Virus record (IMG/VR): IMGVR_UViG_3300018405_000030
Location: 1-45,578 of that record
Reading direction: 5' to 3' (one strand)
Length of the DNA: 45,578 nucleotides
DNA from: a virus
Part shown: positions 1-45,578 of the stretch, in pieces
Layout: each line of letters starts with the position of its first letter
Position numbering within the stretch: the first letter of the stretch is position 1
Program-made: the position numbers and the translations under genes
Notes under the pieces: generated by a model
Told to the model about the DNA's origin: nothing
The model's input: the letters and a program-made list of their open reading frames with translations, nothing else
Databases searched by the model: none

Positions 1-7
1 AGAAACA

Positions 8-358
8 ATGGCTAAGAAGCAACAAAAAGAAGCAGAAAAGGGTGGCAGCATTCTCAACGATCCTGTTGAGCGCAAAAAGTTCAAGTCGTCCCTGGCAGCT
101 ATCACTCACGAAATGCAAATGATTGACGATCGGCGTGAAAGTATCAAAGAACAATACGCTGAACTGTCATCGATGTATGGAGTGGATAAGAAAATCATTC
201 GCAAACTGGCTACTACAATGTACAAGCACAATTATACAGACGTAGTGGATGAGATGAATCACTTCCAGGAGCTGTATGAGAAGCTAGTCAACGGCAAGCT
301 CAGTGATGCAAATGATCCACTGGATGACGATGGATCCGGTTCCGGCGAAGAAGATTAA
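8..358 (+). CDS. dsbA: dsDNA-binding protein, DsbA-like (copy 1)
   Basis: A small, highly charged, mostly helical protein of 116 residues. It resembles T4 DsbA, a double-stranded DNA-binding protein that binds near late promoters and helps late transcription. Shared features are the lysine-rich start, the central helical segment around MYGVDKKI and the segment around LYEKLVNGKL. The C-terminus is an acidic tail rich in Asp, Gly and Ser, longer than I would expect for T4 DsbA. The start is ATG at 8, but its upstream region lies outside the window, so promoter and ribosome binding site cannot be judged. A factor-independent terminator follows at 383. A near-identical second copy lies at 1509-1859, and the two share a 213-base tract with one mismatch. 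The family assignment is by recalled similarity and moderately sure. Confidence 0.7.
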   Translation: MAKKQQKEAEKGGSILNDPVERKKFKSSLAAITHEMQMIDDRRESIKEQYAELSSMYGVDKKIIRKLATTMYKHNYTDVVDEMNHFQELYEKLVNGKLSDANDPLDDDGSGSGEED

Positions 359-382
359 GCGTTAGGACATTGAGCCATTCGG

Positions 383-406
383 AAGCCACATTCGGGTGGC
401 TTTTTT
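383..406 (+). terminator. Rho-independent terminator after dsbA copy 1
   Basis: The arms AAGCCAC and GTGGCTT form a 7-base-pair stem with a 6-base loop (ATTCGG), followed directly by a run of T. It separates dsbA copy 1 from the late promoter at 416. Confidence 0.85.
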
Positions 407-415
407 ATTTGCAAG

Positions 416-423
416 CATAAATA
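416..423 (+). promoter_or_regulatory. Late promoter CATAAATA
   Basis: This differs from the T4 late consensus TATAAATA only in the first base, and the same octamer recurs upstream of many late genes here. It lies 27 bases before the ATG at 450 and just after a terminator, so it should drive the 98-residue protein and the overlapping ADP-ribosyltransferase candidate. Confidence 0.75.
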
Positions 424-449
424 CATCACCGACACATTTGGAGAATAAT

Positions 450-746
450 ATGTTAAAACTTAATCCAAAGAAAGAAGAAAGTGAGGAAGAAAATGGCAAG
501 GCTGGTAGTCTGCTGAAGGATTTGCTTACACAAAAACATGAGGCATCCAAAAAAGCTAATGAAGCTCTCAAGAAGATTGAAGCTGAAGGTGCAAAAGCAT
601 TCCACGAACATCGCATGAAAGCTGAAAAGGCTCCGTACCACGAGAAAAAGAATGCTGATGAGTATAAGGCGTGGTCAGAAGGATGGTTCAATGCAGCTCA
701 AGAGCTAAAGCAGGGCGAAGAGAAAGTAATGCAGCAATGCTTCTGA
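450..746 (+). CDS. Small charged helical protein (late)
   Basis: This 98-residue protein is not recognised. It is very rich in Lys, Glu and Ala and looks almost wholly helical, with likely coiled-coil stretches. The start is ATG 450, preceded by a GGAG ribosome binding site at about -10 and by the late promoter at 416. An in-frame ATG at 396 lies upstream of the late promoter, inside the terminator, and is rejected. Its 3' end overlaps the next gene by 10 bases, so the two are probably translationally coupled. A late charged helical protein coupled to an effector candidate could be a head-internal protein or a partner of that effector. This is inference from position only. Confidence 0.7.
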   Translation: MLKLNPKKEESEEENGKAGSLLKDLLTQKHEASKKANEALKKIEAEGAKAFHEHRMKAEKAPYHEKKNADEYKAWSEGWFNAAQELKQGEEKVMQQCF

Positions 747-1429
747 CAGAACTACTAGACAAACAATCAATTGAACAACGTTTTCTCAAGGCCGCCAGTT
801 CGTATGGATGGGGCGATAGAGGACGAGAGTTTGATTTGATAACAACACAGATGCTCAAACACCATCCTGAGTTTAGATATGAAGGACGGTTGTATCGTGC
901 GCTGAGACTACCATCCAATGTTGTTACAGAAGCATCATCGCCCACTGATGTTTTACAATACATCAAAGCTCGCAACAATCCTGACAAATATCAATCATGG
1001 TCAAAAGATGTAAGAGGGGCGATTAGATATCACAACCTTGCGCGGGGTGGGCAATCCAAATCAAATGTGTATGTGATCATTGAGCAACAGGGAACAGGAT
1101 TTGATTACAGACCATGGATGAACGACGCAAATAGCAGAGACGTTGAGGCTTGGCTTGTAAATCCAAACTATCAAGTGTTTGAGGTGCTATCCACACCAAA
1201 CGACACAACGCGGTTGAGTTTGTTCTTCATTGAGAATGGCAAAGAATATGTAAAATTCACACCAGATGCATTCAAGCAATTGCAACTGGCATTGCAGGGC
1301 AATGAGCCTGAAACCCGCGTTAATCCTAACTTGCGGTATAAAGATTACTTGAAGTACCTGCACAGAGACTCAAGAAAAAGCCGTGTGGGGATTGACTACT
1401 ACGACAATCCCACCAAGTATCCTGCTTGA
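737..1429 (+). CDS. Candidate mono-ADP-ribosyltransferase with N-terminal packaging peptide
   Basis: A 230-residue protein starting at ATG 737, overlapping the preceding gene by 10 bases. Its motifs follow the R-S-E pattern of ADP-ribosyltransferases in order: Arg54 in RLYRAL, Ser-Trp-Ser at 87-89, and Asp-Val-Glu at 135-137 followed by AWLVNPNYQVFEV. That last stretch resembles the strand after the catalytic Glu in this fold (E-x-E, hydrophobics, Pro, x-F-x-V). The N-terminus MLLTELLD closely resembles that of T4 Alt (MELITELFD). Alt is packaged in the head, trimmed by the gp21 protease after I-T-E and injected to modify host RNA polymerase. Here L-T-E would be the equivalent cleavage site. 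Overall length is far below Alt and outside the motifs I see no obvious relation. The catalytic assignment is inference from motifs and could be wrong. Confidence 0.5.
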   Translation: MLLTELLDKQSIEQRFLKAASSYGWGDRGREFDLITTQMLKHHPEFRYEGRLYRALRLPSNVVTEASSPTDVLQYIKARNNPDKYQSWSKDVRGAIRYHNLARGGQSKSNVYVIIEQQGTGFDYRPWMNDANSRDVEAWLVNPNYQVFEVLSTPNDTTRLSLFFIENGKEYVKFTPDAFKQLQLALQGNEPETRVNPNLRYKDYLKYLHRDSRKSRVGIDYYDNPTKYPA

Positions 1430-1442
1430 TAAAGGAAAATAT

Positions 1443-1508
1443 ATGCTACTTTGTGAAATTTTGTCTGAAAAAATGATGCCTGACGCTAACCCGTGCAGTA
1501 TAACATAG
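1443..1508 (+). pseudogene. Truncated reading frame with packaging-type N-terminus
   Basis: A short frame of 21 codons opens at ATG 1443 after a good ribosome binding site (AAAGGAAAAT) and stops at TAG 1506-1508. Its start, MLLCEILSEK, has the same form as the ADP-ribosyltransferase candidate (MLLTELLDK) and the protein at 11471 (MKLAETLIEK). The frame ends where near-identity with dsbA copy 1 begins. It is best read as the 5' end of a third packaged-protein gene cut off by the recombination that placed dsbA sequence here. It might instead act as a leader peptide for re-initiation at the TTG that follows. Confidence 0.5.
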
Positions 1509-1859
1509 TTGCAACAAAAAGAAGCAGAAAAGGGTGGCAGCATTCTCAACGATCCTGTTGAGCGCAAAAAGTTCAAGTCGTCCCTGGCAGCTATCACTCA
1601 CGAAATGCAAATGATCGACGATCGGCGTGAAAGTATCAAAGAACAATACGCTGAACTGTCATCGATGTATGGAGTGGATAAGAAAATCATTCGCAAACTG
1701 GCTACTACAATGTACAAGCACAACTACACCGATGTTGTTGACGAGATGAACCACTTCCAAGAACTGTACGAAAAGCTCGTCAACGGTAAGCTGTCTGGTG
1801 CTGCCAACGATCCTCTGGAAGACGACGAGGATGACGGTTCCGGATCTGGCGAAGAGTAA
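1509..1859 (+). CDS. dsbA: dsDNA-binding protein, DsbA-like (copy 2, TTG start)
   Basis: A second DsbA-like protein of 116 residues, nearly identical to copy 1 over its first two thirds. The native ATG and first codons of copy 1 are missing. The frame can only open at TTG 1509, which directly follows the TAG of a 21-codon remnant and has no ribosome binding site of its own. Expression would therefore need re-initiation after that stop. Bases 1511-1723 match copy 1 (19-231) with a single difference. The remaining third encodes nearly the same protein with many synonymous changes and a small insertion in the acidic tail. A terminator follows at 1882. It may be functional or on the way to a pseudogene. 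Confidence 0.6.
   Translation: MQQKEAEKGGSILNDPVERKKFKSSLAAITHEMQMIDDRRESIKEQYAELSSMYGVDKKIIRKLATTMYKHNYTDVVDEMNHFQELYEKLVNGKLSGAANDPLEDDEDDGSGSGEE
1511..1723 (+). repeat. Near-identical tract shared with dsbA copy 1 (19-231)
   Basis: These 213 bases equal bases 19-231 except for one T/C difference at 124/1616. Downstream the two genes diverge abruptly at synonymous sites. The sharp boundary inside the coding region indicates recent gene conversion or recombination between paralogs. Confidence 0.9.
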
Positions 1860-1881
1860 ACGCTGCTGTCACGCATACATC

Positions 1882-1903
1882 AAACCCGCTTGGCGGGTTT
1901 TTT
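1882..1903 (+). terminator. Rho-independent terminator after dsbA copy 2
   Basis: Arms AAACCCGC and GCGGGTTT with a TTG loop, followed by a run of T. Confidence 0.9.
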
Positions 1904-1912
1904 GTTTGGTTG

Positions 1913-1920
1913 CATAAATA
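1913..1920 (+). promoter_or_regulatory. Late promoter CATAAATA
   Basis: The octamer lies 27 bases before ATG 1948 and just after a terminator. It should drive the two virion-protein genes at 1948 and 2575. Confidence 0.75.
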
Positions 1921-1947
1921 CAGGATCCAGAACTTGGCGTCAAAACA

Positions 1948-2562
1948 ATGTTTAGATTTTCAGTTGTTGCTCCAAACGCGACATACAGCCTAACAGCCAC
2001 ACCTCAGCAGGTAGACGAAGGAATGCAAGTGACGATTGATCTTGCTACAACAGGCGTCCAATATCTGCAATCACTTCCGTACACGATTGTTGGCAGCGGG
2101 ATAGCTGTTGAAGATTTCACCAATATCAGCTCGCTGAGCGGACAGTTTGTCGTTGGTCAAGATGGAACGGATAGCATTGTGTTAGACATCGCAGAGGATG
2201 CTCTTGTTGAAGGGCTGGAGAGCTTTGCTGTTCTGATGTTCAACGGCGTTAGCGTTCTTGTAGATATCAACGACACAACATCAGCCGATCCGCAGTGGGA
2301 CAGCTGGGCTAACTGGGCTGGAACCGGGTTTGCAACTACGCTATCGACAAGCACAAGCGCTATGATTCAAGCAACCGAAGTAGATCCAGCACCTAACTGG
2401 GATGCTTGGTCAGGCAACAGCTATATCACAACAACACAGATGTCAACATCTGCTGTGATTGAAGCAACCGAAGTAGATCCAGCACCTAACTGGGATGCTT
2501 GGTCAGGGAATAGTTCAGTAACAGTAGCAACGACTGCTGAAACAATGATTGAAGTCCAATAA
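1948..2562 (+). CDS. Virion protein with Calx-beta-like domain and tandem repeats
   Basis: A 204-residue protein under a late promoter. Residues about 10-110 look like a Calx-beta type beta-sandwich, with the pattern EGMQVTIDL, then IVGSGI..EDF, then a closing DALVEGLESFAV. After this come 31-residue repeats containing EVDPAPNWDAWSGNS, with a shorter W-rich unit before them. The repeat is exact over 44 bases at DNA level. No ribosome binding site is evident before ATG 1948. The gene is followed 12 bases later by another late structural gene, which suggests both are appended to the tail or head surface. A role in adhesion or decoration is inference. Confidence 0.65.
   Translation: MFRFSVVAPNATYSLTATPQQVDEGMQVTIDLATTGVQYLQSLPYTIVGSGIAVEDFTNISSLSGQFVVGQDGTDSIVLDIAEDALVEGLESFAVLMFNGVSVLVDINDTTSADPQWDSWANWAGTGFATTLSTSTSAMIQATEVDPAPNWDAWSGNSYITTTQMSTSAVIEATEVDPAPNWDAWSGNSSVTVATTAETMIEVQ
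2371..2507 (+). repeat. In-frame 93-base tandem repeat
   Basis: Two exact 44-base copies lie at 2371-2414 and 2464-2507, offset by 93 bases (31 codons). They encode the ATEVDPAPNWDAWSG unit of the Calx-beta-like protein. Confidence 0.9.
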
Positions 2563-2574
2563 GGAGTAACATAA

Positions 2575-3846
2575 ATGGCAGAAGTAGTATTACCAATCCC
2601 GAACAATGGTGGGACATTATCAAACCCGAGAACACGAAAAATGTTTAGACTGTCTGGTGACAAGTTTGTCATCCTCTATCACCAAACAGCTCCGAACCTG
2701 ATCATCTGCCAGGTTGTTCAGATCAATAACATCAAGAGCGCAACACCATCTGTTACAACTCTGCGCACAGAAGTGCTCCAAGGACTTGCGCCGAGGTCAA
2801 ACAACTGGTCGTTCCTTCAAACTTACGGTGTTTCTATCAACGCAACAGATTTTCTAGTAGTGCTGCGAAGCGATGGTGGTGCTGTTGCAAGAGTGTTTAC
2901 TATTGATCCTGTAACCAACGTGGTTACAGCAAAATCAGCCAACACACTTGACTGGGGGATGCACTCACAGTCTAACATTGAAACTTACATTGGAAAGAAC
3001 CTGGATGTGAAGAAAGTGTTTGACAACGTAGTGATGCTGAGTGGTCCTCTGACAGCTTGGTCAGATGCTGGTCAAACAGAAACATACACAATTGTGTATA
3101 ACACAGGTACTAACCAGATTACACGAACAACAGCCAGCCTAGTAAACATGGGCAACGATGCTTACAGAGGTCGAGCGATTCACACTATTACTGACAGTAG
3201 ACCGTCTGTTACGCCATCGAACAGTAGATATGTATCCATTGTTTATCAGTTAGGGGCTTCGGGGCAGAACAGCATACTACTCAACACCACTCAACAACAC
3301 GCTGGGTTCAAGGTCGTCAAGGCAGTGTTTGGTTCACCGACAACAGCTCCAACATACACAACTTCGTGGATACACACTGGAATTTCAGCTTCCGCACCGT
3401 ATTTGTCTACATCTGAAACAACGGGTATTGTGTTTGTCGGTTTGGACCGGTACAGAACATTCAATGGCACATCTTGGTCTACAACAGACATCAAAGCTGC
3501 TACACCAACCCCATCGCCTACTAATATGTCTGCTGTATGGGCAACTTGGCTAGGCCCTGATTACATTCTCGTTGAGGGTGCGACAGCAGAGAGTACGACA
3601 ATTCCAACTACTCTCGGACGACAGTTCCGTGTATATCGGTACTTTGATGACAACACAATTGTCCCAACAGCAGCAACCGGTAGCACCAACCTGACACTGT
3701 TCAACGGAACTTCAAGAGCATTCCAGACAACAATGTCGCCAGATCGTGAAATCTACGACCAAGAAACAATACTGATGTACGGCTACGACGCACTATCACC
3801 AACAGGAAATATGGTGATGTATGTTCTCAACGCGCCATCAGTCTAA
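2575..3846 (+). CDS. Virion or tail-fibre-associated protein, unknown
   Basis: A 423-residue protein with a strong ribosome binding site (AAGGAG, 9 bases before ATG 2575). The sequence is a regular series of short beta-strands rich in Thr, Ser, Asn and Val, with no signal peptide and no membrane segment. Several blocks have the form strand, turn, F-x-V-x-Y/W, as in beta-propeller or beta-sandwich receptor-binding proteins. I do not recognise the family. It shares a late transcript with the Calx-beta-like protein and is closed by a terminator at 3867, so it is likely a virion surface component. A receptor-binding role is inference. Confidence 0.6.
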   Translation: MAEVVLPIPNNGGTLSNPRTRKMFRLSGDKFVILYHQTAPNLIICQVVQINNIKSATPSVTTLRTEVLQGLAPRSNNWSFLQTYGVSINATDFLVVLRSDGGAVARVFTIDPVTNVVTAKSANTLDWGMHSQSNIETYIGKNLDVKKVFDNVVMLSGPLTAWSDAGQTETYTIVYNTGTNQITRTTASLVNMGNDAYRGRAIHTITDSRPSVTPSNSRYVSIVYQLGASGQNSILLNTTQQHAGFKVVKAVFGSPTTAPTYTTSWIHTGISASAPYLSTSETTGIVFVGLDRYRTFNGTSWSTTDIKAATPTPSPTNMSAVWATWLGPDYILVEGATAESTTIPTTLGRQFRVYRYFDDNTIVPTAATGSTNLTLFNGTSRAFQTTMSPDREIYDQETILMYGYDALSPTGNMVMYVLNAPSV

Positions 3847-3866
3847 CACACTGACCCTCACACATC

Positions 3867-3889
3867 AAACCCGCTTCGGCGGGTTTTTT
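3867..3889 (+). terminator. Rho-independent terminator
   Basis: Arms AAACCCGC and GCGGGTTT around a TTCG tetraloop, followed by T6. It separates the late structural pair from the early polymerase promoter, which starts at 3891. Confidence 0.92.
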
Positions 3890-3890
3890 G

Positions 3891-3919
3891 TTGACTGCTA
3901 ACTCCGAGTGGTGTATAAT
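3891..3919 (+). promoter_or_regulatory. Sigma70-type early promoter for DNA polymerase
   Basis: TTGACT (3891-3896), a 17-base spacer and a perfect TATAAT (3914-3919). The first base comes almost directly after the preceding terminator. It should drive the polymerase and downstream replication genes by host RNA polymerase. Confidence 0.85.
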
Positions 3920-3948
3920 CGAAAAAGGTGAATTCACAGGCACATTCT

Positions 3949-5004
3949 ATGGAACAACGAAAATACATTTCCGCTTTTGCTGATCGTCGCAGGGATGCGG
4001 TGATTGTGTGGGAGCGGGATGAAGACGGTACGCGCGTTGAGCAGATCTACGATGCTCCGTACTACTTCTATTACGACGACCCTAAAGGGAAGTACACAAC
4101 AATCTATGATACGAAGGTCAGCAAGTTTGAGAGCAAGACTGGCCGCGAGCATTATGGCAAGCGTAAACAGTTCCAAGAGGAAGGTGTTCGGTTGTGGGAG
4201 AGTGACATCGGCCCTGAGATCCGTGTGTTGTCAAACCATTACTACGGCGTCCCTGCTCCAAAGCTGAACGTCACATTCCTTGATATTGAGGTTGATTACG
4301 ACCCAGATGTCGGGTTCAGCTCAACACGCAATCCGTATGCACCGATCAACGCCATCGCTCTGTATCATACACACCAGAATAGAATGGTCGTCATTGCCGT
4401 CCCACCAAAGAACGACGGGATCGACTGGACACCTCAGCTGCTTGCTGCTGCGTGTAATGACATCCTTGAAGTACCAAAAACATTCAAGACTGACTACATC
4501 CTCTGTGCTACCGAAAAGGATCTGTTGATTCGCATCATTCACGAGATTCAAGACAGTGATTTGCTGTGCGGTTGGAACAGTGAGACCTTCGACTTCCCGT
4601 ACATCGCAAAGCGGTTTGAAAAGGTTCTTGGTGACAAGTCGTTACGTCATCTGTCGTTCCCTGGTGCTGAGATTGCTCGGTTTGAGGAGATTGAGACACA
4701 GTACGGTCCACAAATCAAGTTGATCACATCCGGCCGTATGCTTGCTGACTATATGGCTCTGTACAAGAAGTATGAGCCAGGTGAGCGAGCATCGTACAAG
4801 CTGGCTGCAATCGAACAAGAAGTTGGGCTGAACTTGCCCAAACTCGAGTATGAAGGGAACCTTGCAGATCTGTACACCGGCGCTTGGAAGCCAGACCCCG
4901 ATAAGGTACCCGACCCCAACGATAAGCTCGCAGTAGCTGCTGTTAGACGGGAAAAGTTGAGACGAGAAATAGAAAAGCGTGGATTGAAAGTTCCATCACG
5001 CTGA
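3949..5004 (+). CDS. 43A: DNA polymerase, N-terminal fragment (split gp43)
   Basis: The first 351 residues of a T4-type family B polymerase. It carries the N-terminal domain and most of the 3'-5' exonuclease domain: Exo I is D112-I-E114 in TFLDIEVD, and Exo II is N210..D215 in GWNSETFDFPYI. The frame stops after LKVPSR, before Exo III, which lies on the second fragment. Start ATG 3949 follows an ACAGG ribosome binding site; GTG 3928 is an in-frame alternative. The last nine bases overlap the 3' end of the antisense HNH gene. Together with 43B it would rebuild a full polymerase. Split gp43 is known in some T4-related phages, but the two parts must associate for proofreading here. Confidence 0.92.
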   Translation: MEQRKYISAFADRRRDAVIVWERDEDGTRVEQIYDAPYYFYYDDPKGKYTTIYDTKVSKFESKTGREHYGKRKQFQEEGVRLWESDIGPEIRVLSNHYYGVPAPKLNVTFLDIEVDYDPDVGFSSTRNPYAPINAIALYHTHQNRMVVIAVPPKNDGIDWTPQLLAAACNDILEVPKTFKTDYILCATEKDLLIRIIHEIQDSDLLCGWNSETFDFPYIAKRFEKVLGDKSLRHLSFPGAEIARFEEIETQYGPQIKLITSGRMLADYMALYKKYEPGERASYKLAAIEQEVGLNLPKLEYEGNLADLYTGAWKPDPDKVPDPNDKLAVAAVRREKLRREIEKRGLKVPSR

Positions 5005-5949
5005 TTTATTACCCCAGGTCCATTTCTTCTTGGGTGAGAGCCCACCTCTCACCCAACCGCTTGGTATGGGGTCCTTTTCGGGATGGTATTTTTGGGTGGT
5101 ACCGTCGTTTATCCTGATTTTACCAGCGTTCCTGGATTTATTTTGCGTAAGTGCTCTATTGGATCGCCCCGGATGCCACCCATCTGGTACTATCTCACCT
5201 GGGTTGAGATATACATCTGTTGTGCCGTTTGTTATCCAGGTTCTACCCATTTGTGTTTTTTGACACGAACCAATAACGTATCCATCTGGTATGTTAACAG
5301 GGTCAACGTAAATATTCTTTATACCATTAGTAACACATACTTTTGATGTTGGCGCTTGACCCAACACCCACCCATCCAATAAGTATTTGTTTTTGAGGTC
5401 AGGGTCGATGTTTTTGGTGACGCCGTCTTTGTTTACACATATGTGTTTTTTGCGGGTAAACGTATGGCGACCAACACTCCAACCGTCTGCTATGTATTGT
5501 GATAGTTCTGTTTCTGATATACGTCTTGACTTAGCTCCATTGTTGACCCATAGTGTATCTTTGCCGGTAGAGAACACACCACTATCAACCAACCGCTGCC
5601 GTATATCCGCAAATCGTCTGGACGCGTATATGTTGGAAGGAGTTGTGCTGTTACGTATTAGTCCAACACACATAGCCACTATTGCGTTCCACATTTTAGC
5701 CCGATGGCTTTTGCGTCTGACCATTTTCGGCAACAGTAAATGAACGATATAATGCTCACGAAATGTTAATCGCACTATGTTATCGGGATCGCTGTATCCA
5801 CCGAGGCCGAATGACTGTGGCAGTATGTGATGTGATTGCCCATTAACGGCTTGACTTCTCATAATAGCTTGCTGTATAATATTACAATACCATTTTGTAT
5901 ATTTGTTTGGGTGAGAAAGTTCTTGTATTTGTTTGATATACTGGTTCAT
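4996..5949 (-). CDS. HNH homing endonuclease splitting the DNA polymerase gene
   Basis: A 317-residue protein. Residues about 35-75 form an HNH nuclease core: SHHILPQSFGLGG, then DNIVRLTFREHYIVHLLL. The rest holds about five copies of a unit of the form W/I-x-N-N-G..., followed by about 15 residues, then GW-x-x-G, probably modular DNA-contact elements. The start is ATG 5949 with an AGGAG site 8 bases away. A CATAAATA late promoter lies on the same strand at 5983-5990. It runs antisense to the polymerase and fills nearly the whole gap between the two gp43 fragments, so it is a free-standing homing endonuclease rather than an intein. No terminator separates its end from antisense 43A. Nuclease family is confident, target site is inferred. 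Confidence 0.88.
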   Translation of the reverse strand: MNQYIKQIQELSHPNKYTKWYCNIIQQAIMRSQAVNGQSHHILPQSFGLGGYSDPDNIVRLTFREHYIVHLLLPKMVRRKSHRAKMWNAIVAMCVGLIRNSTTPSNIYASRRFADIRQRLVDSGVFSTGKDTLWVNNGAKSRRISETELSQYIADGWSVGRHTFTRKKHICVNKDGVTKNIDPDLKNKYLLDGWVLGQAPTSKVCVTNGIKNIYVDPVNIPDGYVIGSCQKTQMGRTWITNGTTDVYLNPGEIVPDGWHPGRSNRALTQNKSRNAGKIRINDGTTQKYHPEKDPIPSGWVRGGLSPKKKWTWGNKSA

Positions 5950-5982
5950 AGTACTTCTCCTAAATCTCTCTGTGTGTGATAT

Positions 5983-5990
5983 TATTTATG
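5983..5990 (-). promoter_or_regulatory. Late promoter CATAAATA for the HNH endonuclease
   Basis: Read on the minus strand, the octamer lies 33 bases before ATG 5949. Its last three plus-strand bases are the ATG (5988-5990) of polymerase fragment 43B. Confidence 0.75.
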
Positions 5991-7823
5991 ACTAACGACG
6001 ACATTGCCAACCTATCCGATGAAGAGCTTTTGGAAGAGTTCTACATAGCTGATACCGAAACCCGCATATACTCGTTTGCCAAGTTCACGAGATACAACAT
6101 TCGTGACTGCGAGATCCTCAACGGTTTCGAGCAGAAGCTCGGCTATGTTGAACTCGCAAACCAGATGTACCACATGTCGTGCGGCCTATTTGAGCATGTG
6201 CTTGGCACATTGAAGCTTGCTGAGCTTGCTATCGTCAACTACTGCCACCACGAGCTGAAGCGCGTCGTTAAGAATGTGACCGAGCCCGAGATTGACCGAG
6301 CGATTGAAGGCGCTCTGGTGTTGCTGCCACAGAAGGGAATGCATGAATGGATCGGGTCGATTGACATCAACTCGCTGTATCCGTCCGCAATCCGCTCAAT
6401 CAACATCTCACCTGAAACGCTACGCGGTCAATTTACCAATGATGTTCAAGACGCTGAAGCGATTGCTGCTGGCGATACAATCAAGCAGCTGACGCTTCGT
6501 CTGGAAGACGGTGAAGAACACACGATGACAGGCGCTGAGTTCCGTTCCTGGTTGTCTGAGCGCAAATGGGTTGTTTCTGGTTATGGAACCGTGTTTGACC
6601 AGTCTAAACAAGGAATCATCCCTTCTATTCTCGCTGATTGGTATGCTCAACGGAAGAAGTATCAAGCGATGAAGAAAGAGGCTGGTGGTAATGGTGATAA
6701 GGACATGGAAGGGTACTACGATCGCCTCCAGTATGTGTTCAAGATCAAACTGAACTCACTGTACGGTGCTCTGACAAACCAATACTTCCGTTTCTATGAC
6801 CTGCGGATGGGCGAAAGCACCACGGGTACAAGCCGTATGGTTCTTCGCCACCAGTGCCGCAAGGTTGGCGAGATTCTTGACGGGAATTACAACTTTGACA
6901 TCCCAACGTACGAGACGGTCAAGGACGCAGAGGAAGCTGGCCATCCGGCATCGGTTGCGTTGTACGGACCAAAGTTCAATGGGTCATTTCAGTCGCCTAG
7001 CGTCGTATATGGTGACACAGACTCGTGCTACTTTGCTACTGGAGCAACGAACAAGGAAGACGCGATTGCGATCGCAGATAATGTTGCCGAAATCGTCAAC
7101 AAGTCATACCCAAAATTTATGCGAGAGACATTCCTGTGTACACAAGGGTTTGACGACATCATCAAGTGCGGTCGAGAAATTGTTAGCGACCGCGGGATCT
7201 TCGTTGGTAAGAAGCTGTACATCCTTCACCTATGCGATGTTGAAGGCAAGTCCGTTGACAAGATGAAGGTGATGGGTCTGTCGATCAAGAAGACGACGAT
7301 CCCTCGTGCTGTTTCAGACCGCATTGAACAATTTATTGAGCGGCTGTTGAAGGGTGAAGACTGGAATGAGGTCTGTCAAGCAATCGTTGACTACAAGGAT
7401 GAACTCCGAGGTGCTGCCAACATTCTCGACATTGGTTTGCCAAAAGGCGTGAACGGTGTCGAAGATTACACGAAAGAGTATGAACGAAACGGTGATGACG
7501 CGCGGCTGCCTGGTCATATTGCTGCTGCGATTCACTACAACGAAATGCTCGCTCACTACAACGATAAAACAAGTATGGCGATCACATCAGGGATGAAAAT
7601 CAAGGTGTTCTACCTCAAGCAGACACGCGGTAAGTTCAAGAGCATTGCTCTACCGACCGACATTGAGGTTGTCCCTGAATGGTTCATCAACGACTTTGCG
7701 GTTGACTATGATGCTCACATTCAACGACTTATCGACAAGCCGCTGGATAACATTTTGAAAGCGATTGATAAACCTGTTCCGACAAAGCAGTCAATGCTCG
7801 TTGATAGCCTTCTTGTTTTCTAA
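5988..7823 (+). CDS. 43B: DNA polymerase, C-terminal fragment (split gp43)
   Basis: The remaining 611 residues of the family B polymerase. It opens with a short acidic helix and then Exo III, Y36-N-I-R-D40, so one catalytic Asp of proofreading comes from this chain. Palm motif A is DINSLYPS at about 126, motif B is K254-LNS-LYG260, and motif C is G-D343-T-D345. A KKLY thumb motif follows. The C-terminus is shorter than T4 gp43. ATG 5988 is the natural start, with GTG 5976 possible, but neither has a visible ribosome binding site. No promoter was seen immediately upstream, so transcription must come through the endonuclease region. It overlaps the next gene by one base (TAATG). Confidence 0.93.
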   Translation: MTNDDIANLSDEELLEEFYIADTETRIYSFAKFTRYNIRDCEILNGFEQKLGYVELANQMYHMSCGLFEHVLGTLKLAELAIVNYCHHELKRVVKNVTEPEIDRAIEGALVLLPQKGMHEWIGSIDINSLYPSAIRSINISPETLRGQFTNDVQDAEAIAAGDTIKQLTLRLEDGEEHTMTGAEFRSWLSERKWVVSGYGTVFDQSKQGIIPSILADWYAQRKKYQAMKKEAGGNGDKDMEGYYDRLQYVFKIKLNSLYGALTNQYFRFYDLRMGESTTGTSRMVLRHQCRKVGEILDGNYNFDIPTYETVKDAEEAGHPASVALYGPKFNGSFQSPSVVYGDTDSCYFATGATNKEDAIAIADNVAEIVNKSYPKFMRETFLCTQGFDDIIKCGREIVSDRGIFVGKKLYILHLCDVEGKSVDKMKVMGLSIKKTTIPRAVSDRIEQFIERLLKGEDWNEVCQAIVDYKDELRGAANILDIGLPKGVNGVEDYTKEYERNGDDARLPGHIAAAIHYNEMLAHYNDKTSMAITSGMKIKVFYLKQTRGKFKSIALPTDIEVVPEWFINDFAVDYDAHIQRLIDKPLDNILKAIDKPVPTKQSMLVDSLLVF

Positions 7824-8218
7824 TGAAACGGTTCTACACCAGCAACTACTCGAAGAAGGGTCGTGACCCTCTTGCCGTGTCGATCAGCGCGAAAGCGCCT
7901 CACTACTTCCACGGTAGGTGGTATCTGTATCTCGCTCCTTCGTGGGAAATCATCAACGGGATCAAGTATGGTGGTTGGACAGAGGCAGACTACACGAAAG
8001 CGTACCTTAAGCTGATCATCAACGAGCGGAACTTGACCCCTCAACGAGTTGCTGATGATTTACAAGACGGGTCAATACTGCTCTGTTATGAGCGCGCGGA
8101 CGATTTCTGCCACAGACATATTGTTGCAGAATGGATCCAAAGCGGTACTGGAATCACCGTGGTTGAGTGGCAGCCTGAGCAGCCTCCGACGATCGTTGAC
8201 GAACTGCTAAAATTCTAG
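7823..8218 (+). CDS. DUF488 family protein
   Basis: A 131-residue protein that starts within the polymerase stop codon (TAATG), so it is translationally coupled to 43B. The C-terminal half contains LCYERADDFCHRHIVAEWI, the Cys/His-rich signature of the DUF488 family. An N-terminal block with SWEIINGIKYGG and a YTKAY segment also fits. The biochemical role of DUF488 proteins is not settled. Its place between polymerase and clamp in an early operon suggests a DNA-metabolism link, but this is inference. The promoter of the clamp gene lies within its last codons. Confidence 0.75.
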   Translation: MKRFYTSNYSKKGRDPLAVSISAKAPHYFHGRWYLYLAPSWEIINGIKYGGWTEADYTKAYLKLIINERNLTPQRVADDLQDGSILLCYERADDFCHRHIVAEWIQSGTGITVVEWQPEQPPTIVDELLKF

Positions 8219-8224
8219 TATACT
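8196..8224 (+). promoter_or_regulatory. Sigma70-type promoter for the sliding clamp
   Basis: TTGACG (8196-8201), a 17-base spacer and TATACT (8219-8224), overlapping the 3' end of the DUF488 gene. It gives the clamp gene its own early transcript. Confidence 0.75.
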
Positions 8225-8252
8225 ATGACCACTTATATCTGTAAGGAGTGAA

Positions 8253-8978
8253 ATGACGAATACAAAGCTAACAAAGCAGATACTTGACTACATTGAGACC
8301 GTCGTTGGTGTGGCAAAGACTGCTGGGATTGACAACATCATCATTGAGACCGACAAGGTCCGTGCGATCGATGAGGATAAGACTGTTGTAATGTTCCAAA
8401 CGGAAGATGTCCCTGACCTGCCATTTGGTGCGATTGGTTTGAACAGGATTGGTGTGTTCTCTTCTCGTTATGAGATCGCCAAAGCCGCGAAAGACTTTGC
8501 GATTGAAGCTACGATCGATGATACAAGCAAAGACGAACCTTCTTTCGTCCGTTCGCTGACGCTAAAAGGCAAGGGAATCAAGATTGACTACCGCTGCGCC
8601 AACCCAAAGACTATTCAAGCACCAAAGGCATTGAATGACGCGATCACCCACCGTGTCAAGATGACACCAGATGCTGTACAGATGCTGACGAAGGGCCAAT
8701 CCGCTATGGCAGCTGATGAAGTTGCATTCGTTGGTAACAAAGATGGCGTATTCCTCGAAATCAAGGACACAAACAGCGATGCACTGAACTACACTTTCGG
8801 TGATACCGTTCTGCTCGAGAACGGACACAAGGTTGTTGACTTCTTCCACCGCTATCCAATCAAGGTGATCGCGCCTCTATTCAAACAAAACCCAGACGGC
8901 GACTTCTTGCTGTCTACGAGAGGAATGATGAACATTGAAGTCAATGGAATCAATGTGTTCGTTCTTCCAAGGAGCTAA
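8253..8978 (+). CDS. 45: Sliding clamp, gp45-like
   Basis: A 241-residue protein of about the same size as T4 gp45 (228), the trimeric processivity clamp of the polymerase and, in T4, the co-activator of late transcription with gp55 and gp33. It starts at ATG 8253 after an AAGGAG site and has its own sigma70-type promoter. The clamp assignment rests on length, the pattern of long amphipathic strands in two similar halves, the segment NPKTIQAPKAL before the second half, and position in a replication operon. Sequence identity to T4 appears low. No clamp-loader genes (gp44/62) are in the window. Confidence 0.75.
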   Translation: MTNTKLTKQILDYIETVVGVAKTAGIDNIIIETDKVRAIDEDKTVVMFQTEDVPDLPFGAIGLNRIGVFSSRYEIAKAAKDFAIEATIDDTSKDEPSFVRSLTLKGKGIKIDYRCANPKTIQAPKALNDAITHRVKMTPDAVQMLTKGQSAMAADEVAFVGNKDGVFLEIKDTNSDALNYTFGDTVLLENGHKVVDFFHRYPIKVIAPLFKQNPDGDFLLSTRGMMNIEVNGINVFVLPRS

Positions 8979-8979
8979 T

Positions 8980-9378
8980 ATGGACCTATTCAACAAAAAA
9001 CGAGTTCAAGAACTACTGGATGTGCTTCAGCGTATGGGTGAAGCACTAGCGGATGAGCGTCACAAGGTCGCTAACCTTGAGCAACAAGTTGCTGATTATA
9101 AAGCAAAAGAGCTTGCTGCTAAACGAGACGACACAATCCCGTGGGTCCAAATCAACAGCGATGGGTACGATGAGGTCAAGGGCGTCAAGGTTGCTATGGA
9201 CTGGAATGATGCGTTCATTGATTACATTGAGAAGCTGAACATCAAAGGACCGACCGACGAGGCTGCTGTTCAGCGGTGGCTTGCTCTGGTCAACCTCCAC
9301 CTGATCGAACAGCTTGAAGCAGACGCAATCGAAAACGATCCTCGTGGTACCGTTCGTGATGTTGTAGAGGGATACTGA
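8980..9378 (+). CDS. Conserved phage protein, unknown
   Basis: A 132-residue protein with start ATG 8980, seven bases after an AAGGAG site that overlaps the end of the clamp gene. Residues about 5-45 are a charged heptad-rich helix (RVQELLDVLQRMGEAL and onward), probably a coiled coil. The rest is mixed helical and acidic with a WNDAFIDYIEKL segment. I do not recognise it. It sits in a tight operon between clamp and RNase H, with one base before the next start, so a replication-associated role is plausible but unproven. Confidence 0.7.
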   Translation: MDLFNKKRVQELLDVLQRMGEALADERHKVANLEQQVADYKAKELAAKRDDTIPWVQINSDGYDEVKGVKVAMDWNDAFIDYIEKLNIKGPTDEAAVQRWLALVNLHLIEQLEADAIENDPRGTVRDVVEGY

Positions 9379-9379
9379 T

Positions 9380-9568
9380 ATGGCCATCGAACTAACACAA
9401 GAACAAAGACATCAAGCTGTTGTCGAAGAAGCAACGCATCAGCTAACGGTGATGAAGCAGTATCTGACGGACGAAGAGAAGCAAGTATTTCTGTTCTTGA
9501 TCAACAAGTATGCCACACTGTGGCAGCGAGAACAGATTATGGAGCAATATGAGAGGGCGTGGGGATAA
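9380..9568 (+). CDS. Small helical protein, unknown
   Basis: A 62-residue, fully helical, charged protein with many Gln and Glu residues. It begins one base after the stop of the previous gene and its own TAA overlaps the ATG of the RNase H gene (TAATG), so it is firmly inside the replication operon. No domain was recognised. Its small size and lack of Cys make a zinc-binding role unlikely. Confidence 0.65.
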   Translation: MAIELTQEQRHQAVVEEATHQLTVMKQYLTDEEKQVFLFLINKYATLWQREQIMEQYERAWG

Positions 9569-10518
9569 TGGCTACAAAACTGAAACCAAAGCTGCCAACA
9601 CTGTCGTGCGATTGGTTGGTCTATGATATTTCGAACATGCTGTTTCGGACCTTCTTTGTTGCTCGGAACGGTGAAGATGACATCACTCTTGCTGGTATGG
9701 CATCGCACTCCGGTCTGATGACGCTGAACAAATACTACAAACAGTTCAAGCCGAAGAAAGGCGTTGTGATGGCTTTTGACCGCTCTTCTTGGCGGAAAGA
9801 ATATACCGCGAGCGATGACTGCCATCCTGCTACCAAACCATATAAAGGCAACCGCAGAAAGGATATGTCACCTGCTCAAGCGATCAAGTTTGAGAAGTTC
9901 ATCGCTCACCTCCGTGAGTTTGAACAACTGATTACCGAACACACAGGAATCATCACACTCGCTGGAGATACGTTAGAGGCTGACGATTGCATTGCTGGGT
10001 TCTGCCAAATCAACGAGGGTGATGAAACGATTATTATCAGCGCTGACACTGATCTGCTCCAGCTGAAGCGATACGACGGCGTCCGTGTGATCTCTCCAGC
10101 AACAGACAAAGAGTCTATGCTCGACGATTTCAATCAAGACCCACTGTACTATGTGTTCCAGAAATGCCTCCGTGGTGATCCGACCGATAACATTCAGAGT
10201 GCTTATCCGCGATTGAGAACAGCACGGATCGAAAAGGCGTATAACGATCCTTTTGAGCGCGTTCAGTTATTCAAGGAAACCTGGACGGACGAGAAAGGTC
10301 AGACGATCATTGTCGAGGATATGTTCAAGGAAAACCAGAAGCTGATTGACCTGGAGAAGCAACCAAAGGATATCAAGATTGCGATTTTGTCGACTGTCGA
10401 TGAAGCGATGACGAGGGAGCGGAAGTTCTCAATGTTCCACTTGATGCGGTTTTGTGGCAAGTACGAGTTGAAGAAGATTATGGACGGGATCGATCAGTTC
10501 ATCCCAATGCTGAAATAA
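9568..10518 (+). CDS. rnh: FEN-type 5'-3' exonuclease, RNase H-like
   Basis: A 316-residue member of the 5' nuclease (FEN) family to which T4 RNase H belongs. It removes RNA primers and flaps during lagging-strand synthesis. Visible motifs, in order, are the first acidic strand LVYDISNMLFR, the SWRKEY and PYKGNRRK basic arch, the acidic DTLEADDCIAG cluster, SADTDLLQL and GDPTDNI. All metal-binding Asp positions appear intact. The start is ATG 9568 (TAATG overlap); GTG 9559 is in frame but less likely. It ends the early operon and is followed by a bidirectional terminator. Confidence 0.9.
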   Translation: MATKLKPKLPTLSCDWLVYDISNMLFRTFFVARNGEDDITLAGMASHSGLMTLNKYYKQFKPKKGVVMAFDRSSWRKEYTASDDCHPATKPYKGNRRKDMSPAQAIKFEKFIAHLREFEQLITEHTGIITLAGDTLEADDCIAGFCQINEGDETIIISADTDLLQLKRYDGVRVISPATDKESMLDDFNQDPLYYVFQKCLRGDPTDNIQSAYPRLRTARIEKAYNDPFERVQLFKETWTDEKGQTIIVEDMFKENQKLIDLEKQPKDIKIAILSTVDEAMTRERKFSMFHLMRFCGKYELKKIMDGIDQFIPMLK

Positions 10519-10543
10519 AAAGGGCCGTGAGGCCCTTTTTTTT
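10519..10543. terminator. Bidirectional terminator
   Basis: Stem AAAGGGCC / GGCCCTTT with a GTGA loop. Runs of T follow on both strands, so it ends the RNase H operon from the left and the membrane-protein gene from the right. Confidence 0.9.
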
Positions 10544-10970
10544 ATCGTGGTGGTTGATCGACAGGGTGTTCTTGCTGCTGAAGATAATCCACATCCGGAC
10601 GAGTGTGGGTTGGTCCCGGTGAGCTGCCATATTGCTTCGCTTTGGTGTATGAGTTTACACCAGCGCCAGTAACAAGGTAAGCCAAATATGCGCCAAATAT
10701 ATCTAATGATAGATTTCCCGCATCAGAGATTTTGATCACAATCCAAGTGGAAACAATCACACCAATCAGGTATCCAACTTTATACGGTGATGCGCGGTTG
10801 TTCTGTGAGTCAATCACTAAATGCTCCCAATGTACAGGGTTATCACTTCGTTGATCCGCCTTAGCAAACAGCCAAACAAAGAAAGCCGTATTCAGCAACA
10901 CGAACCACGTTGCTGCACTAAAAGGGATCATCGAGAATAATGATCCAACGAAAGTAAACAGTTGTTCCAT
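10542..10970 (-). CDS. Phage membrane protein, possible holin
   Basis: A 142-residue protein with three hydrophobic segments at about residues 16-38, 65-82 and 88-106. They are joined by a polar loop containing DQRSDNPVHWEHL, and a Pro/Gln-rich hydrophilic tail follows. It has a strong ribosome binding site (AAAGGAG) and its own late promoter at 10994-11001. Three membrane spans, small size and late expression fit a holin that permeabilises the inner membrane at lysis. No lysis gene lies beside it, however, and I cannot confirm the family. It is isolated on the minus strand between two plus-strand blocks. Confidence 0.6.
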   Translation of the reverse strand: MEQLFTFVGSLFSMIPFSAATWFVLLNTAFFVWLFAKADQRSDNPVHWEHLVIDSQNNRASPYKVGYLIGVIVSTWIVIKISDAGNLSLDIFGAYLAYLVTGAGVNSYTKAKQYGSSPGPTHTRPDVDYLQQQEHPVDQPPR

Positions 10971-10993
10971 ACAATCACTCCTTTTGTACGCAT

Positions 10994-11001
10994 TATTTAT
11001 G
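10994..11001 (-). promoter_or_regulatory. Late promoter CATAAATA
   Basis: On the minus strand, 23 bases before the ATG of the membrane protein. Flanking GCAT/ATGC bases could form a weak four-pair stem around it. Confidence 0.75.
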
Positions 11002-11138
11002 ATGCTAGCAGTGATATTCGTAGAGATAGTTTTCGCGATCGATTTTCTGTTGATTTTAGTTTGGATTTATCATAAATTATACAGGTCGGATGCAATTTCG
11101 CATTCACGTTTGGTTTTACCTTACATTTGAAGAAAATT

Positions 11139-11395
11139 ATGAAAACCGTTGGTGATAAAATTGAGAAGTTTGTGGTTACTGGCGTCAAGCCTGGCCAAAA
11201 AGGTGAGTTCTTTGACATCACCGATCAAAGTTTTGCAGGTAAGTGATTGTTTTTACCCTAAAGACGAAACTTGAGTTTTGTATAAAAGCTCACTACGACA
11301 CGCTGCACAAGCACGATTGGACCGTTGAGCAACTACGAGACGTCGGCAGGATTGCTGCAGTGATGACAGCAGTCAGTCGAGTAATGACCGGCTAA
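11139..11395 (+). pseudogene. Decayed ahpC-ahpD remnant
   Basis: The frame from ATG 11139 to TGA 11246 encodes a 35-residue peptide (MKTVGDKIEKFVVTGVKPG, then DITDQSFAGK). This matches the start of bacterial AhpC peroxiredoxins. Past the stop, restoring two bases gives W-I-V-F-Y-P-K-D, the strand leading to the peroxidatic Cys, before further lesions. From 11285 to TAA 11395 a second frame reads KAHYDTLHKHDWT, then EQLRDVGRIAAVMTAVSRVM. This resembles the C-terminus of AhpD, the alkylhydroperoxidase often encoded next to ahpC. The middle of both genes is gone. It looks like a captured host operon reduced by one large deletion and frameshifts. The ahpC part is fairly sure, the ahpD part less so. 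A terminator follows at 11401. Confidence 0.6.
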
Positions 11396-11400
11396 CAAAC

Positions 11401-11422
11401 AAGGGGTGCTTCGGCATCCCTT
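11401..11422 (+). terminator. Stem-loop terminator after the ahpC-ahpD remnant
   Basis: Arms AAGGGGTGC and GCATCCCTT (one G-T pair) close a TTCG tetraloop. The T-run after it is weak (TCTGTTTC). Confidence 0.7.
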
Positions 11423-11436
11423 TCTGTTTCATCATT

Positions 11437-11444
11437 GATAAATA
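11437..11444 (+). promoter_or_regulatory. Late promoter GATAAATA
   Basis: A variant octamer 26 bases before ATG 11471. It should serve the four late plus-strand genes up to the terminator at 14203. Confidence 0.65.
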
Positions 11445-11470
11445 CACTAACACAAAGATGGAGCACCATT

Positions 11471-11692
11471 ATGAAGCTGGCAGAAACACTCATTGAGAAA
11501 AACAAAGAAGACCCGTGCTGGGACGGTTATAAACAGGTCGGTATGAAGAAAGGTAAAGGTGGCAAGAAGGTGCCTAACTGTGTCGAAGAAAGCGCTGAGC
11601 TGATCGAAGAGGCTGCTGAACAGACTGATAAGACGTCTGCTGCGTACTGGAGTTGTCGTCAGTGGAGAGCTGGATCAAAGGTGGAGGGGTAA
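11471..11692 (+). CDS. Small phage head-type protein with CW-GYKQVGMKKGKGGKKVPNCV motif
   Basis: A 73-residue protein starting at ATG 11471 after GGAG. It opens with MKLAETLIEK, which fits the short capsid-targeting form with a possible prohead-protease site after L-A-E. It then has CWDGYKQVGMKKGKGGKK followed by VPNCV. I recall this Cys-and-Gly-Lys-rich segment from several T4-superfamily head-associated proteins, so a virion-internal location is likely. The rest is acidic and helical, ending with a short basic W-rich tail. Its function is not known. It lies first in a late operon ahead of the spike-tip gene. Confidence 0.6.
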   Translation: MKLAETLIEKNKEDPCWDGYKQVGMKKGKGGKKVPNCVEESAELIEEAAEQTDKTSAAYWSCRQWRAGSKVEG

Positions 11693-11695
11693 TAT

Positions 11696-12700
11696 ATGTT
11701 ATCATTAAGACCAGAACAAAAAGCAGCATTTGAATTTCTACAGTCGGGAGCTCCCGCGTTTGCAAATCCTCTGGTTGGCGATGCTAATGCTCTTGTTACT
11801 GATATGAGCAACATGGGAGGAATGGACTTTGGTGGATTTGACAAAGATATTGGCGAGTTGGCAAAGATAGGCGCCGATTATGGCGTTGAAGAAGCAACAG
11901 CGACTGCAAACGAACTCCGTGCTGAAATTGCGGCTCTTAACCTCGATACAGTTGGTTCTGGAGCAGCCAGTACTGCTTCTTTGGTTGCAGCACAAACGGA
12001 ACTGGTTGTAGACCAGCTGCCAAACGTTATTTCAGCATCAGAATCGCATGCTACAATTAAACAAGCGATGGCTGCTACGCCTTTGCCCCCTGGCGAGGGT
12101 GGGGATGCGCCTGCGCAACCGTCTGAAGTTCCAACCGTGTGTGATGGCATTAGAGATTTGATGGGTTCACTATCAGGGGCTGGTCAGGCAGCATTTGACG
12201 CAATTAAGTCTGCGGTCAACAGTTTAAGGACGGCTGTCAACAACATTTCTGCGGCAGTAAAAGGAATGTTTACCGCTGCTTATGAAAAGTTCAAGCTGGC
12301 AATGGCGTCTATCAGAGATGCTATCAGAGATACTATCAGAGATGTTGTTGATGGTGTCGCTGCAATCCGCGCGCGGATTGCATCTGCAATCCGCGCTGCT
12401 TTAGAAGGGGTAAATGACTTAATATCTGATGCAGTTGCAGGAGTAAAATCATTCGTTAATAACATCGGGTCAGCCGTGAGAGAGGCGATATCTTCAGCAG
12501 CATCTGCTATCAAGTCAAAGATTAACGAATTGAGAGAAATGATCGCAGCTGAATTAGATAAGATCGGTAAGATGTTTGATGAACTAAAAAATGCTTCGAT
12601 TGCTCTGTCGTTCCCTTCTCTGTCGCCCTGCGCAAAGGATGTGATTAGGGCTGTTTCTGGCGCTGCGGGCGCTGTTGCTCTCGTCAACTTAGTGAGCTGA
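11696..12700 (+). CDS. Amphipathic helical repeat protein, probable virion component
   Basis: A 334-residue protein. Residues about 1-140 are Ala-rich and acidic with a Pro/Gly linker (TPLPPGEGGDAPAQPSE). Residues about 150-300 form a long run of amphipathic helix with an 11-residue rhythm (for example IRDAIRDTIRDVVDG). A final hydrophobic segment follows, around SGAAGAVALVNL. The helical pattern resembles tail tape-measure or apolipoprotein-like helices that lie on membranes. It begins three bases after the previous stop and is followed one base later by the PAAR spike gene, so it may be carried or injected with the spike. The family is not recognised. Confidence 0.6.
   Translation: MLSLRPEQKAAFEFLQSGAPAFANPLVGDANALVTDMSNMGGMDFGGFDKDIGELAKIGADYGVEEATATANELRAEIAALNLDTVGSGAASTASLVAAQTELVVDQLPNVISASESHATIKQAMAATPLPPGEGGDAPAQPSEVPTVCDGIRDLMGSLSGAGQAAFDAIKSAVNSLRTAVNNISAAVKGMFTAAYEKFKLAMASIRDAIRDTIRDVVDGVAAIRARIASAIRAALEGVNDLISDAVAGVKSFVNNIGSAVREAISSAASAIKSKINELREMIAAELDKIGKMFDELKNASIALSFPSLSPCAKDVIRAVSGAAGAVALVNLVS
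12362..12381. repeat. Perfect 20-base palindrome
   Basis: GCAATCCGCG followed by its exact reverse complement, inside the amphipathic helix gene. A further direct copy of GCAATCCGCGC starts at 12386. The protein reads AIRARIASAIRA here, so helix repetition partly explains it. Confidence 0.85.
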
Positions 12701-12701
12701 T

Positions 12702-13727
12702 ATGCCAGGTCTAGTAAGAATCGGCGACGCGATTGGTTGTGGCGATCAGATGGGCAATGGTAGCCCTAACGTGATCGTTAACAATATACCTGTGTCACGT
12801 CTTGGGACCGATTTAACAACGGGACACTGGGCTGGACCGTGTTTTTGGCCACCAGTTCCAATCATCGCTGCCTCTCCTAACGTATACGTCAACAACATTC
12901 CTGTCAACCGCCTTGGTGATCCGATCGAGACACACTGCTGTGGTCCGTCGTGCCATAGCGATAACGCTGTTGCTGGTAGCCCTAACGTGTTTGCTAACGA
13001 TGGCGGCGCTGCTACCATTAGGGTAAGCATTCCACCTGCTGTTGCATCTGCTCTTGCGGATGCTGTTGACGCTTTTGTTAGTAATCCCACCGCTCCGCAA
13101 TACAAGATGCCTGAGGACGGACAAATCAAGGAATATTACGCCGGGACACCCGACACATCACAGATCATTGTTGATGATCCACCAAAGCCGATAAACCCAC
13201 CCAATGTTCCAACGCCAACAAACACTGGCAACAGGTTCAACTTCGTCGGCGGTAATCAGAGCGTCAGGGCTGCAACAAACAACCCGACAGGCGGTGGCGT
13301 TACACTGTCATGGCCATCAGGGTGGACGCAAAACCGTGGTGGGATCGTTTCTGTAATCCGCCCCAAATCAGGTGCTGCTGTCATACCGTTCCTTCAACGA
13401 TGCCTTGCTCAACGGCCGCAGTGGTTTGAGACAGGGATGAGGGGCAATCCCTCCAACCCCAGAATCATTGAAATATGGCGATCTTTAGGGTTCAATATGC
13501 GTGACAGGATCTGGCAAACCGATCAGACTGCTTGGTGTGCTGGGTTCGTTCATTACGTTCTCCAACAGAGTGGACTCGCTTGGATTCCAGAGGCTGGTGC
13601 ACGGAATACTGTAGCAAGGGCAAGCAGAATAGATGCTGTCCGGGTTCCGATTGCTGAGATGCAACCAGGCGACATCGTTTTGTGGAGTTATAGCCACGTC
13701 AACTTCGTTTATTCGCGGTTTGATTAA
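12702..13727 (+). CDS. PAAR spike-tip protein with C-terminal cysteine peptidase domain
   Basis: A 341-residue fusion. Residues 1-105 are a PAAR domain with repeated GSPNV.VN..PV.RLGD units and Cys/His residues (for example THCCGPSCH) that bind metal and form the sharp tip of a contractile-tail spike. A Pro/Asn-rich linker follows. Residues about 230-341 resemble NlpC/P60- or CHAP-like peptidoglycan hydrolases, with Cys279 in TAWCAGFVHY and His332 in SYSHVNFVY as the likely catalytic pair. It would cut peptide cross-links as the tail pierces the wall. T4 has a separate small PAAR-type tip protein (gp5.4) without an enzyme. The domain order is clear and the substrate is inferred. Confidence 0.82.
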   Translation: MPGLVRIGDAIGCGDQMGNGSPNVIVNNIPVSRLGTDLTTGHWAGPCFWPPVPIIAASPNVYVNNIPVNRLGDPIETHCCGPSCHSDNAVAGSPNVFANDGGAATIRVSIPPAVASALADAVDAFVSNPTAPQYKMPEDGQIKEYYAGTPDTSQIIVDDPPKPINPPNVPTPTNTGNRFNFVGGNQSVRAATNNPTGGGVTLSWPSGWTQNRGGIVSVIRPKSGAAVIPFLQRCLAQRPQWFETGMRGNPSNPRIIEIWRSLGFNMRDRIWQTDQTAWCAGFVHYVLQQSGLAWIPEAGARNTVARASRIDAVRVPIAEMQPGDIVLWSYSHVNFVYSRFD

Positions 13728-13752
13728 CGATAGGTCTCCCTGCAAAATGTAT

Positions 13753-13775
13753 CTGTAAATATTTTCACCTTACAG
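13753..13775 (+). promoter_or_regulatory. Possible late promoter in a hairpin
   Basis: TGTAAATA at 13754-13761 is one base from the local late consensus. It lies in the left arm of a CTGTAA / TTACAG inverted repeat, with weaker outer arms AAATGT / ACATTT. The 13806 gene starts 44 bases downstream. Confidence 0.45.
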
Positions 13776-13805
13776 AATAACACATTTCCTCTAGGAGTAA
13801 AACAA

Positions 13806-14183
13806 ATGTCGCAAGTATCTTATAGAATCGAACAAAGCCGTGAATATCCCCACATCGCGTGGATTGACCTGTACAAGGATAGCACTCTGCACGAGTGCGC
13901 TGTGCTCAAGCAGAACCCTGACGGTAACCTGCTGTTTTTCCCTGTGAACAACCTTGATGAGATCGATCGCCGCCGTCTTGCAGGTATCCTGATGGATCGC
14001 AACTCTGGTAACTTCGAGTTGTGGGACCTGATGGCACAAAAGACACTCGGTAACGGAGTTAACGCTCTTGCATATTTCCACCAGTTGGTTAAAGTGCTGA
14101 CGCCTGCTGGCAAGATCATGGATCCGAAATCTGGCGTTGTTGGCGGTATTGTTAATGTTGGCGCGTCCGCTGTTCCAGCTTAA
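13806..14183 (+). CDS. Phage structural-type protein, unknown
   Basis: A 125-residue protein with a TAGGAG site before ATG 13806 and a strong terminator after it. The first 60 residues look like a compact beta-sheet domain (IAWIDLYKD, NLLFFPVNNLDEIDRRRL). A helix and a Gly/Ala/Val-rich tail follow. No signal peptide and no Cys pair. The high codon regularity and isolated late cassette suggest an abundant virion protein, but I recognise no family. Confidence 0.6.
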   Translation: MSQVSYRIEQSREYPHIAWIDLYKDSTLHECAVLKQNPDGNLLFFPVNNLDEIDRRRLAGILMDRNSGNFELWDLMAQKTLGNGVNALAYFHQLVKVLTPAGKIMDPKSGVVGGIVNVGASAVPA

Positions 14184-14202
14184 ACAACACATCTCCTTTA
14201 AC

Positions 14203-14230
14203 AAAAAAGCCCGCTTAAGCGGGCTTTTTT
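14203..14230. terminator. Bidirectional terminator
   Basis: A 28-base perfect palindrome: A6, GCCCGC, TTAA centre, GCGGGC, T6. It serves the plus-strand gene ending at 14183 and the minus-strand gene ending at 14249. Confidence 0.95.
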
Positions 14231-14248
14231 GTTTGCTGGCTTGTTTGT

Positions 14249-15469
14249 TTAATATGGCGTTCTGCCGACAGAAACGGTCAGCGTGTATGTGATCGCCAGC
14301 GTGCGGTTCTTCGATTTCAGAATCGGACTGAAGATCAGGTGAGTCAGCAAGCGTTCACGTTCTGTAGACGGGTTTGTCGGAGCGTTCTGTACGCCAGCCA
14401 TATTGCCGTCAACAGGTTGTTCCAGGCTAGCACCAAGAGGTGGGTTCAGCAAGCCAAGGAAAACTGAAGTTTCGTTGCCTGTAAGATTGATCTTAGATGT
14501 TGCGCCTGCTGTTGCTGACTGCACAGCAAGATAGCCGAACGTCTGAGCGCCAGCAATCGTTGGGAAAGTGCCACCTGTGTTGTCAGTGATCAGCATTTTA
14601 GCACCTGCAGGCAGAGCAGTTGATCCACTGCCAGTAAATCCCCATGTTGCAGCACTGGTGTTGATTGCTTCACACAGATCACCGTAAAGGATCTGTCGTC
14701 CAACGCCTGAACCGCCTGTGATTGGTGTTGTGAACGAGATCGTGATTGTTGTACCACCATCCACAGAGACGTTAAATGAATATGTTGTACCTGGCAGCAG
14801 GCCTGTGTCATCAACTGTTGTTTTGTTCAGCACGTTGATATACTGGTAGCCAGATGTGTCGATGGCAGGCGAGCCGGATGTATACAGACCGATCTCATCA
14901 AAGATGAAGTCAGTTTCGGTGTTCTGTGACGGTGCAAGGGCGTCAGTGTTATGCTGGCTGCGTGGCTCATCTCCGTTAATAGTGCAAGTGATAATCACTT
15001 CTGTTTGCAGACCAAGTTCGCGGCTGCGGACGCCTGGCCCAGAAACGTGAGGAACCGATCGTGGGTCAGACCCTGGCATCGCGCCACCGCCGAGACGAAC
15101 ACCTGTGTTCATATCAGCAGAGCCTGGATCAGTGCCGAGCAGTGTGTTGAGAACTGTCTGACCTTCGTCGATGATCTCAGAATATGTCTCGCGATAGATT
15201 CGGCTGTCCCACGTGGAGATGTCGGGCGATTGGCCGTCATTCGGTGTACGGTAAGTCACAGTGCGGGCAGCGTCAACAACAGTGCCGCCGTTACCAAAAG
15301 CAATGCGGTGGATGAAGTAGTTGTGCTCGTTAGCAAGCGCTCGGCCAAAAACGCACGCTAAGTTTTGCGGGTGAACGGCGTTGGTCTCGTCTAAGAGAAC
15401 ATTGCCGAGGTCGTCGACGATCTTGCAGTGGCCCATAACTTCGACGGACAGTTGTTGTTTGAGAGACAT
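14249..15469 (-). CDS. Tail or baseplate structural protein, unknown
   Basis: A 406-residue protein, the last gene of the minus-strand baseplate block. It starts at ATG 15469 after AAGGAA and a GATAAATA promoter embedded in a hairpin. The N-terminal 110 residues form a recognisable unit in phage tails only by feel (VMGHCKIVDDLGNVLLDETNAVHP). The centre is beta-rich, with fibre-like VDGGTTITISFTTP and Gly-rich stretches. There is no catalytic motif. By position it may be a peripheral baseplate or short-fibre component, the slot held by gp9-gp12 in T4. That is inference. Confidence 0.6.
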   Translation of the reverse strand: MSLKQQLSVEVMGHCKIVDDLGNVLLDETNAVHPQNLACVFGRALANEHNYFIHRIAFGNGGTVVDAARTVTYRTPNDGQSPDISTWDSRIYRETYSEIIDEGQTVLNTLLGTDPGSADMNTGVRLGGGAMPGSDPRSVPHVSGPGVRSRELGLQTEVIITCTINGDEPRSQHNTDALAPSQNTETDFIFDEIGLYTSGSPAIDTSGYQYINVLNKTTVDDTGLLPGTTYSFNVSVDGGTTITISFTTPITGGSGVGRQILYGDLCEAINTSAATWGFTGSGSTALPAGAKMLITDNTGGTFPTIAGAQTFGYLAVQSATAGATSKINLTGNETSVFLGLLNPPLGASLEQPVDGNMAGVQNAPTNPSTERERLLTHLIFSPILKSKNRTLAITYTLTVSVGRTPY

Positions 15470-15489
15470 ATCTGAGTTCCTTAGTAAGC

Positions 15490-15510
15490 GGTTGAGTATT
15501 TATCTCAACC
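15490..15510 (-). promoter_or_regulatory. Late promoter GATAAATA in a perfect hairpin
   Basis: The octamer (15497-15504) lies between perfect 7-base arms GGTTGAG and CTCAACC. The hairpin can form only in transcripts that read through from upstream, because late transcripts start after the first arm. Confidence 0.65.
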
Positions 15511-15729
15511 CTCCATCCGACGAACCGCTGTCGTCAACTGTTTAATCGTGTTGTTGAATGCTGCCGGTTCGACGCGTGCGCGGCCGAAATCGTATGATTG
15601 AATTATGTCATCAGGCACTTCACCAAACACAAAAGTTCCCTTCTGACCAACCTTTTCAATCCTAACTATTTCGTGTCCGCTCAGTCTCAAAAATGATGCG
15701 AGCACGATATCACTTGTTTTATATTCCAT
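15505..15729 (-). CDS. DUF5659 domain protein
   Basis: A 74-residue protein whose sequence follows the DUF5659 pattern: YKTSDIVLASFLRLSGHE at the start, a KGTFVFGEV strand in the middle and AFNNTIKQL near the end. Proteins of this small family are common in phage genomes and have no established function. It starts at ATG 15729 after CGGAGAAG and has its own GATAAATA promoter. Its stop lies inside the promoter hairpin of the next gene. Confidence 0.7.
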   Translation of the reverse strand: MEYKTSDIVLASFLRLSGHEIVRIEKVGQKGTFVFGEVPDDIIQSYDFGRARVEPAAFNNTIKQLTTAVRRMEG

Positions 15730-15753
15730 GTGCTTCTCCGTGATTATGTGCTA

Positions 15754-15761
15754 TATTTATC
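15754..15761 (-). promoter_or_regulatory. Late promoter GATAAATA
   Basis: On the minus strand, 24 bases before ATG 15729. It overlaps the stop codon of the 946-residue gene (TGATAAATA). A GTGAT/ATCAC repeat spans the leader. Confidence 0.65.
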
Positions 15762-18600
15762 ACAACCCACCTTTACCATAGCGTTTTGCGACTGTTTGTG
15801 TGTTTTCATCAATGCCGCCGATATCAAAAAACTGTGTGTCAAATCCGATTGGCACCATGCTGTGTACTGGTGTAGTCAGTCCACTACCATGTGCTGCCAT
15901 CGATGTTGTGATTACGATGTCGCCGTCAAAACCAGACTCGTCGTGTCCTGGGACGTCATAGCCGAGCTGTCGCATGAACGCGCTGTACGGTTCGTTTTCG
16001 CGCAGCGCAGCTGTAACAAAATCAAACTGCTCAATCGAAAACTCAAACTGTATCAGTTCCGTGATCCTTGTCGCAGCGTATAGTTCTGTTTGTTCACGTG
16101 TTACACATTTGCTTTCTGTCAGTGAGCTGTAGACATGGGAGTCCAGGTCATATTCGAGCACACCATCATTAGTAACACCCTGCGGTGTTGTTGATGGCAC
16201 GCGTTCGACAAAATACAAACGTGTTTCTGTTGGCGACAGATTCTCGGTTTGAAGGATTGTGTATGATCCGTTGTTTTTGCCATTCCAGCTATCGCGGATA
16301 GTTACTTTCGATCCAGGGACGTACACTTCGTCTTGTGTAATTGACAGGACACCAGAACCAAATGACGTGATGTCAACATAATCTTCATGTTTTTGTGGAT
16401 GTCTGACCTTCGACAGCGCAAAAATTGGTGGCGTTTCTATCGTAGCATCTTCGTATGGTTTGATTACAGGAATGAAATAGTATTCCTGTGAAGCTAGCAG
16501 AGGGTTAGGAAGCACACCAGTACTGGAAGCTTTTACACGCGTACCCGCTACCCACTTTGGTGTCCGGTTAAATTGTGTCGGCACCGTCAGCAAACCATCA
16601 CCCGTTGCTAGTCTTGATATTTGTCGTGTAACAAACACTTCTGATGTTGTAGCAAGGACGTTAACAGACTGGACAACGTACCGTCCGAGTCCTTGTGTTG
16701 TTGATGATGAAGTGATGTAGATTGTTTCGCCTGGTTTTAGAGGGGTTTCACCAGATGTCGTAACGTCGCCCGCCACAATCCACTTGTTAGCTACAGGATC
16801 GACACCAACAATAATATAAGGACGAGCAAAGCTCAGCTGATTTGCTTGTGTTGAGGTTGTGGCAAATGTGTAAGACTTGAACACGTTTGTTGTATTCACA
16901 ACCATCGTATTGCTTAAGCCGTGGAGCGGATCAAGAGAATCTGGGTGCTGGCTAACCGCTTGCTTAACGATCAACTGTTTTGGATTAACGCTATCTGTAA
17001 ACCAGCTGTATTGCGTCGGCGTGTAGTTGTGCACCCACCCGTCATTAGTCCATCGTTTAGAGATGTTTGTTACAGGATCGATCCACACTGCACCAACGAC
17101 TGTCGTAGACGGTTGAGTTATTTGGTTGAACACCAGCGGCATCGGACGAAGTGTTCCAGAGCGGTTTGGTCTGTATGCTTCACCCTGTTCATAAAACGAT
17201 TGGAGCACGCTTTCAGTAACAGGAATGATCGTCGTCTTAACGGATGGATGGTGAATCGTACCATTTGCGATTGCAGATGGTGGCACGCCTTCAACGACTT
17301 CAATCGTTGTTGACATATCGTACGTGATATTGTTGTTGACAGCAGACGCAACAATATATTGTTTGTTTGAGTTAGCATCTGCGTTGTCTTGGACAAACAG
17401 GCGATCGCCTGCAGCAAAACGATCAGCGTAATGACCACGAATAGTCCACGATGTTGCTGTCTTGCCAATGATTTCATATACAGGAAACACCGGACTTTGC
17501 AGCGTGCCAGATGGTAGCGCTGTCTCGGGGATCTGCTGACGCGCGTTAACGGTGATCACCGTAACCATTTGGTTTTGCAACCAGTCAACGTTATCTGGTA
17601 ATGTTGTAGCTCCTGCTGATATCCAGATGTCCCATTCCGTGGATGTGCCGTCCCATGTTGTAAGGCCTTGATCCCACACAGTAGCATCTGCTTCCGTTAC
17701 TAACTCAGAAAACAGCTTCTGCTCAACATCGTCAACTGTATAATACACAGGCGTGTGCGGTTCATTCTTAACACTAATGTGACTATCGCGAACAAACTTG
17801 TCAGCGTGAGCACCAAGGACAACCCATTGTCCTTGTGTGACACTGAACTGACCTGTGTCGGCATCAAACGACAGTTTAGACTTTGTGACACCAACAATGT
17901 TGAAATCTGGTGTGTAATCAGGCAGTTGGTTTAGCGAAACACCCACACCTGGAACATAACCGTTGTACGGTGGTGCTGCTACAGTGTAAACTGACGCTCC
18001 CAGTTCGTTTGGCGTCATGTTGGCAACAATGATCTTCTCACCAACTTTAAACTCATCAGCGAAGTCGCCTTCAATCACCCATTTGCCGGCTGGACCTGTT
18101 ACAGCACCGATAATACTATAATCAGCAGCAATGCCGAGCTGGACTGTTACTGCTGTCTTTGTGGCGATTACGAGTTGAGGGTGGATCACCTTGATGTATG
18201 TAACAACTGGGTCAATAGACGGGTCAATCACCGTGCTATTCGTTGCCTTGTCTATAATGTACGTCTTCGATGAGCCATCCGAAAAGGTAACCAACATCCG
18301 CTGGCCAGCCAAGAACTTTGGTTGGTGGTGACCATCAATTGTTATCACGCCACCAGCGCCGGGTGTGTTTAATGATTGGATTACCTGATAGTAGCAGTCT
18401 TCTGCCGGTGAAAACTTTGTTTGGCCAACGTCAATCCCCCACCGTTCAGACACACGGACGCGGACATCTTCTTTGTAGACGTACTCAATCAGAACATCCA
18501 AGATTTTGCTGTGGTAGGGCTTGACGGTATTAACATACCTGACAAACCCTTCCGCAGCATCAATCTTAAACAGTGAGTTTATTAGATTCGATTTTGCCAT
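15760..18600 (-). CDS. Large baseplate-region structural protein (946 aa)
   Basis: A 946-residue, almost all-beta protein. It contains repeated short units of the form W-x-V-x-G....F..G..I-x-V (KWVIEGDFADEFKVGEKI, QWVVLGAHADKF, SWTIRGHYADRFAAGDRL). It also has a unit with LPNPLLASQEYYFIPV that recurs in the giant protein next door. The N-terminus (GFVRYVNTVKPYHSKILD) resembles those of phage tail proteins that assemble around the baseplate. By order after gp6 and the giant protein it occupies the place of T4 gp8, though I see no clear homology. ATG 18600 has only a weak ribosome binding site. A late promoter lies at 18664-18671. The two large proteins are separated by a homing endonuclease. 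Confidence 0.7.
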   Translation of the reverse strand: MAKSNLINSLFKIDAAEGFVRYVNTVKPYHSKILDVLIEYVYKEDVRVRVSERWGIDVGQTKFSPAEDCYYQVIQSLNTPGAGGVITIDGHHQPKFLAGQRMLVTFSDGSSKTYIIDKATNSTVIDPSIDPVVTYIKVIHPQLVIATKTAVTVQLGIAADYSIIGAVTGPAGKWVIEGDFADEFKVGEKIIVANMTPNELGASVYTVAAPPYNGYVPGVGVSLNQLPDYTPDFNIVGVTKSKLSFDADTGQFSVTQGQWVVLGAHADKFVRDSHISVKNEPHTPVYYTVDDVEQKLFSELVTEADATVWDQGLTTWDGTSTEWDIWISAGATTLPDNVDWLQNQMVTVITVNARQQIPETALPSGTLQSPVFPVYEIIGKTATSWTIRGHYADRFAAGDRLFVQDNADANSNKQYIVASAVNNNITYDMSTTIEVVEGVPPSAIANGTIHHPSVKTTIIPVTESVLQSFYEQGEAYRPNRSGTLRPMPLVFNQITQPSTTVVGAVWIDPVTNISKRWTNDGWVHNYTPTQYSWFTDSVNPKQLIVKQAVSQHPDSLDPLHGLSNTMVVNTTNVFKSYTFATTSTQANQLSFARPYIIVGVDPVANKWIVAGDVTTSGETPLKPGETIYITSSSTTQGLGRYVVQSVNVLATTSEVFVTRQISRLATGDGLLTVPTQFNRTPKWVAGTRVKASSTGVLPNPLLASQEYYFIPVIKPYEDATIETPPIFALSKVRHPQKHEDYVDITSFGSGVLSITQDEVYVPGSKVTIRDSWNGKNNGSYTILQTENLSPTETRLYFVERVPSTTPQGVTNDGVLEYDLDSHVYSSLTESKCVTREQTELYAATRITELIQFEFSIEQFDFVTAALRENEPYSAFMRQLGYDVPGHDESGFDGDIVITTSMAAHGSGLTTPVHSMVPIGFDTQFFDIGGIDENTQTVAKRYGKGGL

Positions 18601-18643
18601 ATTCTATTTTATACCCGTGACAGGTAACTTTCGTATTTCCTAT

Positions 18644-18651
18644 CATAAATA
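18644..18651 (+). promoter_or_regulatory. Late promoter CATAAATA for the homing endonuclease
   Basis: On the plus strand, 30 bases before ATG 18682. It faces the minus-strand late promoter at 18664-18671, 12 bases away. Confidence 0.75.
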
Positions 18652-18663
18652 CGTGTGTATAGA

Positions 18664-18671
18664 TATTTATG
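18664..18671 (-). promoter_or_regulatory. Late promoter CATAAATA for the 946-residue protein
   Basis: On the minus strand, 63 bases before ATG 18600, inside the 5' leader of the plus-strand endonuclease. Confidence 0.65.
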
Positions 18672-18681
18672 GAGAGTTACT

Positions 18682-19611
18682 ATGCTGTCAAACACAAAGG
18701 TTGATGCACGGTTAGCTGGCGGTACTATCAAACGCATCGGAGAGTACATCAATGGTCAACAACCACTGCTGTGGGGATGCTTGGTATGTGGTAATGAATG
18801 GGAAGCACGGCCAGCGAAAATAGTGAATGGTGTGACTGGATGCCCAAAATGTAACAACAAAAAACGCACAGACAGTCGCAGAATAGGTGTAGATGCTTTT
18901 ATCAAAAGAGCTCATGAAATACACAATAACAAATACGATTATTCGCAGGTGTCATACACAAACGCGTCAACACCTGTTGACATCATATGCCCATCGCATG
19001 GAGTGTTTAGTCAAGTACCCGATAGTCACCTTCGTGGGAATGGGTGTGGTAAATGTCATTTTGATAGGTTACGAGATACCAAGGAGGGGTTTGTGGAAAA
19101 GGCCAGGAACATACACGGCGACAAATACTCCTACGATAAGTTTGAATATACACACTCGCTGATGAAGAGTACTATAACATGTCCATTGCATGGGGATTTT
19201 TTACAGAAGCCGAATACCCATTTAGCCAAGAAATCTGGGTGTCCTACTTGTGACCGCGAGACGCGAAAGGGTAGTTATTCACTTGAGTACTTTGATAAAA
19301 ATCCAGGCACCAAATGTAAACCAGGATACCTATATGTGGTACGCTTATGTATAGATGATACCAGTTTTATCAAGATTGGTATAGCGTTGGATGTAAAAGA
19401 ACGCCTCAATCACTACTATGGCATGTCACGAGAACTGCTACATACTATACCAATGACCATATATGACGCATACACCACTGAACAGCGAATGTTAGAGGCA
19501 CTCAAATCTCACAAATACTACCCACGCAAGAAGTTTGATGGATATACCGAATGTGTGAGGGATAAACAAGAAGTTCTTACTATACTTGAAGAACTCCTTG
19601 TAACTCCTTGA
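18682..19611 (+). CDS. Homing endonuclease with zinc-binding repeats and GIY-YIG-like domain
   Basis: A 309-residue protein. The N-terminus has a CxxC...CxxC pair (GCLVCGNEW, GCPKCNN). Two repeats then follow of the form F-x-x-A-x-x-IH-x-x-KY-x-Y..Y-T....I-x-CP-x-HG-x-F-x-Q-x-P..H....GC-x-x-C, at about residues 70-120 and 130-185. These are DNA-binding treble-clef units typical of phage homing endonucleases. The last 100 residues (PGYLYVVRL, FIKIGIALDVKERLNHYYG) resemble the T5orf172/MUG113 branch of GIY-YIG nucleases. Start ATG 18682 has GGAG seven bases away. It sits antisense between two giant structural genes and ends two bases from the stop of the 3265-residue gene. The family is confident, the target is unknown. 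Confidence 0.8.
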   Translation: MLSNTKVDARLAGGTIKRIGEYINGQQPLLWGCLVCGNEWEARPAKIVNGVTGCPKCNNKKRTDSRRIGVDAFIKRAHEIHNNKYDYSQVSYTNASTPVDIICPSHGVFSQVPDSHLRGNGCGKCHFDRLRDTKEGFVEKARNIHGDKYSYDKFEYTHSLMKSTITCPLHGDFLQKPNTHLAKKSGCPTCDRETRKGSYSLEYFDKNPGTKCKPGYLYVVRLCIDDTSFIKIGIALDVKERLNHYYGMSRELLHTIPMTIYDAYTTEQRMLEALKSHKYYPRKKFDGYTECVRDKQEVLTILEELLVTP

Positions 19612-19613
19612 TT

Positions 19614-22600
19614 TTAGTCGTCGAACATCCCTTGAACATCAAGTATACGGATTCCGTGGAGTGCCAGCCATGATGTTTTCATCAGACCGCTATATTTACT
19701 CTTGGTTGCCAGCGCGTCAGAGAGGATATCAAACCAAATTGCGTTGGTGTGAAGAGAGTCAAATGTGTTGAATATGTAGTCACACATATCCTTCACACGC
19801 TGTGGATCAGTCCAGAACGAATCTTCCGTCGCAGGATACGTTTCAAAGAACGCGTTAATGTCAACAGGCTTAAAATCGTTCATCGGATCTTGTAGATAGT
19901 GAACAAGCGTTTGGCGCGCGTACTCAGGGTTGGCGAAAATCTGGTCGTTGCCAAGACCATATTTTGTCTCCGTCCCGTTCAGTGCGTCGTAGTGCTCGCG
20001 TTCAAACGACGGTACCCTGACTGTGAAGTCGTTATACTTACATCCCATCAACGCTTCTGCCATTTTAATCCACAAGTCTTGCGGAATAGCACCAACTTGC
20101 TCACGGCGGAACATATACCACTTTGCGTGTTTGTTTTTGCCGTATAGTTCGTTGTGTTCTGCTCTGATATCAGAACGCAGAGTTAGATCACGTGTGAATT
20201 CAACAACGTATCTGTCATCTTCGCCGATGTACGGAGCGATCTTGTTGAGGACTGCTTTGCGATAGAAAATCGATGGCAGGTATTGAGTGTTGTTCGAATA
20301 TGCAGTGTACTGATGTTGGTCGTATCCTGCTCTATCCCACGGCGGGACGTCAAATCCACGGACCCAGTCGTGATCTTGAGGATCCTGAACAACGGTGTAA
20401 GGTGTTGGCATTGTTGCAATTTCTGTTGCCACCTGTGCAGCAGATAATGACGCGTTGTCGTGAATATCTCGTTCAACAGTAATCCCCTCAACCCAGTAAT
20501 AGTAGTACACATACGTGATACCATCAACCGTTTTACGGACCGTTGAAAACTCTGTCATATCCATCCACTGAACATCCAGAGTGCCATCATCTTCAACTTC
20601 TGGGTTGAACACACGTTCTGCATTTGTTATTCTGTGGATAGGACGAACAACATCAATGATGTCTTTCTTCGTCATGTTGTATTCACTGCCTGCTGTATCA
20701 ACAGCATTGTTCATCACAACTTTGCCAGCAGTTAACAGTTCACCGTTAACATAGACGTCGACAACATCACCGTCAACTATATCTGTACCTAACAGTGTTA
20801 GAATTGGTTCACGGATAGTTGGTGTGGTGAATACCGCTTGAGTTGCTCCATACAGTCGCTCACGTGCAACAGGCTGACGAACCCAGTTTTCTTCAAACGG
20901 TTTTGTTACCGTAACCGTTGCTGCAAAGAACAAGTCAACCGTCACACCATCTTCATCAACGATCTTAAACGTTTGGTCTGCTGGTTGATAGTCATCAACA
21001 ACATACCGTTGGCCAGCCAACACTGTTGCTGGTAGTGGTGTTGCTCCATCTGTGAAAATCACAACATCGCCGTCTTGGTATGTGTTGTTGCCTGTTGTTG
21101 AAATCCGTCCTGTTAGTTGACTGATCGTTGCAACATCGTGCTTACGCATTCTCTTAAACACAGTGATTTTCGGTGTCCCAGTAACGCGATTTTGTTTAGC
21201 AATCTTGAGGTCACCAGCTTGTGTGCGAGCAACCTGAACCCAACGATCAGGAGCTATTGTTGTTTCAACCCACTGATAGACACGAACAGAACTCCAGTCT
21301 TGTTGCTTGCCCCACCGATGCAGACGATGATCGACATCAGGATAGATCACGTCATCGTAGTACGGCTTGTATCCAAGTTCTGATGTGTCAAGCCACATTG
21401 TGCCAACTTCAGGCGACAGCCACGGATTGCTTGACGACAACCCGTTTGTGATTGTGTTCAGATAGCGAGCAGGATCACTGTCTGTTATTAAATCAATGTT
21501 GTGGACAGCCGTGGGCGAGTGAATGCCAATTGCAGGGTGCCACAACGGAATATCCTGAATGTGGACACGCGACTTAACGTCTTTAATCCGCGGTGCAGAG
21601 ATTTTGTTTGCACTTGGGTTGACGGTGAAAATCGTGATTAGGTCTGTAAACCCTACCTGACGTGCAAATCCAGGACCGGTTGGTGTAATTGTTTCCGATA
21701 AACGAACACGAAGTGTCAGAGGGTCAACAGAAACAATCGTGTGGATTTTGTTTGTTGTTGACAACATCACCTTGTCGCCGGGGACAAACTTAACTGAGTC
21801 TTCCTCGGAAACAACAATAGAATTTGACGGAGCATCAACAGCTGTAAATGCAATGTCTGCTGTAGGGAAAGCAATCACTTCCGAGTTGACACGGTAGTAT
21901 CCGTTTGCGGCATCCACTTCGTTCATAAGTGTTGACGTATACGTCAACAAGTTGCCTTGTTGTTGCAACTTACGAGCAACAACACGAACGCCATCTGCGG
22001 CAGTTGGGAGAACAAAGTAAACTGTGTTGTCAACTTCACGGATTGAGAATGCTGGCGCTGTTAATTCGGACCAGCTGTTGTTTGCACGCGTATAATAGTG
22101 CGGTTGGCCATCATGAATGTTGACCCATACATCAAATTCATTGAACCCGTTTTGTGGCGGTCGTGAAGTGTATACAGGCGATGACAAGGATCCTGTTGAG
22201 CGGGAGATGAACAGCTTAGTCATCGTCGTAATTCCAGCATCAAGGAATAACGCGGATTGGACCACTTCACGTTGTTCTGGATAGTCTACCCACCGTTTTC
22301 CTGTGGTCATCGTCACCGTCTCAAAACCCTTCTGAATGTCAACGATTGGGTTGAGATCCAAATCGGGTGGTGAGGTAAACTTCAGACGTACGTCTGCCTT
22401 CGTGCTGTCTGATGTGAACAACTTCAATTGCGGATATACTTTTGCACGGCTATCGCCAAACTCACCAATCTTGTATGCCCAGAACTCATCCATTTTTGCA
22501 TCAACAAATTTCTTAGAGTTGACGTATGCCATCACAGAGTTCATAGACCCTTTGTATTGGATCATACCGCGATAGAACAGGAACTGTGACTTTGCGTTGA

Positions 22601-25600
22601 CGTTCAGCAAATCAAGGTACGACATACTGCCATCATTCGGGTTATAGCCGAGAGTATGACGAGCGTGGGCGGCAGCGGGGGTCCCTTCTGTTAGGTCGTA
22701 AGCATCGTAGTAGCGACGTAGGTCCTGAATACTTCCTTCAATGTTGCGGACAAATCCGTTGCCGCTCAGATAGTATCCACCAAGCGATGGACGCAGGGTG
22801 TTGTTTCGCTGCTTGTCAAAGTCCAAATCAAATCGCTGAATAAACAGACCGAGGAATGGATCATAAACGAGGTCATCGCCGACTGTATAGTTGTTGAACA
22901 TCAGGATGTGTTCGTGCCCTTCAACAAACAGGTGTGCGCCACCAATGTGGATGTAGTTGTATGGGTCAGACAGGCCGAAGTGCTGTTCAACATCGTTCGG
23001 AATTTCAGGACGGACAGAGATTCTGCTAATCGTGTCGTGACGGTAGACAACAATCTTATCCGCTGTTAGATTGCGACCATACTGATCGTACAGCGTCTGT
23101 GACACGCGAATGTCGACATACGGTCCAGATATCACATTTGACAACATACCTTGTGGTGTTGAGACCCACAGGTTGCTCCTCATCGGATTCATGTTAAACG
23201 TTGGGAATTGCTGATCAATCTTCTGCACAGAGGCGTTATGAATCCCGCCACCTGCTGTTGTGATTTCAACAATGCTCAACGGATCGTCTACGCGCGGGTT
23301 TACTGCGAGGCGGAATAGTTGAGCATCGCCTTCAACAGGCGCAAAGTAGTACGGCACATTAGCAAACAGAGGTTCTGGTAGCGAATTACTCGTAGACAGA
23401 GTGATTGCTTTGCCTTTTTCCCATGCGGGAACAGATGATGTAAATCTAAATGTGCCATCTGTTACGTTGCTGACGACAAACTGGAACCTGTCGTTGATCT
23501 CAACTCGAGAACGTCGAAGGCTGTACGCCCAATCTATCATTCGTTCAATTTCAACTTGCCAGCTAACTGGACGGCCCGTGTCACTATCGTATTCAATAAA
23601 ATCAGTTGTGTCGTTGTATACCAACCCGCTATCAACTTGGTGTTGAACGTATCCATCAACAAAATTGATTAGATTTTGCATTCCAACGATTGTTGTCGGC
23701 AGTGATATTGTTCTGATATCGTCTGTGTTCAACTCAAGGTGGAACCATACATCATCGACAGACGATCCTTCGAACACGTTAAATGTAGATTTTAGCTTAC
23801 CAACCACCAAGTCTCCTTGCGGGATGCTGGTAATATCTAATCCTATTCCTTGCGACGCGTTGAGTTCTGTTAGTGCTAGTTTGAATTTTCTATCATCGAT
23901 GCGAATTACATAGTATGGCGTGTTTGCAACGAGAGGATACGGCAACGCTTTGTTTGATGTTGGAACAACAATGTCGCCAGTCTGCCAGTTGTGAGCAAAC
24001 GGTGTAATGTCAATCCTACCATCACGAATGGATGTTGGCACGTTTTCAACACAACGGACGCGTGTTGTTTGACGGACAGTGTCGAAAGATGATGTAATGA
24101 CGGTGTACACACCATCGTTTGTTGTGCTGCCTGTAACAGTAAACTGAACGTCTTGTAAGAAAAACGCTGTTTGATCACCACGAACTTCAAACGTATCGAT
24201 TGCTGCTGTAACGTCATCAATATCAAACGCGAATGATGTAAATTCGTCTGTGTCTTTATCAACCATCACAGGCCATTGCTGAACGCCATACACTTTAACA
24301 GAACGTAGCGATGGTGCATGGGTGCCTACAGCAAACTTCCACTGAGCTTGGTTGTTGAACTGAACAATTGCAGGTGGCATGGACAGCAACCCGATTGTAA
24401 ACGCATCTGCCCACAGCTGTTTGATGACACCACTTTTCGCAAGAATTACTTCATAGTCACGGTTGGTGACGTCAAAATTTCTGTTGAACACTTGCAGCGT
24501 TGTTGTGTCAACAATCCCTGCCGTCTGGTATGATTGGCGTGGCGTCCACTGTGTCCACTGTGTTCTAAAGTTAACGTTTGTGTCAAACCCATTGTAACGG
24601 TTGAAGTTAACATACCATTGATTTAGGCCGTTCGCTTTGTATAACTTATTGTCGTCGTAAATGTCACCGTGGAAGATTGCTTCCTTGTGCGACAACACTT
24701 TTTTAAACGTGGCATCAACTTGAAGACCGCCAATCTCAACGTACTTGTTTCCGTATGCTTTGTAAAAGAATTCAACAGGCTTGATTAAGAACGCAACCAC
24801 AGATTGATCATACACGCGTTCGGCTGATACTTCCCACTGCCATTCAGTAGGGCCTTGTTGGCCAAACATATAGTCAGCATCGGGTGCGATGATTTGCGTA
24901 GAAAATACGCGGAACACTGACCGAACCGTGGGATTCAGTAGCATAATCTGCGTGTTGTCGTAGTATGGTGGCAGCAAACCGTCTGGCTGATAGCCGCCAG
25001 GTGCGGGCTCATCCATAATGTTGACGGAGAAGTAATTGTACTGCGGGAGTGTCTGTTCGTCAACGGTTGGGTTGCCTGTGCTTACAGTTCCGTCTGGATA
25101 ATATCTACCAGCAGGGACAATGCCACGACGAATGTTTTCCCACATGCCGATTTTTGCAGCATGGTCATATTTCCAACGGCGAGTTCCATCCGTCTCCGCG
25201 TATTGTTCATCCCACCACTGTGGCTTGTGGTCATATCCTTGCAAACACCATGGTTCGAGGTGTGGGTGGGGTGTGCCGTACCAGTACTGATGCACTGCCT
25301 GCCAGCAGCCACGCGGTGCTGGCGTTAATCCAGCGCGTGGTGGTAAATCAACCACGCTTTGAGCATAGTTCCACGTAAACGGATCTGTCAACGAATATGT
25401 TGTGTTGACCAACGGTGCTACGATGTTCTTCTTCGCAACATAATCCATGAACCTTGTCAACATTCTGCTGCTATACACCTGCGCCATTTCTTCTGTTGCT
25501 GTCAGTGCAGAGAAATCAAATGGAGGGACAGGGAACACAGGGGTTGCGTCGTGCAGCCTACGTTCAACCGCCAGGAATACTGTTGCTAACATGTCTGCAA

Positions 25601-28600
25601 AGTTTACACGGTCCCATTCAGAACCGTTTCGCTTATATAAACCAGCGCCTGCTCCTGGTTTATACCAGTAAATCGGAGATGTTGTTGGTGCAGATGTGCT
25701 GATTACCGCAAGACCAGGCTGCGCAGCGTTATATTGTCTCACGAGAATCCTTGCATATCTATCTTGCTCAGCTGGTGTGATAGCAAAGTAAGTTCTGTGA
25801 CCGTCATGGTGAATCATCGTAACAGAGTTTCCGTCAACAACGTAGTAAGGTTGTTGTTTGGCGGCAAGACCGAACATCGGTGCTGTTGCTATCCAGTTTG
25901 GCATTCCAGTACCAGTTGATGGATTGTAGGCTGTCGTGTCACTAAACACACGGGCAACGAAGTCGTTGTTGGCGAACTCCGTAATACATCTGTCAGCAAT
26001 GCGATTCGTAATATCGTCAACGGTATAACCTGACCACTCAATCAACGCATCAACAACAGTATTTGTGAACACATCACGGACACTGACCATATTTGCAGCA
26101 TACTGCTTCTGTGCAAACTCAATAACACCAACAGGAGTAACATCATCCAGGTTCACAGCCGAAATCAATGCATCGAAACTGTCGTTGTGTTCCTTAATTG
26201 TTCCACCAACACCATAGTCATATTCTTTTTGCGTCTTCGTGAAAATTCCACGATTGATCAAACCCGGAATCCGCTCTTGTTGAGTAACAATAGACGACAA
26301 GTGTGTGATCAGCTGCGACAGCAAAATCGTCTTATGGTTTTCGTGCTCTGGGTTGTTCCTCCATTGACTGATTACTTCCCAATCACCTTCAGTGGAACCT
26401 TTTTCAATCTCTTGTCCGCTTCCATCAACGTATTTTGGCACGTATTTTTCCCGCGATGAGGACGTTTTCCAAAGCGTTTCCAGAGTTGGGTCAGCATCGG
26501 CAACAACTACATCGCCGAGCGTATTCCAAATTCCGTTAATAGCGTCACGTTGAACAAACCTGAGCGTTTCAGGATTGACCCACACACTCATATGATCGTT
26601 CAGTAGTTCTGTTGGTTCCGTTGTTGACACAACTGGCGTCTTCGCGATCCATCCTGTTGCAATCGTTGCGAGGATCGTTGTCGTCCACGCAGCCCCATCC
26701 CAACGCTTGAGTTGCTGTGTCAGCGGGCTGTACCAGTACTCAGGTTCAGCATCCGTCAACGTTCTGTATGCAAACAGCTTTCCATTCTTCTGATCAACCA
26801 AAAACTGCTCGAACATGAACTCGCGGCCGTCATCTGTTGTGTAGATCCGACGTTGCGTTGACGGATCGACTGGCATTGAGGTGTCTTCCGCAAACGCAAA
26901 TACAGGACTGGTGTTGACGACCTCACCGGTGATGATGTCATATATGTTGAACAGAGGATACTGGTTGATCTTGTTCTTGACTTGTTCGTTTTTGTGATAC
27001 TTTGCTAACGTACGAAACTGTGGCTGTTCCTTAGCAAGAACACTAACCTCAAACTGATAGTCGTCCTCAATTGTGCGAACTGGTACGGAGTACAAACCCA
27101 TGTCGGCATATGACGGCGGCGCGAATTCAATTCTAACAACATCGTTTGCGCGAAGAGGTTTATCAAACTGTATGCTGTCAACAAAACGGAATTCTGTTGG
27201 AGCAAGGCTGGATGTCAGCCCAACATTGTCAACGATCGTGTAGTCAGGAGAGGCAGCAAAGAACCCAGATATTTCTCTGTAAGTGCCGTATTGTCTGATC
27301 CCGTTAACGTATACACGCATGTGATTTTGGTTAACAACAGCGTAATATCCAGGCTGTTCACTGTTGTATTTGTATCTGTCATGCATGTCAACTTTAGCGA
27401 TTCCGTCAACCGCTGGCATGAACTCCTGGTATGTATCAAACAAGTACAGAGTTCCTTGAGCTAGTGTGATCGTCTCACCGCCTGTTAGATTATCCACCTT
27501 GGCATACGGATTTTTCATCTGTGGTGCTACAGCACGACGTTCAGTGTTTATTTCATCCAACACCCAGTGAACGTGATATCCTCTCCAGTTGTCACCACGA
27601 GATGTTTTGATTGGTTCAAGACGTGTATATGGTGGCGTTGGTTCTGCTGGCGTAGCTTCGTAATGAACACCAGCAACCATAGGAGCTGTGAAGTCTGTTT
27701 CTTGTAGGCGGATTACTGTAACGAATCTACCACGTGGCAGATCTGCTGGGTCACCATCACCAACTTGACGAAACCAAGAACTTTCTACGGTATACAGTTC
27801 TGCGTAACCATTTTTATCAACAATTCTAAACTTGTAGTCTTTGATGAACGTGTTGGTAAAATCAATGTCACGGTTGGCGGATGAACGCTCAGTTGCCAAA
27901 AACAAATACCACACACCATCAACGTTGTGAGCAACATATGATTTGATTGGTTCAAGTTCAAACCGATGAGGCTGGTTTTCTGTTGAATTGAACGCGAAGT
28001 TTGGTTCACTGCGGTACTTCCACTTGTAAATCACTTCCGTCCACTCGTTAACTTCCGTTTGTGACGAATATTCCAGAATTGGCACTTGTGCGCGCTTGGC
28101 ACCAACAAACGTCGTCAGCTCTGATTTGTGAACCCACTTGTTTTGCAGCGACCATTGTGTGTGGCGCTGAGGCGTACAGCCAGCAGACGCATCCCAACGA
28201 ATTTGTCCAGTTGTTTCAGCGAGAACTTCCGAAAAATTGTCCTTCACATTCAGCCATTGAGTGTTATCCTCACTGCGCTGCTTTAGTTGATCTGCAGTGG
28301 TGTCATGCCACAAGTCAAATGATGATGGTTGTGTGTTAGCATCCAACCACTCTGCTTCAGTACCAAAACTAATAGCAGCAAGCAGATCCGTATTCCACAC
28401 TAACGCAGATTGCTGACCGTCGTCCCACTGCTTGGCATCCCAACCGCCAGTATCACTCTGGCAGGCGCAGTTCGCTTCTGCTTGATAGATTGCTTCTTGG
28501 TCTGATAACGAGATGTATGAAACGATCATCTGAGAAGAGATCACCCAAGCTGTACCGTTCCATGTGTACAACCGACTGAGTGGTGTTGCAGGATTGGTGC

Positions 28601-29411
28601 TGTAACGATACCACCATTGGCCTTCGTATTCAGCTGATGGAGGAGTGTACGGAGCATTGATGTCGTCTGTCGGTGTGATTATTGACAATTGTGGTGTTAC
28701 AACAATTGTTGTCTGATCGTCTTCAGCGTTATAAGAAGAAGACACAGCGTACCAAGTCTTGTCAGCTAGGTTAATATTGTTTGTTCCTTTTGTAATGAAC
28801 ACAAAGTCTTCAACAAAAATATCATCATGCTTGCCGCCAATCATCATAGCGTTTAGCGCAAAGTCAAATTTGACAATATCAAGCGTGGAGCCGCGGCGGG
28901 CTAGGATTGCTTTATACGCGTCTAGTTTGCTTTTTGCTTTGTTACAGCGGTTTTCAACTGTAAAATGTTGTGCTGGTGACTGGCCATCTTCTGGTCTCCA
29001 GAAGTAGTCAGCATAATTGATCAACATATCGAGGTTCACAGGCGGTATCCAATTGAACCGATCCGTTGCTGCCCATCGATCCATGTTTACAACATCAACA
29101 CCCATAAGCCCTAGCTGTTGCTGGAATCCTTTGAAGGTTAGGACAGAATCTGTTGTCCCATTCTTTGTGTACATCACAGGCGCAAGCTGATGTGCCTGGC
29201 GATGAGGTGTGGGTTCTGGAAGCTGACGATCTACGAGAGCTGTTAGGTTACCTTTGCCAACATAACCAGCAACGTGCACTGTGTCATCTTTTGTCAAAAA
29301 CTTATTGAACGTAGCGTCAAACAACGACTTGCTGACGTCAGAGCGATAGACCTCAGGCAGCAGGTCCATAATGTTCGTTCTGTTTTTGTCGTGATCTGAT
29401 TTAGATGCCAC
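19614..29411 (-). CDS. Giant virion protein, baseplate region (3265 aa)
   Basis: One uninterrupted frame of 3265 residues, starting at GTG 29411 after GAGGG. The N-terminus (DLLPEVYRSDVSKSLFDATFNKFLTKDDTVHVAGYVG) is a block I associate with giant tail proteins of some T4-superfamily phages. Two kinds of short beta modules recur: W-V/Y-x-P-x-T..L-x-R-x-x-G..W (for example VWVNPETLRFVQRD), at least six times; and GD-x-V....LP-x-PL-A-x-x-x-YYV....F-x-LA, at least three times. The 946-residue protein shares both. No enzyme motif was found. Position after gp6 is that of T4 gp7, and length is three times gp7. It may form a large wedge arm or side fibre. Confidence 0.75.
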   Translation of the reverse strand: MASKSDHDKNRTNIMDLLPEVYRSDVSKSLFDATFNKFLTKDDTVHVAGYVGKGNLTALVDRQLPEPTPHRQAHQLAPVMYTKNGTTDSVLTFKGFQQQLGLMGVDVVNMDRWAATDRFNWIPPVNLDMLINYADYFWRPEDGQSPAQHFTVENRCNKAKSKLDAYKAILARRGSTLDIVKFDFALNAMMIGGKHDDIFVEDFVFITKGTNNINLADKTWYAVSSSYNAEDDQTTIVVTPQLSIITPTDDINAPYTPPSAEYEGQWWYRYSTNPATPLSRLYTWNGTAWVISSQMIVSYISLSDQEAIYQAEANCACQSDTGGWDAKQWDDGQQSALVWNTDLLAAISFGTEAEWLDANTQPSSFDLWHDTTADQLKQRSEDNTQWLNVKDNFSEVLAETTGQIRWDASAGCTPQRHTQWSLQNKWVHKSELTTFVGAKRAQVPILEYSSQTEVNEWTEVIYKWKYRSEPNFAFNSTENQPHRFELEPIKSYVAHNVDGVWYLFLATERSSANRDIDFTNTFIKDYKFRIVDKNGYAELYTVESSWFRQVGDGDPADLPRGRFVTVIRLQETDFTAPMVAGVHYEATPAEPTPPYTRLEPIKTSRGDNWRGYHVHWVLDEINTERRAVAPQMKNPYAKVDNLTGGETITLAQGTLYLFDTYQEFMPAVDGIAKVDMHDRYKYNSEQPGYYAVVNQNHMRVYVNGIRQYGTYREISGFFAASPDYTIVDNVGLTSSLAPTEFRFVDSIQFDKPLRANDVVRIEFAPPSYADMGLYSVPVRTIEDDYQFEVSVLAKEQPQFRTLAKYHKNEQVKNKINQYPLFNIYDIITGEVVNTSPVFAFAEDTSMPVDPSTQRRIYTTDDGREFMFEQFLVDQKNGKLFAYRTLTDAEPEYWYSPLTQQLKRWDGAAWTTTILATIATGWIAKTPVVSTTEPTELLNDHMSVWVNPETLRFVQRDAINGIWNTLGDVVVADADPTLETLWKTSSSREKYVPKYVDGSGQEIEKGSTEGDWEVISQWRNNPEHENHKTILLSQLITHLSSIVTQQERIPGLINRGIFTKTQKEYDYGVGGTIKEHNDSFDALISAVNLDDVTPVGVIEFAQKQYAANMVSVRDVFTNTVVDALIEWSGYTVDDITNRIADRCITEFANNDFVARVFSDTTAYNPSTGTGMPNWIATAPMFGLAAKQQPYYVVDGNSVTMIHHDGHRTYFAITPAEQDRYARILVRQYNAAQPGLAVISTSAPTTSPIYWYKPGAGAGLYKRNGSEWDRVNFADMLATVFLAVERRLHDATPVFPVPPFDFSALTATEEMAQVYSSRMLTRFMDYVAKKNIVAPLVNTTYSLTDPFTWNYAQSVVDLPPRAGLTPAPRGCWQAVHQYWYGTPHPHLEPWCLQGYDHKPQWWDEQYAETDGTRRWKYDHAAKIGMWENIRRGIVPAGRYYPDGTVSTGNPTVDEQTLPQYNYFSVNIMDEPAPGGYQPDGLLPPYYDNTQIMLLNPTVRSVFRVFSTQIIAPDADYMFGQQGPTEWQWEVSAERVYDQSVVAFLIKPVEFFYKAYGNKYVEIGGLQVDATFKKVLSHKEAIFHGDIYDDNKLYKANGLNQWYVNFNRYNGFDTNVNFRTQWTQWTPRQSYQTAGIVDTTTLQVFNRNFDVTNRDYEVILAKSGVIKQLWADAFTIGLLSMPPAIVQFNNQAQWKFAVGTHAPSLRSVKVYGVQQWPVMVDKDTDEFTSFAFDIDDVTAAIDTFEVRGDQTAFFLQDVQFTVTGSTTNDGVYTVITSSFDTVRQTTRVRCVENVPTSIRDGRIDITPFAHNWQTGDIVVPTSNKALPYPLVANTPYYVIRIDDRKFKLALTELNASQGIGLDITSIPQGDLVVGKLKSTFNVFEGSSVDDVWFHLELNTDDIRTISLPTTIVGMQNLINFVDGYVQHQVDSGLVYNDTTDFIEYDSDTGRPVSWQVEIERMIDWAYSLRRSRVEINDRFQFVVSNVTDGTFRFTSSVPAWEKGKAITLSTSNSLPEPLFANVPYYFAPVEGDAQLFRLAVNPRVDDPLSIVEITTAGGGIHNASVQKIDQQFPTFNMNPMRSNLWVSTPQGMLSNVISGPYVDIRVSQTLYDQYGRNLTADKIVVYRHDTISRISVRPEIPNDVEQHFGLSDPYNYIHIGGAHLFVEGHEHILMFNNYTVGDDLVYDPFLGLFIQRFDLDFDKQRNNTLRPSLGGYYLSGNGFVRNIEGSIQDLRRYYDAYDLTEGTPAAAHARHTLGYNPNDGSMSYLDLLNVNAKSQFLFYRGMIQYKGSMNSVMAYVNSKKFVDAKMDEFWAYKIGEFGDSRAKVYPQLKLFTSDSTKADVRLKFTSPPDLDLNPIVDIQKGFETVTMTTGKRWVDYPEQREVVQSALFLDAGITTMTKLFISRSTGSLSSPVYTSRPPQNGFNEFDVWVNIHDGQPHYYTRANNSWSELTAPAFSIREVDNTVYFVLPTAADGVRVVARKLQQQGNLLTYTSTLMNEVDAANGYYRVNSEVIAFPTADIAFTAVDAPSNSIVVSEEDSVKFVPGDKVMLSTTNKIHTIVSVDPLTLRVRLSETITPTGPGFARQVGFTDLITIFTVNPSANKISAPRIKDVKSRVHIQDIPLWHPAIGIHSPTAVHNIDLITDSDPARYLNTITNGLSSSNPWLSPEVGTMWLDTSELGYKPYYDDVIYPDVDHRLHRWGKQQDWSSVRVYQWVETTIAPDRWVQVARTQAGDLKIAKQNRVTGTPKITVFKRMRKHDVATISQLTGRISTTGNNTYQDGDVVIFTDGATPLPATVLAGQRYVVDDYQPADQTFKIVDEDGVTVDLFFAATVTVTKPFEENWVRQPVARERLYGATQAVFTTPTIREPILTLLGTDIVDGDVVDVYVNGELLTAGKVVMNNAVDTAGSEYNMTKKDIIDVVRPIHRITNAERVFNPEVEDDGTLDVQWMDMTEFSTVRKTVDGITYVYYYYWVEGITVERDIHDNASLSAAQVATEIATMPTPYTVVQDPQDHDWVRGFDVPPWDRAGYDQHQYTAYSNNTQYLPSIFYRKAVLNKIAPYIGEDDRYVVEFTRDLTLRSDIRAEHNELYGKNKHAKWYMFRREQVGAIPQDLWIKMAEALMGCKYNDFTVRVPSFEREHYDALNGTETKYGLGNDQIFANPEYARQTLVHYLQDPMNDFKPVDINAFFETYPATEDSFWTDPQRVKDMCDYIFNTFDSLHTNAIWFDILSDALATKSKYSGLMKTSWLALHGIRILDVQGMFDD

Positions 29412-29418
29412 AGCTATT

Positions 29419-29455
29419 CCCTCACTATAAAATATGTGATTATTTATGGTGAGGG
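29419..29455 (-). promoter_or_regulatory. Late promoter CATAAATA inside a hairpin that covers the ribosome binding site
   Basis: Arms CCCTCAC and GTGAGGG (7 pairs), then one mismatch and an inner ATAAA/TTTAT stem, enclose CATAAATA at 29441-29448. The 3' arm holds the GAGGG ribosome binding site of the giant gene. Read-through RNA would hide it, and RNA started at the late promoter would not. Confidence 0.7.
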
Positions 29456-29478
29456 GCTATGTCGTTTTTCCGTGCTGT

Positions 29479-32400
29479 TTACCCGTTTAGACGAAGGTTG
29501 GTTGCTGTGAACCCTTCAACGATGTCAATATCCTCTACATCAATGTCAGGATACAAAATTTCATCTTCACGTGCAAGTACTTGCATCAAATCACCAAATT
29601 GACTGTTTGCGTGTGATGGCACAAGAACAACAGAGCTAATTTCTGTTGACAAGTCCATATGGATCGCCGACGCCAGCTCTGTAAAATAGAAAGTTTCACC
29701 AAACTCAAACACCGCAATGTCAAAGAAATTGCGGACCGTTGCAACAATTTGGTTTTTGATCTGATTGTCAGTCAATACGCTGTTGACAGAGCGAATCACC
29801 TTGAACTTGGCTTGCAAAGATGGAGATGCTTTATCGCCAAACATTAGTTTGATCTTACCCGGGTGAAGAACAACTGTGTCTGACGCCATTTTGTTATCTA
29901 GCAACTTGCCATAGTCGTTTCTCAAGCTGAGAGGTGTGAGCGGATCAGGCTGTACTGCAAGCGGGTCCTCTAACCATCTCTTAAAGCTAATGAAGTATCC
30001 ACGAGTAATGATGAAGATGTCAATGATGTTTGTTGGCGATGGATCAACAAGTTGATATCTCGGCGAATAGTGCATCCACGCAAAGTTCATCTTGTCACGG
30101 CCGAGGTAACGCTTCCACTGACGCTTGAACAGATACTGCTGACGAATTTCTTCGTCGTTTGTCCACACATTGGGTGTCGTTGATGATTCAAGCACTTTAT
30201 AGTTATATGACAGATAGTCATCCATAAAGTGCAACATGTTTTCGTGCGTTGTCTCGACAGGTAACCAATCATCGCTGACTGAAATACGTTGAAAGTACAC
30301 ATACTCGTTGACACCAATTGTTACGTTAACTGGTTGCGTTAGATTGACGAATTTTATAGCCGTTGCTGGTTGCGCAAAAGCAATGAGCACACCGCTGTCG
30401 TCAGTTTCTGCCCAGCTAGCAGTTGCTGGCTGGGTTTGTTGTCCGAATGATGACTGTTGAACTGACGAAGACGGTGTTGGTTTATTGAATGTAGGCGCTG
30501 TCAAAACAACCGGAGTGCCGTCGTCAAGAGTTGCTGATACTGTAATGTCATCCATCCCTGCTATGTACGAAACAGGCAATTTGATCACTTGATTGTTTGC
30601 AACACGAACTTTGATCTTAGGCTTAATGATGTCAGCAAGACCCATATAAGTGGTTGAATCTTCAACGTCAAGATAATCAGGTACTTTGTCGCTGTTTTCG
30701 TCAGTAGCAATCACAGAAATCCGATGAGGATCTGCAAGGCCAGCGTTCGGACCTGACTCGATCAGCTCTTGTCCAAGCACGTTGTAATTCCAGGTCCTCT
30801 GCAGAATTCCTGTTCTATTGCAGTTAGTGTTTGCTTGAAGAATAGACACTTGGTCAAACGAAGAACGCAACGTGTCATAGTCAACAACTCTATCTGCATT
30901 GTTTGTATTCCAGAATAATGTTGTTCTTGATTCAAGCACGATTCTCCGTGCATTGCGGCCAACGATGTATCGTGGCTCAAGTTCAGAAACCTGTCTAACT
31001 TTGATCAGTGGTGTTGGGATAAAGTTTGTTGGAAAAGCGTATCCTGTTACAGGTTGTTGATACACCACTGAGCTGTTTAGAGCGATTTGCAAGTCTGTAA
31101 AGATGCTGTTTGCTCCTGGAACGTCAGCAATTGTGATCGCTGAGGAATCAGGATCAGACGTTGATGGTGCTGCCGTAACGACGATGTTGCCATTGATGAT
31201 AGAAGCTGTCGCTCCATAGAGTGCCAACTGACTGTTAATTTCACCGATTAACTCTCCAAAGGTGGCAGGGGCAGAGTTTAACATAACACCAACAGTCGTA
31301 GAGCCGACAGTAATGTTTGCACGGTACGGCGGAAGTACACCGAGTTGGTATGCTAGAGGTTTGTCAGGTGATGTCGCAAACCCGTTCAGTCCGACAACTT
31401 GATATCCTGGAAACACCAGATCCTGTGATACGTTTGCGCCTGCTTTCGTTGCGTACCATTGATAGTCAAACTTGTTGAAGTACAAATCTGCTGCACGAAG
31501 TGCAGGGGGCGGGGTTAGAGCAGCTGTAATCCGCGCTTTTTCTTCTTGAGAAAACACACGACGTAGTTTCGTATGATCAACACCAGCAGTGGTCAACTGC
31601 ATAAACACATCCGTAGACGTCAGCAGAGGTTCAATATACGTCGTGATCAGCGTGTTTGATTCCGTTGGCGGCGTTGTTTGTGTTGCGTCTTCATCTTTCA
31701 GATAGAACAACCCATCATTGCCAAACATCTTAACATTTTCATATGTGTTAGAACTGTCGTGCCACGTGATGTATTTGCTATCGCCGGCAAACGTTCTGTT
31801 AATAGCACGCAGTTTCAGAATCGTTGGATTCTGACGCATGTATGTGTTGTAGTCCTGACCGTTGACCATACGATCTTGTGTGTAGTACACAGCAGGGGCG
31901 GTCTGACGCACATGCTCGGTTGTTTCAGCGGCAGATGCGTTCGTCAGTGAACCAATCAGCGATATCGTAAACTTAAACATTTGAGATTGGTTATGTGAGT
32001 CGGTATACGTAAAAGAAATCGGGACGTCAATTACAGATGATTGCGGGACGACAACATCATCATCCAATGATTGACGTGCCCAGATATCAAACGTCCCACT
32101 CGGGATATCAGCAAACTCACCATCTCCAAACAAAATGCGGACACGGTTGTCGCCCACAGTTTCAATTTCGTATTTGTTCCGCTTGGGGTTTGTGTTGAAA
32201 ATGACGTTTTGCGCGTGCGCAATATCTACCTCAACCCACTCGCCATATTTACCCGCAAGAGTTTCACGACGATACGGGAGATTGGTCATCTTTACGATGA
32301 TGTCCCCCGTCTCAGGATCAATAGCGTTGACCCACACATCAGTGTCGTTGATATTGTTGACAGGAATTTCATACACTTGGTTGGGTGTGATCCCATCAAA

Positions 32401-33204
32401 TGTTGCTGAAAATCGTTGGAGCGATCCTTGCTTTGTAAAACAGAAAAACCCCGTCGTTTCGGAACCGTCACCCAAGCCATCAGAGCCGTACATGATGGTA
32501 AACCGAGCATTGCGCTGGGGACGACGTTCCATGATTCCAGAAATGCTGCCAGTAAACGAGTTTCCTTGTGACTTTGATACTGGGACAAGCTCCATCTTGA
32601 TGGATTGACCGTAAACACTCGTTGAGTACGGCATTACACCTGTTGTTGTCACCAACGGATAGATTTCAAATAGCACATCTTGGATTTGAAAGCGATCTGT
32701 TGCAACAACAGATCCGAAGTCTTGCTCAAGCACCCTGTTGAGAACCAGCACGAACTGATCTTTCCACGCGCTGTTTGAAGGGTCGTTCCATCTGATCGTT
32801 CTGCCAGCGAGATTGGTGCCGTTTGAGTCAATCAGCGTTTCAGATGTTTGAACAGACGTGATTTTAACTAGCCCGCGGGCGGGCAGAGGACGGGATGCCT
32901 TATAAGAGATCAGTTTGGCGAGTTTGAGGATCGAATCACGACGCTGCGCTGTTGAGATGAAGTTTTCATGTGCAACAACATCCATCCTATAAGCAAGAAT
33001 TTCTGCGATGTATGCAAACGATTCAACGATCGCAATCAGTTCAGATGATTCGATGAAGTCGTTGAACGTTTCAGGGAAATATAGTTTGATGTAATCAAGA
33101 ATGCTTTGCTTGACTGAGTTATAATCAAACGCAGCAAAGTTGATGTTAGAAAATGCTGTGTATACTTTTTCCCAGCTTTCAGCTCGTGATACAAGTCTAG
33201 ACAA
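29479..33204 (-). CDS. 6: Baseplate wedge protein, gp6-like
   Basis: A protein of 1241 residues, longer than T4 gp6 (660). gp6 homologs form the wedge ring that links the hub region to gp25 and gp53 and drives baseplate opening. The N-terminal 200 residues are the best match (SRAESWEKVYTAFSNINF, AFDYNSVKQSILDYIKLYFPE, ESFAYIAEILAYRMDVVAHENF). The gpJ-like core follows later, and the C-terminal segment FGETFYFTELASAIHMD also fits. I take TTG 33204 as the start because a GGAG site lies 7 bases upstream and a TATAAATA promoter lies at 33239-33246. Longer versions would begin upstream of the promoter. It is transcribed with gp25 and the giant protein. Confidence 0.85.
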   Translation of the reverse strand: MSRLVSRAESWEKVYTAFSNINFAAFDYNSVKQSILDYIKLYFPETFNDFIESSELIAIVESFAYIAEILAYRMDVVAHENFISTAQRRDSILKLAKLISYKASRPLPARGLVKITSVQTSETLIDSNGTNLAGRTIRWNDPSNSAWKDQFVLVLNRVLEQDFGSVVATDRFQIQDVLFEIYPLVTTTGVMPYSTSVYGQSIKMELVPVSKSQGNSFTGSISGIMERRPQRNARFTIMYGSDGLGDGSETTGFFCFTKQGSLQRFSATFDGITPNQVYEIPVNNINDTDVWVNAIDPETGDIIVKMTNLPYRRETLAGKYGEWVEVDIAHAQNVIFNTNPKRNKYEIETVGDNRVRILFGDGEFADIPSGTFDIWARQSLDDDVVVPQSSVIDVPISFTYTDSHNQSQMFKFTISLIGSLTNASAAETTEHVRQTAPAVYYTQDRMVNGQDYNTYMRQNPTILKLRAINRTFAGDSKYITWHDSSNTYENVKMFGNDGLFYLKDEDATQTTPPTESNTLITTYIEPLLTSTDVFMQLTTAGVDHTKLRRVFSQEEKARITAALTPPPALRAADLYFNKFDYQWYATKAGANVSQDLVFPGYQVVGLNGFATSPDKPLAYQLGVLPPYRANITVGSTTVGVMLNSAPATFGELIGEINSQLALYGATASIINGNIVVTAAPSTSDPDSSAITIADVPGANSIFTDLQIALNSSVVYQQPVTGYAFPTNFIPTPLIKVRQVSELEPRYIVGRNARRIVLESRTTLFWNTNNADRVVDYDTLRSSFDQVSILQANTNCNRTGILQRTWNYNVLGQELIESGPNAGLADPHRISVIATDENSDKVPDYLDVEDSTTYMGLADIIKPKIKVRVANNQVIKLPVSYIAGMDDITVSATLDDGTPVVLTAPTFNKPTPSSSVQQSSFGQQTQPATASWAETDDSGVLIAFAQPATAIKFVNLTQPVNVTIGVNEYVYFQRISVSDDWLPVETTHENMLHFMDDYLSYNYKVLESSTTPNVWTNDEEIRQQYLFKRQWKRYLGRDKMNFAWMHYSPRYQLVDPSPTNIIDIFIITRGYFISFKRWLEDPLAVQPDPLTPLSLRNDYGKLLDNKMASDTVVLHPGKIKLMFGDKASPSLQAKFKVIRSVNSVLTDNQIKNQIVATVRNFFDIAVFEFGETFYFTELASAIHMDLSTEISSVVLVPSHANSQFGDLMQVLAREDEILYPDIDVEDIDIVEGFTATNLRLNG

Positions 33205-33238
33205 TTGATGTCTCCGATCATAAATGGGGTGTATTAGA

Positions 33239-33246
33239 TATTTATA
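33239..33246 (-). promoter_or_regulatory. Late promoter TATAAATA for gp6
   Basis: The only exact T4-consensus late promoter found in the window. It lies 34 bases before the TTG start of gp6, inside the leader of the decayed homing endonuclease. Confidence 0.8.
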
Positions 33247-33257
33247 CAGAGTGCTAC

Positions 33258-33523
33258 ATGAGAAAAACACTGGAGCAATTCGTCGAGGATGCAAGAAAAG
33301 TGCATAGAGACAAGTATTGTTATGATCACGTTGTTTACACAACCAACTCAACGAAGGTTACAATCTTGTGTCCAGAACACGGTCCATTTAGTCAACTGCC
33401 AGTCCGACACACGTCTGGTAAAATGGAAGAATATACAATGCTACTATTGACCGCGAGCAACACATCAGATCACTCGGGTACAACCTAATCGTACTTTGGG
33501 AGCGAGATTTCGTTGCAACGTAA
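33258..33523 (+). pseudogene. Decayed homing endonuclease
   Basis: The first 50 codons encode one zinc-binding repeat of the same type as the endonuclease at 18682 (EQFVEDARKVHRDKYCYDHVVY, ILCPEHGPFSQLP). The next segment is broken by frameshifts. In the corrected frames it reads WKNIQCYYDREQHIRSLGY followed by NLIVLWERDF, the typical C-terminal end of Vsr-like phage homing endonucleases, stopping at TAA 33521-33523. The catalytic middle is missing. It lies antisense between gp25 and gp6. Its promoter on the plus strand is degenerate (CATAAATG at 33219). It is a dead relic, and its N-terminal family assignment is secure. Confidence 0.8.
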
Positions 33524-33532
33524 GTTGCTTCG

Positions 33533-33910
33533 TTACGCTTCCCCAAAAACAATGTTGAGGTACAGTCTGTCTGTCATGTTCAATTCAACGTAGTATAACG
33601 TTGCAGATGCTACTACAGAGTTTTCATCGTAATTAGGTGTTACAGTTAATTCAACGAGCTTAACGCGCGGATCAAAGTTGAAGACCAACCGCATGTCTTC
33701 TTCAATAATCATCAGCGTTACTTCATCGAGCGGCTCAAACGCAATATCAGGAATTCTGGTGCCAAATGTCGGCGTCATCACACGTTCACCACGGCGGGTA
33801 AAGATGTGATTAAGTAAGTCGATTTTGACAAGTTCCAAATCTTTGATACCAAACATCTTTTTTGTATGGTATTCGTGACTTGAAAACCCACGATACAATC
33901 CTGTCGCCAT
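33533..33910 (-). CDS. 25: Baseplate wedge protein, gp25-like
   Basis: A 125-residue protein of the gp25/gpW-like family, close to the length of T4 gp25 (132). It sits at the top of the wedge, where the sheath is thought to start polymerising. Diagnostic features are the DLLNHIFTRRGERVMTPTFGTRIPDIAFEPLDE segment, with its conserved basic patch and FGT-x-IP motif, and the terminal beta-hairpin. ATG 33910 follows AGGAT, and a GATAAATA promoter lies at 33938-33945. It is the strongest small marker that this block is a T4-type baseplate. Confidence 0.92.
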   Translation of the reverse strand: MATGLYRGFSSHEYHTKKMFGIKDLELVKIDLLNHIFTRRGERVMTPTFGTRIPDIAFEPLDEVTLMIIEEDMRLVFNFDPRVKLVELTVTPNYDENSVVASATLYYVELNMTDRLYLNIVFGEA

Positions 33911-33937
33911 TACGTTTGATCCTGTAACTTTGTCAGG

Positions 33938-33945
33938 TATTTATC
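33938..33945 (-). promoter_or_regulatory. Late promoter GATAAATA for gp25
   Basis: On the minus strand, 27 bases before ATG 33910. A short dyad TCACAC-T-GTGTGA (33951-33963) lies next to it and runs up to the stop of the spike gene. Confidence 0.65.
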
Positions 33946-33963
33946 GTAGGTCACACTGTGTGA

Positions 33964-35403
33964 TTACCGACGCCAGTATAGTCCACGCGTAATCTGAACA
34001 CCCCGCTCCATTCTGTTAACATTGGGGTCATCATACGCCAACTCAGGTTCATGTGTATAGTCATTCTTTGTCATTACGCGAGCATACGGTTCATGGTTAG
34101 GAACACGCGACGTCCATTTTGCTTTTTGGGCAGCAGCGTCCTTTGCTTCTGGTGCTTGCGGTCCGTTTAAGTGAATGTTCGATGCTGTGTTAACAATGTT
34201 TCCGCTTGCCAAATAGTTCAAATTCATCCCAGACGTTAAGTTGGTGCTGGACCCTGACTTTGAATTCAACTCTTGCGCTGCTTGAAGGAAAATACTCTGG
34301 CCAGCCTCTGTCCGAACGTTTTGGTCAGTCTTGAAGTTAATGTCTTTTCCAGCTTGGATGTTAACAACTCCAGGTGTAACCATGTGGATTCCTTTGCCAG
34401 CATGGAACCGAATCTCTTCATCGGATGTGAAGTTGATTCCTTTACGGGCACGGACATTTAGCTTGTTTGACGTGTAGATGTCGATGTTGCCAGCTTGGTC
34501 CATCTCAATCCAGTTCTCACCTTTTGCTGTCGCGATGTAGATCCGCTCATTTGTGTCATCCATGATGATTTGATGGCCTGCCGTCGTCCGTAAACGAATA
34601 CGACAGTTCTCAATCCTGTCGTCCATAGAGATTGCATGGAACCCCGGTGACGTAAAAGAGTAGACCATAGAGTCTAAGTTTCGTGGTGTGAACGATGATG
34701 GTGCTTCGGGGTCAAGACGGCTTGTTTGATAACCCTGACGGCTAGTCCAATCATCAGCCTTAACATCCTTATCGTCAGCAACTCTCGACTGTGTTGAGTT
34801 AAGGTTAGCAACGTCAACCGCTGATGCTGTATAGTCAGCTGCACGCGTTTGCCACTCAAAGTTTGGCTTGTTCTTATTACCAAACGCTTGTCTCATGTTT
34901 GTGTGGAGAGGTTCAATTGGATTTTCAGCACTCGTATACGGACCAGACGGCGTTATATTGTTATCCAATACGGGATGGTCGTCATACATAAACCGACCGT
35001 GTGGAAGCGTGTGTGGCGTGTGCTGATCATACAAACACCCTATGTAAACACGTTGGTTTGGATCACTGTCGATGCACATAACAAGAACTTGAGCACCGAC
35101 CTTTGGGATTGCCCACATTCCGTATGCAATACCACCTTTAGACTCCTGGATGCCAGGACCGCGTGAACCGACATGCGTCTGACCTCCAAACGGTGTGGCG
35201 TATGATGCCCACGGAATATTCTCAATCGGTGATTGAACAGAATCGCCCCACCGCAGACAGACGACACGAACTCTCCCCATCTGTTGAGGATCGTTCGTGT
35301 CAACCACAACACCTAAAGTAATCGAATCAGCGTGCGGTTGAGCAGTGGTGTTGACGATTTTACTATTCAGCTCTCTACGCCGTTGGGCTGTCATTTGTGG
35401 CAT
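33964..35403 (-). CDS. 5: Baseplate central spike, gp5-like, without lysozyme domain
   Basis: A 479-residue protein. Residues about 20-130 are an OB-fold like that of T4 gp5 and VgrG (SITLGVVVDTNDPQQMGRVRVVCLRWGDS, then IPWASYATPFGG and GIAYGMWAIPKVGAQVLVMC). Residues about 265-420 are an intertwined beta-helix needle with an 8-to-10-residue rhythm (VNIQAGKDINFKTDQNVRTEAG and onward). T4 gp5 has a lysozyme between these parts. Here the interval holds only a linker, so this protein is structural. ATG 35403 lies in a short gap after the hub gene with a TAGGAT site and no own promoter, so it is co-transcribed with the hub. Its tip should carry the PAAR protein at 12702. Confidence 0.88.
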   Translation of the reverse strand: MPQMTAQRRRELNSKIVNTTAQPHADSITLGVVVDTNDPQQMGRVRVVCLRWGDSVQSPIENIPWASYATPFGGQTHVGSRGPGIQESKGGIAYGMWAIPKVGAQVLVMCIDSDPNQRVYIGCLYDQHTPHTLPHGRFMYDDHPVLDNNITPSGPYTSAENPIEPLHTNMRQAFGNKNKPNFEWQTRAADYTASAVDVANLNSTQSRVADDKDVKADDWTSRQGYQTSRLDPEAPSSFTPRNLDSMVYSFTSPGFHAISMDDRIENCRIRLRTTAGHQIIMDDTNERIYIATAKGENWIEMDQAGNIDIYTSNKLNVRARKGINFTSDEEIRFHAGKGIHMVTPGVVNIQAGKDINFKTDQNVRTEAGQSIFLQAAQELNSKSGSSTNLTSGMNLNYLASGNIVNTASNIHLNGPQAPEAKDAAAQKAKWTSRVPNHEPYARVMTKNDYTHEPELAYDDPNVNRMERGVQITRGLYWRR

Positions 35404-35418
35404 TGTTATATCCTATCG

Positions 35419-38394
35419 TTATGGTGCGATTGACGTTTGTGAGTTAGATTCAGGCTGCGGATTCTCAGTAACTTGTGCATCTTTGTTGCATGTCTGCGGC
35501 TTTGCAGCTTCTTCTCTTGGTGGTTCACTTGCTCCAGAAGCACAGTTTTGTCCATTAGCTGCAGCTCCTTGACCTGCAACACGCCCGTTTGGCGACGGTG
35601 ATGATGCTGGTGCTGCTGGCTGCTGTTGAGGTTGCTCGGCTGTCTGCGCGCCAACAGCTGCGGGAGCAGAACCAGGAGCTTGCACCTGAATGTTTGCATC
35701 TTTTACGTACCTCATATACTTGGCAGCAACTTGATCGCGGATTGTACACGTTGTCGAGTTTGGATCATATCCGTTGCCTCTAGCAAACGTTAGCCATTGA
35801 TTTGGTCCAATTGGTTGATCTCTGAACGGTCTGAAACCACGTTCTGTATACAGTTCTGTCATCGGAATGCATCTGCCTTCAGATACAGCACGTTGCACTG
35901 CTGCTGCCGCACCTGGGCCAAGGTTATGTCCCATAAACAACCACGTTGGCTCAACCGATCCGCCAACGTGTCTGGATACCCTGTTGAGATATTTTCTAGC
36001 TGCTTGAGCACTCAACGTTGGATCTCGACGTGGGTCTGGGTTAGCTGGCACTCTGTGTCCTGGCATCACCTCATTCCACGTTGATTGTACAAATTGGAAC
36101 ACACCTGCCGCTCCAGTTGGGCTTGTTGCTGCTGGTTTACCATTTGATTCAATAGCTGCAATTGCAATGTACGTAGACAAAGGTATCCTGTCACCTGCAA
36201 CCTCACGTGAAATCGCTGTCCGCACATTCGGATCCATTCTATCCCACGTCACAACGTTTGAGGCAGGCATGTTGTGAATCAACTTATCAACATCCGTTGA
36301 CGGGAGTTGTGGTATTGGCTGCCGTCTTGCGTTCTGAGCTGCAGGTGAGTTTGCTACTGTTGACGTGTCTTGCTTTGATGTGTTTTGTGTGGTTGCAGCT
36401 TCGGTGCCCCCTGGACATGCAGCAACGTTGTTGAAGCAGTTAGAGACATCAGTTGAGAATTTTGACGCGTCTGCTTTTCGTTGACCAACATCCTTAAACA
36501 AATCAGGATTTGGCACACCGATCATCTCAAGGTTTTGAACGAACTCACCATCATCAAACACATGTTCAACGCCCAGGATGAAGTAATAACCATCGTACCA
36601 GAAATCTTTAGCATAATTAGACTGACCGTACTCGCCCGCAAACAACCCTATGTCATCACTGTTTGCAGGCATCTTGACTTTGATTTTGGCATAGCCAGGT
36701 ACCGTCCCCCAGTCCATCATATCTGTTTGATTTGCTGGTTGCTGTTTGCTGCCACACCTTGGGTATGATGATGACAGAGCAGAATTTAGCAACGTCAAGT
36801 TTCCTGTTATTTTCATGCTAACATCCAACACTTCAATAGACGAGTGTTTGATCAAGTTGTAGTTAGACATCGATGTATTTTCTAAACTGGTTGTGGTACG
36901 ACGTGTTGGCAACTCAAGGTTAGTGCTGAAAAATACTGGGATCTCAACCTTTTTGTCTTTTGTTGAGCTGGTTGTCATTCTATTTTGAGCACGATCAACT
37001 TGGTCTATCGAGCATGTTAAGGCTGAACCTGAAAACACATCACCTTGACCTTTGTATGTGTTGGTTAGTGTAGCCAATTGCAAATATGCCAGCCCCATAT
37101 TGACCTTCATGTCGAACTCTAAGATATCGACGTTTTTTCCTGTGTAGATGTAATCGAAATGAATCGTGTTAGGCTCAACAAACTCTTTGATCGTTTTTTC
37201 GTCCGCACCGATAAACGATCGTGGGACGGGGTACGGTTCAACTCTGTACGTAACGGTATACGATGTTTTTCCTGCTTCATCTTCAGACACAGAAGTGCAC
37301 AAGCTCGTGTGAATCTTGTACTGCATCTTTGTCCCTTTAACAAGGGTGCGGCCGTCTGCCATCACAAACTCTTGCTGTATGCCATCCTTGCTGTCCTGTT
37401 CAACTTGTGGGCAGCGTTGCATCATCAAGTGAAGAGCTGATTCAAGGCTAGTGTCCGTCCCTGTGGTCATCGACCCAGGCTCATCACACGCGCCGGTATT
37501 TCCATTTTGTTGTGACGGTGGTGTAAATTTGTACCTGCTGTCCATATACATTGGCGACAGCTCGATGTTATACTGAACTCTTCGCAGTTTGTTCGTTATT
37601 TCGCCAGCTTGGTAGCCAAGTTCAGGCTCAGCTTTTTTCACTTGTTCGTAAACGCAGCTGAACATCCGCGCGTATGTGGTAGCAACTTCACGTTCTAATG
37701 AATCAACTGCTTCGGACAACGTGGCGCCTTTGATATTTGCTGTCCTGACCATCCTGTCATATTGCGGCAAGCGCGAGACACCGTTACTCAAAGCAACAAA
37801 ATCAAGTTTGTACTGCCCACCCATTTCAGTAAACGTACCTGTTACATCTATCACCACAAACATTAACGGCGTGATATTCGATATCGTTTCAATCTCATCT
37901 TCGTCGTTAACACCGACAAAAAACGTCTTGAGGACAAACGTAACATGAGCCGCGTCTTTGCCCAAAGACAAACACGCTCTAACGATTATGTCAAGAAAAG
38001 AAATCCCTCGTGGTTCACTGAGTTCCATTGACCCCTCAACTGCGAGGGATGTGAATTTGTCGTTGTTAGTTGCGCCTGCAGCAGCCAGTGTTTGATACGC
38101 AACTTTAGTGATCGACACATGCGCGTCAGTCGCACCGTTAATCAGCACTACATATTGTCCTGTCTGGCCGCTGTTTGTAGTAATCTGTTTAGGCGAATAC
38201 GGTCCTAGAGAACCGTCAGCAGCTTCTCGCATTGTTGGGTGTAGCCACATGTTGACAATACCAGCAGTTGCTTCTGCTAGTGCTATCGCTGTGTCGGATG
38301 AGTCACACACAGCTAACGCGTGGTAGTAACTGTACGACTTAAATCGTGCTAGAGGGTTGTCGTGCCCAACACCATTTCTGTATATTGTTGACAT
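35419..38394 (-). CDS. Baseplate hub protein with C-terminal lytic transglycosylase
   Basis: A 991-residue protein. Its large N-terminal part is beta-rich and probably a gp27-like hub, although identity is too low for me to be certain. Residues about 710-870 are an SLT-type lytic transglycosylase: catalytic Glu in AIAAIESNGKPAATS, then TGAAGVFQFVQSTW, and later WLFMGHNLGPGAA. A Pro/Gln/Ala-rich flexible tail of about 110 residues follows. It would open peptidoglycan during injection, the job of the gp5 lysozyme in T4. The start ATG 38394 overlaps the gp53 stop (TAATG), so the two are coupled. The enzyme domain is confident, the hub role is inferred from context. Confidence 0.82.
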   Translation of the reverse strand: MSTIYRNGVGHDNPLARFKSYSYYHALAVCDSSDTAIALAEATAGIVNMWLHPTMREAADGSLGPYSPKQITTNSGQTGQYVVLINGATDAHVSITKVAYQTLAAAGATNNDKFTSLAVEGSMELSEPRGISFLDIIVRACLSLGKDAAHVTFVLKTFFVGVNDEDEIETISNITPLMFVVIDVTGTFTEMGGQYKLDFVALSNGVSRLPQYDRMVRTANIKGATLSEAVDSLEREVATTYARMFSCVYEQVKKAEPELGYQAGEITNKLRRVQYNIELSPMYMDSRYKFTPPSQQNGNTGACDEPGSMTTGTDTSLESALHLMMQRCPQVEQDSKDGIQQEFVMADGRTLVKGTKMQYKIHTSLCTSVSEDEAGKTSYTVTYRVEPYPVPRSFIGADEKTIKEFVEPNTIHFDYIYTGKNVDILEFDMKVNMGLAYLQLATLTNTYKGQGDVFSGSALTCSIDQVDRAQNRMTTSSTKDKKVEIPVFFSTNLELPTRRTTTSLENTSMSNYNLIKHSSIEVLDVSMKITGNLTLLNSALSSSYPRCGSKQQPANQTDMMDWGTVPGYAKIKVKMPANSDDIGLFAGEYGQSNYAKDFWYDGYYFILGVEHVFDDGEFVQNLEMIGVPNPDLFKDVGQRKADASKFSTDVSNCFNNVAACPGGTEAATTQNTSKQDTSTVANSPAAQNARRQPIPQLPSTDVDKLIHNMPASNVVTWDRMDPNVRTAISREVAGDRIPLSTYIAIAAIESNGKPAATSPTGAAGVFQFVQSTWNEVMPGHRVPANPDPRRDPTLSAQAARKYLNRVSRHVGGSVEPTWLFMGHNLGPGAAAAVQRAVSEGRCIPMTELYTERGFRPFRDQPIGPNQWLTFARGNGYDPNSTTCTIRDQVAAKYMRYVKDANIQVQAPGSAPAAVGAQTAEQPQQQPAAPASSPSPNGRVAGQGAAANGQNCASGASEPPREEAAKPQTCNKDAQVTENPQPESNSQTSIAP

Positions 38395-38732
38395 TATGTT
38401 CTGGTTAGTGTTTGTTGACGGGTTGTTAGAATTTCTGTCATCACGCGGGCCTTCGTCGGCAGGCTTAGTTCAGCTCCTGCTACTAGCTCCTCTTGTATAT
38501 CTATGATATTGTTGTACTGCAGCACGAGCCACTGCAACGTTGCAGCCCCGTAAACGTCATAAGCAATCAAGTCAGGTCTGTTGACATATTTACCTTCAAC
38601 AACAATCCTGATATCCGTTGTAGATTTGGGTATATTTATCCTATCCCACCACCCGAGCCTTTTGCCGTAGTCAACAACCCCGCCGCCGAAACCGTATCGT
38701 CCTTTTGAAGCATTATTACTTTTTGCCGTCAT
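38394..38732 (-). CDS. 53: Baseplate wedge protein, gp53-like
   Basis: A 112-residue protein in the gp53 family, shorter than T4 gp53 (196). gp53 clamps neighbouring wedges to close the ring, and its LysM-like part is the piece seen here: VNRPDLIAYDVYGAATLQWLVLQYNNI, then ELVAGAELSLPTK. A short positively charged N-terminus precedes it. AAGGAG lies 9 bases before ATG 38732. It directly precedes and overlaps the hub gene. Confidence 0.8.
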   Translation of the reverse strand: MTAKSNNASKGRYGFGGGVVDYGKRLGWWDRINIPKSTTDIRIVVEGKYVNRPDLIAYDVYGAATLQWLVLQYNNIIDIQEELVAGAELSLPTKARVMTEILTTRQQTLTRT

Positions 38733-38742
38733 CTATTGCTCC

Positions 38743-39660
38743 TTAGAACTGTGCTAGCAGTCCTTGCTTGAACATGCTAAGAGAAAAATCTTCATACCCT
38801 CTTGGTGAATGCGTCTCTGCCAATTCTATTGATACTTCCATGCGAACAGGAAACGGCTCGCCCGTGTCTTTAACAGGAATGTAGTCCACGTCTTCTGGAT
38901 ACGTGATATTCAACGATGTAATCACTACAGGAAGTTTTTTCAGATTAACACGACCGCCTGTGCCAGAACGATCAGCGTCCGCTCCCATTGAACTCGAGTA
39001 CGCGAACAAATACAAAACGTCGGGGGGTGCACCAAGCATGCTCGTACGATCATTGCTGTCGATTGTTGGTGGGATGCCACCACGAGCATTCGGTGGGGTT
39101 GGGCCATCGAATTGACTGCGAAGACCAAAGTATGGCATCGTCCAACCACGTAGTAACTGCAAATATCGCATGCTTGTTGTTGCTTGCTCCTGGTTTCTCG
39201 ATATCAGTTTGGCGACAAGCGAAAAAGTACGAGAGTTTGTCTTCTTATAAACCTGGATACTGCCTGGCATATGGACAGGTGTGACTCCCGCATATTCAAC
39301 AGAGCGGCTTTCTGACAGCGTTGGCGATGCGTCAAACACAACCGTACCTTCTCGTGAAGGATATCCTCTGACCGCATGCAAGCGAACTTTATAGCCAAAT
39401 TGATCAACAGGACCATAGCCCGATGCTGCAGCTGTAGTGTTTCCTGTTGGCGGTTGTGACAGTGATGCCAACTCTTCGCCTTCGCTTAGACTGAGTCCTT
39501 GGGATAGCTGGTTTACTCTATTGCGAGTGATGCCTTGTGCTGGTGCCATTGTATTTGCTTGCTCACGAACGAACTGATCCGCTTGAGCAGCAATATTCAA
39601 ATCTGGGATTCTCAAACCTAAATGTGATTGTGTTCTTGGAAAAAACGCTTTAGCTGACAT
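38743..39660 (-). CDS. Tail tube initiator, gp48/gp54-like
   Basis: A 305-residue protein resembling the gp48/gp54 pair that joins the hub to the first tube ring and starts tube polymerisation (T4 gp54 is 320 residues). Its matching stretches include SIQVYKKTNSRTFSLVAKLISR, LLRGWTMPYFG, GAPPDVLYLFAYSS and ITSLNITYPEDVDYIPV. The last is a typical end strand of tube-like domains. I cannot say whether it is gp48 or gp54. It opens the baseplate operon: a late promoter is at 39689-39696, and the downstream order is gp53, hub, spike. Confidence 0.78.
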   Translation of the reverse strand: MSAKAFFPRTQSHLGLRIPDLNIAAQADQFVREQANTMAPAQGITRNRVNQLSQGLSLSEGEELASLSQPPTGNTTAAASGYGPVDQFGYKVRLHAVRGYPSREGTVVFDASPTLSESRSVEYAGVTPVHMPGSIQVYKKTNSRTFSLVAKLISRNQEQATTSMRYLQLLRGWTMPYFGLRSQFDGPTPPNARGGIPPTIDSNDRTSMLGAPPDVLYLFAYSSSMGADADRSGTGGRVNLKKLPVVITSLNITYPEDVDYIPVKDTGEPFPVRMEVSIELAETHSPRGYEDFSLSMFKQGLLAQF

Positions 39661-39688
39661 ATTTCACTCGTAGCAATTGTGTAACAAA

Positions 39689-39696
39689 TATTTATG
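39689..39696 (-). promoter_or_regulatory. Late promoter CATAAATA at the head of the baseplate operon
   Basis: On the minus strand, 28 bases before ATG 39660. It is the first promoter of the operon gp48/54-like, gp53, hub, spike. Confidence 0.78.
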
Positions 39697-39720
39697 TCAT
39701 GGTCCCTTCGGTTTTTACCG

Positions 39721-39749
39721 TTGACGTATGTTGCCTTTGCGCGTATAAT
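39721..39749 (+). promoter_or_regulatory. Sigma70-type early promoter for gp55
   Basis: TTGACG (39721-39726), a 17-base spacer and a perfect TATAAT (39744-39749). It diverges from the baseplate late promoter only 25 bases away, so early and late transcription meet here back to back. Confidence 0.85.
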
Positions 39750-39793
39750 AAATAGCAACCTGCGAACAATCATAACAAAAAGGCTATCACCCA

Positions 39794-40369
39794 ATGACAG
39801 AAAAACCAAAGAAGCACATCTACCTAACAAACAAAGAACTGCTTGCTGAAGTAATCAACGCGAAATCAAAAGGGGTGATGACCGACAAACTTGCTAGTAT
39901 GCTAATGATGCTTACGCGCAAGTATGCTAAGAAAGGTAACTTCGTCAACTACACATACAACGAAGACATGGTTAGTTACGCTCTGATGATGCTCGTTCGC
40001 ACATGGAACAGCTTCAACCCAGAGAAGTCAAGCAACCCATTTGCATTCTACACACAGTGTATCAAAAACTCGTTCGTTCAATACCTCAACCAAGAAAAAC
40101 GGCAGCGGAACATTCGTGATGCGTTGTTGATCGACCAGGGTATGAATCCATCATATGGATACAATGACAGGCAGTCACGGTCCGGTGTGGATGTTGACGA
40201 TGAAGAAGATTTTGATGCTACTCAGAAAGCAGCACAAGAAATCCTGAAGAATATTGATGCAGTCCCAACCGACGATCAAGGCGAGATCATTGATTTGGCG
40301 GATGATAGCTCGGGGCCACCTCTACCTGCAGAAGAAAATGACCCATATATTCAAAAAGAAATTTTCTAA
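39794..40369 (+). CDS. 55: Late transcription sigma factor, gp55-like
   Basis: A 191-residue protein, close in size to T4 gp55 (185). gp55 is a highly divergent sigma-family protein that lets host RNA polymerase read TATAAATA-type late promoters together with the clamp. The conserved region is KYAKKGNFVNYTYNEDMVSYALMMLV, then WNSFNPEKSSNPFAFYTQCIKNSF, a match to sigma region 2. A long acidic C-terminus (DVDDEEDFD and onward) follows. It is the expected partner of the CATAAATA promoters in this window. It has its own sigma70-type promoter. Confidence 0.92.
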   Translation: MTEKPKKHIYLTNKELLAEVINAKSKGVMTDKLASMLMMLTRKYAKKGNFVNYTYNEDMVSYALMMLVRTWNSFNPEKSSNPFAFYTQCIKNSFVQYLNQEKRQRNIRDALLIDQGMNPSYGYNDRQSRSGVDVDDEEDFDATQKAAQEILKNIDAVPTDDQGEIIDLADDSSGPPLPAEENDPYIQKEIF

Positions 40370-40382
40370 TCTATAGGGTGAA

Positions 40383-41111
40383 TCAATCAGCGTATCTCCA
40401 CACAAACTTCTTACTTGTTTTTAGTTTACCAGCACATGCGGCGGATATATCACCAGGGAATGCGTCAACTGTTTTCGCAGCGTCAGATACACATCGGTGC
40501 TCAGCAACGAAGACGCCGTCTTGTGTATACTGGTGAACCGGTCTGTTGTACGCATGATGATAGACTGGAGGTTCTTCATCATTGTATGCCCACAAAAAGC
40601 CGCCGGCCGACTTTCGGCGTTTCTTGCAACACTGCGTTATATAGCTCCGGTTTGCTTCCGGCACCAGTTCAGAGGCACGCTTTGCTGAAGGGTGTGTTGC
40701 TATGAGCTCTCCATCTAGTGTATATTGTGACACGGGTTTGCCGCGGGGTTTTTCAGTATATGCTGCTTTCCACTTCTGTAATGTCAGTTCAGATTTCTCA
40801 GATACACCGTCACCACCCTCAGTTAGATTAAATAGTGTACCAGTGCCAAGGTCTTTCCGACCAAAACACCGTATCAGTTCCTGTTCTTTCAGGAGCGCCT
40901 GTTCAGAGGTGGCATTATCTAACGCAATTGAGTACACTGGTTTTAGACCTGCTGCTTCTAATTCCTTAAACATTTGCCTCAGCAAATGATTACAACGCCT
41001 AGAATTACGATGCAACCAGTGTTGATACATCCGCTGACCTTTACCTTTACCCACATAGACTGGTTGACATGTTCTCGGATCTATGATACAATACGTGTAA
41101 TAGCAACTCAT
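40383..41111 (-). CDS. GIY-YIG homing endonuclease with NUMOD repeats
   Basis: A 242-residue protein. Residues 1-100 are a GIY-YIG nuclease: YYTYCIID....PVYVGKGKGQRMYQHW, later KEQELIRCFGRKDLGTGTLFNLTEGGDG. Two NUMOD1-like DNA-binding units follow (PVSQYTLDGELIATHPSAKRA, PVHQYTQDGVFVAEHRCVSDAA). I place the start at ATG 41111 because AGGAG lies six bases upstream and a CATAAATA late promoter lies at 41138-41145. A longer frame from 41156 would begin before that promoter. It is antisense and separates gp55 from gp47 without damaging either gene. Confidence 0.88.
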   Translation of the reverse strand: MSCYYTYCIIDPRTCQPVYVGKGKGQRMYQHWLHRNSRRCNHLLRQMFKELEAAGLKPVYSIALDNATSEQALLKEQELIRCFGRKDLGTGTLFNLTEGGDGVSEKSELTLQKWKAAYTEKPRGKPVSQYTLDGELIATHPSAKRASELVPEANRSYITQCCKKRRKSAGGFLWAYNDEEPPVYHHAYNRPVHQYTQDGVFVAEHRCVSDAAKTVDAFPGDISAACAGKLKTSKKFVWRYAD

Positions 41112-41137
41112 TTCGGGCTCCTTTTTCGTCCTAAATG

Positions 41138-41145
41138 TATTTATG
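41138..41145 (-). promoter_or_regulatory. Late promoter CATAAATA for the GIY-YIG endonuclease
   Basis: On the minus strand, 26 bases before ATG 41111, in the short gap before gp47. Confidence 0.75.
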
Positions 41146-41168
41146 AGTTGTAACAAAAAAGGTACCTA

Positions 41169-42218
41169 ATGACGAAAAATTATAAGAAAACTGCGGGTTT
41201 TTCGGACATACACTTCGGGCGAAAATCAAACAGCGATGTCCACAATCAGGACTGCATTGACTTCATTACATGGTTCTGTGAACAAGTGCAAAACGATCCT
41301 GAGATTGACAGCATTGTGTTTATGGGCGACTGGCACGAGAACCGCAACGCTCTAAACATTTCTACACTGACGTATTCATACAGAGGTGCAAAGCTGCTGA
41401 ACGACCTCAACATTCCTGTGTTTTTCTGTATCGGCAACCACGACCTCTACCACAGACACACACGCGAGTTGTTCTCCGTCATCCCTTTCAAAGAGTTCTC
41501 AAATTTCACAGTCGTTAACGAACCGTTGATTGTGCCTAACATGGGCAACGGAACTCTGATTTCCCCATATCTGTTTCACAATGAATATCCCGATCTCGTC
41601 AACCATCTAAAACTACAATCGTGGTGGGGGCATTTCGAGTTCAAAGGATTTGTTGTAACAGGCTATAACATCACAATGCCAACCGGACCTGACCCGAATG
41701 ACTACGACGGACCTACAATTTTCTCTGGCCATTTTCATAAACGCCAGTCAACAAACAACATTCACTACATTGGCAATACTTTCCCAATGGATTTCAGTGA
41801 CGCTGGCGATGTAAAACGCGGGATGGTGATCTACGATCACATGACCGGTAAGCACTCGTTTAAGGATTGGGTTGATTGTCCAAAGTATGCGAAAGTCAAG
41901 CTGACAGACATTCTTGATGACACAACAACCATGCCAACAGGCGCTCGGATCAAGTGTGTGATTGATGTCCCAATCTCGTATGAAGAGAGCACATTCCTTC
42001 GTCAGAAGTTCTTGGATGATTTTACGCTGCGCGAGTTTTCTATGGAAGAAAGTATGGATATTGCTGACGCACTCAAAGGAACCGATATTGATATTGACAC
42101 TGATGATGTAAAGTTGGATAGTGTTGATGATCTCGTCGTCCAAATGATTAACAGCATTGACACACCACACATAGAGAACGCAATGCTGACCCAAATTTAC
42201 CAACAATTGAAGCACTAA
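41169..42218 (+). CDS. 47: Recombination endonuclease subunit, gp47-like (SbcD/Mre11)
   Basis: A 349-residue metallophosphoesterase, similar in length to T4 gp47 (339). With gp46 it resects DNA ends in recombination-dependent replication and host DNA breakdown. Visible metal-binding motifs in order are SD13-I-H15 in FSDIHFG, GDWHENR, GNHD near residue 95, and GHFHKRQ near 190. The first-ring Asp of the second motif is followed by WHEN, as in T4-type proteins. An AAGG site precedes ATG 41169, and three bases separate it from gp46, so they form one operon. The promoter was not found between the endonuclease and gp47 and may be that of gp55. Confidence 0.93.
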   Translation: MTKNYKKTAGFSDIHFGRKSNSDVHNQDCIDFITWFCEQVQNDPEIDSIVFMGDWHENRNALNISTLTYSYRGAKLLNDLNIPVFFCIGNHDLYHRHTRELFSVIPFKEFSNFTVVNEPLIVPNMGNGTLISPYLFHNEYPDLVNHLKLQSWWGHFEFKGFVVTGYNITMPTGPDPNDYDGPTIFSGHFHKRQSTNNIHYIGNTFPMDFSDAGDVKRGMVIYDHMTGKHSFKDWVDCPKYAKVKLTDILDDTTTMPTGARIKCVIDVPISYEESTFLRQKFLDDFTLREFSMEESMDIADALKGTDIDIDTDDVKLDSVDDLVVQMINSIDTPHIENAMLTQIYQQLKH

Positions 42219-42221
42219 TTT

Positions 42222-43997
42222 ATGAGTATGCTGAAATTTCACAGCGTAAGCCTGAGGAACTTTCTCAGTTACGGCAACAATATAACAGTTATTGAGTTGG
42301 ATCGCACAGGGACAACTCTGATTGTTGGCGAGGATCTTGACAACACAACGAACGGTCAAGGTGCGAACGGTGTTGGTAAAAGTACGATCATCAATGCGAT
42401 CGCATATGCGATGTATGACAAGCCGATTTCAAACATCTCGAAAGACAACCTCGTCAACAACATCAACAAGAAGAACATGGAGGTTGCGACAGAGTTTACC
42501 GCTCCTAATGGTAAACGGTATACAGTCAAACGCAACCGCAAGATGAAGGCGGGCGCTGCTGGCAACGCGGTCTATATTTTCGAAGATGGTAAGGATATTA
42601 CACCAGACAGCGTCAGCAATGCGAACGACTTGATCGTCAAGATCATTGGTATTCCGTATGAGTTGTTCGTACGGATTGTTGTGTTTAGTGCGTCTCACAC
42701 ACCGTTCCTAGACTTGCCGACAACGTCCCACTACGCAGCGAATCAGAAAGACATCATCGAGGAGCTGTTTGGCTTGACAATGCTGACACAAAAAGCGGAC
42801 AAGCTGAAGGAGATCATCAAGGATACTGAGAGCCGTCTCGTCACTCAACGGGTCAAGATTGAGGCTCATGAGAAGGAAATGGAGCGGTATCAGGCTCAGC
42901 TGGAATCCGCTAAGAAGCGCGTTGTCAGCTGGGAGACATCAAACAACGAAAGCATTGCTGAGCTAGAGAGTAAGCTAGAAAGCGTTGCTTCCGTTAATGT
43001 TGATCAACAAAAGCTGCTCCACGCTGAACTTAGCGACGTCAAAAACGCTCTGTCAGACGCGTTAGAAGAGCAGCGGCTTATCGACACTGCTATCAAGGCT
43101 CATCAAAAGAAAATCAAGAAATATGCTAATGAACTTGCTCATCTGCGCGATGACAAGTGTCCATATTGCTTACAGAGCTTCTCTGAAGGTCAGGATAAGA
43201 TCACACAACTGGTGGAGTCTATTACTTCTCTTGATGGTGAAGTTGCAAAGCTGACTGCTGAGCTGACGCTGATCGACGACAATGTGTCCAGTCTGTCACA
43301 CAAACACAAAGATGTGAAGGGAAAGATCGTCGTCTCAGACATTGATGACCTCGTGAGCATTAGCAACCAATCAACACAAATCCAGGCAAAGATTGAGGAG
43401 CTGAAAGCAGCAGTTAACCCATACTTCGAGCCTCTCGATGAGCTAACTGCTATGGCTATCGAGCCAATCAAATACGACGAGATCAATAAGGTGACAAAGG
43501 AACTTGAGCATCAGAAGTTTCTGCTTAAGCTGCTAACAAAGAAGGACAGTTTTGTTCGTAAAGCGTTGTTGAACAAGAACATTCCGTTCCTCAACCAGAA
43601 ACTTGCTCATTACCTCACTGTCCTCGGATTACCACACAAGGTTGAGTTTACTCACGAGATGACTGCTAGCATTAGTCAGTTCGGTCACGAGCTCGACTTT
43701 GGTAACCTCTCTGCTGGCCAACGAGCTCGCGTCAACCTCGCTCTGTCGTTTGCTTTCCGAGACGTTTTGCAAAATATGCACACAAAGGTCAATGTCTGTA
43801 TGCTCGATGAAGCTCTCGACCACGGTCTCGACACCGTTGGTGTTCAGTCAGCAATCAAGATGCTCAAACGTAAGGCTCGTGATGAAGGTCTCAGCATGTT
43901 CATCATCACTCACCGTGATGTTGACAATGCGTTTGATCACGTAATGACAATACAGTTGAGCAAGGGCTTCTCATATGTAGTGACGGAAGATAACTGA
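42222..43997 (+). CDS. 46: Recombination endonuclease subunit, gp46-like (SbcC/Rad50)
   Basis: A 591-residue SMC-like ATPase (T4 gp46 is 560). Walker A is GANGVGKS with Lys53. Two long coiled-coil arms enclose a zinc hook, CPYC at 313-316. The ABC signature is LSAGQRA at 496-502, Walker B is CMLDEALD with D529-E530, and FIITHRD supplies the switch His. All key residues are present. It partners with gp47 just upstream. Confidence 0.95.
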   Translation: MSMLKFHSVSLRNFLSYGNNITVIELDRTGTTLIVGEDLDNTTNGQGANGVGKSTIINAIAYAMYDKPISNISKDNLVNNINKKNMEVATEFTAPNGKRYTVKRNRKMKAGAAGNAVYIFEDGKDITPDSVSNANDLIVKIIGIPYELFVRIVVFSASHTPFLDLPTTSHYAANQKDIIEELFGLTMLTQKADKLKEIIKDTESRLVTQRVKIEAHEKEMERYQAQLESAKKRVVSWETSNNESIAELESKLESVASVNVDQQKLLHAELSDVKNALSDALEEQRLIDTAIKAHQKKIKKYANELAHLRDDKCPYCLQSFSEGQDKITQLVESITSLDGEVAKLTAELTLIDDNVSSLSHKHKDVKGKIVVSDIDDLVSISNQSTQIQAKIEELKAAVNPYFEPLDELTAMAIEPIKYDEINKVTKELEHQKFLLKLLTKKDSFVRKALLNKNIPFLNQKLAHYLTVLGLPHKVEFTHEMTASISQFGHELDFGNLSAGQRARVNLALSFAFRDVLQNMHTKVNVCMLDEALDHGLDTVGVQSAIKMLKRKARDEGLSMFIITHRDVDNAFDHVMTIQLSKGFSYVVTEDN

Positions 43998-44004
43998 CCC
44001 TTGA

Positions 44005-44035
44005 TATTATGCGTGTAAATAGAGCACGCATAATA
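44005..44035 (+). promoter_or_regulatory. 11-base-pair hairpin with possible late promoter TGTAAATA
   Basis: Perfect arms TATTATGCGTG and CACGCATAATA enclose a 9-base loop. TGTAAATA (44014-44021) overlaps the left arm and loop. The AGAGGG ribosome binding site of the resolvase follows two bases after the stem. RNA from upstream would hold a hairpin against that site. RNA started in the loop would lack the left arm. Confidence 0.65.
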
Positions 44036-44046
44036 AAGAGGGTAAT

Positions 44047-44583
44047 ATGGATAAGCTATTTTTAGGGATCGATCAATCGTTCACAAGTTCAGGAATCTGT
44101 GTGGTAAACGAGCAAGGTAGCATCGTGTTTCACGAAACGATCAACACAACTGATGCTGATGGTGATATCTTCGATCGAGCTCTAAAAATAGCGCAACACA
44201 TCATCGCTTTGTTGATGAGGTTTCAACCAATGAGAGTTGGTTTAGAAGGGCTTGCGTTTAGCAAGTTTGGCAATGCGACCAGGGATCTTGCTGGGTTACA
44301 GTTTGTTTTGGTAACCAGCATCAGAGAACACCGGAAACGGTACTCAAACGATCTTGTGATCGTATCGCCAAACTTACTGAAGAAGTTCGCTACAAAAAGC
44401 GGCTCTGCAGATAAGGATAAGATGTATGAGGCTGTACCCGAAGACGTGAAAACTGTGTTTTCAGGATACAAAAAAACCAAGGGCAGAAGCGACGTAGTTG
44501 ACGCTTATTGGCTTGCCAAATACGCCTTAGACATATATAATAAAGACCAGACAAGTTACTCAGACACGCCTAAAACAGACTGA
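44047..44583 (+). CDS. RuvC-type Holliday junction resolvase
   Basis: A 178-residue protein with the RuvC/RNase H-like fold and all four acidic positions: D9 in LGIDQSFTSSG, E67 in VGLEGLAF, and D149 and D152 in GRSDVVDAYWLA. It would resolve branched DNA before packaging. T4 uses the unrelated endonuclease VII (gp49) for this job, and no gp49 is seen here. AGAGGG precedes ATG 44047, right after a hairpin with a possible late promoter. The gene follows gp46 with a short gap, which suggests that early read-through and late expression are separated. Confidence 0.88.
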   Translation: MDKLFLGIDQSFTSSGICVVNEQGSIVFHETINTTDADGDIFDRALKIAQHIIALLMRFQPMRVGLEGLAFSKFGNATRDLAGLQFVLVTSIREHRKRYSNDLVIVSPNLLKKFATKSGSADKDKMYEAVPEDVKTVFSGYKKTKGRSDVVDAYWLAKYALDIYNKDQTSYSDTPKTD

Positions 44584-44595
44584 TTATAGACGACC

Positions 44596-44647
44596 TAGAC
44601 ACCGCTGCTAGACAACCGCTTCAGACACTCTGATTAGACAATCACAA
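44596..44647 (+). repeat. Array of 13-base repeats based on (T/C)AGACA
   Basis: AGAC occurs at 44597, 44610, 44623 and 44636 at exactly 13-base steps. Irregular AGAC copies extend back to 44529 inside the resolvase gene. Units such as TAGACACCGCTGC and TAGACAACCGCTT are similar but not identical. Confidence 0.6.
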
Positions 44648-44928
44648 CCAAGATCCGTCAAACAAAGACGCTAACTAGAAACGCACGCGCACATACCCTA
44701 ACTGGCGCGAGAGCAGGAACTGCCGTATGTCACAGTACGGAACGAGCCTTCGGTATAGAACCCGTAAAGTTATGCTCTGCTTGGGAGTAATGCCTACTTT
44801 TTATCTAAAAATCGACGTTTGGTGCGGTGCTACGGCGTGCTGCACAGGTACGCTGTGTTATTCTTCTTAACCCAAAAACCTTGTGCCGGGCAATGAGGAC
44901 TTGTTAATACTGTGCTGATTTGAAAAGG

Positions 44929-44977
44929 AAGAGATTGATCTGATGTGAGCGCAGCGAACTAATCAGATCAATCTCTT
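44929..44977. repeat. 16-base-pair perfect inverted repeat
   Basis: Arms AAGAGATTGATCTGAT and its exact complement flank a 17-base loop. It sits just before the end of the minus-strand gene at 44992. There is no T-run, so it is not a standard intrinsic terminator. It could stop or stabilise converging transcripts. Confidence 0.85.
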
Positions 44978-44991
44978 GCGCAGCAAAACGG

Positions 44992-45219
44992 TTAGTAAAC
45001 CGGATGAACGCGTTTGCTCTCTTGTTCGAGCCGTTCGGATATGAAATCGCCTACCATCTGTCTCTCAACGAAAGACATATTCATCATGTCCTGGTAGCTG
45101 ACTGATCCACGCATGAAATAAACGAGCTGGATTACTGATTTGATCGTCTGGCTCACATCACGCCTAAAATCAGAGAACATGTTGATGATGTCCTGCTGGG
45201 AGCCACTTTTAAGCGTCAT
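44992..45219 (-). CDS. Small hub-assembly protein, probably made by coupling or frameshift
   Basis: A 75-residue helical protein (FSDFRRDVSQTIKSVIQLVYFMRGSVSYQDMMNMSFVERQ). Its form, a short helical domain with a YQDMMNMS-type segment after a larger chaperone-like protein, resembles the second part of phage tail or baseplate assembly chaperone pairs, and T4 gp51 by position. Its ATG overlaps the stop of the upstream gene (ATGA) and has no ribosome binding site. Eight T's precede it, and a -1 slip there would fuse the two. The exact family is uncertain. Confidence 0.55.
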   Translation of the reverse strand: MTLKSGSQQDIINMFSDFRRDVSQTIKSVIQLVYFMRGSVSYQDMMNMSFVERQMVGDFISERLEQESKRVHPVY

Positions 45220-45578
45220 GAAAAAAAACTTACTGGGTTCGCTGAGAACGGCATTTCCATTGGTTCACCACAATCTTTACACACTGCGGTTGCCTTAAAC
45301 TCAACCCCCCAGTCTGATACCTTGTCGATTGACTCAGACATAAACCTGACCCATCCGGCTGGCAAGGCGTTCGCCCACTCGCTGATCATCTCCTTGTCGG
45401 TGATCTCGTCAACAGACTCGATCATATCGATCAGCACCTGCATCATATCCTTCTGTAGTGCTAGGATCTCATCACTCTGATCACCAGGCTTGTTCAAGTT
45501 CTGGTTCAGCTTAAGCACAGTGTCGAACGTTGTTGGACGCAGCTTAACCTGCTGACCGTTAGCTAGCGTGATCGCATA
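45216..45578 (-). CDS. Baseplate hub assembly protein, gp26-like (5' end outside window)
   Basis: The last 120 codons of a gene that begins beyond the right edge. Segments such as ITLANGQQVKLRPTTFD and ISEWANALPAGWVRFM, and the Cys-Lys-Asp-Cys-Gly near the end followed by NPVSFF, fit the T4 baseplate (gp26-type) family that acts in hub assembly. It ends in a run of eight T's (V-S-F-F-S-stop) where the next gene's ATG overlaps. The family call is moderate, because only the C-terminal part is visible. Confidence 0.6.
   Translation of the reverse strand, partial: YAITLANGQQVKLRPTTFDTVLKLNQNLNKPGDQSDEILALQKDMMQVLIDMIESVDEITDKEMISEWANALPAGWVRFMSESIDKVSDWGVEFKATAVCKDCGEPMEMPFSANPVSFFS

Follow-up and report, generated by a model that had tools for sequence, protein, structure and literature searches.

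A T4-type phage DNA polymerase divided between Exo II and Exo III, with oppositely charged tails at the break

The DNA analysed here, a virus record of 45,578 nt that we call the window, contains two open frames, 43A and 43B, which together encode a family B DNA polymerase (PolB) of the gp43 type. The gene is cut between the exonuclease motifs Exo II and Exo III, and each of the two chains bears one half of a charged extension, which forms an unbroken loop in the unsplit polymerase of locus L095 and is split at the same place in Pseudoalteromonas phage vB_Psh_XG4 (XG4) and Variovorax phage V45v66. We consider it very likely that 43A and 43B are separately translated chains of one replicative PolB, which would assemble via these tails and thereby regain proofreading. 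Split gp43 polymerases as such are already known; what is new is the position of the cut, after Exo II and before Exo III, together with the shared tails. The features of the region are the following:

3867-3886, plus strand: terminator-like hairpin at the end of the upstream gene, an 8-pair stem followed by a T-rich tail, recognised by consensus match only
3891-3919, plus strand: promoter-like site TTGACT-17-TATAAT, 29 nt 5' of 43A, 11 of 12 consensus positions
3949-5004, plus strand: 43A, 351 aa, N-terminal and exonuclease part of PolB, with the conserved core ending at nt 4875 (LADLY)
4876-5001, plus strand: tail A, 42-aa C-terminal extension of 43A (T1...R42), net charge +5
4996-5949, minus strand: HNH homing-endonuclease-like gene, antisense in the gap and nearly filling it, with an SD-like AGGAG
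5851-5880, plus strand: promoter-like site TTGACT-18-TATAAT, facing 43B from within the opposite-strand endonuclease gene, 11 of 12 consensus positions
5988-7823, plus strand: 43B, 611 aa from its ATG, Exo III plus palm, fingers and thumb of PolB, with the core starting at 6075 (FAKFTRYN)
5988-6074, plus strand: tail B, 29-aa N-terminal extension of 43B (M1...S29, LSDEELLEEF...), net charge -8

That the two frames represent one polymerase cut in two follows from profile searches, as the single profile PHROG 262 (DNA polymerase) covers first 43A (profile positions 9-307, 8e-51) and then 43B (profile positions 299-844, 2e-115). Foldseek assigned both to RB69 gp43 (E 4e-21 for 43A and 2e-24 for 43B), and in the numbering of that protein 43A is aligned up to residue 312 and 43B from residue 316, just before the Exo III segment. 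A sequence-only reading of this DNA had placed Exo I (D112, E114) and Exo II (N210, D215) on 43A, and Exo III (Y36, D40) together with the whole polymerase core on 43B; the computed motif positions agree to the residue and bear out its claim that the break divides the exonuclease active site, with the carboxylates lying on two chains. As the metal-binding residues of the exonuclease are thus distributed, proofreading is conditional on assembly. These six residues are invariant in alignments with relatives, and all hallmarks of a T4/RB69 gp43-type PolB are found, namely Exo I, II and III, the polymerase motifs SLYPS, KxxxNSxYG and DTDS, and full-length homology. The catalytic motifs of polymerase and exonuclease are all intact, both frames are free of stops and frameshifts, and a processivity-factor-like gene and a 5'-3' exonuclease gene follow on the 3' side. 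One continuous frame without the insert, which the same reading had named as a refutation, is excluded within this assembly, as judged from sequence and not from reads.

A comparison with uninterrupted homologs had been suggested for defining the break. At 81% identity in both halves, L001 is the closest relative; its polymerase gene is uninterrupted and encodes three residues (KND) in place of the roughly 1.2 kb present in the window. The cores of the window stop and restart exactly at the two positions listed above. The Exo III-to-polymerase stretch was readable in 94 loci, the window and its own locus L012 included; of these, the window alone is split at this site and L095 alone has a long loop. 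Relative to three outgroups, the 43A core has accumulated 2 changes in the window versus 8 in L001, and the 43B core 14 versus 13; neither half has evolved faster than in the unsplit sister, which is expected of a working enzyme. In a scan for a co-conversion tract beside the insertion, divergence between the window and L001 was slightly higher near the insert, and the sequence FAKF next to the insert was rejected as a donor signature, as it is also present in the unsplit L126.

These data bear on the idea that the split is a recent disabling insertion, by which proofreading or the whole polymerase has been lost, with the phage using another enzyme or being defective. The window is a 45.6-kb fragment, so that another polymerase may sit elsewhere in the genome, and the assembly of 43A with 43B is a proposal from sequence. 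Against a loss stand the retention of all motifs in both halves and the absence of acceleration, stops and frameshifts, and the same split occurs in two isolated phages, one of them without a recognisable endonuclease in the gap. We therefore regard a disabled enzyme as unlikely.

The tails are missing from nearly all relatives, including L001, and they do not represent random read-through, which is ruled out by codon use and homology: their in-frame codon use lies within the range of the genes of the window and scores higher than 96% and 98% of the wrong frames that are free of stops. At exactly this site, the polymerase of L095, which is unsplit, carries an in-frame 72-residue loop that matches tails A and B in this order, with NDKLAVAAVRREKLRREIEK in tail A corresponding to NQKLAAEIKREIIKREIKK in the loop, and NLSDEELLEEF in tail B corresponding to NNSNEELLKEY. 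Among 27,486 segments from long open frames of other loci, only the L095 loop reached the joined-tail score. Tail A is homologous to the L095 loop and to the XG4 tail, and weakly to that of V45v66, while tail B is similar to the L095 loop and to the tails of both phages. As a start with LSDEEL is a common helix-cap motif, the similarity of tail B may partly be due to convergence. An apparent homology of 43B to XacN1 starting inside tail B (query residue 12) turned out to be an alignment overrun, as XacN1 has three residues there.

In all three splits, as in the halves of the L095 loop, tail A carries a net positive charge and tail B a net negative one, with values of +5/-8 in the window, +3/-5 in XG4, +4/-5 in V45v66 and +5/-4 in the L095 loop halves; among segments of the window's own proteins, the charges of its tails belong to the extreme 3% (A) and 0.5% (B). 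In L095, the two elements are linked by a short turn. As the charges oppose in every member and a short turn joins the elements in L095, the arrangement suggests a helical hairpin that was cut at its turn and might be re-formed between chains. The single-chain model of 43A predicts a helix at residues 326-343 in tail A. Both single-chain models are poorly ordered next to the break (residues 276-314 in 43A and 1-72 in 43B), and the shallow alignments of 12 and 18 sequences may also explain this low confidence at the interface.

The same split in XG4 and V45v66 can be compared directly. In XG4, 43A has 348 aa and ends with ...KKELEKRGITVPQ, and 43B has 602 aa, begins with MDELSTMSDDELL... and is preceded by an SD-like AGGAAG. 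In V45v66, 43A has 339 aa and ends with ...DKLKARGINAKDLKS, and 43B begins with MNIQEIENSDFDAMSDDELIRMY... Exonuclease and polymerase motifs are retained in both phages, whose GenBank records are flagged UNVERIFIED and leave the split polymerases unannotated. Both phages share with the window a break that falls after Exo II and before Exo III, related tails and the charge pattern of these tails, but the gaps differ: XG4 has an antisense gene (5100-5873 of L115) whose start reads like a GIY-YIG protein and whose PHROG matches are of unknown function plus an HNH endonuclease family, whereas the 334-nt gap of V45v66 contains a short unknown ORF and no recognisable endonuclease. The joint tail score was reached by 0 of 20,000 shuffles for the window and XG4 and likewise for XG4 and V45v66, and by 61 of 20,000 for the window and V45v66, the tails of which are only weakly similar. 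Among the matches listed from IMG/VR, phage records and plasmids, there were no tail-bearing members beyond L095/L109, XG4 and V45v66; two degenerate IMG/VR scans for the tails gave at least 599 matching stretches each.

An assembly artefact could in principle also separate a gene into two frames, and the window is a metagenomic contig that was judged from its assembly rather than from reads. However, an artefact would not yield tails that match an independent unsplit loop as well as two independently sequenced genes split at the same site, and this explanation is therefore extremely improbable.

In the polymerase tree, the unsplit L001 groups as sister to the window and the unsplit ACP17 as sister to V45v66, both pairs with strong support, while XG4 and L095 are placed elsewhere, and the three splits are thus scattered among unsplit relatives. 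L001 and ACP17 are both without the loop. We infer that related tails were gained independently at this one site, which would fit site-specific lateral transfer better than repeated exact loss. As tail identities (26-37%) are close to core identities (24-31% for XG4 and V45v66 versus the window), the donors would have to be old or unsampled.

Could the two halves nevertheless be joined to a single chain? An insert with an antisense endonuclease gene could be a group I (or II) intron, the splicing of which restores one chain, and precisely such a group I intron with an antisense endonuclease gene is present in L079, a polymerase of the same family. A U|...G junction that restores the exact length of the relatives can be read (...LADLY-TGA-FAKFTRYN...), and there is no SD-like sequence upstream of the 43B ATG of the window. 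Nevertheless, neither the insert nor either flank matched any Rfam intron family at E values up to 10 with permissive settings, whereas L079 as positive control matched RF00028 with 85.8 bits in the same library. The insert contains no RF00028 core of about 220-250 nt, and once the endonuclease gene and the loop homology are subtracted, only about 77 nt of it are left (4978-4995 and 5950-6008), versus about 220 nt for the L079 core. The flanks of the insert show no more structure than shuffled sequence does (z +1.3 and +0.7), the tails are coding-like and homologous to the L095 protein, and XG4 and V45v66 gave no intron match either. Splicing of the halves, which the sequence-only reading had listed as a refutation, is therefore unlikely, as there is no intron match and the non-coding DNA is too short to hold the core of an intron.

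Alternatively, a split intein could join the halves covalently, as in the jumbo phage MIJ3, where a polB fractured by an endonuclease gene is accompanied by a split intein (PMC6892783), and some relatives of the window polymerase have intact in-frame inteins. The window tails total 71 residues, though, whereas a split intein requires well over 100, a characterised one having 15+168 residues (PMC10189870). The tails have no Cys or Ser at position 1 and no HN before the C-terminal junction, there is no match to a Pfam intein family, blocks A, B, F and G are absent, and in L095 the homologous 72-residue loop is kept within one chain. A split intein is thus far less probable still than an intron. 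As there are no intron matches and no intein features, and as a candidate promoter faces 43B, we regard 43A and 43B as separate chains.

The gene in the gap runs 9 nt into the 3' end of 43A, tail to tail. It matches phrog_655 (homing endonuclease, 9e-25), its relatives are MobE-like (43% identity to phiM12 mobE over residues 1-118), and there is no match to a Pfam family; with its HNH-type sequence and the family match, it is a putative homing endonuclease of the Mob/MobE type. With respect to expression, five promoter-like sites of the quality of those listed above occur on both strands of the window, and about 0.05 would be expected in the gap. 43B is probably transcribed from its own candidate promoter inside the insert and by read-through.

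Mechanistically, the extension would be a helical hairpin that is split at its turn, and the basic helix of 43A would re-pair with the acidic helix of 43B between the chains. Such a re-pairing would bring the helix with Exo III, on 43B, up to the part of 43A that holds Exo I and Exo II, and the docked chains would then have their proofreading restored and constitute a polymerase that is able to copy the phage genome. The halves probably find each other through their oppositely charged tails, and the homology of the tails to an unsplit loop as well as the recurrence in two distant splits make such an assembly more likely. The antisense endonuclease gene that occupies the split site could be exchangeable or even dispensable there. 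More tentatively, one might envisage a mobile “split-and-dock” cassette, in which endonucleases install themselves together with coding DNA for oppositely charged docking helices at a fixed site in the PolB exonuclease, with the endonuclease later being replaced (HNH, GIY-YIG) or lost; we see this as a possibility with less than even chances.

How does this arrangement relate to known systems? The sequence-only reading had pointed out that split gp43 genes are known in T4-related phages, and this is correct for the Aeromonas phages 44RR and 25 (Petrov, Ratnayaka and Karam 2010, via review PMC2988022). According to this review, the halves of split gp43 co-purify and show polymerase activity, and in phage 25 a seg-type endonuclease gene is associated with gene 43. 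The window and 44RR have in common that a T4-type PolB is encoded by two cistrons, 43A and 43B, but the break of 44RR lies in the fingers before motif B, with a 43A of 498 aa and a 43B that starts shortly before KILINSLYG. The exonuclease domain of 44RR hence resides on one chain, whereas that of the window is divided over two, and no tails shared between the two systems were seen. In the Aeromonas phage Aeh1, NrdA is split with mobE (Friedrich et al. 2007, via PMC2988022), and as in the window an HNH endonuclease gene lies inside the gene of an essential enzyme, the two chains of which form a working enzyme in Aeh1. This is a different enzyme, and the review does not mention that distant phages are repeatedly split at one site or share tails there. 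The polB gene of MIJ3 is likewise broken by an HNH endonuclease gene, but there the halves have an intein that trans-splices covalently and possesses blocks A, B, F and G, and the break position is different. A literature search covering mostly papers outside subscription journals revealed no polymerase that is divided at this point of the exonuclease, after Exo II and before Exo III, and no such shared tails.

If the cassette model holds true, splitting and docking would let an essential enzyme survive being cut without RNA or protein splicing, and endonuclease turnover would leave behind a stable two-chain proofreading polymerase. That the cut recurs in three deep lineages, each time with related tails of opposite charge, suggests a route by which a selfish gene may reside in an essential gene, an alternative besides introns and inteins, and the tails may serve as natural docking elements for the study of split polymerases.

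In the polymerase of L079, a same-family relative of the window enzyme, the reading frame is interrupted before motif B, and the interruption carries its own endonuclease gene:
2924-5005, stretch with the group I intron that interrupts the polymerase
4784-5005, group I intron match (RF00028)
3003-4619, antisense, endonuclease gene of 538 aa within the interruption

An endonuclease gene also accompanies the polymerase of L001, the unsplit sister of the window enzyme, and by sequence comparison its HNH part is 37% identical to that of the window endonuclease:
5261-6010, HNH endonuclease gene immediately upstream of the unsplit polymerase, with a 4-nt overlap

PolB is split in the fingers region in the Vibrio phages henriette 12B8 (L118), V6Aob (L119) and 2.058.O (L120), the halves being separated by a small gene of unknown function, and the 43B start of henriette 12B8 (...SMMTDDELIAYHQ) is reminiscent of tail B, the N-terminal extension of the window's 43B. 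In Vibrio phage VB_VaC_SRILMA (L121:2733-6688), three annotated PolB pieces occur together with a homing endonuclease gene, and the Exo II-III linker contains a short loop beginning YTGNYIIP, as in the tail-bearing enzymes. The frame of L076 (2348-4875) is broken in the fingers by a frameshift without any insert, possibly a sequencing error.

At the end of 43B, the window encodes a DUF488-like gene, and L028 likewise has a gene resembling it after its polymerase; a very long open frame lies further on:
7823-8218, DUF488-like gene overlapping the stop of 43B
19614-29411, minus strand, open frame of 3265 aa

Intein-like, in-frame inserts are found in L043 (about 3687-4690), exactly within the Exo II motif GWN/SDMFDTPY (insertion point at the slash; Cys first, VHN last, S next), and at or near the YGDTDS motif in the related polymerases of L029, L089, L101, L104, L106 and L016. 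The polymerase family of the window is rich in inserted elements.
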